Shown piece after piece: positions 1-42,369 of a stretch of 42,369 nt of DNA. Numbering within the stretch: the first letter of the stretch is position 1; the number at the start of each line of letters is the position of its first letter. Source of the DNA: a virus; IMG/VR virus record IMGVR_UViG_3300029286_000095, positions 1 through 42,369 of that record. One strand, written 5' to 3'. The notes below the pieces were generated by a model, which saw only the letters and a program-made list of their open reading frames with translations, was not told the origin of the DNA and did no database searches. Position numbers and translations under genes: made by a program.

Positions 1-150
1 CACCAACAAACTGTATGAATCTACGCTCGGTATTGACCGAACGGCGATTGAAGATGACCTTTATGGCCAGATTCGTATCAAGATTCAGGGCTTGGCTTAT
101 GAGGCTGCTAGGCATACAGAGCAGATGGTGTTCGATATCATCAAAGCTGG
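1..150. repeat. Terminal overlap of circular genome, left copy
   Basis: Bases 1-150 match bases 42220-42369 except at two sites: base 10 is A versus G at 42229 (silent, Lys), and base 29 is G versus A at 42248 (Gly versus Ser). The overlap lies inside the capsid gene and keeps its frame, so this is the closing overlap of a circular or circularly permuted assembly and not a biological terminal repeat. The two differences suggest a mixed population. Confidence 0.9.
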
Positions 151-709
151 TAACACTGCAGGGTCAACTTGCTATGATGGCCAGCTTTTCTTTGATACCG
201 ACCACAGCAATGCCGGAGCAGAGTATACGACCAACCAGAGCAATACCGGCACAACCGCATTGAGCACGGCGGCAGTCCAGGCGGCTATCATCGTGATGCG
301 CAAGGTCAAAGATGATAAGGGCTTGCCTATGGGTATTAATCCCACTCATATGGCTGTTCCTGTTGATCTTGAGTGGACTGCCATGGAGATTCTGGAATCC
401 ACATACTGGCCAGATACGACCGGAACTTCGGCTTACCAGAAATTGCCAAACAACGTGCTTAAGGGTAGGCTAAAACTGATTGTCAGTCCATATCTGACAG
501 ACACAACTGACTGGTTCCTGTTTGACTGCTCAAGGCCGATAAAGCCGATTGTGCTACAGAAACGCACAGGTGTAGAGTTCACTGCGCTCGAAGGCCAGTC
601 AGAAGCTGGTTTCATGAGAGACCAGTTCCTGTATGGCGTGAGAGAGCGGAAAGCCGTAGGCTACGGCCTCTGGCAGCTTGCATTCGGTTCTATCGTTTCC
701 GGCGCCTAA
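1..709 (+). CDS. Major capsid protein, Mu gpT-like (C-terminal part)
   Basis: This is the C-terminal 235 or so residues of the major head subunit; the N-terminal part lies at the other end of the window (41987-42369). Joined across the circle the gene is 942 nt, 313 residues, close to the ~305 residues of Mu gpT. Sequence character (RTAIEDD, QGLAYEAARHTEQ, then FFDTDH and QFLYGVRERKAVGYGLW at the C-terminus) fits the Mu-like major head subunit family. It forms the icosahedral shell. It is followed by a GC-rich hairpin and by gp35/gp36-like genes, the order found in Mu-like head modules. The reading frame is open from the first full codon at base 2. Family assignment is by recognition and gene order; confident. 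Confidence 0.85.
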   Translation, partial: TNKLYESTLGIDRTAIEDDLYGQIRIKIQGLAYEAARHTEQMVFDIIKAGNTAGSTCYDGQLFFDTDHSNAGAEYTTNQSNTGTTALSTAAVQAAIIVMRKVKDDKGLPMGINPTHMAVPVDLEWTAMEILESTYWPDTTGTSAYQKLPNNVLKGRLKLIVSPYLTDTTDWFLFDCSRPIKPIVLQKRTGVEFTALEGQSEAGFMRDQFLYGVRERKAVGYGLWQLAFGSIVSGA

Positions 710-733
710 TAGACCGGATTGTTGATTATTTGG

Positions 734-753
734 GGGTGGTATCCATTCCACCC
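734..753 (+). other. GC-rich hairpin after capsid gene
   Basis: GGGTGG at 734-739 pairs perfectly with CCACCC at 748-753 around an 8-nt loop, and flanking TTTG/CAAA can extend it. There is no U-run after it, so it is more likely an mRNA-stabilising or processing hairpin, or a leaky terminator behind the highly expressed capsid gene, than a full terminator. Confidence 0.5.
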
Positions 754-777
754 TTCAAATTAACGAGGTTCAAAAAT

Positions 778-1062
778 ATGAGATACATAGTAACAGCGAA
801 AAAGCGGGCTGACTTCGGGGGCTTTTTCAGGTCAGGAAGATATTGGCCTGATAGTGGCACGGAAGTAGATGAATCGGAGATCACTGATGCAATGCGGAAT
901 GAGCCGATGTTGATTATCACGCCGGTCGTTGAAGTTCCTATTGCTGAGGAAATTGCAGAGGAATCAGAGGAACAGCCTGCAGAAGCTGAGGCTGTTGAAT
1001 CAGAAACCGACGAAGACGAATCACAGGAGCCTGCAGAGGAACCAAAGAAGCGCGGTAAGTAA
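778..1062 (+). CDS. Mu gp35 / HI1506-like head-region protein
   Basis: A 94-residue protein. I chose ATG 778 because ACGAGG lies just upstream at 764-769; an upstream in-frame start at 730 would run through the hairpin. The N-terminus (YIVTAKKRADFGGFFRSGRYW) resembles the short 'ITAKRDGFRRAGRAW' type N-terminus of the HI1506/FluMu gp35 family, small proteins encoded right after gpT in Mu-like phages. The C-terminal half is a strongly acidic low-complexity tail rich in Glu (roughly residues 50-90), ending in a basic KKRGK. Role in the virion is unknown; position suggests a head accessory or connector-adjacent protein. Confidence 0.6.
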   Translation: MRYIVTAKKRADFGGFFRSGRYWPDSGTEVDESEITDAMRNEPMLIITPVVEVPIAEEIAEESEEQPAEAEAVESETDEDESQEPAEEPKKRGK

Positions 1063-1064
1063 TA

Positions 1065-1523
1065 ATGGCCTACGTAGTTTACGACGATATCGACAACGAA
1101 ATAACGGCGCTTACCGATTTTGTGCCTGCAGGGAAAGATGCAACCGCCTGGGTGAATAGTAAGATTGCATCTGCTGAACTGGAGATCAATGCTAAGTTGT
1201 CTAGCAGGTACGCTACTCCTGTCAGTCCGACTCCCGATGTCCTGAAAACCTGTTCGTTGAACCTGACTTGTTATTACATCTTGAGACAGAATTATACGCA
1301 GGAAGATGGAAATACATCGGATTGGGTTAACGAGTATCGGAAGACCTGTGATGAGCTGCTCAAGTCAATCATGACAGGGGAAATAGACTTGTCGGCACCC
1401 AGCACAAGTGACAACACGGATTCGATTCCATCATCCACATTGGATGTTGCCAGAGTGCTGACTAATGGCACTTACGATACTTCGGGTAATGTTTTGAGTT
1501 CTGGGACAATGGACGGGTTTTGA
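1065..1523 (+). CDS. Head-tail connector, Mu gp36-like (DUF1320)
   Basis: A 152-residue protein starting two bases after the upstream stop. The first 100 residues are mostly helical, with the pattern typical of the DUF1320/Mu gp36 family: an N-terminal acidic stretch (DDIDNEITALTDF), the 'INAKLSSRYATPV' segment, and a helix with the LNLTCYYILRQ core. These proteins are thought to act as head-completion or adaptor proteins between portal and tail. The last 35 residues are Ser/Thr-rich and probably disordered. Its place between gp35-like and gpG-like genes matches Mu order. The family call is by recognition. Confidence 0.7.
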   Translation: MAYVVYDDIDNEITALTDFVPAGKDATAWVNSKIASAELEINAKLSSRYATPVSPTPDVLKTCSLNLTCYYILRQNYTQEDGNTSDWVNEYRKTCDELLKSIMTGEIDLSAPSTSDNTDSIPSSTLDVARVLTNGTYDTSGNVLSSGTMDGF

Positions 1524-1532
1524 GGCTTAATA

Positions 1533-2000
1533 ATGGCTGATGTAAGCATCTCGGTAATAGATACAGCATCACCGATGCTTGTTGCGCTTGCGGCTGGTGT
1601 CTCGGATTTCAGGAAACCGCTAAACACTGCCGGGTTGTATCTGACAGGCAAATCATTCATGGAGCAATTCCGGTCTGAGGGTGAACCTTCTTGGAAACCT
1701 CTGCAACCTGAAACCATAGCACGTAGGCGAAAGGGCCGCGGCAGAGGCCAACCCAAAATACTGCAGGATACCGGGCGGCTAAGACGCTCTTACACAAGCA
1801 GTGTGGCACCAAACTCTATCCACGATTTACAGCACTACAAATTGACTGTGGGTAGTAATTTGGTTTATGCAGCATTCCATCAATTCGGATTTCCACCACG
1901 GAATATCCCGGAAAGGCCACTAATAATAAGACCGCGTGATATCAGCACAATCCAACTAATATTCCAGCGATGGTTACTTCGACAGGCAGGGCGTAGATGA
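1533..2000 (+). CDS. Virion morphogenesis / tail completion protein, Mu gpG-like
   Basis: A 155-residue protein of the phage virion morphogenesis family (Mu gpG, P2 gpS-related). Typical features: a helical N-terminus, then the basic segment with WKPLQPETIARRRKGRG (about residues 50-70), 'ILQDTGRLRRSYTS' (about 77-90), and 'VGSNLVYAAFHQFG' (about 110-123), which is the family's most conserved stretch. These proteins help finish or join the tail to the head. Its stop overlaps the next gene's start (1997), so the two are translationally coupled. Family assignment is strong. Confidence 0.8.
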   Translation: MADVSISVIDTASPMLVALAAGVSDFRKPLNTAGLYLTGKSFMEQFRSEGEPSWKPLQPETIARRRKGRGRGQPKILQDTGRLRRSYTSSVAPNSIHDLQHYKLTVGSNLVYAAFHQFGFPPRNIPERPLIIRPRDISTIQLIFQRWLLRQAGRR

Positions 2001-2401
2001 TTGACTTTGTGACAATTGAAGCAGAATTAGGCACAGCATTGGCGGGTGTAACTGCGTTCAAGTCTATCGAAACTTCACACATCCGGGATCCATTACCCGT
2101 GGCACAGATGCCGGCAATGGATATTAGTGCTCACGGGCATACAGACGATAATCAGGATCCGGACTCTAAATATAAAGTGCAGTGCATTATTGTGATTCGC
2201 CGGTCAGGAGCAAAGCGTAAAGATAATGCAGAGGCTTTCAAGGCACTTGTAAAGTCGGTTTGCGCAGTGCTGGAAACCTACAAAGGCACTAGCTTTGCAG
2301 CCATAAGGCGAATCCAATCAAACATTAATGAATCTGATACCGGTGATGGATCAATGATCCGGATCGGTTTTATCCAACTTGAAATATGGGCCAGACAGTA
2401 G
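1997..2401 (+). CDS. Tail terminator-like protein (Mu gp37 position)
   Basis: A 134-residue protein whose ATG overlaps the upstream stop. Length, alternating beta-strands (KYKVQCIIVIRRS; IRIGFIQLEIWARQ) and a central helix (NAEAFKALVKSVCAVLE) fit the small tail-terminator/minor-tail fold (gpU/gp37-like) that caps the tail tube before joining the head. It lies between the tail-completion gene and the predicted tube gene, exactly where a terminator is expected. No diagnostic catalytic motif exists for this family, so the call rests on size, predicted fold and position. Confidence 0.55.
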   Translation: MIDFVTIEAELGTALAGVTAFKSIETSHIRDPLPVAQMPAMDISAHGHTDDNQDPDSKYKVQCIIVIRRSGAKRKDNAEAFKALVKSVCAVLETYKGTSFAAIRRIQSNINESDTGDGSMIRIGFIQLEIWARQ

Positions 2402-2415
2402 GCCGGAGGTAAATT

Positions 2416-2787
2416 ATGAGCACACCGCAGTATACAAAAGAAAACTGCAGCGTTTTTACTTGGAATAGCGTCACAGGGATGCTTGAAGAGATCGGCACTG
2501 CAACGGTCCAGAAAACTATCGACAGGTATGAGAACAAAGCGGCAAAAGACACTTTCAAGCGTCATGGCTACGGAGCTGCCGAATACTCCGTGGATGCCGA
2601 TATTAGGGCAACCCTTGAAGAAGGTAACTTATTCACCAAAGTTGGGCAGTACGCGACTCTCACAATCACCATGGACGGTTGGGCTATCATCGGCTCGTTT
2701 GGTTGTGATGACACTACCTACAATATGTCAGACGGTCATCGTTGGCAGGTTAAATTGTCCAGTGATGGTGTAGTCACAGAGTCTTAA
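2416..2787 (+). CDS. Putative major tail tube protein
   Basis: A 123-residue, beta-rich protein preceded by GGAGGT (2403-2408). It is placed between the terminator-like gene and the frameshifted tail-assembly chaperone, the usual location of the tube protein in siphoviruses. The absence of a sheath gene nearby indicates a non-contractile tail. Segments such as ATVQKTIDRYENKAAKDTF and ATLTITMDGWAIIGSFG look like strands of a tube fold, but I see no unmistakable family signature. It is short for a tube protein, so a small minor tail protein is the alternative. Confidence 0.45.
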   Translation: MSTPQYTKENCSVFTWNSVTGMLEEIGTATVQKTIDRYENKAAKDTFKRHGYGAAEYSVDADIRATLEEGNLFTKVGQYATLTITMDGWAIIGSFGCDDTTYNMSDGHRWQVKLSSDGVVTES

Positions 2788-2815
2788 TTCTTTAAAAAGT
2801 TCAAAGGAGCTAATT

Positions 2816-3277
2816 ATGATGGACGGTAATTTCGGGAGCATAATGCAACTTGTTCCTGAAACATATTCAGAAGAAATCACAATAACCGGGAACGGTAAAT
2901 CATTTACCTGTAAAATTGATACTGCTGTCAAGACATCCACAATGGCGAAATACCAGAATGGACTCCAACAGCGCGAACTGGCTGTCAAGCATCGGAAGCA
3001 AATCGACGTTACTGTGCCGCTGGAAATCATTGCAGGGCATGAAGATTTGTTTGACGGTTGGAAAGATGCAGGAGACGGTAAAGCCACATTCCCGGTAGTA
3101 AAGCAAGAAGAAATCCTCACTGCTACCACTATCGAAACATTCGTCGGTGAACCTCAATTAACATGGGCTGAAGCTGTTGTTTTTGCTCGCGTCAACGGTT
3201 CAATCGCCTTGAAAATCCAAAAGCGTATACTCAAATGGCTCCAGGATGAGGGGTTGATTGAATCAAAAAACGACTAA
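2816..3277 (+). CDS. Tail assembly chaperone, zero-frame product (G-like)
   Basis: A 153-residue protein directly before the tape measure gene, where the G-type chaperone normally sits. These chaperones coat the tape measure during tail assembly. The last three codons before the stop contain a textbook slippery heptamer (A AAA AAC, 3265-3271), so this gene is also the N-terminus of a longer -1 frameshift product (2816-3426). The start ATG 2816 has AAAGGAG upstream at 2803-2809. The N-terminal half is beta-rich and the C-terminal third helical. The chaperone role is inferred from position and frameshift architecture, not from a residue motif. Confidence 0.7.
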   Translation: MMDGNFGSIMQLVPETYSEEITITGNGKSFTCKIDTAVKTSTMAKYQNGLQQRELAVKHRKQIDVTVPLEIIAGHEDLFDGWKDAGDGKATFPVVKQEEILTATTIETFVGEPQLTWAEAVVFARVNGSIALKIQKRILKWLQDEGLIESKND

Positions 3278-3426
3278 AAGAGGATTGGTTTTATAGGCTA
3301 ATCCTCTCAGTCTGCGTTGAAAAGTTGCACAGGGCTCCCGAAGAGTGTGGAGATATCCCTTTCAAAACTTTGCTTGATATTTATGCTCTTGATTTACTGG
3401 CTGATGAAGAATCCAAACGGAAGTAA
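2816..3426 (+). CDS. Tail assembly chaperone, -1 frameshift product (GT-like)
   Basis: Slipping back one base at 3265-3271 lets translation continue from codon CGA at 3271 through an open frame to TAA 3424-3426. It adds 51 residues (starting RLKEDWFYRLILSV, ending DEESKRK) to the first 152, a 203-residue fusion. The extension contains DWFYRLILSVCVEKLH and LLDIYALDLLADEE, a helical domain like the T domain of G/GT chaperones, which recruits tail tube subunits. The frame has no start codon or ribosome binding site of its own and fills the whole gap to the tape measure gene, so frameshifting is the only sensible way to express it. Confidence 0.8.
3265..3307 (+). promoter_or_regulatory. Programmed -1 ribosomal frameshift signal
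   Basis: The heptamer AAAAAAC at 3265-3271 is in the correct phase (A AAA AAC). A 7-nt spacer follows, then a perfect 8-bp stem: AGAGGATT (3279-3286) with AATCCTCT (3300-3307) around a 13-nt loop. Slippery site, spacer length and downstream stem are the three standard parts of a -1 frameshift signal. The zero-frame stop is at 3275-3277, inside the spacer. Confidence 0.85.
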
Positions 3427-3438
3427 AAGGAATCAACA

Positions 3439-5079
3439 ATGAACGTTAGCGGCGTGACATTTACAATCAGGGCTATCGATTCGGCTTCGTCTGTGATTGG
3501 CAAAATAGGCCATTCTTTGATGGGGCTGAAGAACCTAGCTTTTAATGTCATCGGCTCGTTTAAGAATATGTTTTCCGGGCTTGCCTCACATATCACAATG
3601 ACAATGGGAATAGGTTCGGCAGGCATTGCGGCTATGATGGGTCTGCTTGTTCGTAATTCCGTGTCACTGGCAAGCAATTTTGAGCAAGCCAAGATCGCAT
3701 TCACCGGCATGTTGGGTTCTTCTGCGGCTGCGCAAGGTTTACTGGATACTTTGCAGCAGTTTGCGAATGTAACACCGTTCGAATTCCCCCAACTAATATC
3801 TGCAACCCGGTTACTAACCGCCTATGGATTCAAGGTCAACGAACTATTGCCAACATTAACAGCAGTTGGTGATGCTGTTTCAGGACTTGGCGGTGGAGCT
3901 GAAACTCTTAACCGGGTTATGTTGGCTATGGGGCAGATAAAATCTAAAGGCTTTTTATCAGGCGAAGAAGCCAGGCAAATGGCGGAAGCTGGAATCAACT
4001 CTTACCAGATGGTTGCAGAGGCTCTTGGTGTTTCAATCCCGCAGGCAATGGCTATGTCTGAGAAGCGCATTATTAATGCTGATATTGCTTTAAGTGCATT
4101 AGTCAAAGGCATGGAAACCCGCTTCCCAGGAATGATGGCCATGCAGTCCCAAACCCTCCAGGGTGTATCTTCCACACTTAAAGACATTTTCAATACCGGG
4201 CTCCGCAGGCTTGGAGAGGCTGCAACTGGCAAGCTAACGGCAATGGCTAAAGGTCTCATTAATATATTAGGCATGGTCTTCAACGATGCCAACATAGAGA
4301 GATTCAAGCACTGGATGGACGATATTTTCAGCAGGGACAACATCCAAAGGGCTGCAACCTGGTTTGCCAACATTTACGTATGGTCAAGGGACATATTCGG
4401 AAAAATGGGGGAATATGGCGGTAAAGCCATGAATTGGATAACCAAGGCCATGCACACTATGCATGATTACATGGCACGAAACCTTGTGCCTATGTTAGTA
4501 AGACTGACAGGCGTGTTAATTGGAATCAAGAGTATTGAATTCGGTATGAACGTTGCAAATGCAGTTGCTAGAATTGCCGGTATGATGCCAACTCCTGCAG
4601 CCGCAGCCGGGGTATTAGCTACTGCATTACCCATAGGTTTTGCCGCAGCCGGGGCAATGAATGTGGCAGGCCAGGTTGGTATAGCGGCGGCGGCTTACGA
4701 GTTAATGAGAATTCGCCAAAGTTTGAGAGACTTGAACCTGCCAGAGTTCCCACAATTCGGAGCCGGTGCGTCAACTGAAGAAGTTGGACAAATCGTTAAC
4801 ACATTCATGTCCGGCTTTGACGCTACAATGAGTCCATTGCAATCGGCAGCAGCACAGACAGCCACGAATACCGGAATCATAGCACAACAGAATAAAAGTG
4901 TTTTAGCAGCAATCTTTGGCAATGGTGGAGATCGGATGCAGGCAATGGCTACCCGTGCGAGATTCGGCAATTTGAACAGCAAGGGCGGAGGCCTGTCAGT
5001 TAACATCACAGTAGCCACACCACAAGATGCAGAACGGCTGAGATATGCCTTACAGCTCGCGGCTCAAGGTGTCCGATAA
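3439..5079 (+). CDS. Tail tape measure protein
   Basis: A 546-residue protein, short for a tape measure, predicting a short tail (of the order of 80 nm at ~1.5 angstrom per residue). Residues about 75-200 carry the tape-measure domain seen in many phages: EQAKIAFTGMLGS, QFANVTPFEFPQL, LLTAYGF, GGGAETLNRVMLAMGQIKSKG and GEEARQMAEAG. Two hydrophobic, Ala/Gly-rich stretches (around residues 40-75 and 380-420) fit the membrane-seeking segments used in DNA delivery. It follows the frameshifted chaperone gene and overlaps the hub gene by one base. Assignment is secure from domain and context. Confidence 0.85.
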   Translation: MNVSGVTFTIRAIDSASSVIGKIGHSLMGLKNLAFNVIGSFKNMFSGLASHITMTMGIGSAGIAAMMGLLVRNSVSLASNFEQAKIAFTGMLGSSAAAQGLLDTLQQFANVTPFEFPQLISATRLLTAYGFKVNELLPTLTAVGDAVSGLGGGAETLNRVMLAMGQIKSKGFLSGEEARQMAEAGINSYQMVAEALGVSIPQAMAMSEKRIINADIALSALVKGMETRFPGMMAMQSQTLQGVSSTLKDIFNTGLRRLGEAATGKLTAMAKGLINILGMVFNDANIERFKHWMDDIFSRDNIQRAATWFANIYVWSRDIFGKMGEYGGKAMNWITKAMHTMHDYMARNLVPMLVRLTGVLIGIKSIEFGMNVANAVARIAGMMPTPAAAAGVLATALPIGFAAAGAMNVAGQVGIAAAAYELMRIRQSLRDLNLPEFPQFGAGASTEEVGQIVNTFMSGFDATMSPLQSAAAQTATNTGIIAQQNKSVLAAIFGNGGDRMQAMATRARFGNLNSKGGGLSVNITVATPQDAERLRYALQLAAQGVR

Positions 5080-7133
5080 TGTCGCTAGTCGTTCGTGTGG
5101 ATGCCGAACAGTTTATGCCTACCCATAAGGGTTTTGCACAGACTGTTACGGCTCGGAATATTTGGGGTAGAGCGTCCAAGACGAATGTTGTCTTAGATCA
5201 ATACACCGGCGTCTTAATGTGCAAGCCTCTGCAATTTTATGATGATTGGGAAGTCGCAGGAACTGTTACTCGTTACCCAATATCCGCCTGGACTGGAGAT
5301 ACTACGCACTGGGATGATGTTCTTAATTCAGTCGGATCGGGGAATGGCATTCTTAATGCAGACAATGCAGCCGGAAAGATCACCACTTCAACTACATTCG
5401 ATGTTAATACTTCTTTCCTTGTCAGCTTCTTCCATTGCGGAACTTCTAACGACAGAACACCTGGTATCGAATTCGAGTTCGGACAATGGAAATTAGTATT
5501 ATCCACAAGCGGGGATGCTACGCTTTCCCGTGGGGGTGTAACCCGCTATGCTGATATAATTTCAGATCCCATTTCAGATCAAATGGTTGAACTCGTAATA
5601 ATGCCCTATGTGAATAATTCACTGTTGATCCGGAGGATAAATGGCTATAGTTCAGGAATGCTGGTTTCACTTAATGCCGAACTGGACACATCGGAAATGG
5701 TTGCCGATCCGCCTGAAATTATATCGGCAGGCAAGTTCTCAGTAACTCCAAAAAGTGTGGCCTGCAAGCAATTTTCGCTCACAGAACTAACCTATGATAC
5801 CGAAGCGGATTATGAGTTAGTTTCTCCTGTTCTTGATTGCATATGGCCTCCCAGTGCTGCAATGACTCAATCTGTCGTAGGTGATAGCCTAACCAACTAT
5901 GGCGGCGTTGCAGGCGTGGGATTGTGGGATAAAACCACAGACACATTATTTGCGGCCGACAGCGCAAAGCACGAATATAGAGCTGTTTTCCTGTTGACAC
6001 CGCTGGCACACAAAACAACTATGATTCGGGGGCTTACATTCGGCTTCACTCCGGAGGCTAGAGCAGCTCTAACCGAAGCGGCTGACGTTTCGGACGATGT
6101 GCGAAGCATTGAAATTAATGTGGATAGCGATGCTTCCCAAACCGAAGCGCTTATCGATATTAGGAATCCTGAATCATATGGACTATTCGGGGCTTGCTCT
6201 CGATTGTGCACTATTGAGATTGACGGAAACCAGATATTACGGGGGATTCTCGCAGAACCTCCGGTCTACACGTACACCGAAAATGGCGATAGATATTATT
6301 CGCTTCGAGTCCAGTCGATTTACAGATACATCCAGACGGCAAGTATCGTCAATGAATTGAATCTTGCCGGGCAGGTCCACAGCGATGCTATGGGCTGGAT
6401 TTGCTTCTTATCTTCACTTGCACCGAATGATGTTGAGTTCGGAATAACCACAGATATTATTCCGCTGGGAACATCTGCAGACGGGCAAATATCGACAGAT
6501 TGGACTATCAAGCCATTCGATTCCGGAGAAACATGGGTCAAGAAAATATGTGATGAGACCGGGTGGGTTTTAACGGATGGAATTAATGGCGGCGTCTATG
6601 TCCTTCGATATTTGGACCCACTGGAGTTTGATTCCATACCGAAACATACATATCATATGAATTCGCAATATGAGACCGGGGCAAACCAGCGGGTTCATGC
6701 TTTTTCTACATATAGCATCGAGCCGGAAGCGAATGAATTCCACTTGATATTCTGCAATGAAGCAGGTGAGAAGTGCGATGCTGTTTATTATGATGCTGCA
6801 TCGGCAAACGGTTCTTTAGCTGTTAGTGATAGGCCGTCCAATTGGCTGGGATTCGTCAAGAGGGGCGGTATAGACATTGGACAAAGGTCTGAGGCTGTCG
6901 GACAAGCATTATCCCTCAGAATTGGCGCAGAAGTGGCAAGGCGTGTGGATATGATGCGCATTGCAGCCGATTGGCCTATTTACTTGTGGGTGAATGATAC
7001 AATTACTATTGCCGATGAGGATTTGGCGTCAAGTGGTAATTATCGAATCCGGACAATGGGTATTAAAATATCGTCTGAAATTGCCGGTCGGGAAGTCCGG
7101 ACCTGTGATATTCTTGCGGAGTTGTTGGCATAA
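5079..7133 (+). CDS. Tail hub / baseplate protein
   Basis: A 684-residue protein directly after the tape measure. The N-terminal ~250 residues look like a beta-sandwich carbohydrate- or Dit-like region (GIEFEFGQWKLVLS, KSVACKQFSLTEL). The C-terminal half resembles tail hub proteins: a segment with WTIKPFDSGETWVKKICDET (about 470-490) and a final block with EVARRVDMMRIAADW and LWVNDTITIADEDL. It probably closes the tail tip and contacts the cell envelope. The fused Dit-plus-hub reading is an inference; a single minor tail protein is the alternative. Its stop overlaps the next start (TAATG). Confidence 0.55.
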   Translation: MSLVVRVDAEQFMPTHKGFAQTVTARNIWGRASKTNVVLDQYTGVLMCKPLQFYDDWEVAGTVTRYPISAWTGDTTHWDDVLNSVGSGNGILNADNAAGKITTSTTFDVNTSFLVSFFHCGTSNDRTPGIEFEFGQWKLVLSTSGDATLSRGGVTRYADIISDPISDQMVELVIMPYVNNSLLIRRINGYSSGMLVSLNAELDTSEMVADPPEIISAGKFSVTPKSVACKQFSLTELTYDTEADYELVSPVLDCIWPPSAAMTQSVVGDSLTNYGGVAGVGLWDKTTDTLFAADSAKHEYRAVFLLTPLAHKTTMIRGLTFGFTPEARAALTEAADVSDDVRSIEINVDSDASQTEALIDIRNPESYGLFGACSRLCTIEIDGNQILRGILAEPPVYTYTENGDRYYSLRVQSIYRYIQTASIVNELNLAGQVHSDAMGWICFLSSLAPNDVEFGITTDIIPLGTSADGQISTDWTIKPFDSGETWVKKICDETGWVLTDGINGGVYVLRYLDPLEFDSIPKHTYHMNSQYETGANQRVHAFSTYSIEPEANEFHLIFCNEAGEKCDAVYYDAASANGSLAVSDRPSNWLGFVKRGGIDIGQRSEAVGQALSLRIGAEVARRVDMMRIAADWPIYLWVNDTITIADEDLASSGNYRIRTMGIKISSEIAGREVRTCDILAELLA

Positions 7134-7426
7134 TGGCTAATGTAATGGGATTTGATCAACAGTCTGCACCGCAGACAACATTATTGAGCACTTTGGGCAA
7201 TATGGCCATGTCCAATTTTGTCAGTGCCAAAATGCAATCTCAACATGGCACAAAAGATGCTTACCAGCGAATCACAAACACCACGAAGCAGAAGGCTTTG
7301 GATACTGCCGGGAAGCAGAATCCATTACAGAATCAACCTGCGAACGTACCAAGTCAATCTACCAATCTTGGTAATTGCCAAGGGGTTGTGACTCGCGTGT
7401 TCTTTACGAAAGATACGCCCGCATAA
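7133..7426 (+). CDS. Small tail-region protein, unknown
   Basis: A 97-residue protein I do not recognise. It begins at the ATG of a TAATG overlap with the hub gene and ends in another TAATG overlap with the next gene, so it is translated as part of the tail operon. It is rich in Gln, Asn, Ser and Thr with few charged residues until the centre (DAYQRITNTTKQKALD). No membrane segment or cysteine cluster is seen. Small Gln/Asn-rich proteins near tail tips may be structural or assembly factors, but nothing here shows that directly. Confidence 0.6.
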   Translation: MANVMGFDQQSAPQTTLLSTLGNMAMSNFVSAKMQSQHGTKDAYQRITNTTKQKALDTAGKQNPLQNQPANVPSQSTNLGNCQGVVTRVFFTKDTPA

Positions 7427-7602
7427 TGGGGAATTCCGGCTGGTATTTCTGCAAGAAGTGCAATGTTAAATTCTGCTTAGATTTGTTGCCAGGCGAAACC
7501 ATAGATGATTATTGGCAGCGGGTTAGGAATACTAACAGGGCAAGGTGTAAAAAAGGGCATGTATGTGATCCTTGCAAGAATTGCACTGGTAAGAATGTTT
7601 AA
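7426..7602 (+). CDS. Small cysteine-rich, possibly zinc-binding protein
   Basis: A 58-residue protein starting at ATG 7426, in a TAATG overlap with the gene before it; an upstream in-frame ATG at 7375 lies within that gene and is less likely. It has six or seven cysteines arranged as CKKC near the N-terminus and CKKGHVCDPCKNC near the C-terminus, which suits a zinc ribbon or similar metal site. No function is recognisable. Position in the tail operon suggests late expression. Confidence 0.6.
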   Translation: MGNSGWYFCKKCNVKFCLDLLPGETIDDYWQRVRNTNRARCKKGHVCDPCKNCTGKNV

Positions 7603-7644
7603 TGAGTAGTATGATTGTAGGTATCTTGTTTTGGAGTGTGAAAG

Positions 7645-7776
7645 ATGCTGCATGCAATCTGGAATCTAGTGAGTTTCGTTTTTTGGTTCCTAATCGTCTG
7701 TTGGTTTTTGACAATGGCGATTGGGCTAGTAGTCAATCTTTTTGACGCATATTACAAGATTCAGGCAAAGAAGTGA
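7645..7776 (+). CDS. 43-residue single-pass membrane protein
   Basis: A short gene read directly from the sequence. ATG 7645 is preceded by GGAGTG (7633-7638). The product begins MLHAIWNLVSFVFWF and has one long hydrophobic helix (residues ~5-32), then a short polar tail ending KIQAKK. The orientation and size would suit a tiny holin-like or tail-tip membrane protein, but nothing proves this. A competing overlapping frame (7602-7748, 48 residues) has no comparable protein character. No relatives are recognised. Confidence 0.5.
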   Translation: MLHAIWNLVSFVFWFLIVCWFLTMAIGLVVNLFDAYYKIQAKK

Positions 7777-7785
7777 TAGATAATT

Positions 7786-8046
7786 ATGACTGCTGATGAA
7801 TGGTCTGAAACAATCAAAACCGGCACATGGGACGATAAGGAATTAACGAATGCGCTTGCGTCCAGGGATGCTCATATTGATACACTTATCAAATTGCTTA
7901 ATGACGAAATGTATGCACACGCCATAACTGCTGGTAAATTACTTAATGTCGATGCTGATAAAGCCGTTAATGATGTCAATTGCAAAGATGTGCTTAATGA
8001 TTCAAGATTATCCATGGAATCCATACCATCAGCTAGGATTAGGTAA
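7786..8046 (+). CDS. Small acidic protein, unknown
   Basis: An 86-residue acidic, mostly helical protein placed between the tiny membrane protein and the large fibre gene, ending three bases before the fibre's ATG. The central region (LASRDAHIDTLIKLLNDEMYAHAI) is an amphipathic helix that could form a coiled coil. No family is recognised. By position just upstream of a fibre it could be a fibre accessory protein, but this is only a guess from context. Confidence 0.55.
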   Translation: MTADEWSETIKTGTWDDKELTNALASRDAHIDTLIKLLNDEMYAHAITAGKLLNVDADKAVNDVNCKDVLNDSRLSMESIPSARIR

Positions 8047-8048
8047 TA

Positions 8049-11000
8049 ATGGCTGCACCTTCTTTATCCCCCTATAAAACAAACGGACCCGTTAAAACTG
8101 GACGCACATCAAACAACGGGGATTATTTCAGTGCTACTCTGACAGCCAAGGCAGTATACCTCGATGCTACACACTCGGAATTATGCGCTGGATACGGCTA
8201 CTTCTCAGGTGTCAAAGCGTTCACGATTCTACCCATCTACACGTGGTCAGAATATCCATCCGGGATACTGGACATACCATTATCAAGCGGGAATCCGACA
8301 GCATCGGCTCCGACTGAAGTTTACGACAGTTACAACGATAGTTGGCGGGCTGGATGGAATTATCCGGTTCCACCGACAACGGAACCAACTTTACATCCAA
8401 TCGAACTAAGATACTGTTGTATCCTATATTCATCTGCAACCCGCATTATAGTATATCTCGGTGAAGGTGGAGGTTACACTCTGGAATCCTATGGGGCTGG
8501 TATGGGTCATTACTATTTACCAGCCGCAAACATGGATATATCAGCATCTATGATTATGAATCTCGATGTAGGTTGTCGAGAGCGGGTAGAGATAGAACAA
8601 GCTGTCGGGGCTGGAAGTAAGTGGGTTTGGCCTGATGAATGTTTTGAAGACGGCATGGGTCGGACGGCTGCAGTATTCGATGCTGTAGCAGATACCGAGA
8701 CTTGCATGATAACCATCGGTGAAGATTCGGTTACACTTCCTACTGACTGGATACCATCTTATTCGTTTGGATCCAGCCGAACCATAACCGGACGGGCTGG
8801 ACTTCAAACTGCTGCAATAGGCTCTTTTGGGTGGGGTGTAACTGCCGAATGGCATAAGCCTTACACCATGACCAACAATGATGTATTCGGGGCTATAACT
8901 GAGGTTTCAAAATTAACAATCGGCGTCAAGGAAATGGATCTTCATTTTCGAGACGGGCAAGCATACCAAGGAACCGATACCAACTGCCAGGGGGATGCAG
9001 AAGATAATTGGTTTAGCTATTCAGCCAGGTATTCACCAAACGCAGATGCTAATGTCTACACGCAAGCACAATGGACTGACTTAGGCTTATCCTACGTCCA
9101 CAGTGTAGACTTCGCCATGATGGATGGTGAAGCTCAAGACGATGCAACCAACACAACACCATCATTCACAGATTCCGGCGGAAACTCTTGGTCTGGCACA
9201 ACATCGCCATTATTCGTCTATGACGGCGTATGGTCTTTAATAATGAATGAGCTTGACGGCTCAATCATGGACACCCGAAATACTGAGACTGACGCTTCGG
9301 GAAACGGGGCAAGTTGGGCAAGATCAAACCCGGCTCCCTCGTCATTATCCCTAAAGTTCACCAACCCGCAAGATTTCAACGACCTGCACAGTGGCGATAT
9401 AAACGATTTCAGATGCCAGTTCGTCTACCCGCGTGAAGAAGAGGTTGTCAGTTGGACATTATCAAATGCCGTAATAGACGCATTAACAGATACCGGGACG
9501 CTCGGAGTGGGTGGGTGGAATTCCGTAAACTGCGACATAGCCGAATCAGGCGGGAATCTGGTAGTATCGAATGCGAGTTCCGGAGCTTACATCTATAGAT
9601 CGGATTTTATTATTGATGCTGATTTATGGCAGCCTAAGCATTGGCCTGGTCACCGGTTTGCACAAATAACAGCCGATTGTGTAGACGGCGGCTCAATCGC
9701 ACAAGACATAGATTTGACTATATCAGTGTTAAGAACCGGGGGTGCAGATACATCCACAAAAGTGTATTCCCACCCACTGGCAACGACCACAGAGGCTATA
9801 TTTGATACTTGCAGACCGGATGGAAGCGGGGGAGTCGATACTGCTGAATCTTACATCGATACTGCTTTACCACTGGATACAATAATTGAGGATAGTGTTC
9901 GGAAATCTGCAGAGATATCGAGTCTATCATGGAGTTGGGGTGTAGGCTGTTTCGATAGGATAGAGATTTCTGGATTCATTGCAGGCAATACTTACGCTTT
10001 GCAGGGATTAACTACAATTTACGTTGACCCGGACCCAGGATTATTCGGACAAGTAACCTATGTTCAGCAGGAATGTGATAATTGGCTGGATGTAGGTGCC
10101 ACGGCTATAACTGAATATCCGGAAGACAGCTTCGACAATGAAGTTTGCAGACACATAATAGGCGTCACTAATGGCAGATATGCCTGGGAGGCTCCCTGCG
10201 TCAAAGTATCTAAATCACCACACTATGAAGTTGATTTATATGTGAATTATTCATTAGAACAAGTATTCGAGGATAGCAATAATCGTTGGCCTGTGGATGA
10301 TTTCTCAGCATATGCATTTACTCTGACAGACGCTTTTGATTCAGGTGATTGGGATTCCGAACTCTCGGAATACACCAATGAGCGTGTATTATTTAACAAA
10401 GATGTTTGCCCTGTTTGGTTTTGCCAGTCGAAGCGCCAGGATGGTGAACATGATAATTTACACGATGCTTCGATTAAAATTGCACCTTTATACGATAGAA
10501 TCACAGTCTATCCATCGTGGGGTGATGGAACCGGTGTTACTGCCAGAACCGGGTATGTAACACTAAAATCCGTAAAGCGAGTGCGAGGCCGTGCTAATGG
10601 TTTGTTATATAGCGGCTATTCCTATGGGGTGGACACTCTTACAGCAGAATCAGCATATGTGGAAACATTAACGTCGGACTTGTTGGGCTATTACCGATCT
10701 GGAGACCACAACAAAACATTAGCCTTAAATTACGATTCAAACATAGCCAATATGAGCCCTAAGAATCGCGTGTGGATGCGGATTTGCTTGTCGATTCCCA
10801 CAGGTGCAACATGGCTGAATGCGGTATCGTCCAGGCAGACCGGCAGAGCCTATGTTGTTTACTCACTCGGAGCTGCTATCAATATCCGGATTTTCGATTA
10901 TGGCAATAAGAGTTACCAGGATCGTTATGTATCGGCAAATGCTCTTGATAATTCCTGCGGAATCTGCTACACTGCTGGCAGGAAAGCCGGACTAACCGTT

Positions 11001-11354
11001 GTTTATGATTTAGCCCGGGAAGTTTACAGAATTGAATCATTTGATGAAGGTAAAAACTGGAGTGCAGCCGTGAGTATTGCAACCGGATCATGTCCACAGG
11101 TTTGTTATTCCGAGCGTGCAAGATTGGAAATTACAAGCTATTTTGATACTGATTCGACTTATTGTAAGATCAAAAAGGGTGATGGTGACTATGGATCGGC
11201 AATATTAATTGCAACTTCTGATGAAGCTCCGGCTGGTTTGGCGGTTTTGCAAGGTACGCGAGAGCACAAAATACTTGCTGAAATCGTGCAGAGCGGGGCG
11301 ATTGTGAGATATGCCAGTGTGGATGATGGGAAGACATGGGCGGTGGATGAGTGA
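8049..11354 (+). CDS. Large tail fibre / adhesin with Asp-box repeats
   Basis: At 1101 residues this is the largest gene in the window. It is beta-rich and dominated by Gly, Ser, Thr, Asp and aromatic residues, as expected of a receptor-binding fibre. Near the C-terminus are two Asp-box (BNR, sialidase-type) motifs: SFDEGKNW (about residue 996) and SVDDGKTW (about 1090), with VYDLAREVYRIE-type strands between, suggesting a partial beta-propeller that binds or cleaves glycans. Sialidase catalytic residues cannot be assigned by eye. It lies at the end of the tail operon, the usual fibre position. It is the main candidate for host recognition. Confidence 0.65.
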   Translation: MAAPSLSPYKTNGPVKTGRTSNNGDYFSATLTAKAVYLDATHSELCAGYGYFSGVKAFTILPIYTWSEYPSGILDIPLSSGNPTASAPTEVYDSYNDSWRAGWNYPVPPTTEPTLHPIELRYCCILYSSATRIIVYLGEGGGYTLESYGAGMGHYYLPAANMDISASMIMNLDVGCRERVEIEQAVGAGSKWVWPDECFEDGMGRTAAVFDAVADTETCMITIGEDSVTLPTDWIPSYSFGSSRTITGRAGLQTAAIGSFGWGVTAEWHKPYTMTNNDVFGAITEVSKLTIGVKEMDLHFRDGQAYQGTDTNCQGDAEDNWFSYSARYSPNADANVYTQAQWTDLGLSYVHSVDFAMMDGEAQDDATNTTPSFTDSGGNSWSGTTSPLFVYDGVWSLIMNELDGSIMDTRNTETDASGNGASWARSNPAPSSLSLKFTNPQDFNDLHSGDINDFRCQFVYPREEEVVSWTLSNAVIDALTDTGTLGVGGWNSVNCDIAESGGNLVVSNASSGAYIYRSDFIIDADLWQPKHWPGHRFAQITADCVDGGSIAQDIDLTISVLRTGGADTSTKVYSHPLATTTEAIFDTCRPDGSGGVDTAESYIDTALPLDTIIEDSVRKSAEISSLSWSWGVGCFDRIEISGFIAGNTYALQGLTTIYVDPDPGLFGQVTYVQQECDNWLDVGATAITEYPEDSFDNEVCRHIIGVTNGRYAWEAPCVKVSKSPHYEVDLYVNYSLEQVFEDSNNRWPVDDFSAYAFTLTDAFDSGDWDSELSEYTNERVLFNKDVCPVWFCQSKRQDGEHDNLHDASIKIAPLYDRITVYPSWGDGTGVTARTGYVTLKSVKRVRGRANGLLYSGYSYGVDTLTAESAYVETLTSDLLGYYRSGDHNKTLALNYDSNIANMSPKNRVWMRICLSIPTGATWLNAVSSRQTGRAYVVYSLGAAINIRIFDYGNKSYQDRYVSANALDNSCGICYTAGRKAGLTVVYDLAREVYRIESFDEGKNWSAAVSIATGSCPQVCYSERARLEITSYFDTDSTYCKIKKGDGDYGSAILIATSDEAPAGLAVLQGTREHKILAEIVQSGAIVRYASVDDGKTWAVDE

Positions 11355-11544
11355 TAGAGTGGAGATTGTAGTAAACAACGGGCAAGCGTATGTGAAAGAC
11401 AAAATAGGCGATTTACAGATAAACATACCTGTGCCCGAAGTTTACATGCTAATCGGTCCAGACGGCATGGAATTAAGTTTAAATAAATTACCGAATACTG
11501 TCTTGGTTCATTTTTCATATGATGAGGCGAGTGATGAAACCTAA
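11347..11544 (+). CDS. Small protein downstream of the fibre, unknown
   Basis: A 65-residue beta-rich protein. I place the start at ATG 11347, overlapping the fibre stop by 8 bases; an earlier in-frame ATG at 11311 lies deeper in the fibre gene. The sequence (RVEIVVNNGQAYVKDKIGDL, then VYMLIGPDGMELSL) looks like a small beta domain. Its position just after a fibre is where tail-fibre assembly chaperones are often found, but no chaperone family is recognisable. It overlaps the next gene as well. Confidence 0.55.
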   Translation: MSDRVEIVVNNGQAYVKDKIGDLQINIPVPEVYMLIGPDGMELSLNKLPNTVLVHFSYDEASDET

Positions 11545-11821
11545 GTGCTCAGCTTGCGGTGATTGTTGCCAATTCCTGGTATTCCAGTCAATCGACACTC
11601 CTGATAACAGGGAATTCCTTGCAGTCCGTGGATGTGAAATATTGGATACAGACGGTGAAACGATGGATGTGAAAATCAATATACCTTGTCCGAGATTGAA
11701 TTATCAGAACAAGTGCGATTACCATGGCACTGACAAAATGCCGGAAGTTTGCAGGGTGTTCCCAGAGCCAGGACAAGAGAAATTATTACCGTTCTGTGCT
11801 TTCAACATCTCTGATGAATAA
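11534..11821 (+). CDS. YkgJ-type cysteine-cluster protein
   Basis: A 95-residue protein with the pattern CSACGDCCQF near the N-terminus, CPRL in the middle, then CDYH and PEVCRVFP, and a final Cys. This CxxCxxCC...C...C...C arrangement is characteristic of the YkgJ/UPF0153 family, predicted to chelate zinc or an iron-sulphur cluster. The family is widespread in bacteria and occasionally found in phages; its biochemical role is unknown. Start ATG 11534 has GAGG at 11524-11527; ATG 11519 is possible. It closes the tail operon, just before a terminator. Confidence 0.65.
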   Translation: MKPKCSACGDCCQFLVFQSIDTPDNREFLAVRGCEILDTDGETMDVKINIPCPRLNYQNKCDYHGTDKMPEVCRVFPEPGQEKLLPFCAFNISDE

Positions 11822-11860
11822 TTAATACTGACCACAACTTAATATTTCGACATTGATTCC

Positions 11861-11895
11861 AGCCTCTCTTGAGCTCACTCAATAGGGGCTTTTTT
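11861..11895 (+). terminator. Rho-independent terminator of tail operon
   Basis: AGCCTCT (11861-11867) pairs with AGGGGCT (11884-11890) with one G-U pair, an inner TTGAG/CTCAA stem continues it, and six Ts follow at 11890-11895. It lies 40 bases after the last tail-operon gene. Confidence 0.75.
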
Positions 11896-11985
11896 ACGAC
11901 TACTTTGCGATGATTACTATTTTGATGACGAACGCACGGCTGATATTGCTTCAAGCCAAATACCAACCGCGAAAGGGACTAACTA

Positions 11986-12291
11986 ATGACAGAGGCAGAA
12001 CATGACATGCTAAGAGACAACACATCTAAAATAGCAACACTTGAAGCCAAAATAAACGGCATTGTCCCAGAACAATGTATTACGACAAAGACAACGCTTG
12101 TCGCTATCGAAAAGAACCAAGAAAAAATGTCATCGAATATTAGCAAGCTGCTCTGGGCTGTAGTGTTGGCAGCTATCGGTGTTTTCACAAACCTAATAGC
12201 CAATAACATCCGGTGGGATCAGCCGTCACAAGTTCCGAGCCAACACCCAGGCGCGGCACAATCGCAACCCTATGAACGAGGTAACAAATAA
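11986..12291 (+). CDS. Holin-like membrane protein with coiled coil (XhlA-type)
   Basis: A 101-residue protein: residues 1-50 are a polar, heptad-like helix (MLRDNTSKIATLEAKI; LVAIEKNQEKMSSNISKL), followed by one transmembrane segment (LLWAVVLAAIGVFTNLIANNI, about 51-71) and a Pro/Gln-rich polar tail. This layout matches haemolysin XhlA-like proteins and other small lysis proteins. It stands first in the lysis cassette, and its stop overlaps the next membrane gene (TAATG). It probably works with the next protein to control lysis timing. The call rests on topology and context. Confidence 0.6.
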   Translation: MTEAEHDMLRDNTSKIATLEAKINGIVPEQCITTKTTLVAIEKNQEKMSSNISKLLWAVVLAAIGVFTNLIANNIRWDQPSQVPSQHPGAAQSQPYERGNK

Positions 12292-12611
12292 TGAAATGGC
12301 TTTTTGAAAACAGAGAAATAATAACGTTTGCGCTTGGATTGATTGGCACGTTATGGGGATTCCTATCACCCAGATTGCCGTCTGACATCCTGAAGATACT
12401 TGCCAAGATTGGCGGGAATGGGTATTTGTTGGACTTGATAACTCAGGCAGTGCAGCAGGGTGGAACTGATGAATCCCGAAGGCAATTTGTTGCTGATAGG
12501 ATAATTCAGATTGCGAAAAGCGCAGGTTTGGAAGTATCGCAGACTCAGGCTATTTACCTTGTGCAACATGGATATAAGTTGTATAAAAAATTGACAACTA
12601 AGCCAGCATGA
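12291..12611 (+). CDS. Putative LLH-type holin
   Basis: A 106-residue protein with a hydrophobic N-terminal helix (IITFALGLIGTLWGFL, about residues 9-24) and an amphipathic C-terminal part, RRQFVADRIIQIAKSAGLEVSQTQAIYLVQHGYKLYKK, which resembles the soluble tail of LLH-family phage holins. Holins form membrane lesions that release the endolysin. The endolysin candidate is 250 bases downstream in the same operon. ATGA overlap with the next micro-gene couples them. Family match is tentative but topology and location agree. Confidence 0.55.
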   Translation: MKWLFENREIITFALGLIGTLWGFLSPRLPSDILKILAKIGGNGYLLDLITQAVQQGGTDESRRQFVADRIIQIAKSAGLEVSQTQAIYLVQHGYKLYKKLTTKPA

Positions 12612-12775
12612 TCCGCTGCATATTAATCAAAGAACTGCGGTGCAGAATCCGAACAGGCACATGGGGGATCGTGCTCATGACTGTTACAGACGGTCGACTG
12701 ATGGTAATTTTCGACGGCCAGGCTAACGCGCTTGTGTTGCCGGCCAGGTTCGTGAGGGTTGTGATTGATGGGTAA
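12608..12775 (+). CDS. 55-residue beta-rich micro-protein
   Basis: A short gene whose ATG overlaps the holin stop in an ATGA junction, a strong sign of real coupled translation. The product (MIRCILIKELRCRIRTGTWG, then TVTDGRLMVIFDGQ, then LPARFVRVVIDG) has four or five predicted beta-strands and looks like a small SH3-like barrel. No catalytic residues are evident. In a lysis cassette, an SH3-like module could bind cell wall, but no homologue is recognised, so function is unassigned. Confidence 0.5.
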   Translation: MIRCILIKELRCRIRTGTWGIVLMTVTDGRLMVIFDGQANALVLPARFVRVVIDG

Positions 12776-12860
12776 GTCGGTTCCGCGTAAGGACAAATTA
12801 GAAGTTTACGTTGTGAATAAGATTATGCGCGAGCAAATGTCGAAGTTGGGGAAGAAATAA
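12768..12860 (+). CDS. 30-residue basic micro-protein
   Basis: A very small gene bounded by overlaps on both sides: its ATG lies 8 bases inside the previous gene, and its TAA shares a base with the ATG of the endolysin gene (TAATG). The product is MGKSVPRKDKLEVYVVNKIM plus a short basic tail, one likely amphipathic helix. It may mainly serve to carry ribosomes onto the endolysin start. Without conservation data, coding status is plausible but not proven. Confidence 0.35.
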   Translation: MGKSVPRKDKLEVYVVNKIMREQMSKLGKK

Positions 12861-13336
12861 TGCAATCACCATTATTAGGGAAATTAAGCGATTTTCGGCT
12901 GAACCGGACGCTTCACGGAAGGAGTGTCTACCGGAAGCAGAATGTGTCTGGCCATAATGTTGTGAGATATTATAATGCTCCGGGTAAAGGTGATGGGATC
13001 GATCTCTTTGATACGGCTGGAACTCCAGTGTTTGCGTGCCACGCAGGTAAAGTAACCCGCATTTTCGACAGGCAAGGAAAACTATCCGGATGCTATATTG
13101 TTGGTGTCTCTGGAAAGTATGTTGAGCACGATAATATAACAACCGTCTATGCGCATCTACACTTGAAAGATTCAATCAAGCTGAATACGATTATCAGAGA
13201 GGGTGATTGTATCGGCTGGATTGGCAAGCTCTTAAAAGATCCTCATATACATTTTGAGTGCGAGTGGAATGGCCACGTCATTTGTGGTGAGACTCCGGAA
13301 GGAATGCTCAAGCACTTGATTGAAGTGTTGCAGTAA
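12860..13336 (+). CDS. M23-like (LytM) peptidase, probable endolysin
   Basis: A 158-residue protein with the fold signature of LytM/M23 zinc endopeptidases, which cut peptidoglycan cross-bridges: GIDLFDTAGTPVFAC (about residues 49-63), GKVTRIFD, VYAHLHL (about 95-101) and PHIHFE (about 132-137). The Asp ligand of the HxxxD motif and the HxH ligand are present, and the catalytic-type His in YAHL too, but the first His of HxxxD is Gly (GDGID). So metal binding may be altered, or the enzyme weak or inactive. Location in the lysis cassette after two membrane proteins supports an endolysin role. Confidence 0.7.
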   Translation: MQSPLLGKLSDFRLNRTLHGRSVYRKQNVSGHNVVRYYNAPGKGDGIDLFDTAGTPVFACHAGKVTRIFDRQGKLSGCYIVGVSGKYVEHDNITTVYAHLHLKDSIKLNTIIREGDCIGWIGKLLKDPHIHFECEWNGHVICGETPEGMLKHLIEVLQ

Positions 13337-13548
13337 TGGCACCATTGACATGCAACAATCCAAGAATGTATTGCACCCATGTGCCGGGTATAGCTTGCTC
13401 TTATTGTGGTATGACCGTATCACAAGTTATGTTTCTGAAAAATCATCCCAAGCCAATGTCGAATGATAAAATTAGAAAGCCTATTGTAAAATACCGCGCT
13501 GGCGGCAAATTGAAAAATCGGCACGGGAACGAGGTTTATTACAGATGA
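13336..13548 (+). CDS. Small Cys/His-containing protein, unknown
   Basis: A 70-residue basic protein that starts in a TAATG overlap with the peptidase gene. It has CNNPRMYCTH near the N-terminus and CSYCGM at about residues 21-26, so four cysteines and a histidine could bind one zinc ion. The C-terminal half is Lys/Arg-rich (KIRKPIVKYRAGGKLKNR). A nucleic-acid-binding role would suit these features, but no family is recognised. It overlaps the following gene by four bases. Confidence 0.55.
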   Translation: MAPLTCNNPRMYCTHVPGIACSYCGMTVSQVMFLKNHPKPMSNDKIRKPIVKYRAGGKLKNRHGNEVYYR

Positions 13549-13709
13549 GCACAAAAATACTACCCCGACCTGAAGGAGTTTGCCGTGCTTGCGGTGGTGT
13601 GCATGTTGGGATGTATAAACCTCTCACAGACGGCAAAGTGCCACGCGATCAAAAATCATACCAATACCATACTTCATGTCGATTTCCACCCCGAATATCG
13701 ACACGTTAG
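13545..13709 (+). CDS. 54-residue Cys-containing protein, unknown
   Basis: A short gene with an ATGA overlap with the gene before it. The product has CRACGG near residue 15 and HTSCRF near residue 47, which could form a small zinc site, and is basic overall. It is the last plus-strand gene before the attachment region; its 3' end overlaps the cluster of ATGTCGAT repeats there. Function unknown. Confidence 0.5.
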   Translation: MSTKILPRPEGVCRACGGVHVGMYKPLTDGKVPRDQKSYQYHTSCRFPPRISTR

Positions 13710-13753
13710 CCGGTAATGTCGATTACATCGACATGTAATAAATTGGGCTAACG
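13676..13753. repeat. ATGTCGAT repeats and nested hairpin beside attP
   Basis: The octamer ATGTCGAT occurs at 13676-13683 and 13716-13723, and its reverse complement at 13727-13734 (exact) and 13697-13704 (one mismatch). The central pair makes a perfect 8-bp palindrome with a 3-nt gap. An outer pair, CGTTAGCC (13704-13711) and GGCTAACG (13746-13753), encloses it. Such clustered sites beside an att core suit integrase arm or excisionase binding; a bidirectional terminator between converging transcripts is the alternative. Confidence 0.45.
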
Positions 13754-13772
13754 CACCCGAGACGATTCGAAC
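13752..13772 (-). other. Probable attP core (tRNA 3'-end identity)
   Basis: On the minus strand the sequence reads G53, then T-loop TTCGAAT, then CGTCT (5-nt T-stem half), CGGGTGC (7-nt acceptor half) and G (discriminator). These lengths are exactly those of a tRNA 3' end, while the 5' T-stem half is missing (GGAG does not pair), and no complete tRNA is present. GCACCCG/CGGGTGC acceptor stems are typical of tRNA-Arg. It lies 96 bp from the integrase stop, as expected for a phage attachment site that restores the tRNA after integration. Confidence 0.65.
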
Positions 13773-13867
13773 TCCACGCGCGCTGTAAACATACTCCGAA
13801 AACTTCACTGCGCTTGATTCTGAGAGACTTACCACTGAAAAACGATACAATAGACGTTCCAACTCCC

Positions 13868-14329
13868 CTACCCCACTTTACAGCGATATTCCTCTATAGC
13901 AATCCCCTCTTCTGTGTGAGAATAAATCATGGTTGTAGTTATTGAAGAATGGCCAAGCAGAACCTTAACACTATTCAAACTCACCCCCAATTTTAACATG
14001 TTAGTTGCGAACGTGTGCCTGAATGCGTGTGGATGGATCCCCGGCAATTTAGCCAGTCTGGCATAACGAACAATCATCTTGTAAATGTAGGTATGCGCTG
14101 GATACTTGTTCCGGCAGGTTAACCACATGAAGCGCGCTGGATTGTCCGATCTGGTACGTAAATAAGCCTTAATCTTGTTTGCCGTTTCGTCTGTAAATGG
14201 CAGGATTCTCACTTTACGACTTTTTCCCTCACTAGAGATCGTAACCAAACGATTTCGCACATCCACATCAGAGATCAACAGCCGCGTTAACTCCCCCTCC
14301 CGCATTCCGGTATCCCTCAACAAATACAC
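13868..14329 (-). CDS. int: Tyrosine recombinase (integrase), catalytic domain only
   Basis: A 153-residue site-specific recombinase. All catalytic elements are visible: Arg in DTGMREGEL (residue ~10), Lys in SEGKSRKVR (~37), HAFRH (~101-105), His in LLGHSS (~126) and the nucleophile Tyr in TTTMIYSH (~136). The usual N-terminal arm-binding and core-binding domains are absent, and only eight residues precede the catalytic Arg box. The GTG start at 14329 has a perfect AAGGAGGT ribosome binding site (14333-14340 on the plus strand), so the short form looks like the designed product and not a simple truncation. It lies beside a tRNA-derived attP. Confidence 0.8.
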   Translation of the reverse strand: MYLLRDTGMREGELTRLLISDVDVRNRLVTISSEGKSRKVRILPFTDETANKIKAYLRTRSDNPARFMWLTCRNKYPAHTYIYKMIVRYARLAKLPGIHPHAFRHTFATNMLKLGVSLNSVKVLLGHSSITTTMIYSHTEEGIAIEEYRCKVG

Positions 14330-14356
14330 GTTACCTCCTTCCGTGCGTGATAATCC

Positions 14357-14365
14357 ATTATACCA
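14357..14365 (-). promoter_or_regulatory. Integrase promoter (extended -10)
   Basis: On the minus strand TGGTATAAT is an exact extended -10 element (TGnTATAAT), about 28 bases upstream of the integrase GTG. No good -35 hexamer is needed with an extended -10. TTTGCAAA just upstream is a small palindrome that could be an operator. Confidence 0.6.
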
Positions 14366-14425
14366 TTGTTTGCAAACTATTTTACTACTGTAGAAAAAAT
14401 AATTTCAGATAATCGCAAAAAAGTG

Positions 14426-14454
14426 TAGACAAGAGAAAAAATATCGGGTATAAT
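14426..14454 (+). promoter_or_regulatory. Strong sigma70-type early promoter
   Basis: TAGACA (14426-14431), 17-bp spacer, TATAAT (14449-14454). It drives the HTH-methyltransferase-nuclease genes and diverges from the integrase promoter. The start point should fall near 14461, at the edge of the inverted repeat described next. Confidence 0.75.
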
Positions 14455-14463
14455 CCCCTTGGA

Positions 14464-14481
14464 CGTAGAAATAATTCTACG
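14464..14481 (+). promoter_or_regulatory. Probable operator (CGTAGAA inverted repeat)
   Basis: CGTAGAA (14464-14470), 4-nt spacer ATAA, TTCTACG (14475-14481): a perfect inverted repeat just downstream of the early promoter. Its position suits a repressor site, most simply for the adjacent HTH protein. A looser relative, CTGTAGAAA...TTTCAG, occurs at 14387-14407 between the two divergent promoters. Confidence 0.55.
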
Positions 14482-14506
14482 GTAGTAAATATTATGGAGG
14501 CGCGAT

Positions 14507-14710
14507 ATGAGCGAATACGGGGATTTGATCTACAAGGAAAGGAAAGCCAGACGCATACGACAGCAAACACTGGCCAGGCGGATCGGCGTCCACAACGGCA
14601 CGCTTGTGGATATTGAACTTGGACGGCTGGAAGTCGGTATAGCGACTTTTAATAAGGCTATCGCTGCAATGGATAACATCCAGTCTGATTCCAAAGAGGC
14701 AGTGGCGTAA
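14507..14710 (+). CDS. Small Xre-type HTH regulator
   Basis: A 67-residue protein with a helix-turn-helix of the lambda repressor/Cro type: IYKERKARRIRQQTLARRIG (helices 1-2), VHNGTLVDIELGRLE (recognition region) and ATFNKAIAAMD. The start has GGAGG at 14496-14500. It is the first gene after the early promoter and its likely operator, and directly abuts the methyltransferase gene (no gap). It could be the phage Cro/CI-type switch protein, or a controller (C) protein for the methyltransferase-nuclease pair behind it, which such small Xre proteins often are. The sequence does not decide between these. Confidence 0.75.
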   Translation: MSEYGDLIYKERKARRIRQQTLARRIGVHNGTLVDIELGRLEVGIATFNKAIAAMDNIQSDSKEAVA

Positions 14711-15976
14711 ATGTCTGAGACTCGAAACATAAATGAGATCGTGTGGAGAAAAGACTTGTATCCCAGATTCGAGCCTAATCCTGCCACTATAGATCAATAT
14801 GTGGATAGTATTGGGAAATTCCCACCTATTGAGATCAATCAGCATAACGAGCTTATTGACGGTTATCACAGATGGACTGCTCACAAGGTTGCTGGATTGG
14901 ATTCTATAGAGGTAACGGTTACTCAGACGGAAAGTGATAGACAATTCTTAATGCTAGCCATTAAGAGCAATTCCACACATGGACTCCCGACAAGTACGGC
15001 CGAAAAGAAACATTCGGCAATGATGCTGTATGACGGTAATAATAAAGCCGAACTTGCTGCATTATTATCTGTGTCTGAGAAGACATTAGGCCGATGGACT
15101 TCCCGAACTGACAAAGAAATGAAGGAACGTCGGAATCAGATTATCGCAGATATGTGGTTGGCTTGCTATACCGAGGAAGAGATTGCGGAGGCGGTTGGGT
15201 GTAATCCCCAGACAGTTCATAACCAAGTTGAAGAATCCCTAAAAATAGACAACTGTCCAAAATTAGGGGTATTGGCAAACTACCAGGAACCCGACTGGAC
15301 TCCACCACTCTACAACATCTGGAAAGAAAAAGAAAAAACCAACAGCAGTAACCACTTCGGCAATTCAGAAGCATCATTCACAGACAATTTACTCTACATG
15401 TATACCAAACCATTCGACATTGTTGTCGATCCGTTTGGTGGCGGTGGAGCAACCATAGACGTGTGCAAGAAACGCCTTCGGAGGTATTGGGTAAGTGATA
15501 GGCTTGAGAACCCAAAGCGCCCCGATTTGCGAATGTTGGATGTAACCGAAAGCATTCCTGCATTACACAAACGGTGGAAAGATGTTTCACTCGTATACCT
15601 TGATCCTCCCTACTGGAAGCAAGCTGAGAACCAATACAGCAATGATTCCAAAGACTTAGCCAACATGTCACTGGAAGCGTTTTACCAGAGTTTAACCCAG
15701 CTTATGGGTTCTTGCGCTGCAAGGATGACTCCAGGAGCAAAGATTGCACTGCTCATACAACCTACCCAATGGAAAGCCGATGACAAACAGACTGTTGATC
15801 ATGTTGTGGATTTAATCATCCGATCACGGACAACAGACAAGATTCAATACGAACGGCGTATATCCATTCCTTATGAATCACAGCAATACAATGCACAACA
15901 AGTCGAGTGGACGAAGGCTAATAAAGATGTATTGGTATTAACTCGCGAGATCATCATTTGGAGTGTAATTCGATGA
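14711..15976 (+). CDS. ParB-like domain fused to DNA methyltransferase
   Basis: A 421-residue fusion. Residues ~15-90 are ParB/sulfiredoxin-like (PIEINQHNELIDGYHRWTAH, with the DGYHR motif). Residues ~110-180 hold two helix-turn-helix-like segments (AALLSVSEKTLGRWTS; EEEIAEAVGCNPQTVHNQ). Residues ~235-400 are an amino-methyltransferase: VVDPFGGGGAT (SAM-binding motif I) followed by LVYLDPPYW (motif IV, the DPPY catalytic signature of N6-adenine or N4-cytosine enzymes). Such enzymes modify phage DNA to evade restriction or regulate expression. Target site is unknown. Its stop overlaps the next ATG (ATGA), coupling it to a possible nuclease. Confidence 0.8.
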   Translation: MSETRNINEIVWRKDLYPRFEPNPATIDQYVDSIGKFPPIEINQHNELIDGYHRWTAHKVAGLDSIEVTVTQTESDRQFLMLAIKSNSTHGLPTSTAEKKHSAMMLYDGNNKAELAALLSVSEKTLGRWTSRTDKEMKERRNQIIADMWLACYTEEEIAEAVGCNPQTVHNQVEESLKIDNCPKLGVLANYQEPDWTPPLYNIWKEKEKTNSSNHFGNSEASFTDNLLYMYTKPFDIVVDPFGGGGATIDVCKKRLRRYWVSDRLENPKRPDLRMLDVTESIPALHKRWKDVSLVYLDPPYWKQAENQYSNDSKDLANMSLEAFYQSLTQLMGSCAARMTPGAKIALLIQPTQWKADDKQTVDHVVDLIIRSRTTDKIQYERRISIPYESQQYNAQQVEWTKANKDVLVLTREIIIWSVIR

Positions 15977-16401
15977 CGATTGTGCGAAACGACGAACATA
16001 GCACAGAGTTTGGATTGTATTTGAGAAAACTCAGATACCCGCTGAGTAGTGCTGTTTGTGACGCACAGAACCTTGATTTTATCTGGCATAACTACCGAGA
16101 GAATTGGTTCATTCTCATTGAAGAGAAGCGTTACGGTTCTAAGAGTTCTTTTGCGCAGCGCGATACTCACGGGATGATTTCCCAACTTCTTGAAAAGGCT
16201 TCCGGCTGCCAAGTGTGGACTGCAAAAAGGACACTAAAAAAGAAAGAATATAGGGGATATTATCTGATTCAGTTTCAGAATACTTCTCCTGAAGATAGCA
16301 GTTGGTATCTTATCAACGATTGCGTTTTTAAAGATGATAGCGGTTTATTGCATCTGTTGACGTATGGTTCATTGCCAGAAGTAGCAGAGCATACAGCATA
16401 A
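15973..16401 (+). CDS. Possible PD-(D/E)XK nuclease
   Basis: A 142-residue protein. ATG 15973 has GGAG at 15960-15963 and overlaps the methyltransferase stop by 4 bases. Residues ~35-62 read NLDFIWHNYRENWFILIEEKRYG, followed by SFAQRDTHG. An Asp, then a beta-strand ending in EEK, then a helix with Gln is the pattern of the PD-(D/E)XK nuclease core. The C-terminal part (YRGYYLIQFQN; WYLINDCVF) looks like further strands. Adjacent to a methyltransferase, a restriction-like endonuclease is attractive, but the motif is short and I cannot confirm the fold. A non-enzymatic DNA-binding protein remains possible. Confidence 0.45.
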   Translation: MTIVRNDEHSTEFGLYLRKLRYPLSSAVCDAQNLDFIWHNYRENWFILIEEKRYGSKSSFAQRDTHGMISQLLEKASGCQVWTAKRTLKKKEYRGYYLIQFQNTSPEDSSWYLINDCVFKDDSGLLHLLTYGSLPEVAEHTA

Positions 16402-16450
16402 AAACGAAGACAACCGCGGCCTAAGCGCCGGGGGGAGGGGATTGATTGAA

Positions 16451-16939
16451 ATGCCTAGACTAATCAACACTCAAAAATGCACTTGCGAGTGTGGACGTTA
16501 TTCCTACCATTGCAATTTACGGGCACATCGGAACATCGCGCGTGAGATTGCTAGTGTCTTCCCGATGAGTTTGCAGGAACAGGAAATGCGGATTCGGAAG
16601 CGTGGAGTTGGGAAGCGGAGTTACAGGCGGAAAGATTGGAATGTTGCAACTTCTGAGTTGGGATTAAAGATTGAAAGAGGATTGTGCAGAATCATGGATT
16701 CCAAAGCTCTGAATAATGCTTTGCTGCTGGTAGTGTTGGGGTTCCTGGTTATCACGATCGCGGCTCAATTGCAGATGCGGTTCGTGGATAAGCAGAAGGC
16801 AAACGCGGTTAAGGTTCAGGCCTTGAAGTTGAAAGAGCAGAATTCCACACTGGCAACTCAGGTTAAGATCCTGAAAAATACTAACTCGGAATTGTTGGGT
16901 GAGGGCTCGAAATTGCCTTATGTAAGGTACGGCGAGTAA
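16451..16939 (+). CDS. Membrane protein with Cys cluster and coiled coil
   Basis: A 162-residue protein from ATG 16451 (a TTG at 16442 sits too close to the GGAGG at 16433-16437). Residues ~8-25 hold CTCECGRYSYHC, a possible metal site, followed by a strongly basic stretch. A single transmembrane helix (NNALLLVVLGFLVITIAAQL, about 90-109) is followed by a heptad-rich coiled coil (QALKLKEQNSTLATQVKILK). An internal ATG at 16694 could give a shorter membrane-plus-coil product. The topology resembles phage membrane anchors or superinfection-exclusion proteins, but no family is recognised. Confidence 0.55.
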   Translation: MPRLINTQKCTCECGRYSYHCNLRAHRNIAREIASVFPMSLQEQEMRIRKRGVGKRSYRRKDWNVATSELGLKIERGLCRIMDSKALNNALLLVVLGFLVITIAAQLQMRFVDKQKANAVKVQALKLKEQNSTLATQVKILKNTNSELLGEGSKLPYVRYGE

Positions 16940-16940
16940 T

Positions 16941-17126
16941 ATGCCACACCCTTACGAACAACCGGAATGCAACAAACATTATTGTGTTCGCTGTAAACAT
17001 TTCTGTTGTGAAACGCACGGCTGCACATTAGACAACAATCACGAGTGCATAACGGCGTACATAAAATGCGAGGGCAATTGCTATTTCGAGCCTAAGAAAT
17101 GGGGGGAACCTTATGCAAACAGTTGA
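16941..17126 (+). CDS. Cysteine-rich small protein, unknown
   Basis: A 61-residue protein with ten cysteines: CNKHYCVRCKHFCCETHGC in the first half, then C and C in HECITAYIKCEGNC. The density and spacing suggest two metal sites or a disulphide-rich domain. It lies in a tightly packed early operon: it begins one base after the upstream stop and overlaps the next gene by 14 bases. No function is recognised. Confidence 0.6.
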   Translation: MPHPYEQPECNKHYCVRCKHFCCETHGCTLDNNHECITAYIKCEGNCYFEPKKWGEPYANS

Positions 17127-17442
17127 GAACAAATACAACTTCGGTGATAAATCCGATCACTATGATGAATCTGTCCTATCTAAATTGTCACCACACATTC
17201 TGCTGGCAATTGAGAATTACGTTCAGCACGGCAGTTACCTTGGAGACTTCCTGACTGCGGTTATGGACAATGATTTAAGAATGGCAATCGGCAGGGCTGA
17301 TGATGATAATGTCCACGCGATGCGCGAGATCATAGTAATTCTGAATTGCTACTGCCCTTCGGATTGTTGGGGTGGTAAGGACAAGCGGGTGGAGTGGCAG
17401 AAACACCATGGGATGGATGGATTACAGGGGTTGATGGTATGA
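17113..17442 (+). CDS. Small early protein of unknown function
   Basis: A 109-residue, mostly helical, acidic protein. The segment with LLAIENYVQHGSYLGDFLTA and VMDNDLRMAIGRADDDN is of a kind that recurs in unrelated phage early regions, with no known role. A C-terminal CYCPSDCWG may bind metal. It overlaps the genes on both sides (14 and 4 bases), which supports expression within one operon. Confidence 0.6.
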   Translation: MQTVENKYNFGDKSDHYDESVLSKLSPHILLAIENYVQHGSYLGDFLTAVMDNDLRMAIGRADDDNVHAMREIIVILNCYCPSDCWGGKDKRVEWQKHHGMDGLQGLMV

Positions 17443-17753
17443 AAGAAACTGTCACTGTCAGAGGACCTGCTGGTATTGACAAGGATTACGCGGTTGTCGA
17501 TTCCCAGAAGCGCATTCTTTGCGAGTGCTTTGGCAGAGTTGCTGAAGGTCCGGACGGATACGTCAATGCCAAATACTTGGCTGATAAAATCGCTGAAATG
17601 ATGAACGAGGGATACAACCAGCCGGAAGTCGAGGATTGCAAACACTTCGATACTCGCAAAGGCTGTGGTGATAAGTGCCTGGATAATGAAAAGTGCGATT
17701 GGGAAGAAAAGGAGGATGAAGCCAAGAATGTTGAAACAAGAAGAACTTCCTGA
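17439..17753 (+). CDS. Small early protein with C-terminal Cys cluster
   Basis: A 104-residue protein; ATG 17439 sits in an ATGA overlap with the gene before it. The N-terminus (VDSQKRILCECFGRVAEGPDGYVNAKYLADKIAEMMN) is of a type common in phage and prophage small proteins that describe no enzyme activity. The C-terminal third has CKHF, CGDKCLDNEKCDW, another small cysteine cluster, and an acidic end. Several neighbours are also cysteine-rich, so this operon may encode a set of metal-binding regulators. Function unknown. Confidence 0.55.
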   Translation: MKETVTVRGPAGIDKDYAVVDSQKRILCECFGRVAEGPDGYVNAKYLADKIAEMMNEGYNQPEVEDCKHFDTRKGCGDKCLDNEKCDWEEKEDEAKNVETRRTS

Positions 17754-18114
17754 GTTTAATAGCTACACTGCTACCCGGAAACAACTTTTATTGTTGCCTA
17801 AATGGGATGGTAAATCAAAATTGGTGTTTGATACTTTGATTATAATTCCTACCCGCAAAAAGCATGACTCAGGATACCCATGCATGTATTTCGTAGCTTG
17901 CGTAAAAGCCGTGCCTAAAATGCTTATCTCAGGCTATAGCGATGCTTTGCGTTTTTGGGATTGGGATTTCAAATGCAATATAGGCTGGAATGTTGATTGC
18001 TTGCCTTGTGCATTAATCCAGATTTGGCCGTCCGTTGGGCAATTAATGATTGATGGTTATATAGGGTCGGATTGCATGTTAAAAGTAATACCGAAGAAAG
18101 ATGTTAAACAATAA
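17728..18114 (+). CDS. Unknown early protein
   Basis: A 128-residue protein. I prefer ATG 17728 because AAGGAGG lies at 17709-17715; the in-frame ATG at 17716 is too close to it. The product begins MLKQEELPEFNSYT and has alternating strands (SKLVFDTLIIIPTRKK; PCMYFVACVKAVPKMLISGY; ALRFWDWDFKCNIGWNVDC), an alpha/beta fold I do not recognise. Its stop overlaps the next start in a TAATG junction. Confidence 0.5.
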   Translation: MLKQEELPEFNSYTATRKQLLLLPKWDGKSKLVFDTLIIIPTRKKHDSGYPCMYFVACVKAVPKMLISGYSDALRFWDWDFKCNIGWNVDCLPCALIQIWPSVGQLMIDGYIGSDCMLKVIPKKDVKQ

Positions 18115-18338
18115 TGTACGCGCATCCCAGAACCTCACACCAGCGGTGTGAAAATCGAGACGATGCGGCTGCTGATGCCAGCCAGGATATGGTGGACTTC
18201 CCGGATACCCGCAGTGATGCCGAAATTGCAGATGCTTATTGGGAGCATATCCGGCAGCGGATGATCGACATTGGCGGGTTCAGTCCGGACCAGGCGGATG
18301 CGAGGATTTTGATGCTGAGAGGAGGGGTTAAGAAATAA
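18114..18338 (+). CDS. Small helical protein, unknown
   Basis: A 74-residue protein starting in a TAATG overlap and ending in another. Residues 1-35 are polar and likely disordered. Residues 36-68 (AEIADAYWEHIRQRMIDIGG, then PDQADARILML) form amphipathic helices that could make a small helical bundle. No homologous family is recognised. Its tight coupling on both sides makes it a real gene. Confidence 0.55.
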   Translation: MYAHPRTSHQRCENRDDAAADASQDMVDFPDTRSDAEIADAYWEHIRQRMIDIGGFSPDQADARILMLRGGVKK

Positions 18339-18580
18339 TGGAAATGACGGCCTACATGAAAGAGAAAATCACTATTGACAAAGATGGAATACAAGTTCAA
18401 TTCACTATTCCACGCTATGTTGATAATTTCGATGTGACACTGATTAACCTGTCCAAGATTCTGCCTTATGACAGATTGCATGTTGAGATGGATGTTGAAG
18501 TTCCGGAGCCTGATGCTCAGGATTCCGGCGCGGACGTAACAGTAACTTTGAACGGCAGACAGGCGAGGATGTTCAATTAA
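18338..18580 (+). CDS. Small acidic beta protein, unknown
   Basis: An 80-residue acidic protein, last gene of the early operon. It reads as four beta-strands (KITIDKDGIQVQFTIP; NFDVTLINLSKIL; RLHVEMDVEVP; ADVTVTLNG) and looks like a small beta-sandwich. No motif suggests an enzyme. It is followed at once by a strong terminator hairpin, which marks the end of the transcription unit. Confidence 0.55.
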   Translation: MEMTAYMKEKITIDKDGIQVQFTIPRYVDNFDVTLINLSKILPYDRLHVEMDVEVPEPDAQDSGADVTVTLNGRQARMFN

Positions 18581-18584
18581 AAGC

Positions 18585-18622
18585 AGAATGCTTGCCCAAT
18601 GGGACTCGGGCAAGCATTCTTT
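18585..18622 (+). terminator. Strong hairpin terminator of early operon
   Basis: A perfect 13-bp stem: AGAATGCTTGCCC (18585-18597) with GGGCAAGCATTCT (18608-18620), 10-nt loop, followed by TT. The U-run is short, so it may be partly leaky or act from either side. Confidence 0.7.
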
Positions 18623-18664
18623 GAACCTTAATTACTACTATCTAACAATTAGGAGTGTATCACA

Positions 18665-18895
18665 ATGAGCATTAAAGAACAAGAAATACCAGAGTTTGAA
18701 GAAGATTTCCAGGAAGCGGAAGCATGCAGACTCCAGCAACTCTCTACAGTAGAACTTTACGCATACCAGGAAATGCTGGAAGAAGGGTATGAGAATGAGT
18801 TGGCATTCCAGCGGATTATGGATGCCAGAACCTCCACAGCGATTGATTCGGACTTGAGTAAGGCTTTGCAATTGCTGGAAAGTGTTGAGGCTTAA
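18665..18895 (+). CDS. Small acidic helical protein, unknown
   Basis: A 76-residue very acidic, all-helical protein with AGGAG at 18650-18654 before its ATG. The sequence (EEDFQEAEACRLQQL; YAYQEMLEEGYENELAFQRIM) suggests a coiled coil or small bundle. It opens the recombination and replication block, ending three bases before the Sak4-like gene. Such small acidic proteins often partner recombinases or nucleases in phages, but no family is recognised. Confidence 0.55.
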   Translation: MSIKEQEIPEFEEDFQEAEACRLQQLSTVELYAYQEMLEEGYENELAFQRIMDARTSTAIDSDLSKALQLLESVEA

Positions 18896-18898
18896 ATT

Positions 18899-19705
18899 AT
18901 GAGCGAAGCTCTTACACTCCCAACTGAGAAAAGCCAGCCGATTTATGATCTGAATCGGCTGACAACACTGCTCTATGGATTGCCTAAAATTGGAAAGACG
19001 ACATGGGCTGCAGGTGCCGATTCAGCATTATTCCTTGCAACCGAGGAAGGACAAAACCACGTTGAAGTATTTAAGCGTGAGGTTCCTGATTGGCCTACAT
19101 TTTGCGCTTACTGCCAACTAATAGGCTCCGGTAATCACAATTTCAAAACCATTGTGATTGATACTATCGACAATCTATATGATAAGTGTGTTACTTACGT
19201 AAACCAGCAAAACGGGATTGTTCACGAAAATGATATGGGTTACGGCAAGGGATACTCTCTCATATATCGGGAATTCGTAAGTTGGTTAACGTGGCTGTCG
19301 TTGCAACCTTACGGATTGATAATGCTTTCTCACGCCCGGCAAATGGAGGTAAAGACACCCACCGGAACGGTCGTAAAGTACACTTGTTCTCTGCCAGATT
19401 CCCCGAAAAATAGTATTAAATTGGCAGTCTACAAAATGAGTGATCTATTCCTGTTTGCCGAATTGGAAGAGGTCTATGATGATACTGGCAAGATAATTAG
19501 TTATGACCGGGTCGTGCGAACCCAGCCAACCACAATTTACGAGGCCGGTGATAGAACTGGCAGACTCCCTGAGACGCTCCCATTAAATTACGATGCATTC
19601 GCATATTACATTATGGGTAATGCGGTGGAACCGGTAAGTTCTGAAGAAATCGGCAAAGAATCAGTGCCAATCGATGATTCCTACAATCCTTATGAATCCG
19701 AGTAG
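18899..19705 (+). CDS. Sak4-like RecA-fold recombination ATPase
   Basis: A 268-residue AAA/RecA-fold protein. Walker A is GLPKIGKTTW (about residues 26-35), preceded by LLYG, and Walker B is TIVIDTIDN (about 83-91). A later stretch, YGLIMLSHARQMEV, carries the sensor-like His/Arg region. This matches the phage AAA_24/Sak4 group, which promotes strand annealing and recombination together with an SSB. The next gene is an ssDNA-binding candidate, then nuclease, helicase and primase, which supports this role. It might also act at replication forks. Confidence 0.75.
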   Translation: MSEALTLPTEKSQPIYDLNRLTTLLYGLPKIGKTTWAAGADSALFLATEEGQNHVEVFKREVPDWPTFCAYCQLIGSGNHNFKTIVIDTIDNLYDKCVTYVNQQNGIVHENDMGYGKGYSLIYREFVSWLTWLSLQPYGLIMLSHARQMEVKTPTGTVVKYTCSLPDSPKNSIKLAVYKMSDLFLFAELEEVYDDTGKIISYDRVVRTQPTTIYEAGDRTGRLPETLPLNYDAFAYYIMGNAVEPVSSEEIGKESVPIDDSYNPYESE

Positions 19706-19707
19706 TT

Positions 19708-19770
19708 AATCACAATCACAAAAATCAAGAATCGAATCACAGAAACAGTAATTACAATAACAGAATCACA
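19708..19770 (+). repeat. AATCACA repeats in SSB gene leader
   Basis: Four copies of AATCACA lie at 19708-19714, 19714-19720, 19735-19741 and 19764-19770 within an A-rich, G-poor leader. GGAG (19788-19791) is the ribosome binding site for the next gene. An unstructured, repetitive leader before an ssDNA-binding protein could be a site for autoregulation. Confidence 0.45.
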
Positions 19771-19801
19771 GTAAAAATAATCAGAATGGAGACAAAACAA
19801 A

Positions 19802-20398
19802 ATGACACCATCACTACAAATGAATGACATGGTCGATATCGACCAGCAATGGCAGGGAGTAGAAGAACCTGCAGGCTTTACCCCGATCCCTGATGGACGT
19901 TATAATGCCGTCATCGAGGTTGCCAGAGGCGAATACAACAATAATAATCAGAGATGCCTGTATTGGGAATTGGTTATTGTCGAAGGCCCTCAAGAGGGGA
20001 AAAGGATCTTCCGCAGGAACATGCTGGAGTCCCCATCAAACATCGGCTGGCTGAAAGCCGATTTACGGAAATGCGGGATCGATGTTGATGCGGCAATATT
20101 CCAGCCTGGACACTTCATTATTAATCGGACTTCGGAATTAATCGGATTGGTAATGAGTGTGCAGTTGAAAACCGGCAAGCCGAATGATGCGGGCCAGGCA
20201 TTCCAGAATTGCAATTTCCTAGAGATTGCAACTGCTTCCACTGGAGACGTTACGAATCAAACGCCAACATTACCCGGAACGGTTAGACCTCCAGTTGCAG
20301 GACATCCTGCAGCATCAACAGTGCCAGGCAGGATTCCCGGAACGGGCAATCCTCCCGCAACACCCGGAATCCAGAATCCTTGGAACAAGAATAAATAG
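19802..20398 (+). CDS. DUF669-like ssDNA-binding protein
   Basis: A 198-residue protein. Residues ~20-120 have the DUF669 pattern: GFTPIPDGRYNAVIEVARGEY, then QRCLYWELVIVEGPQEGKRIF and NIGWLKADLRKCGID. The C-terminal ~55 residues are Pro/Gly/Thr-rich and disordered, ending PGIQNPWNKNK, like the flexible tails of SSB proteins. DUF669 proteins occur next to Sak4-type or other annealing proteins and are predicted to bind ssDNA. It lies between the ATPase and the ERCC4 nuclease. Confidence 0.75.
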   Translation: MTPSLQMNDMVDIDQQWQGVEEPAGFTPIPDGRYNAVIEVARGEYNNNNQRCLYWELVIVEGPQEGKRIFRRNMLESPSNIGWLKADLRKCGIDVDAAIFQPGHFIINRTSELIGLVMSVQLKTGKPNDAGQAFQNCNFLEIATASTGDVTNQTPTLPGTVRPPVAGHPAASTVPGRIPGTGNPPATPGIQNPWNKNK

Positions 20399-20416
20399 GA
20401 AAGGTTGATCTACACT

Positions 20417-20863
20417 ATGAGACGCCGGGTAGTTATCGACACACGAGAACAAAGGCCGTATGCATTGGCGTTACCAGAAGATGCTGAGACTACCCGGCAA
20501 AAATTAGACTCCGGTGATTATTCATTGGAGGGCCTTGAATCAGTAATTTCGATTGAGCGGAAAAGCTTGGATGATTGGATTGGAACGATCTTAAATTCGA
20601 AATGCAGATTCCACAGGGAATTACTTAGGCTTCAGGAAATGTGTTTTGCTGCAGTAATCATAGAATGCAGCCTAAACGAAATGATGACAGGCCAATACAA
20701 AAGCAATGTAAAACCAGATGCGCTTCTTGGAATGAGTTGCCAACTGATGCTCCAGTATTCACCTGTTCATTTCATTTACGCGCACGACCGCCCACACGCT
20801 GCAAGATTAGTGAGTAAACTCCTGATTCTTGCTGACAAAAATATACCGATTGGAGATGATTAA
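20417..20863 (+). CDS. ERCC4-type nuclease
   Basis: A 148-residue protein from ATG 20417 (a TTG at 20405 abuts the AGGAAAGG site and is less likely). The XPF/ERCC4 nuclease core is clear: VVIDTREQRPY (about residues 5-15), LDSGDYSLEGLE (about 31-42) and ISIERKSLDDW (about 46-56), i.e. the DxxEQ...GDY...ERKxxxD catalytic set. These nucleases cut branched DNA. The C-terminal half is helical. Within the recombination block it probably resolves forks, flaps or Holliday junctions. Confidence 0.85.
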   Translation: MRRRVVIDTREQRPYALALPEDAETTRQKLDSGDYSLEGLESVISIERKSLDDWIGTILNSKCRFHRELLRLQEMCFAAVIIECSLNEMMTGQYKSNVKPDALLGMSCQLMLQYSPVHFIYAHDRPHAARLVSKLLILADKNIPIGDD

Positions 20864-20866
20864 ATT

Positions 20867-23263
20867 ATGGGAGGATGGAACGTCGCCCGTGATTATGATG
20901 CCGAAAAATGCTTAACCGGGAAGGTTATACGCATTTTTGGTACACCGCGTGAAGATTGGACGGCTGGAATACTGCAATGTCGTGAGGGTGATCCGTTAGC
21001 GAATCAATGCAGATTCCGCATGAATGGTAAAGTCGAATTGCAAGATCAAATTACTGCCTCTGGAAATTGGGTTAGCGATCCTAAGTGGGGGATGCAATTT
21101 GCAATAGAAAGTATTCAATACCCAACTCCGGATTTATCTTCCGACGGATTGGCGGAATACCTATCCAGAGAGAAAGATTTCAAGAAAATCGGACCGGTGA
21201 AAGCTCAAATAATAGCAGATACATTCGGTGATAATTTTGACGATATATTGCGGAACAACCCGGAACGGATTGCATCCGCCGCCAAAATTAATATTGAGGA
21301 TGTTTTGCTCATTCAAGAAAAGTGGTGCGAACGTTCTGACATTAATGCAATCTCAGTATGGTTGGCTGGATTCGGAGTTACGCCAGGGCAAATAAAGAAG
21401 ATTGCGAAGAAGTACGGAAATATGGCCAAGTCCATTATTGAGGCTAACCCGTACTGCTTATCCGAAACTATAGACGGTATCGGATTCCTCACGAATGACC
21501 AAATAGCATTAAAAATGGGGATTGACCCAAATTGTTCCGCAAGATTGCGGGCTGGTATCCAATACATAATTAATGATCTTCACGAACAGGGCGGGCATAC
21601 TTATGTTCCTCTTGGAAGTTTGGTGCGTGAAGCCATTAAGAAATTGTATTTAGAATCTTTGGATAGTGCGGAACGCTTACACACTGAAATTGAATATTTA
21701 GTTACTGCCGGTGATCTGGCAGAGGTAGTACTTTCCGAAGGAAACTTCATCGGAGCAGCTTGGCTGCAAGCAAAGGAACTTTACATCCTAGAAAGGCTTC
21801 AAGACACTTCCCCTCCTAGCGAGGCTAGTTGGATATTCGATTGGAAACCAGGTGACCCGGAAACATTAACTGGTGAGCAAAAACATGCTGTCTTAAATTC
21901 CGTAAAGCATAAAATCTCAGTAATAACGGGCGGTGCTGGAACCGGCAAGAGTTACACAATAAAAAGCATCATTGAGGCTTTACGTGCTAACGATAAGGTA
22001 ATAGCAATCTGCACTCCAACTGGCAAAGCTGCCAGGCGATTACAATCCGATGGAATACCAGCACAGACAATTCACCGTACGCTCGAGTACAATCCGTTCA
22101 AGGGCGGTTTTTCCTACACTAAAGATGAACCATTACCCGTTGATGTTGTTATTGTGGATGAGGTAAGTATGTGTTCAGTTCCATTATTGTGGGATTTGTT
22201 TCAGGCCATAACACAAACATCAAGAATAATCCTTGTAGGGGATCACAACCAATTACCACCTATCGGACCCGGGAACACATTAAAGGATATTTGCGATTAC
22301 TCAATAGTGCCTATAACCTACTTAACGAAGTGCCACAGGAACGCAGGGAAGCTCAAGCAGAATTGTTCAGCTACGCTGAAAGGGACATTACCCAAGGAAA
22401 CTATAGATGTGGACCCGGAAATATTACCGGAGGCTTATAAGAATCTTAATGAATATACTCCGCAATGGTCCGTAATTCAGACTTGGGATGATTATGCGGA
22501 AACAATGGGATTATTGCACTTGCTGTATGAATCTCAATTACAAGAATGGGGATTCGACCCGTTGATGGACGTGCAGGTTATCTCTCCGCAGCGTCCAGGA
22601 CCATTGGGAGTAGACCGCATAAACATCGAATTGCAACGAATCACCCAATTTAAACGGGGAATAATGGTTGAACCTCCGGAGGGCAAAGCCAAACCTAAAT
22701 TCCTAATTGGTGATAAGGTAATGCAGATTAGGAATAATTACGGATTTCCGCATGGGCTAATGAATGGCACTCAGGGTGTTATTCTGTCTGAAATTACTGT
22801 TGATGAGAAGTGTGGTTTACGTTATGAGTGTCCACAAGACCCACTTTACCGATGCACGAATTGCAACCACTGTAAAAACCAAGATTCTATAGTGTCTCAC
22901 TTACTAATCAATTTTGATGATCGAGACGAACCATTATGTATCAATATGAATAATGGTGAGTTGGACGATATTACACTGGCCTATGCCGTAACAGTCCACA
23001 AAGTGCAAGGCTCTCAATATCCCTGCACAATTGTAATTTGCTCAAAAGCTCACACTTACATGTTATCCCGGAATCTAATCTACACTGCCGTTACCCGATC
23101 ACAGATAAGCTGCATCGTATTGGGTGATAAATTAGGCATGCAGCGGGCTGTAAGCACGCTCAAAGATATGAGTCGGAACACGTGGACTGCACTTTACTAT
23201 CAAGATAAGAATGATTCAGGAATGTTAATTGAGGGTGAAAAGAAAGAGGTTGTCTATGCCTAG
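20867..23263 (+). CDS. RecD2-like SF1B helicase
   Basis: A 798-residue helicase. The N-terminal ~110 residues look like an OB-like domain, residues ~110-260 a helix-hairpin-helix region (FKKIGPVKAQIIADTFG; GIGFLTNDQIA). Helicase motifs follow: GGAGTGKSYT (Walker A, ~355), VVIVDEVSM (Walker B, ~427), VGDHNQLPPIGPG (motif III), and near the C-terminus AVTVHKVQGSQYP and YTAVTRSQ (motifs V/VI). This is the RecD/TraA-type 5'-3' helicase layout. Between ~648 and 670 is an inserted cysteine cluster (C-x5-C-x7-C-x2-C-x2-C) in the domain-2B region. Probably unwinds DNA for replication or recombination. Confidence 0.85.
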   Translation: MGGWNVARDYDAEKCLTGKVIRIFGTPREDWTAGILQCREGDPLANQCRFRMNGKVELQDQITASGNWVSDPKWGMQFAIESIQYPTPDLSSDGLAEYLSREKDFKKIGPVKAQIIADTFGDNFDDILRNNPERIASAAKINIEDVLLIQEKWCERSDINAISVWLAGFGVTPGQIKKIAKKYGNMAKSIIEANPYCLSETIDGIGFLTNDQIALKMGIDPNCSARLRAGIQYIINDLHEQGGHTYVPLGSLVREAIKKLYLESLDSAERLHTEIEYLVTAGDLAEVVLSEGNFIGAAWLQAKELYILERLQDTSPPSEASWIFDWKPGDPETLTGEQKHAVLNSVKHKISVITGGAGTGKSYTIKSIIEALRANDKVIAICTPTGKAARRLQSDGIPAQTIHRTLEYNPFKGGFSYTKDEPLPVDVVIVDEVSMCSVPLLWDLFQAITQTSRIILVGDHNQLPPIGPGNTLKDICDYSIVPITYLTKCHRNAGKLKQNCSATLKGTLPKETIDVDPEILPEAYKNLNEYTPQWSVIQTWDDYAETMGLLHLLYESQLQEWGFDPLMDVQVISPQRPGPLGVDRINIELQRITQFKRGIMVEPPEGKAKPKFLIGDKVMQIRNNYGFPHGLMNGTQGVILSEITVDEKCGLRYECPQDPLYRCTNCNHCKNQDSIVSHLLINFDDRDEPLCINMNNGELDDITLAYAVTVHKVQGSQYPCTIVICSKAHTYMLSRNLIYTAVTRSQISCIVLGDKLGMQRAVSTLKDMSRNTWTALYYQDKNDSGMLIEGEKKEVVYA

Positions 23264-23474
23264 ATCACGCTGGCAGGAATTTTATTCAGGCGGGTATGTT
23301 ACGAACAAAAAAGGGCAAATGGTATCCGTCGAAGTTCGGTTTCACACCAAGAGATTCAAGTGGATTATATGGGTTGATGGTATTCCATCAAACGCAGAAT
23401 TCGCAACGATGAAAGAAGCTAAAGAGGTTGCAATAGCCGAAGTTGATAGATTGGCGGTTATCGGGAATGTCTGA
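23256..23474 (+). CDS. Small protein, unknown
   Basis: A 72-residue basic protein starting at ATG 23256, inside the helicase 3' end, with AAAGAGG at 23243-23249. It has beta-strands (GGYVTNKKGQMVSVEVRFHT; RFKWIIWVDG) and a C-terminal helix (MKEAKEVAIAEVDRLA). This looks like a small alpha/beta DNA-associated fold but no family is recognised. It overlaps the primase gene's start by 8 bases, so it belongs to the replication operon. Confidence 0.6.
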   Translation: MPRSRWQEFYSGGYVTNKKGQMVSVEVRFHTKRFKWIIWVDGIPSNAEFATMKEAKEVAIAEVDRLAVIGNV

Positions 23475-25929
23475 CACAAATCACACACTCCAGAAAGTGC
23501 TTAACGCATTCCGCAGTATAAAAGGACCGTCCAGCAATGGCACTTACACTGCGCATTGTCCTTCGCACGATGATAAGCGGAATTCATTATGTATTAGCCA
23601 GTGTCCGGACGGCAAAGTATTATTGCATTGCCAGGCGGGATGTAAAGCTCCAGACGTTGTTAATGCTGCCAACTTAAAAATGCGGGATCTATTTCCACCT
23701 AAAATTAAGGAGAATAATAATGAGACTCAACACACGCCACTTAAACCGGATTCTGAGATCCTATCACCGATATTGGAGGTATTGCAAGAGCAAACAGAAT
23801 CACCGCTACCACAGGTAGAACCCAAACAACGTCCCAAAACCCGCAAGGATTCCTACGTCTACGTAGACGAAGCGGGGAACCCTAAATACAAGGTTGTGCG
23901 AACTCCAGATAAACAATTCCCGCAATATCATTATGATCCAGATGCTAAGGGCTCAAAATGGATTAAAGGTATGGACAACATCGAAAGATTGCCATACCAC
24001 CTGCCGAATGTAATTCACGCTATTGCATCTGACAATTACGTGTTCATCACCGAGGGTGAGAAGGATGTAAATACATTATTCTCGCATAACTTCCCGGCAA
24101 CATGTAATTCCGGCGGAGCCGGTAAGTGGCTACCATCTTTCAGTAAATTCTTTCGTGATGCTTACGTGATAGTAATTCCGGATAATGATAAGCCGGGATG
24201 TGATCACGCTCTCGATATTGCTTGCTCACTCCATCCAGTGGCAAGGGAAATTCGAATATTGAAATTACCAGTACCACATAAGGGTGATGTATCGGACTGG
24301 TTTTTGACTGGCGGGACTCCGGAAACCTTTGCGGAGCAAGCACTTCAATCCCCAATCTGGCATCCTGGGGACCTAGTGGAACCCTGGGGGGAGGCCAAAG
24401 GCCAATTAGGAACTGCAATCGCACAACGATCTACAGTTTACAGCCACGTTTACAATGCCGAAATGTTTTACGATGTCCACGGTGAAAATGTTAAATATTG
24501 CTCTGATGAAAAAATGTGGTATGTCTGGAATACACAAATTTGGCAAAAAGACGACTTAGGTATAGTTAAGCGAATGATGCTTGATTGTATCAAAACATTG
24601 TATTCCAAGCTATCTGAATTAAGCAGGAATGAGGCTGCGGACCTAATTAGGCATATTAAGGCTTCCGAGAACGTAAAGGCCATAGACGGGACACTGGACG
24701 CGGTAAAACTGCTTGATAATGTTACGATCCGGGCTGATTCGCTAAATTGTAATCCCTATTTGTTATCTACTCTTAATGGCACAGTAAATCTGCAAACTGG
24801 AAAACTCCAAAACTTCAATCGAGAGAATATGATAACTACTCAGATTAAAGTCCACTATGACCAGGAAGCGCAGTGTGAACGTTGGACCCGATTTGTTGAT
24901 GAAATATTTCCTGGAGATCCCGATACGCAAAAATATGTGCAACGAATGACCGGGTATTTATTGCTTGGTAGTAATCGACGGCAAGAGTGCTATTTCTTTT
25001 TTGGTAAACCATCAACAGGTAAATCGGTATTTGCTGAGACCATATCAGACATTCTTGGTGATCATGCTGCGCCCATGATGAAATCCCAATTGTTAGAGAG
25101 TCCACACGGTGGAACAAATGATAGGCAAGGGGTTGCAGCTACCTGGGACAAGCACATGGTTACTTGTTCAGAATTCTCTAGTAATGACAAGTTGGATGAA
25201 GATTTGATTAAATCCCTTGCGGGGGGTGATGGATTATCAGTCAGGCATATTTACTGTAAGTCCTTTACAGTTCACCCCCGATTCAAACTTGTGCTATATA
25301 CGAATTTCATTCCGAAGTTCAAAAGTATCGGCTATGACATGCGTAAGAGGCTCCGAATAATACCATTTACACAAACATTCTACAGTAAAGATGAGCAGAA
25401 ATACCCGGTACGGGATGATGATTTAAAGGACAAACTTCTAATGGAACAATCAGGCATTTTGGCTTGGGCTGTTCGCGGTTGGCTGGACTGCCAGGAACAC
25501 GGGAACCCGGAAAGCGTATCAATAAAAATGTGCACAGATTCTTGTTTCGAGGAGCAGGATTCGCTTGCGGAATTCCTTGAAGCGAAGTGTGTTTTCGACT
25601 TTCGTAGAGAAATACTGCTAAAAGATTTATGGAAAGAATTGCAAACTTACTATAAAGAACAAGACAGGCGGGCACCTTTCAACGATTCACGCGGATTGCG
25701 TTCATCTTTGCAAAACAGAGACGGTATTACAGTCAAAAAAATGCACGGCGCAGTAAAAATCATAGGATTAGACTGGAAAAACGAACAAAACGGCCTAAAT
25801 TGGGAGTCTAGTGAGGATATTCCCGCAGAGTATCGTAGATATAATAATTCTACATACTCTCAGGGAAATGCCTCCCCTGCCTCCCCTGCCTCCCCTTATC
25901 CTAAATTAGATACTGTAGAAATTGATTAG
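23467..25929 (+). CDS. P4-type primase-helicase
   Basis: An 820-residue fusion for initiation of phage DNA replication; ATG 23467. It has a zinc-finger primase start (HCPSHDD... LHCQAGC, residues ~30-60), a Toprim domain (VFITEGEKDVNTL ~194-206; VIVIPDNDKPG ~235-245), a D5-type N-terminal region, and a superfamily 3 helicase: FFFGKPSTGKSVF (Walker A, ~515), VTCSEFSS, VLYTNFIPKF and MRKRLRIIPF with the arginine finger. These are the phage P4 alpha-type components, which also bind the origin. The C-terminus carries an Ala-Ser-Pro tripeptide three times, encoded by 9-bp repeats that belong to the element at 25870-26037. Confidence 0.85.
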   Translation: MSDTNHTLQKVLNAFRSIKGPSSNGTYTAHCPSHDDKRNSLCISQCPDGKVLLHCQAGCKAPDVVNAANLKMRDLFPPKIKENNNETQHTPLKPDSEILSPILEVLQEQTESPLPQVEPKQRPKTRKDSYVYVDEAGNPKYKVVRTPDKQFPQYHYDPDAKGSKWIKGMDNIERLPYHLPNVIHAIASDNYVFITEGEKDVNTLFSHNFPATCNSGGAGKWLPSFSKFFRDAYVIVIPDNDKPGCDHALDIACSLHPVAREIRILKLPVPHKGDVSDWFLTGGTPETFAEQALQSPIWHPGDLVEPWGEAKGQLGTAIAQRSTVYSHVYNAEMFYDVHGENVKYCSDEKMWYVWNTQIWQKDDLGIVKRMMLDCIKTLYSKLSELSRNEAADLIRHIKASENVKAIDGTLDAVKLLDNVTIRADSLNCNPYLLSTLNGTVNLQTGKLQNFNRENMITTQIKVHYDQEAQCERWTRFVDEIFPGDPDTQKYVQRMTGYLLLGSNRRQECYFFFGKPSTGKSVFAETISDILGDHAAPMMKSQLLESPHGGTNDRQGVAATWDKHMVTCSEFSSNDKLDEDLIKSLAGGDGLSVRHIYCKSFTVHPRFKLVLYTNFIPKFKSIGYDMRKRLRIIPFTQTFYSKDEQKYPVRDDDLKDKLLMEQSGILAWAVRGWLDCQEHGNPESVSIKMCTDSCFEEQDSLAEFLEAKCVFDFRREILLKDLWKELQTYYKEQDRRAPFNDSRGLRSSLQNRDGITVKKMHGAVKIIGLDWKNEQNGLNWESSEDIPAEYRRYNNSTYSQGNASPASPASPYPKLDTVEID

Positions 25930-26037
25930 AAGGGGAGGCAGGGGAGGCTATTACACTATATTCCACTAACTCCCTCATGGAAAATGATAATAGAGAGACT
26001 TTATGGGAAATGGCGTAATAGCCTCCCTTGCCTCCCC
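25870..26037 (+). repeat. C-rich/G-rich 9-bp repeat element, possible origin or switch
   Basis: Three copies of GCCTCCCCT (25870-25896, within the primase gene) are followed by two copies of its reverse complement AGGGGAGGC (25931-25948) and then GCCTCCCTT plus GCCTCCCC (26021-26037). The G-rich copies can pair with the upstream set over 17 bp, or with the downstream set as a 23-bp arm (25932-25954 with 26015-26037, one G-U in RNA). The two pairings exclude each other. It lies directly after the replication initiator gene, where origins often sit. Between the arms is A/T-rich sequence. The 5' part is coding, the rest non-coding. Confidence 0.75.
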
Positions 26038-26075
26038 GATATAAAAATTGGAAAATGGAAGGAGATTGAAGAATA

Positions 26076-26666
26076 ATGGCAGTTCAGACTGATTTTGATT
26101 ACTACACCGACAAATACCCGTTTGTATCCGGACTGAAAGAAATGGGCATGTATGCACAATTAATTAGCGGCAAAGTTAACATAGGTCCTGCGGACCTAGT
26201 AACACAAGATATAATTACTATTGCCAGAGAAAATCGGGAATCGATCTATCAAGAATTATTGGAATTGGGATTAAGCGCTGCGGAGGATCATGCTGAAACT
26301 TTCCAGTGCGTACCTCCTACGGACCGCTTTGATGATTTTGCTGAAGCGGAGTTGGAATTGCTTAGTGATGAATATGTGTTTGCTTATGAATTGGCAAATG
26401 AGGCCTACTTGGGAGGTAACGAGAATCCCTTCTGGATTGGTGATATGGCTAATTTGTCAGATCCATCATCAGAGATTCTTGCGGATCATAAGCCGGAATT
26501 GCCGTTTTTTTGGTTGCACGTCATGAAATTGGATAACCCGGCATTGAAGAATCGACAATACAGATTCCATGTTATGTTCCGGGATACTTCCGGTAAGGAT
26601 TCAATAATCATTGAGCAGAAATTGCGGGATATGTTGGCTAAGCGAAAATTAGAGAGGGGTTACTAA
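26076..26666 (+). CDS. Unknown protein downstream of primase
   Basis: A 196-residue acidic protein with AAGGAG at 26059-26064. Residues ~27-65 (LISGKVNIGPADLVTQ, then IARENRESIYQELLELG) resemble a TubC-N-like docking segment often found near phage primases. The rest is helical and acidic (FDDFAEAELELLSDEYVFAYELANE), with a C-terminal stretch (RQYRFHVMFRDTSGKD). It may interact with the replication proteins. The docking resemblance is weak. Confidence 0.5.
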   Translation: MAVQTDFDYYTDKYPFVSGLKEMGMYAQLISGKVNIGPADLVTQDIITIARENRESIYQELLELGLSAAEDHAETFQCVPPTDRFDDFAEAELELLSDEYVFAYELANEAYLGGNENPFWIGDMANLSDPSSEILADHKPELPFFWLHVMKLDNPALKNRQYRFHVMFRDTSGKDSIIIEQKLRDMLAKRKLERGY

Positions 26667-26724
26667 AGTGATTCCGAACCGTGGCAGATGACGACATGCT
26701 AATACTGGATGAGGTTGCAACCAA

Positions 26725-26801
26725 TAAGCCGTAAAATTGCCTCAATGAAACGTTTGAGATACAAGGCTTAGTTACTAATGCGAACATTGAGGCGTCTAAG
26801 C
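26725..26801 (+). ncRNA. Candidate pseudoknotted RNA or DNA structure
   Basis: GCCTCAATG (26739-26747) pairs exactly with CATTGAGGC (26785-26793). GGCTTA (26765-26770), inside that loop, can pair with TAAGCC upstream (26725-26730), or GCTTAG (26766-26771) can pair with CTAAGC downstream (26796-26801). Either second pairing crosses the first, giving a pseudoknot, and the two alternatives exclude each other. No known RNA family is recognised. Confidence 0.4.
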
Positions 26802-26910
26802 ATAATTAGAGAGGGTGAGGATGAAATTGAATAATGAATGAAAAATTCCCGCCGCTGATAGTCAAGGTCGGGAATGTGCAGAAAGTCGGGATAGCGGGTT
26901 AGGATGCAAA

Positions 26911-26937
26911 ATGGCTCAGATTCGCCGTCTGAGCCAT
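26911..26937. terminator. Perfect 10-bp hairpin
   Basis: ATGGCTCAGA (26911-26920) and TCTGAGCCAT (26928-26937) with a 7-nt loop. On the minus strand it is followed by TTTTGC, on the plus strand by no T-run. It may act as a weak or bidirectional terminator, or as an mRNA-processing hairpin. Confidence 0.45.
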
Positions 26938-26970
26938 AATGATTGATTGCAACACTGGAGGTGTTTTGAG

Positions 26971-27045
26971 ATGACGATTAGAACCGAATACTCACACCCA
27001 CACTTTATGATTATGTCGGGAACAATTGAAGAATTACGAGCATGA
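26971..27045 (+). CDS. 24-residue leader peptide candidate
   Basis: ATG 26971 has a good GGAGGTG (26957-26963). The peptide is MTIRTEYSHPHFMIMSGTIE plus four residues. Its stop overlaps the ATG of a second, 14-residue frame (27042-27086: MSIACIEQTYYNTR), whose stop lies three bases before the HTH gene's ATG at 27090. Such a chain of tiny coupled frames suggests translational control of the HTH protein. Coding is not proven. Confidence 0.35.
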   Translation: MTIRTEYSHPHFMIMSGTIEELRA

Positions 27046-27089
27046 GTATAGCGTGTATCGAACAGACATACTATAACACGAGGTGAGAT

Positions 27090-27680
27090 ATGTTTGCAAG
27101 TGTGGATTACGAAGTATTAACCGATGAGCAGTGTGAAGAATTTGTCAATGAGATTATTGCAGATTGTGAGAATATTTATACCGACGCACAATTAGCCCGA
27201 AAAGCCCGCGAAATGCGTGATAGATTAGGTTCTCGGGAGGTTATATCCAAATACCTGCAAAAAGTCTACAGTGAGGACAATTCCGCTGTGGATGATACTT
27301 TTGTCGAGACTATATGCGGTGACATCAAAGATGCTGCTAATCGTGACAAACACGTTAGTAACCAAGATTTCGAAATGGTGTGCATGAGGGCAAAGAAGGC
27401 GTCATATGCACAAATAGCAGTTGCTTTCAACATCCCTAAAAGCACTTGTCATTACAGGATTCACCGGTCCAGGGCATTGATTCTAAAACACAAGCATTTG
27501 GGGTTTTGGGAAGACATCATGGACATGCAGCGATGTGTTCAGTCGAATTGGTATTCGATGTTCAGGGAAATGATTGAGTGGGCTGAGGCCGGGTTTCCAA
27601 CATTCAAGAAAGAGCCAAACTACAAAGAGCCAAACTACAAAGAGCCTAAAAGAAAACGAGCTCAGCAAAAAAATAAATAA
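27090..27680 (+). CDS. HTH DNA-binding protein with EPNYK repeats
   Basis: A 196-residue protein with GAGG at 27079-27082 before its ATG. The centre holds a sigma-region-4-like helix-turn-helix (ASYAQIAVAFNIPKSTCHYRIHRSRALI, about residues 108-136 in two parts). The N-terminus is acidic and helical. The C-terminus has tandem KEPNYKEPNYKEP made by two exact 15-bp repeats (27609-27638) and a basic end (KRKRAQQKNK). Last gene before the packaging region, it may be a late-gene activator, a role phages often give such HTH proteins in this place. A small-terminase-like role is less likely, since another gene fits that better. Confidence 0.55.
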   Translation: MFASVDYEVLTDEQCEEFVNEIIADCENIYTDAQLARKAREMRDRLGSREVISKYLQKVYSEDNSAVDDTFVETICGDIKDAANRDKHVSNQDFEMVCMRAKKASYAQIAVAFNIPKSTCHYRIHRSRALILKHKHLGFWEDIMDMQRCVQSNWYSMFREMIEWAEAGFPTFKKEPNYKEPNYKEPKRKRAQQKNK

Positions 27681-27747
27681 AGTATTTTTCTAAAAAAGTT
27701 GGACGTTTGCCTCTGCCGACGTTCTGTTATTATAGGATACATGTCAT

Positions 27748-27817
27748 ATCCTCCTTCACCTCTATGGCTCTGGGTAACAACTGGAGCCACTTTTTATTAT
27801 GGCGAAATATTATGTGC
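27748..27817 (+). repeat. Terminator/leader repeat, copy A
   Basis: The flanks ATCCTCCTTCACCTC (27748-27762) and a 26-nt right block beginning TTTTATTATGGCGAA (27792-27817) recur at 29198-29212 and 29241-29266 with one mismatch. The hairpin between the flanks differs in sequence but is a terminator in both copies. Here the ATGTGC at the end opens only a 13-codon frame. Confidence 0.75.
27765..27797 (+). terminator. Rho-independent terminator after HTH gene
   Basis: TGGCTC (27765-27770) pairs with GAGCCA (27784-27789) around a 13-nt loop, followed by CTTTTTATT. It closes the transcription unit of the HTH gene. Confidence 0.6.
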
Positions 27818-27885
27818 GAACACATGTTCGATTATGCGCCAGGCGAAAAATAATTAAACTATTTTCAGAATTACCTTAAAAAGTG

Positions 27886-27914
27886 TTTACATCCGTAGCT
27901 ACATGTGGTAATAT
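27886..27914 (+). promoter_or_regulatory. Promoter of the accessory cassette
   Basis: TTTACA (27886-27891), 17-bp spacer, TAATAT (27909-27914). The spacer contains the palindrome GTAGCTAC (27896-27902 region), a possible operator. The promoter lies ~64 bp before the first cassette gene and after terminator A, so the cassette has its own transcription unit. Confidence 0.6.
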
Positions 27915-27936
27915 ATATATGTAAGTTGATTTGATT

Positions 27937-27962
27937 GTAAGACGTCACCCGCAAGGGACGCA
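27937..27962 (+). ncRNA. Shared leader hairpin motif, copy 1
   Basis: GTAAGACGTCACCC, loop GCAA, GGGACGCA: a stem of 3 bp (CGT/ACG), a CA bulge, then CCC/GGG closed by a GNRA tetraloop. The same framework recurs at 28522-28547 with a swapped T-A/A-T pair and a different loop. The ribosome binding site GGGAG follows at 27967-27971. Confidence 0.55.
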
Positions 27963-27977
27963 AATCGGGAGACTAAC

Positions 27978-28454
27978 ATGGCACAGTGGAATATAACTCA
28001 TACATGCGGACACGATGAAACCCACCAACTTTACGGCCCCGGCAAAGACAGAGAGCAAAGAGCCAAATGGTTAGAAACCATACTTTGTAGCGATTGTTAC
28101 AGAAACGACAAGCAAGCACAGAGAGAGCAATCACAGCAGATCGCAGCAGAGAATAATGCAGAATCCGGACTCCCCGCATTAGAGGGAAGCGAGAAGCAAA
28201 TCAAATGGGCCGAAACCATCAGAGCTTCCGTCAAATCCGAAATGGACAAATGCGTTGCTGAATTAGTAGCCACCGAACCAAGAAACGACTCCGAAACTCA
28301 AACTAAAGCATGGGCGTTAGAAGATGCAAAAATCATACTCAAGCAAAAAAGAGCCGCTTATTGGATCGACAACAGATTTCTCCATGCACAGGATTTACTC
28401 AAGCGCAGGCATGACAAACGAGTTGCAGACCAGGCATTAGGGTTAAGCAAATAA
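27978..28454 (+). CDS. Accessory protein with N-terminal Cys/His motif
   Basis: A 158-residue protein; ATG 27978 has GGGAG upstream. Residues ~5-45 read THTCGHDETHQLYGPGKDRE... LCSDCYR, a CGH...CxxC pattern that could hold zinc. This N-terminus belongs to a widespread family of small proteins in phages and plasmids with no known function. The rest is helical (KQIKWAETIRASVKSEMDKC) and Lys-rich. It is the first gene of the promoter-genes-terminator cassette and carries the shared leader motif. The role is unknown. Confidence 0.6.
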   Translation: MAQWNITHTCGHDETHQLYGPGKDREQRAKWLETILCSDCYRNDKQAQREQSQQIAAENNAESGLPALEGSEKQIKWAETIRASVKSEMDKCVAELVATEPRNDSETQTKAWALEDAKIILKQKRAAYWIDNRFLHAQDLLKRRHDKRVADQALGLSK

Positions 28455-28456
28455 TA

Positions 28457-28511
28457 TACAGCCTTCGGGCTGTAACCTGGATAGCCGGTCTCAATCCCGG
28501 CGGTAGACAGG
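28457..28511 (+). ncRNA. Structured leader between cassette genes
   Basis: A hairpin with a UUCG tetraloop, TACAGCC (28457-28463) and GGCTGTA (28468-28474), is followed by a nested element: CCTG (28476-28479) with CAGG (28508-28511) enclosing GCCGG (28484-28488) with CCGGC (28497-28501). It precedes leader copy 2. The first hairpin may protect the upstream mRNA end; the rest may control the second gene. No family is recognised. Confidence 0.45.
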
Positions 28512-28521
28512 GAGAGCAGCC

Positions 28522-28547
28522 GTAAGACGACACCCTATAGGGTCGCA
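28522..28547 (+). ncRNA. Shared leader hairpin motif, copy 2
   Basis: GTAAGACGACACCC, loop TATA, GGGTCGCA. Compared with copy 1 the T-A pair next to the CA bulge is A-T and the loop is replaced, while the remaining framework is unchanged. This is consistent with a kept structure. The next gene's ribosome binding site (AAGGG) follows at 28551-28555. Confidence 0.55.
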
Positions 28548-28559
28548 GGTAAGGGTAAA

Positions 28560-29186
28560 ATGATGAACGAAAAAGTATTACAAGATATCGCGCAAGGGCT
28601 GGAAGCATTACGCAAAGCGAAAGTTGAGCCTATGGGCTTGCAAATTGATGACCGTTGGCAGTGGTATAAATACAAAGCACTACCAGGTCACCCGCATCCC
28701 GGCAATGCTAGGAACGGGTATTCCCACCCCACAGATATTGCAACTTTCAAGGCTGCAAAGGGAGACCATAAATGTGTCACTCTCGACACATCAGCTAATG
28801 ACGATCAGCTCTGGGATACTATCACGCTCCCGATAATAAAAGCCTGCGGGCTCAATATTAAGGAGTGGGCAATGACAGTATCGAGATACTCCACAGGGGA
28901 GGTTACATCTGTTGATCTAACACGCGGCGGAGTCGAGCCGTTTGCCGAATATCCGGACGCGGAACTGCCAGTGGAGTCAATAGGTTCAGACTCAGAGCAC
29001 AAAAGAATGGGCATCGTCCGTCGTGCTGAAGAACAATCAACCGATGCTTATATGCAACAATATGCTGAATGTCGGACACAAACAATCCGGCTCAGGGTAA
29101 CTGATGAAGAAAAAGAAGTGATATCAAAGGCCGCAAGCGATGCGGGACAAACACTTAGCCAATACGTCAGGAATCGAGTGCTCTAA
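28560..29186 (+). CDS. Accessory protein with C-terminal ribbon-helix-helix
   Basis: A 208-residue protein (ATG 28560, or 28563). The last ~37 residues (TIRLRVTDEEKEVISKAASD, then AGQTLSQYVRNRVL) are a ribbon-helix-helix of the MobC/antitoxin-like kind that binds DNA as a dimer. The N-terminal ~140 residues are unfamiliar, with a WQWYKYKALPGHPHPG segment. RHH proteins usually bind inverted repeats and repress their own genes, so the duplicated leader motifs in this cassette may be its sites. A relaxosome-type or antitoxin function cannot be excluded, but no relaxase or toxin partner is seen. Confidence 0.55.
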   Translation: MMNEKVLQDIAQGLEALRKAKVEPMGLQIDDRWQWYKYKALPGHPHPGNARNGYSHPTDIATFKAAKGDHKCVTLDTSANDDQLWDTITLPIIKACGLNIKEWAMTVSRYSTGEVTSVDLTRGGVEPFAEYPDAELPVESIGSDSEHKRMGIVRRAEEQSTDAYMQQYAECRTQTIRLRVTDEEKEVISKAASDAGQTLSQYVRNRVL

Positions 29187-29197
29187 GCCGATCTTCA

Positions 29198-29266
29198 ATC
29201 CTCCTTCACCTCACCCCTTGGCGTAGACAACCAGGGGGTATTTTATTATGGCGAATTATTATGTGC
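29198..29266 (+). repeat. Terminator/leader repeat, copy B
   Basis: Second copy of the flanks described for 27748-27817. Here the ATG in the right block (29261) is the start of the small terminase gene, which has no clear Shine-Dalgarno sequence. Copy B looks like the original leader and copy A like its duplicate. Confidence 0.75.
29213..29248 (+). terminator. Rho-independent terminator before terminase genes
   Basis: ACCCCTTGG (29213-29221) pairs with CCAGGGGGT (29231-29239), 9 bp with one G-U, loop of 9 nt, followed by ATTTTATT. It ends the accessory cassette. Confidence 0.65.
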
Positions 29267-29632
29267 AACCCAGAAACAAAAGCGGCTTGCATGGCAGCTC
29301 TCCTTGCAGGGCAGTCTATATCCAAAGTAGCTGAACAATACAAAATACCACGTGGAACTGTAGGCCGTTGGTCTGCTGAAATGAACAATCCCGCGAATGG
29401 GAATGAAACATTACGAAACACAAAAAGGGAACACTTTGGGCAGCTTTTAGACCAATTAGCAACGGAATCCATAGAAACCGCTATAGAAATGCAGAAACAT
29501 TTTCGTGATAAAAAGTGGCTTAATAAACAACCCGCCTCCGAACTTGGTGTCCTTTACGGGATCAGTATCGACAAAATGGTACGACTTTTCGAGGCGAGAT
29601 CAAACACGGAACCCGAGCCTGAAGAACAGTAA
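29261..29632 (+). CDS. terS: Terminase small subunit
   Basis: A 123-residue protein with an N-terminal helix-turn-helix (ACMAALLAGQSISKVAEQ, then YKIPRGTVGRWSAEM) and a helical oligomerisation region (LLDQLATESIETAIEMQKHF), ending in an acidic tail (EPEPEEQ). This is the plan of small terminases, which recognise phage DNA and hand it to the large subunit. It overlaps the large terminase gene. No strong ribosome binding site is seen before ATG 29261; the start sits in a repeated leader. Confidence 0.75.
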   Translation: MCNPETKAACMAALLAGQSISKVAEQYKIPRGTVGRWSAEMNNPANGNETLRNTKREHFGQLLDQLATESIETAIEMQKHFRDKKWLNKQPASELGVLYGISIDKMVRLFEARSNTEPEPEEQ

Positions 29633-31076
29633 AATCGACTGGCGGCCATTCCCCGGCAAACCGCAGGAAGTAGCCTATAATTCCGAAGCAGATGAAATAT
29701 TCTATGGCGGAGCTGCTGGCGGAGGGAAGACAGACTTAGGGCTCGGTAAATCAGCAACCAAACACAGACGGGTCTTAGCACTTCGCAGGGAGTTTCCGCA
29801 GTTAACCGGAATCATCGAGCGTTCTCAGGAACTATATTCTGATGTTGCAACCTACAACGATTCCAAACATATTTGGAAGTTTGCAGACGGTAGAAGTATT
29901 CGCTTTGCATCCTGCCAGTATGAAACCGATAAGAAGAAATACCAGGGGCAACCACACGATTTAGTGTGGTTTGATGAAGCTTCTGAGTTCCTTGAGTCTC
30001 AAGTCATATTTATCATGACATGGGCGAGATCGGAAAACCCGAAACAGAAAGTGCAGGTACTTCTCACTGGGAACCCACCCTTATCTGCGGCCGGTTATTG
30101 GGTTTTGAAGCGATATGCGCCCTGGCTGGACCCTAATCATCCGAATCCTGCCAAGCCTGGAGAATTGCGCTGGTATGTGAGATTGCACGGGGTAGACACT
30201 CCTGTGGACGGTCCGGAGCCAATCCCGGATTCCAAGGGCATTCTACAGAAGCCGAAAAGCCGAACATTCATATTTGCTAAGGTCCAGGACAATCCAATCT
30301 ACATGGCCAATGGCTATGAAGCTACGTTGCAGAGCTTGTCCGAACCTTTGCGAAGTATGATGCTGGAGGGTAACTTCCAGGCCGGACAAGAAGACGATCC
30401 GCTGCAGGTCATCCCGACAGCGTGGATAAAATTAGCTCAACAACGGTGGGTAGAACAAGAACATGCAGAGAAGTGTGCATTATCAGCTCTCGGCGTGGAC
30501 ATTGCCAGAGGTGGCAAAGATAACACTATAATCCAGCCTAGACACGGGAGTTTTTTTACACGTCCAAAAGTGCATCCAGGATCTTCTACACCAAGCGGGA
30601 ATATAGCCGCTGCACTAATAATCAAAGCGATGATATCGGGAATCGCAGTCAATATCGATATGATTGGTTGGGGATCGGCTGCATACGAGCATTTACTTAA
30701 CAATCCATCATTGCCGCCAAGTTGCACTGTAAACGGCATTAACAATGCAGAAGCAAGCAAGGCAACTGATAAGACTGGTCAACTGAAGTTTGCCAATAAG
30801 CGGGCTGAACTCTATTGGGCATTCAGGGAAGCTTTAGATCCGGATTCAGGGCAAGACGTAGCGTTGCCTCCAGATAACGAGATAGTTGCTGACTTATCGG
30901 CTCCGCATTGGAGTTTACGAACTAACGGAATATTGATTGAGAGTAAAGATGATATCAAGAAGCGCTTAGGCAGATCAACAGACTATGGCGATGCCATAGT
31001 CAATGCCTGGGCGTATTCCGGTACTGGATTCTCAATTGCTACCGGCTCCAAGAAGCGCGAATACAACGATTATTGA
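29505..31076 (+). CDS. terL: Terminase large subunit
   Basis: The packaging ATPase-nuclease. ATPase motifs: IFYGGAAGGGKTDLGLG (Walker A), VLALRREFPQL, LVWFDEASEF (Walker B) and LLTGNPP (coupling motif). Nuclease motifs: LGVDIARGGKDNT and DYGDAIVNAWAY, with acidic metal ligands. The start is uncertain: GTG 29505 gives 523 residues, but family proteins usually begin shortly before the IDWRPFPGKPQEVAY segment (29634), and no ATG is available; TTG/GTG 29544/29547 or CTG 29619 are alternatives. All lie inside the small terminase gene, so translation is probably coupled. Confidence 0.9.
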   Translation: MIKSGLINNPPPNLVSFTGSVSTKWYDFSRRDQTRNPSLKNSKIDWRPFPGKPQEVAYNSEADEIFYGGAAGGGKTDLGLGKSATKHRRVLALRREFPQLTGIIERSQELYSDVATYNDSKHIWKFADGRSIRFASCQYETDKKKYQGQPHDLVWFDEASEFLESQVIFIMTWARSENPKQKVQVLLTGNPPLSAAGYWVLKRYAPWLDPNHPNPAKPGELRWYVRLHGVDTPVDGPEPIPDSKGILQKPKSRTFIFAKVQDNPIYMANGYEATLQSLSEPLRSMMLEGNFQAGQEDDPLQVIPTAWIKLAQQRWVEQEHAEKCALSALGVDIARGGKDNTIIQPRHGSFFTRPKVHPGSSTPSGNIAAALIIKAMISGIAVNIDMIGWGSAAYEHLLNNPSLPPSCTVNGINNAEASKATDKTGQLKFANKRAELYWAFREALDPDSGQDVALPPDNEIVADLSAPHWSLRTNGILIESKDDIKKRLGRSTDYGDAIVNAWAYSGTGFSIATGSKKREYNDY

Positions 31077-31112
31077 TTATTGATAATTGATTTCCACCAA
31101 ACAAGGTAAACC

Positions 31113-32426
31113 ATGAAAATATACACCGAACTGCTGAAAACCATAAAACGGACTGTGACTAATCTCGCAAAAGGTATTATAGGCGAGCAGGGCGTCGTGT
31201 CCGGTTGGTCTTGGAACTCAGCAAAACCGATAGTTGATGACGATGTCATCAGCCGTAAGGGTTCGTCTGAATACAAACTGATGATTAAGGATCCGTCTGT
31301 CGGTCCGGCTGTCTCAACCAAGATTTATGGTGTTTTGGCAAAGGGATATCAGATCACACCTTGTGCAGGGGAAGACGATGCGAACTATGAGCAAGCCAAA
31401 CAGCAAGCCGATTTCGTGGAAATGATCTTTACCAAAATGCCGGGAACTCTCACGGATCGGCTCAAAGAAATACTGCGGGATTGCATCCAGTGGGGCGGCT
31501 CCATAGGTGAGAAGTTGTGGGAATGGGATAAGGAATTATCATTCATCCTGCTAACCAACATCAAAATTAAGGACCCGCTGCTGTACGATACTGAGCAGGA
31601 CGATTACGGCAATGTAACCAAATTACTGCTGACTGTCAAAGGCGGGAAAGTAGAAGTAGACCAGGCGAAGTTCATCAGAGTGGTCTACAACGCAGTCCAC
31701 GGCGAAGCATGGGGCGAGTCCGATTTACGCGGTGCGTATTTGTATTGGGTTATCAAGTCGAAATTAATCCGATGGTGGGCTGCTTATTTAGAGAAATTCG
31801 CCATGCCTACCGCAAAAGGAAGTTTCGCTCCGGGTACTCCGAAAACGGCTCAAGATGATTTGTTGAAAGTCTTATCGTCCATCCAGCAAGAAACCGCTAT
31901 TGTCATTCCGGACAACGTCCAGGTTGAATTGATGGAGGCTGCGGGGAAGACTTCTTCGGAGTTTGGGCAGGCATTGGACTACTTCGATAAGCAGATCACT
32001 AAGTCGATATTAGGCCAAACATTGGCAACCGAGCAGAACTCTAAAACCGGCTCTTTGGCACAGGCCAAAGTCCACCAAGATACTTTGATTTCCTATATCA
32101 CCGATTTAAAATTGATGATTGAATCAGTTATGGATGAGCAGGTCATCCGTGACATAGTCGATTATAATTTCGTTGATCGCTTCTATCCGAATTTCATTCT
32201 GCCATTAGATGAAAAAGACATCCAGTTGCTTGCAGCTATCATCTACCAACTCACAACCTGCGGGCAAGTCAACATCGGTGAATCTTGGATACGTGAGTTC
32301 TTAGGGCTTCCTGAAATGGAAGATGGTTCGGAAGTGCAGACTACTATAGTTAACCCGCAGGACACTAAACCGCCCGCAAGAACGCCGAAAAACAAAACGC
32401 AACCTACACCTAGGGAGAGTGAATAA
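31113..32426 (+). CDS. Portal protein, Mu gp29-like (DUF935)
   Basis: A 437-residue protein. It shows DUF935 features: DVISRKGSSEYKLMIKDPSV near the N-terminus, a central WGESDLRGAYLYWVIKSK, FAMPTAKGSF, and LGQTLATEQNSKTGSLAQAK with VHQDTLISYI toward the C-terminus. The portal is the dodecameric ring through which DNA enters and leaves the head. It follows the large terminase as in Mu and its relatives. The C-terminal ~25 residues are Thr/Pro-rich and disordered. Secure call. Confidence 0.85.
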   Translation: MKIYTELLKTIKRTVTNLAKGIIGEQGVVSGWSWNSAKPIVDDDVISRKGSSEYKLMIKDPSVGPAVSTKIYGVLAKGYQITPCAGEDDANYEQAKQQADFVEMIFTKMPGTLTDRLKEILRDCIQWGGSIGEKLWEWDKELSFILLTNIKIKDPLLYDTEQDDYGNVTKLLLTVKGGKVEVDQAKFIRVVYNAVHGEAWGESDLRGAYLYWVIKSKLIRWWAAYLEKFAMPTAKGSFAPGTPKTAQDDLLKVLSSIQQETAIVIPDNVQVELMEAAGKTSSEFGQALDYFDKQITKSILGQTLATEQNSKTGSLAQAKVHQDTLISYITDLKLMIESVMDEQVIRDIVDYNFVDRFYPNFILPLDEKDIQLLAAIIYQLTTCGQVNIGESWIREFLGLPEMEDGSEVQTTIVNPQDTKPPARTPKNKTQPTPRESE

Positions 32427-32427
32427 T

Positions 32428-32823
32428 ATGGGATTACTATCGTTTTTCAAAAGTGGGGTATGGACTGAGGTTTCAGACACTGAAGGTCTGCCGGTTAAAT
32501 TCTCTCATGGGCTGAATCGAGATGACGATGCTGTGAAGTGCTATCCTGCTGAATGCAATATGACGGTTATAGATTTAAGCGGGAATGATTCAACAGTTGT
32601 CTCTGCTGTGCCAGCATTATTACTCGGAATATACATCGATGTAACTATAGGCACAACGGCAGTTACTATTGACGATGACACCACGGTCAAGATCACATTG
32701 CCGGTTGCAATAGCTGTCGGGAGTAATCTAGACTTCCACGCCGCATTATTCGCAACAAATCTCACAGTCAATCCGGCTGATGATTCCACAGGCACAATTA
32801 CGGTATTTTGGATGGTGGCATAA
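32428..32823 (+). CDS. Small structural protein after portal, unknown
   Basis: A 131-residue protein from ATG 32428 (AGGGAGAG at 32412-32419). It is beta-rich and low in charge, with a Thr-, Val- and Asp-rich second half (VTIGTTAVTIDDDTTVKITL; TITVFWMVA). It looks like a small capsid-decoration or fibre-attachment domain, but no family is recognised. Its stop overlaps the next gene's start (TAATG). It opens the block of surface proteins lying between portal and gpF. Confidence 0.5.
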   Translation: MGLLSFFKSGVWTEVSDTEGLPVKFSHGLNRDDDAVKCYPAECNMTVIDLSGNDSTVVSAVPALLLGIYIDVTIGTTAVTIDDDTTVKITLPVAIAVGSNLDFHAALFATNLTVNPADDSTGTITVFWMVA

Positions 32824-34367
32824 TGGCCAGGGTAGCATCAACAAACCGCCAATTGGTAAAACACAATCACGTAAAGGAAACACCCGCACGTGTGGTAAAG
32901 TTTGCTGCTCACGGGCTTACTTCTGCAGAATATGGCTTAACTGCCGTTGGAACTCCCAGTGTGGATACTTCGATATTCAGGATTGAAGATTCCACGCTAA
33001 AGATGACAATATCAGATAACACATTTGCACAATGGAAAGGCTTTTTTGAAGATACTTTAGACTTCAATAGTCCGAACGGGATAGCACTATCATTCTACAT
33101 TCCGAACACCCTGAGAGGAACCGGGGCAAGCGCTGCTCCATATATGGTGTTCAGCTTCTCCAACACGGCAACCAGCAAGGCTTCCCCTGCTGCAAGATCA
33201 AACCATTCGATGTATTTTTATGAGGTCCGGAATGGGTGGAATTATGTGAGGCTTAGGCCGGATGATTCCAGTTCTGATGCTGCTTTAAATAGTCCCTTTG
33301 TCGGGAATATCGGTTGGTCTGCAGTAACAACCGGAGCTTCAATGGCAACCGCTGTTAATTGGCTGTCCATCGATATGTATAATTTCAATGGCAGAGATAT
33401 CTATTTTGAGGGTATATACCGAGGCGGTTCCAATCGTTCCAAATTCTGTTGGCAGTTCGACAATTGGGGTGCAGTCGTCCAAGAAACAGTCGATGTTTTG
33501 TTCCCTGCGAACGATTGGAAATGGGTTATTGATGTTCCTGACAATTATGTTGTAGCAGATGCTGATTTACTTGCCAGGATTGATGCAAGCCTGCCATTAG
33601 GGGCTGAATTAGTGCTGAATGATACAACGGATCGGAGCTTGACAGCATTATCACGTGAGCAAGTTCGCGATATGGTTGCAGCCAACAAAATTGTATTTGA
33701 TTCGCGAGGTTGGGCGTATGACCCTCGATTCTACATCTACAACAACAATGTTTACAATGACGCCGTAGTGGCAGGATTACAAGACGCCGGTATTAAGTAT
33801 GCCAGGGCTGGAGAAAATGAACTCTGGATAAATAATATCGAACAAGGTATTCCTAATCCGCTTCGATATGGCTCTAAGTCGATGGATAATACCACATATG
33901 CCACGCTTAAAATATGGCTAGACCGTGCTATCCAATATCAATGTGACATCCATTGGTACCAGCACAATCTAGTTGTTGGAGGAGTTGTTGGAGGCGGAGG
34001 GCAGACCGGAGTAGCCATTACATCCATAACGTCTGCAAGCACAATAGCGACAGTTACAACCACTGTACCTCACGGAATTAACACCACAGGTCGGGTTACT
34101 ATAGCCGGTTGCACTGGAGATCACGCAGCTAAGTTCAATATATCAACAAATGTCACAGTAACCGGACTGGACACGTTTACTTATGTGATTGCCGATGCTT
34201 CTGATACTTCCGCAGAAGGAACGCCAACTTACTCTAATATTGCTTGTTCTACAGCATTGAGCCAGTATTCCGAAGATTTCCTGGCATTTGCTGCTTACGT
34301 GAAGGCTTGCGAGAATCTTGGACTACTTGAGGTTATCGGACTCACCGAGTGGTGGGATTCTTTATAA
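32823..34367 (+). CDS. Degenerate NodB-fold surface protein with inserted beta module
   Basis: A 514-residue protein from ATG 32823. Residues ~1-200 form a lectin-like beta domain (FRIEDSTLKMTISDN; YVRLRPDDSSSDA). Residues ~200-375 resemble the polysaccharide deacetylase (NodB) barrel: FCWQFDNWGAVVQ, ALSREQVRDMVAANK, AVVAGLQDAGIKYARAG. The catalytic FDDG and SHTxxH are FDNW and FDSRGW, so activity is doubtful. A ~85-residue module (GVAITSITSASTIATVTTT... PHGINTTGRVTIAG) of a kind found in many phage fibres interrupts the barrel before its end (YVKACENLGLLEVIGLTEWW). It may bind glycans without cleaving them. Confidence 0.55.
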   Translation: MARVASTNRQLVKHNHVKETPARVVKFAAHGLTSAEYGLTAVGTPSVDTSIFRIEDSTLKMTISDNTFAQWKGFFEDTLDFNSPNGIALSFYIPNTLRGTGASAAPYMVFSFSNTATSKASPAARSNHSMYFYEVRNGWNYVRLRPDDSSSDAALNSPFVGNIGWSAVTTGASMATAVNWLSIDMYNFNGRDIYFEGIYRGGSNRSKFCWQFDNWGAVVQETVDVLFPANDWKWVIDVPDNYVVADADLLARIDASLPLGAELVLNDTTDRSLTALSREQVRDMVAANKIVFDSRGWAYDPRFYIYNNNVYNDAVVAGLQDAGIKYARAGENELWINNIEQGIPNPLRYGSKSMDNTTYATLKIWLDRAIQYQCDIHWYQHNLVVGGVVGGGGQTGVAITSITSASTIATVTTTVPHGINTTGRVTIAGCTGDHAAKFNISTNVTVTGLDTFTYVIADASDTSAEGTPTYSNIACSTALSQYSEDFLAFAAYVKACENLGLLEVIGLTEWWDSL

Positions 34368-34389
34368 TTGCTTGGTTAAGTAAAATTTG

Positions 34390-34437
34390 CGTGGCTAGGG
34401 TCTCAGCCTAACAAGCGGTTTCCCTGCCGCTGCCACG
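34390..34437 (+). ncRNA. Candidate compact three-way-junction RNA
   Basis: P1: CGTGGC (34390-34395) with GCCACG (34432-34437). P2: TAGG (34396-34399) with CCTA (34407-34410). P3: AGCGG (34414-34418) with CCGCT (34427-34431). The helices abut with no unpaired bases except ACA (34411-34413) between P2 and P3. It lies in the 85-base gap between two structural genes, just before the ribosome binding site (GAGG, 34441-34444) of the next one. No known family is recognised. Confidence 0.5.
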
Positions 34438-34452
34438 ATTGAGGATAGATAA

Positions 34453-34797
34453 ATGCTAATTAATCAAGTTTGTGATGGATACGATGTGTTAGATGCTTAT
34501 GAGTGCGTCTTGCACTTCGCTGAATACCCATCCCAACAACTTATAGATGACACTGTGACATCTCTTGTGGCAGGACAAGCACAGCAGGAAGCAGACACAC
34601 AACAGGCAGAAGCCGAGAAACAGGCTGAACAAGAAATCTTAGCTGTTGTTAAAGATATTATTGTTGCTGAAAAATTGCGAGATGATTTAATTATTGAAGT
34701 GCAAGTATTGACGGATACCAAACAGCAATACAAAGACAAATTAGAAGCTATTGGTGTGATTGTTGACCATGTTGACACTAAAGTGGTGGTTAAATAA
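34453..34797 (+). CDS. Small coiled-coil protein, unknown
   Basis: A 114-residue protein with GAGG before ATG 34453. Its middle is a long, Gln/Ala/Glu-rich helix (AGQAQQEADTQQAEAEKQAEQE) that continues in a heptad pattern (IIVAEKLRDDLIIEVQVLTDTKQQYKD), so it should form a coiled coil. It lies between two surface proteins and overlaps the beta-helix gene start by one base (TAATG), suggesting a fibre stalk or assembly helper. Unknown family. Confidence 0.55.
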   Translation: MLINQVCDGYDVLDAYECVLHFAEYPSQQLIDDTVTSLVAGQAQQEADTQQAEAEKQAEQEILAVVKDIIVAEKLRDDLIIEVQVLTDTKQQYKDKLEAIGVIVDHVDTKVVVK

Positions 34798-36689
34798 TGG
34801 CTGTTATTACTGCAACTGGATCAGGAAATTGGAGTTCCACGACCGCAGGAGCACCATGGAATGGAGGGACTAAGCCTTCAGCCGGGGATTCTGTTGTCAT
34901 AAATACCGGCGTTGTTTTGACTGTTGATGAATCCACACCTGACGCAATAACTTCTATCTCAGGAGCAGGAACACTGGCTTTGGGAACTGCATCCGGTGCG
35001 AGAACTATCTACTGTTCCGGTAACATCTCTTGTTTGGTCACAGGCGGTTCTTCTGGCACGCCTATGCCTCTTGGTTCTGACACTACTTTTCAGTTGGGTG
35101 CAGCGGGTAAGTTTACGACATCTACTGCGGGTGGTATCGCTATTTATGGCGGCTTAATTGATACAGTAGACACAGGCATGAGCAACGACTGGACTGCTGA
35201 GATTAAGACAACCACAGGAGCTACAGACAGCACTATTGATGTTATCGGCGATGTCCGCAACTGGAATACACTGGCAACCAGGGCAAGGCAGACTGTTTGG
35301 ATAACAAAAAAGATACAAACAGACACATCTACTATTGCAAATGCTAGACGGCTCATACATGCCACAACTGACATAACTTATAATTCTGGCACGAATACAT
35401 CAACCATCACACTGGCATCTGCACTCACAGAGGTTAAAGAGGCTGGTGGACATGTAACACTTGAGACTCGTAATGTAAGATGCACATATACTGGCACGCA
35501 AAATCTGTTTGATACTCTTACAAACATGGTTACTCAGGCAGTTGAGTTTATAAATACAAACGCAACTAGCCAAGGACGTATTATCAGCGGTGGCACAGGC
35601 CATAATGCCACATCAGCAACGTTCACAGGGAATTCATATGGCATCGCCTTTGGCACAGACCATAATGCCACATCAGCAACGTTCACAAGGAATACAAATG
35701 GCATCCACTCTGGCACAGGCCATAATGCCACATCAGCAACGTTCACAGGGAATTCAAATGGCATCTACTATGGCACAGGCCATAATGCCACATCAGCAAC
35801 GTTCACAGGGAATTCAAATGGCATCAGCGGTGGCACAGGCCATAATGCCACATCAGCAACGTTCACAGGGAATACAAATGGCATCTACTCTGGCACAGGC
35901 CATAAATTATATAATTGCACATTCGGCAGTCCATCTATAAACACAACAGCGGACATTCAAGATACGAACGAAATAGTTATGAGTAATTGCACATTAGCAT
36001 CAACAGTGCAAAATAAGTGGACAAAAACTACAGGTTATTTGTCTTATCTCACAAGTAGATGGAAAACCGACTCTTTGAATCACAATAACACTGCAAATGC
36101 TCGTAAATGTTTTACTCTTGGCGGGTTCGTATCGACATTAGCAGCCGACAGCGTGAGTATTCCCGCAGGGTCGGCAAACAGTGTTGACCATCAGATGTTT
36201 TGCAACGATGTGCTTTATCTCTGTTTCATGGAAGATAGATACACACTGCTTGCAGGAGTAGCCTATACATTCCATTGCGAAGTCAGGCGAACAGTAGCAA
36301 GCATGACGCTTAATCCTGTTTTTGAGCTTGCTAATGTATTCAGTGATACGCTTGATATGGGTGGCACTGCTCTTGATTCTGCAACAATGACAGCCGGAGC
36401 AGATACATGGGAAGTATTAGAATTAACCTATACACCTACGAATAATGAAGATGTATGGTTGAGACTCAAAGCACAACATGGTAGCGGTAATGTGTATTTC
36501 AAGATGTGGATGGAAGCACCTGTATTTCCCGCAGCCGCAGACGTTATCGAGGGGGCGGCTGGGGATGTTACCGGAACTTACCACGAAGCGGCAGTTGGCG
36601 AAGTGCAATCAGGCGTTATGTTTGGACCCTCCAGCACGCTTGAGGGCACTTACGCAGGCGGCGGCGGAGTTATCGTAATAGACGATTAG
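34797..36689 (+). CDS. Beta-helix surface protein with variable 20-residue repeats
   Basis: A 630-residue protein. Residues ~1-260 suit a right-handed beta-helix start (GNWSSTTAGAPWNGGTKPSA, GDSVVINTGVVLTVDE). Residues ~266-370 are five near-identical 20-residue units with core GHNATSATFTGNSNGI, typical of one beta-helix rung each. The C-terminal part (about 430-600) looks like a carbohydrate-binding beta-sandwich. Each repeat differs mainly in two residues after NGI (AF, HS, YY, SG, YS). It is probably a receptor- or polysaccharide-binding fibre. No reverse transcriptase or other diversifying enzyme is seen. It lies in the portal-gpF block. Confidence 0.6.
   Translation: MAVITATGSGNWSSTTAGAPWNGGTKPSAGDSVVINTGVVLTVDESTPDAITSISGAGTLALGTASGARTIYCSGNISCLVTGGSSGTPMPLGSDTTFQLGAAGKFTTSTAGGIAIYGGLIDTVDTGMSNDWTAEIKTTTGATDSTIDVIGDVRNWNTLATRARQTVWITKKIQTDTSTIANARRLIHATTDITYNSGTNTSTITLASALTEVKEAGGHVTLETRNVRCTYTGTQNLFDTLTNMVTQAVEFINTNATSQGRIISGGTGHNATSATFTGNSYGIAFGTDHNATSATFTRNTNGIHSGTGHNATSATFTGNSNGIYYGTGHNATSATFTGNSNGISGGTGHNATSATFTGNTNGIYSGTGHKLYNCTFGSPSINTTADIQDTNEIVMSNCTLASTVQNKWTKTTGYLSYLTSRWKTDSLNHNNTANARKCFTLGGFVSTLAADSVSIPAGSANSVDHQMFCNDVLYLCFMEDRYTLLAGVAYTFHCEVRRTVASMTLNPVFELANVFSDTLDMGGTALDSATMTAGADTWEVLELTYTPTNNEDVWLRLKAQHGSGNVYFKMWMEAPVFPAAADVIEGAAGDVTGTYHEAAVGEVQSGVMFGPSSTLEGTYAGGGGVIVIDD
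35592..35905 (+). repeat. Five 60-bp tandem repeats plus partial sixth
   Basis: Units beginning GGCACAGGCCATAATGCC start at 35592, 35652, 35712, 35772 and 35832, with a partial sixth from 35892. The period is exactly 60 bp (20 codons). Most bases are identical; changes cluster in the two codons that precede each unit start (35586-35591, 35646-35651, 35706-35711, 35766-35771, 35826-35831, 35886-35891). Confidence 0.95.
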
Positions 36690-36697
36690 GAGTTATT

Positions 36698-38350
36698 ATG
36701 GCATACGATCAGATAATCAAAAAGGCGGCTAATAACTCCTACATCGCAGAAGTTATGCTGAGGGATTCCGCCACGGGGCAGGCTAAAACCGGTATAGCTT
36801 ACGGCAGTGTTGCCTATGCCTATTGGCGTGAGGGAGCATCGACTGGAGCAAATGGAACTGCCGTTACGATGACCAAAGGAACCTATGCAGATCACGGTTG
36901 GGTGGAAGTCGATGCAACCAACCAAAAGGGCGTATATCAGTTTGGAGTCCCAGATGCAGCATTGGCAACGGGGGCAAATGCGGTTACGATCAACTTTTAC
37001 GTGACCGGGTGTATTGATGCTCGGATTCGTATATTACTTGTGGATATCGACATTAGGGATGCAGCCGATTTAGGGCTGACTAACCTTGATGCAGCTATAT
37101 CCACAGTAGCAACCCAGACCAGCGTAAATACCATTGACGGAATTGTTGATGATATTCTCACAGACACCGGCACGACAATCCCAGGCACGATTACCACGAT
37201 GCAGGGGAATGTTACGGACATATTAACCGACACTGGCACAACATTGGACGCTCTAATCAAAGACATTCCAACAGTCGCAGAATTCGAGGCCAGAACCCGT
37301 GTTGCAGCAGAATACGCACTGACAACCACTCTGATGAACCTCCACGCTGATTATGCAGCAGCCAAGACAGCGGCCACACAAGCTAGTGTGAACGATATAC
37401 CGACTGTTGCAGAGTTTGAAGCAAGAACGATAGTTTCAGCCAATTATGCGCTTGAGGCTACCCTCACAACCATAGATGGGCTGATTGATTCCATCCTTGC
37501 AGATACCAACGAATTGCAGACTGATTGGGTTAACTCGGGTAGATTGGATGCTCTTATTGATGCTATCAAGGCCAAAACCGATTTAATACCAGCATCACCC
37601 GCAGCCGTTGGTAGTGCGATGACGGTTAGTGACAAAACAGGATTTAGTCTATCTTCTGCAGGTATTCAGGCAGTTTGGGAATACTCCACACGGACAGTAT
37701 CATCATTCGGCACATTAATTGCAGATACGTGGGGTGCACTAACATCAGCACTTACCGGAGCCGGTAGCATAGGTAAACTCTTAGTCGATAATGTGGACGG
37801 CAAAATATCTGAGATAAGTGGTGGAACCGGGCTCACAGCACAGGAAACCCGCGATGCCATGAAACTGGCACCATCAGCAGGGGCGGCGGCGGCTGATTCG
37901 ATTGATGATAAGATTGACAATATTTCGGTCACAATGTCCGAACAGGATAAGACAGACATTGCGAGTGATACTGCCAATAGTGTTATCGCAGGTTTAGCAG
38001 GTCAAACCATCGTTGTCAGATCCCCTTTAATTTCAGCAGGCACAATTCAGATCGTCAAAGGCGATACTTACAATCCGGATAGAACTAATCGCAGAATACG
38101 ATTTGAGGTCACAAATGCTTCAGACCTTACAGGGGCAACCGTCACTTTTGAGTGGACTGGTACAGGAACCGCAACTTGTGAAGTTACTGATGCCGGGCAA
38201 GCCACACAAATAATTGACGTTCCTTTGTCTGCAGCAAATACATTGGCAATGCAAAATGGAACATTCAAGATTTATGCAACATGGGAAACACCCGTGGATG
38301 TTGAAACTATCATTTTTGGGATGATAGCCATAACCGGAACTGTGTTGTAA
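36698..38350 (+). CDS. Fibre-like structural protein with coiled-coil repeats
   Basis: A 550-residue protein. Residues ~1-115 form a beta-rich N-terminal domain (IAEVMLRDSATGQAKTGIAY; VYQFGVPDAALA) like the head- or tail-attachment domains of fibres. Residues ~115-300 contain repeating helical segments (VDDILTDTGTTIPGTITTMQ and VTDILTDTGTTLDALI; two copies of DIPTVAEFEART). A short segment GIQAVWEYSTRTVSSFGTL recurs in many phage structural proteins. Residues ~450-550 look like an immunoglobulin-like beta domain. Overall an elongated trimeric fibre is likely. Exact attachment point is unknown. Confidence 0.55.
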   Translation: MAYDQIIKKAANNSYIAEVMLRDSATGQAKTGIAYGSVAYAYWREGASTGANGTAVTMTKGTYADHGWVEVDATNQKGVYQFGVPDAALATGANAVTINFYVTGCIDARIRILLVDIDIRDAADLGLTNLDAAISTVATQTSVNTIDGIVDDILTDTGTTIPGTITTMQGNVTDILTDTGTTLDALIKDIPTVAEFEARTRVAAEYALTTTLMNLHADYAAAKTAATQASVNDIPTVAEFEARTIVSANYALEATLTTIDGLIDSILADTNELQTDWVNSGRLDALIDAIKAKTDLIPASPAAVGSAMTVSDKTGFSLSSAGIQAVWEYSTRTVSSFGTLIADTWGALTSALTGAGSIGKLLVDNVDGKISEISGGTGLTAQETRDAMKLAPSAGAAAADSIDDKIDNISVTMSEQDKTDIASDTANSVIAGLAGQTIVVRSPLISAGTIQIVKGDTYNPDRTNRRIRFEVTNASDLTGATVTFEWTGTGTATCEVTDAGQATQIIDVPLSAANTLAMQNGTFKIYATWETPVDVETIIFGMIAITGTVL

Positions 38351-38355
38351 TTATT

Positions 38356-39300
38356 ATGCCAATCCAAACAATGGCAAAAAAGAAAATCAGGATGACAACA
38401 GCGGAACGAATAGAGATATTCCGGCCTAATTTGATGCTTTCCAGACTCGATAACCAGGAAAATAATTTTGTCCAGTCTGCTATGTTCTGGGTTCGACAAC
38501 AGACTGAGAATCTGGCAATTCAGATTATGCAGGGTGCGAAGCCGGATAAATTAACATTGAATCCGCTTGCGGTTAGAAACATGGCCGATGCATTAGCTGC
38601 ATCAATGATTGATACTTATGCGCTTGGTGAGATTTCTTACCAGAATGAATATGTCCAGGCTGAACAGATTCATCAAGCCAAGCTAAACGGAACTTACCAG
38701 AAGAACATCGTGCCATTTGCGAGTGCAAGCGCGAGTGCGAGTCCGTTTACGCCGGAAGTCGGGTTGGATTGGTATAAGGATTATACTTTAAGACTCATTG
38801 GTGTTCACAGCGTGGATGCTCTTGAAAATACCAAGAATACCGTAATCAAGGGCATAGATGAAGGCCTTAACCAAGAGCAAACTATCAGTTTAATCAGGAA
38901 TCAGTTCCCGACTTTTAGCCAACATCGATTAGAGAATATAGCTAGAACAGAGACAGCCAAGATTTACGAACAAGCACGATACCAACAAATGGTTGACGAT
39001 GAAGAAGTTGTCGGTTATGAGTTCTTTGCAATAATGGATAGCCGAACTTCTGACATTTGCAGGAGTCGGGATGGTAAGAAGATATTGAAAGGGCAGGAGC
39101 AAGGTTGGTTGCCTCCCTTGCATTTTGGCTGCCGATCCGTTTTGGCCCCCGTATTCGCCTGGGAGGATGTCCGGTGGGATATGGCCGGAACGGCGGTTGA
39201 TGCTTTGCCAGGATTCGGATCCACACAAATGACTATTCCAGAATCAGCACGAAATAAAATATACATTGCCGGGATACCGGAATTAAGGAGCGTAATATGA
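38356..39300 (+). CDS. Mu gpF-like minor head protein
   Basis: A 314-residue protein; ATG 38356, or 38371 in frame. The C-terminal half has the Mu F domain: LENIARTETAKIYEQARYQQM (about residues 194-214), VVGYEFFAIMDSRTSDICRSRDGKKI (about 222-247, in parts) and PPLHFGCRSVLAPV (about 256-269). These conserved His and Cys positions are typical. The protein is a few copies per head near the portal and assists morphogenesis. In Mu it directly follows the portal gene; here six kilobases of surface-protein genes lie between. Confidence 0.8.
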   Translation: MPIQTMAKKKIRMTTAERIEIFRPNLMLSRLDNQENNFVQSAMFWVRQQTENLAIQIMQGAKPDKLTLNPLAVRNMADALAASMIDTYALGEISYQNEYVQAEQIHQAKLNGTYQKNIVPFASASASASPFTPEVGLDWYKDYTLRLIGVHSVDALENTKNTVIKGIDEGLNQEQTISLIRNQFPTFSQHRLENIARTETAKIYEQARYQQMVDDEEVVGYEFFAIMDSRTSDICRSRDGKKILKGQEQGWLPPLHFGCRSVLAPVFAWEDVRWDMAGTAVDALPGFGSTQMTIPESARNKIYIAGIPELRSVI

Positions 39301-40250
39301 GCGCAGAATCAGCAATTAAATTACAGTTTGACCGGATAGCCAAAGGCCGGCAATCTCAACAAGCAGCATTTGCCACAGGCGATACATTTTGGACTAAAGT
39401 GGATGCAGCTGCTGATATGACTTACGAAAACCGCATTAAAGGCTCGGACATAACAGCACTGGACGTGGCTTTGACTGCAGGTGCGTTTTGGTCTGCACCG
39501 AGTCTTGCACGGTGGGCAAGTCTTCATAACTCCTACTTTCAGGCGGATTTAGCGTTGGCGGCTCCGTTCATTGAGAGCTATTTAGCCTCTAAGGGTTGGC
39601 GAGTGCCCTATGAATTCGCGCAATCCTGGTACGAGGCTACTGGATACCGGATCAACAAGCAGTATGTATTTGGTAAAGGAACGAAAGTTGCAGATGAAGC
39701 TAACCCGACTTCAGCAGGCATGCACTGCTTCCAGACATGGGTTTACACTGGGGCTTCTGGAGTGTTTGCGGTCGTAGATGGGGCGTTAGTCAACTGTATG
39801 AGTCCTGCACTGGTAACATCCACAACTGCAACGCCTGGAGGGTCTGCACACGCTTTGACTCTCACGCTGTCGGACGGCTCGACAACCAAGACAGTAGCTT
39901 TCACACCGGATGCTACCCAGTATGGTCATCAGATAGTAGGCCAACAGGCGATAGGGGCTGCCGGGGCTGCACTGGGGCAGAAAGACATCCCAATGGCGGC
40001 TACTGCACAGTTTGCAGCGTCTAACTATGTTTTGCTGGTTAAGTCAGACTTTTCAGTCCAGGAATTGGTGTATGTTGCGAGTATCACCACAAACACCAAA
40101 TTGGTTGCTACCGACAATCTGATTAATTCGTTCGTGGAGAATGATCTTGTCTTCCCACTTTGCGTGAATGCTGTTAGGCAGGCGGGAACTCTTGCAAACG
40201 ACAAGGCTATAGCCATTTGGGCATGGCCGGATCGGATTATAGCTTTATAA
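39297..40250 (+). CDS. Head-module structural protein, unknown
   Basis: A 317-residue protein with an ATGA overlap with gpF. The first ~130 residues are helical and aromatic (LHNSYFQADLALAAPFIES; QSWYEATGYRINKQYVFG), and the rest is beta-rich with Thr/Ser repeats (LTLTLSDGSTTKTVAFTPDA). It lies between gpF and the protease, a position without a fixed Mu counterpart. It may be a minor capsid or vertex protein. Family not recognised. Confidence 0.55.
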   Translation: MSAESAIKLQFDRIAKGRQSQQAAFATGDTFWTKVDAAADMTYENRIKGSDITALDVALTAGAFWSAPSLARWASLHNSYFQADLALAAPFIESYLASKGWRVPYEFAQSWYEATGYRINKQYVFGKGTKVADEANPTSAGMHCFQTWVYTGASGVFAVVDGALVNCMSPALVTSTTATPGGSAHALTLTLSDGSTTKTVAFTPDATQYGHQIVGQQAIGAAGAALGQKDIPMAATAQFAASNYVLLVKSDFSVQELVYVASITTNTKLVATDNLINSFVENDLVFPLCVNAVRQAGTLANDKAIAIWAWPDRIIAL

Positions 40251-40264
40251 CTTGGAGGTAAATA

Positions 40265-41440
40265 ATGTCTGAAATAATCGAAAGAACTGCAAAGCTGTTT
40301 GAGGTTGGCAGTTACCCCGACAAAGGAATAGAGATCACAGAAGCCAACTTAGATTCTTTGGTTTCTGGCTTCGCCTCTATTCCCGTCAAAGTTGAGCACT
40401 CCGAAACGCCCTTTGACGGGGCTTTGGGGAATTGCACTAAAGTATGGCGGGATGGAACCGACCTTAAAGGCACGATTGGCTTCTCACCCGAAGCGTGGGG
40501 GCTTATCGATAAAGCCGGGGCACGGAAACTAAGCATCGGTATCAAGAAGGACTTATCAGCACTTACAGAAGTAAGCCTGGTAAAGAACCCGCGTATTGCC
40601 GGTGCTGCTGTTTTTGATGATCGGATAGAGTTGTCCACGGGGGGGCTTGTGGAAGTTATCACGTTCGCGAGTTGGGGCGGTCTGACATCTGATGATATCG
40701 AGACGCAAGCCAAAGCCTTGATACCTGTCAATGCCAAAGATTACTGTTACATCAAAGTCACAGGTGAGAATTATGTGATTGCACGTATTTCTAACTACGA
40801 CCTTGATGTTGAGAAATACATCAAATATCCATTTACCATTGCCAACAAGCTTGTAACTCTTGGTGATGGAGTGGAAGTCAAAGAACAAACCAAGTGGATT
40901 CCGGTTGGCACATCGATGTCAACTGTTAATTCAAATACAGCCGAACCTTCAGGAGGTATAAACATGGCTGACAACAAGAACGGCGCTCCAACTGAGGGGG
41001 CGGTAATTTTCACTGATGAGCAGAAAGCAGAAATCCAGAAGCTTGTTTCCGGTGTTGTAAGTGAGACCGAAGCAAAGTTTTCCGGGGATATTTCTACGCT
41101 CAAGACGGAAAACGAGAAGTTGCGAAAAGCCAACCTGGCAAAAGACGTGCAGTTCAAACTGGATGAACTTAAGCGGGCTGGTAAGCTGACTCCTGCAATG
41201 GAACCAATGGCACGTGAGTTGCTTATGGCGGGCGATTCCACTGTCACTTTCAATGGTGAGCAGACGAACTATTCTGCACTTGTCGAGAAGATGATTTCCG
41301 CGCTTCCTACAAGTGTGAACTTCAATGAGCAGGGTGAAACTACTGGCACGGCAGTGGAATTCTCTCAGGCTGTTATCGATCAGGCTGCAAAGCTCGGAGT
41401 GACACCCGAGAAACTTGCGCAGTTTGCGGAGGGTAAATAA
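40265..41440 (+). CDS. Prohead protease-scaffold fusion, Mu gpI-like
   Basis: A 391-residue protein with GGAGGT at 40254-40259. Residues ~1-125 are the protease: VKVEHSETPFDGALGN (catalytic-type His), TIGFSPEAWG, ARKLSIGI (Ser) and LTEVSLVKNPRI, typical of Mu-like and other prohead proteases that mature the capsid. Residues ~135-225 are an insertion (YCYIKVTGENYVIARISNYD) not usual for the family. Residues ~233-391 are a helical scaffold domain (STLKTENEKLRKANLAKDVQ). An internal start at 40964 gives the scaffold separately, as in Mu I/Z. Active site assignment is by pattern only. Confidence 0.75.
   Translation: MSEIIERTAKLFEVGSYPDKGIEITEANLDSLVSGFASIPVKVEHSETPFDGALGNCTKVWRDGTDLKGTIGFSPEAWGLIDKAGARKLSIGIKKDLSALTEVSLVKNPRIAGAAVFDDRIELSTGGLVEVITFASWGGLTSDDIETQAKALIPVNAKDYCYIKVTGENYVIARISNYDLDVEKYIKYPFTIANKLVTLGDGVEVKEQTKWIPVGTSMSTVNSNTAEPSGGINMADNKNGAPTEGAVIFTDEQKAEIQKLVSGVVSETEAKFSGDISTLKTENEKLRKANLAKDVQFKLDELKRAGKLTPAMEPMARELLMAGDSTVTFNGEQTNYSALVEKMISALPTSVNFNEQGETTGTAVEFSQAVIDQAAKLGVTPEKLAQFAEGK
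40964..41440 (+). CDS. Internal-start scaffold protein, gpZ-like
   Basis: In frame within the protease gene, ATG 40964 has a perfect AGGAGGT (40951-40957) at ideal spacing, which has no reason to be inside a coding region unless used. The product is 158 residues, MADNKNGAPTEGAV followed by a long coiled coil and a C-terminal helical end (VIDQAAKLGVTPEKLAQFAE). Phage Mu (I/Z) and lambda (C/Nu3) make scaffold proteins in just this way. It would guide assembly of the gpT shell and then be removed. Confidence 0.75.
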   Translation: MADNKNGAPTEGAVIFTDEQKAEIQKLVSGVVSETEAKFSGDISTLKTENEKLRKANLAKDVQFKLDELKRAGKLTPAMEPMARELLMAGDSTVTFNGEQTNYSALVEKMISALPTSVNFNEQGETTGTAVEFSQAVIDQAAKLGVTPEKLAQFAEGK

Positions 41441-41442
41441 TT

Positions 41443-41901
41443 ATGGCATTCGCAGCAAGCACGGTTGCACGTGATACCAAGCGGCGTGACGGCAAACTGA
41501 TTCCGTTCAAAATTGATGCTGTCAAGATTGTTAAAGGCTCTTTTGTCAGCATGGATGCTTCAGCGGGTTATGTTACAAGTAGCATCCCTCTCGCGTCCAG
41601 GCCATTCCTGGGCATAGCTTACGAGACGGTGGATAACTCTGCAGGGTCCGCCGGTGACAAGACCATCAGGGTAGAGACTGAGGGTGACTTCGAGGTAACA
41701 TTGGCGGGTTCTTGTGACCAGACCTGTGTTGGCAAAGAGGTATATTGGGATTCCGGTTCATCTGGAAATAGTCAGCTTGTCGTTCTTGCCGATCCGGGAA
41801 CCGGTCCGAAAGTTGGACGGATGACTGAGTTTATAAGCGCGACAAAAGCCAGAATCAGAATCACTGGGTATGCGATGGTCCAGGACAACCAGGCAAGTTA
41901 A
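41443..41901 (+). CDS. Head decoration protein
   Basis: A 152-residue, beta-rich protein lying between the scaffold and the capsid gene, the normal place for decoration (cement) proteins. Its pattern fits the DUF2190/decoration type: KGSFVSMDASAGYVTSSIPL, LGIAYETVDN, IRVETEGDFEVTL and GKEVYWDSGSSGNSQL. Such proteins sit on capsid surfaces and strengthen the shell. A two-base gap separates it from the protease-scaffold gene. The call rests on character and position. Confidence 0.65.
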   Translation: MAFAASTVARDTKRRDGKLIPFKIDAVKIVKGSFVSMDASAGYVTSSIPLASRPFLGIAYETVDNSAGSAGDKTIRVETEGDFEVTLAGSCDQTCVGKEVYWDSGSSGNSQLVVLADPGTGPKVGRMTEFISATKARIRITGYAMVQDNQAS

Positions 41902-41940
41902 CATTAAAGTTAACACAATCACAAGTAATACATAGTTTCT

Positions 41941-41963
41941 AAGCCTCCTGAAAATGGGGGCTT
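41941..41963 (+). other. Hairpin before capsid gene
   Basis: AAGCCTCC (41941-41948) pairs with GGGGGCTT (41956-41963), 8 bp with one G-U, 7-nt loop, followed by TACTATTTT. It could be a weak terminator or an RNA-processing site. With the hairpin at 734-753 it brackets the major capsid gene. Confidence 0.5.
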
Positions 41964-41986
41964 TACTATTTTAAGGAGAATAAATT

Positions 41987-42369
41987 ATGCCACTAACCAG
42001 AGGGGATTTGTCAGCCGGTCTGCTTTTGCCCGGCATTAAGGCAGTATTTTTCGAGACATACAACGCTTACATAAGCGGACAGCCATGGGCAGACCTTGTT
42101 ATGGAGATTGATTCCAATAAGGACTTGGAAACCTATGCATGGCTGGGTGCCGTTCCAAAGATGAAAGAATGGCTCGGTGAGAGAACGGTTGAATCGCTCA
42201 ATCAGAGCAAGTTCACCATCACCAACAAGCTGTATGAATCTACGCTCAGTATTGACCGAACGGCGATTGAAGATGACCTTTATGGCCAGATTCGTATCAA
42301 GATTCAGGGCTTGGCTTATGAGGCTGCTAGGCATACAGAGCAGATGGTGTTCGATATCATCAAAGCTGG
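41987..42369 (+). CDS. Major capsid protein, Mu gpT-like (N-terminal part)
   Basis: The first 127 residues of the capsid gene, which continues at base 151 of the window after the 150-bp overlap. ATG 41987 has AAGGAG (41972-41977). The N-terminus (LLLPGIKAVFFETYNAYIS; WADLVMEIDSNKDLETYAWLG; KMKEWLGERTVESL) is strongly like Mu-type major head subunits. It forms the capsid shell with the decoration protein encoded just before it. Confidence 0.85.
   Translation, partial: MPLTRGDLSAGLLLPGIKAVFFETYNAYISGQPWADLVMEIDSNKDLETYAWLGAVPKMKEWLGERTVESLNQSKFTITNKLYESTLSIDRTAIEDDLYGQIRIKIQGLAYEAARHTEQMVFDIIKA
42220..42369. repeat. Terminal overlap of circular genome, right copy
   Basis: Right-hand copy of bases 1-150, differing at 42229 (G for A) and 42248 (A for G). 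The two copies keep the same capsid reading frame, so the unique genome length is 42,219 bp. Confidence 0.9.

What the first reader, a model, noticed from the sequence alone, without database searches (positions are those of the whole stretch)
35586..35905. Near-identical 60-bp repeats whose differences cluster in two codons
Five full units are almost identical at the DNA level, yet the two residues after each NGI are AF, HS, YY, SG and YS. Conservation of silent sites elsewhere implies recent duplication or gene conversion, while the two-codon site changes rapidly. On a beta-helix these residues would stack on one face, a binding surface that could change by repeat shuffling. No diversity-generating reverse transcriptase or template repeat is visible here.
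Basis: partly seen in the sequence, partly recalled or inferred. Interest (0 to 1): 0.65.

Follow-up and report, generated by a model that had tools for sequence, protein, structure and literature searches.

The report
Phage adhesin array with variable patch
A phage carries a probable host-binding protein built from near-identical 20-residue repeats whose number changes between otherwise identical genomes and whose differences, in this phage and two distant relatives, fall at the same four residues, as if a binding stripe were being varied without the usual reverse-transcriptase system.

Summary
Window 35586-35885 has five 60-bp units (plus 20 bp) in a 630-aa phage ORF, 34797-36689. They differ at 8 columns, all at codon positions 1 or 2; 9 of 13 changes lie in the two codons after GI. 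The two codons before GI also vary, so the variable patch is xx-GI-xx.

A second contig (IMGVR 3300029268_000149) is identical over 20.8 kb except for exactly two extra units. The window array is that array minus 120 bp, so copy number changes quickly while the diresidues do not.

Two distant phage contigs encode homologues (49% identical to each other, 27-35% to the window's) with near-identical 57-bp units. The same four positions vary in all three arrays (P about 2e-5). A patch defined from the window is enriched for variable columns in the two others (P = 2e-5).

No RVT_1 reverse transcriptase is found in any of the four contigs, and no template repeat in the window, whose ends overlap (essentially complete genome).

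Best reading: a probable beta-helix phage adhesin evolving by unit gain, loss and homogenisation with diversifying selection on one patch; it works like TAL-effector diresidues on another scaffold. Fold, location and binding are inferred.

The parts
34797..36689 (+). 630-aa ORF carrying the array; probable phage surface adhesin: G8-like N-terminal start, pre-array segment, beta-helical repeats, C-terminal domain
   Evidence: Open frame; no Pfam or PHROG family above cut-off; weak sub-threshold G8 match at residues 21-62; homologues L029 and L174
35586..35885 (+). five full 60-bp units (20 aa each): xxGTGHNATSATFTGNxxGI
35886..35905 (+). partial sixth unit, start of a copy (YSGTGH), ending in the non-repetitive C-terminal part
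35901..35909 (.). junction at which the window lacks exactly 120 bp (two units) compared with the sister contig; 4 bp (ATAA) of identity
35634..35651 (+). first occurrence of the variable patch xx-GI-xx (SYGIAF); it recurs every 60 bp up to 35874-35891 (TNGIYS)
18899..19705 (+). Sak4-like single-strand annealing protein; possible agent of unit recombination (inferred, not tested)
   Evidence: phrog_124, E = 1.2e-37
32808..34367 (+). 519-aa ORF in the same portal to Mu-F interval; weak tail-fibre match, possible accessory surface protein
   Evidence: phrog_529, E = 0.002
36698..38350 (+). 550-aa ORF downstream of the array gene; fibre-like by appearance, no family match

Best explanation
The array is the repetitive, probably beta-helical part of a phage surface adhesin. 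Shown: units are almost identical within a phage but differ between phages, so the array turns over by unit duplication, deletion or conversion (concerted evolution); the window array equals a sister array minus exactly two units while the other 20.8 kb are identical; differences between units concentrate in four residues, xx-GI-xx, in three homologous arrays, mostly at amino-acid-changing codon positions. Inferred: each rung presents this patch on the surface of the solenoid, the stacked patches form a ligand-binding stripe (most likely for a host glycan or other surface polymer), point mutations in the patch are kept by diversifying selection, and unequal recombination or replication slippage, possibly helped by the phage's own Sak4-like annealase, reassorts and recounts the units. 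The stripe thus changes without a diversity-generating retroelement.
For: Exact two-unit difference in otherwise identical 20.8 kb, explained by one 120-bp deletion. Two distant homologues with near-identical 57-bp units. The same four positions vary in all three arrays (P about 2e-5). Patch columns vary at 53% against 7% elsewhere; 17 of 19 patch changes are at codon positions 1-2 while 5 of 10 elsewhere are third positions; patch defined on the window, tested on the other two arrays, P = 2.4e-5. Homologue L029 sits between tail gene J and an endolysin gene. Modelled array resembles pectate-lyase-type helices and phage tailspikes.
Against: No structure, binding or virion data. The structure model is single-sequence AlphaFold2, a method known to over-predict beta-solenoids for such repeats. 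In the window the gene lies among head genes, not tail genes. L029 and L174 are related, so part of their patch polymorphism may be inherited. Selection is inferred from few changes (P = 0.02-0.03 for codon positions). The diresidues are unchanged between the two near-identical contigs.
Confidence: 0.55

Rival explanations
1. Neutral tandem repeat: the array expands and contracts by slippage, and the patch varies only because it is a tolerant surface position, with no selected binding role.
For: Copy number change needs no selection. Conserved G, T, H and I positions may be structural, leaving only the patch free to vary. Evidence for selection is modest.
Against: Silent sites in the patch are hardly variable (2 of 19 columns) while silent sites elsewhere do vary in the relatives (5 of 10 columns). 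Codons such as AGC GGT and GCC TTT differ by four non-silent changes with none at third positions.
Confidence: 0.27
2. Targeted mutagenesis: the patch is, or was, the target of a diversity-generating retroelement acting in trans or since lost; codons of the NNC and NNT type are what mutagenesis of AAC and AAT template codons would give.
For: Variable codons keep the third base (NNC, NNT) in the window; 16 of 19 patch columns contain an A where 11.5 are expected (P = 0.02, not corrected for base composition).
Against: No RVT_1 match in the window or in the three other contigs; no template repeat in the essentially complete genome; two window or sister patch columns (G/T and C/T) lack A; the diresidues are identical in the two contigs.
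Confidence: 0.06
3. Assembly artefact: repeat number, or the differences between units, result from misassembly of short reads.
For: Metagenome contigs; perfect internal repeats of 55 bp (window) and 83 bp (sister contig). Reads could not be examined.
Against: Five units agree letter for letter in two separately deposited contigs. The deletion junction lies beyond a C/T mismatch in a 4-bp identical stretch, which a simple repeat collapse would not create. Distant relatives show the same kind of array.
Confidence: 0.07

Closest known systems
TAL effector repeats with repeat-variable diresidue (Xanthomonas; PMC6344855)
   Same: Near-identical tandem units in which two adjacent residues carry most of the differences; arrays reassort by recombination (the latter from my own knowledge).
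   Different: TAL units are 34 aa, helical, bind DNA inside plant cells; here units are 19-20 aa, predicted beta-strand, in a phage protein, with two variable residues on each side of GI. No homology; a likeness of arrangement only.
T4 long tail fibre adhesin gp37 with duplicated small domain (Tetart et al. 1996, J Mol Biol 258:726, seen only as a reference in PMC9603124)
   Same: Recombination between short internal repeats changes the number of units of a phage host-binding protein; reported there to widen host range.
   Different: Other fold and motif; no fixed variable patch in near-identical units that I know of. Host-range effect is not shown here.
BACON domain tandem repeats of crAss-like phages (PMC6949934)
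   Same: Tandem repeats in tail-associated phage proteins, formed in one lineage by sequential duplication, suggested to bind the host.
   Different: Units are whole domains and well diverged; here single 19-20-residue rungs, nearly identical, with a variable patch.
Diversity-generating retroelements (phage variable proteins)
   Same: Variation limited to few codons in a probable host-binding protein; codons of NNC and NNT type.
   Different: No reverse transcriptase match and no template repeat; variation sits in tandem units and is accompanied by copy number change.
Right-handed parallel beta-helix tailspikes and polysaccharide lyases (for example K5 lyase 2x3h, HK620 tailspike)
   Same: Predicted fold of the array aligns with them (Z about 9-12); common in phage host-binding proteins.
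   Different: Sequence identity 5-12%; no catalytic residues looked for; known members do not have near-identical rungs; Z is in the range that repeats can reach by a common arrangement.

Membership tests
Diversity-generating retroelement target | reverse transcriptase gene of the retroelement nearby | tested here: not met
   No RVT_1 match in the window, whose ends overlap (essentially complete), nor in the three other contigs, which may be fragments
Diversity-generating retroelement target | template repeat matching the variable region | tested here: not met
   No second copy outside the array at up to 2 mismatches, nor in a scan that tolerates A in the template
Diversity-generating retroelement target | changes confined to positions that are A in the template | tested here: inconclusive
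   16 of 19 patch columns contain A, expected 11.5, P = 0.02; no template to compare
TAL effector family | 34-aa helical units of the TAL sequence family | tested here: not met
   Units are 20 aa, strand-predicted, and no Pfam family matches
TAL-like arrangement (works like, not member) | near-identical units with variation concentrated at a fixed short site | tested here: met
   Four shared variable positions in three arrays; patch enrichment P = 2.4e-5 in the two not used to define it
Phage beta-helix tailspike | right-handed parallel beta-helix fold | tested here: inconclusive
   Single-sequence AlphaFold2 model, pLDDT about 70-87 in the units; Foldseek finds nothing at E <= 0.001; second-look Z 9-12; known bias of the method
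GTGH-repeat phage proteins (group defined here: window, L029, L174) | homologous pre-array segment plus tandem xxG[TAP]GH...xxGI units | tested here: met
   L029 and L174 49% identical along the whole protein; window 27-35% over the pre-array segment and array, partly driven by repeats
Phage receptor-binding protein | present on the virion and binds the host surface | not testable with these tools
   Gene neighbourhood only: tail-fibre position in L029; head-gene interval in the window

The most novel reading that the evidence does not exclude
A family of phage adhesins with a modular read-out: each near-identical beta-helix rung carries a short variable patch (xx-GI-xx) that recognises one element of a repetitive host polymer, and the phage rewrites its specificity by recombining and recounting rungs, a TAL-like combinatorial code on a phage surface protein that needs no dedicated mutator.
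Probability: 0.15. Interest if true: 0.85.

Novelty: new variant of a known kind. Interest (0 to 1): 0.55.

Why it matters
If right, phages have a simple route to fast change of a host-binding surface: homogenised repeats keep the scaffold intact and make recombination easy, while one patch per rung stays variable. This differs from retroelement-driven diversification and from whole-domain swapping. The natural arrays give a ready set of rung variants for a direct binding test in the laboratory.

Tried and rejected
Retroelement in cis: no reverse transcriptase match or template. Looking for the protein in cultured phages, plasmids and prokaryote genome contigs: nothing convincing. A profile search of about 400 genomes in each of two phyla gave only short matches to a pre-array segment of the profile in three genomes, which I did not follow. 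The pattern for HNATxATF hit four other contigs, none with arrays. A third pattern added no new array-bearing contig. Foldseek alone gave no confident match. The full-length structure model was too poor to use (mean pLDDT 40). The portal relative L012 has no such repeat gene. Recent duplication in the direction window to sister contig was considered and is less simple than a deletion.

Full report
What is there. The window is a phage contig (G000, 42,369 bp) with terminase, Mu-type portal, Mu-F and other head genes, connector and tape-measure genes. Its two ends overlap over 150 bp with two mismatches inside the major head protein gene, so the genome is essentially complete and circularly permuted. 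ORF 34797-36689 (630 aa) lies between the portal and Mu-F genes. Its array of five 60-bp units plus 20 bp is as reported.

Is it more than chance? Among the five units 8 columns vary, all at codon positions 1 or 2. Nine of 13 minimal changes fall in the two codons after GI (P = 1.5e-5 for any codon pair). Two further codons, just before GI, also vary, so the zone is xx-GI-xx. The lack of silent change alone is only moderately significant (P between 0.014 and 0.09 by the number of changes assumed).

A sister contig shows unit turnover. IMGVR_UViG_3300029268_000149 matches window 21113-41946 without a mismatch except for 120 extra bp, two whole units. Deleting 120 bp from its array gives the window array exactly, at five equivalent positions with 4 bp of junction identity; a tandem duplication in the other direction leaves at least three mismatches. 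The seven-unit state is therefore the simpler ancestor. The junction lies beyond a C/T mismatch, so it is not what a simple repeat collapse in assembly would produce. All shared units, diresidues included, are identical: at this time scale unit number changes and the diresidues do not.

Distant relatives have the same arrangement. A degenerate search for NGIxxGTGH found two further phage contigs with near-identical 57-bp units: L029 (721 aa, seven full units and a partial one) and L032/L174 (690 aa, seven units). They are 49% identical to each other. The window protein matches them at 27-35% over the pre-array segment and array; these scores are partly driven by the repeats. Units are alike within each phage and differ between phages, the mark of concerted evolution. 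In all three arrays the two residues after GI and the two before GI vary (P about 2e-5 for four shared positions). Patch columns vary at 53% against 7% elsewhere (P = 5e-9); 17 of 19 patch columns are at codon positions 1-2, while half of the variable columns elsewhere are third positions. Because the patch was seen in the window first, the fair test is on the other two arrays: P = 2.4e-5. Those two arrays are related, so inherited polymorphism may contribute.

How it most likely works. Shown: unit gain or loss, homogenisation, and a conserved variable patch dominated by amino-acid-changing sites. Inferred: the fold, exposure, binding and selection. A single-sequence AlphaFold2 model of the seven-unit fragment is a beta-solenoid (pLDDT about 70-87 in the units, pTM 0.65) with a strand NGIxxGT in most rungs. 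Its second-look matches are pectate-lyase-type helices and phage tailspikes or depolymerases (Z about 9-12), while Foldseek alone has no confident match. AlphaFold2 is reported to over-predict beta-solenoids for perfect repeats (PMC11795689), so this is a lead, not a test. In L029 the gene sits between the tail gene J and an endolysin, a usual tail-fibre place; in the window it sits in a variable block between portal and Mu-F genes, where relative L012 has a LamG lectin gene. Both fit an accessory adhesin. The phage encodes a Sak4-like annealase, a plausible but untested agent of unit recombination.

Against a retroelement. No RVT_1 match in four contigs and no template in the window. The excess of patch columns containing A (16 of 19, expected 11.5, P = 0.02) is weak and not corrected for composition.

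Comparison with what is known. TAL effectors vary two adjacent residues in near-identical units (PMC6344855); T4 gp37 changes by duplication of a small domain (Tetart 1996, seen as a reference in PMC9603124); crAss-like phages have tail-associated BACON repeats (PMC6949934). I found no report of a phage array of beta rungs with a fixed variable patch, but the literature search covered open papers only and was short. I call it a new variant of a known kind: the parts are familiar, the combination is not one I could find.

Noticed in passing
window 1-150 and 42220-42369: The contig ends overlap over 150 bp with two mismatches inside the major head protein gene: a circularly permuted, essentially complete genome of about 42.2 kb, although the record is classed as linear.
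   Followed up: partly
window 32419-38350; L012 11368-12776: The interval between portal and Mu-F genes holds unrelated genes in the two phages although the flanking genes are homologous (portal 54%, Mu-F 63%); in L012 it holds a LamG lectin gene. It looks like a variable cargo locus for surface proteins.
   Followed up: partly
window 8049-11354: 1101-aa ORF downstream of the tape-measure region without any Pfam or PHROG match; possible tail-tip or fibre protein.
   Followed up: no
L029 4697-5020 (-) and L174, just upstream of the array gene: A 108-aa gene of the same family lies directly before the array gene in both relatives (31% identical); the window has an unrelated-looking 114-aa gene at the same place (34453-34797). 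It might be a chaperone or partner of the array protein.
   Followed up: no
window 25869-25896 and 27609-27646: Two short perfect tandem repeats (9 bp x 3.1 and 15 bp x 2.5).
   Followed up: no
L176, L177, L178 (three prokaryote genomes): Short profile matches to the pre-array segment of the family in large open frames (876-1008 aa), without the array region.
   Followed up: no
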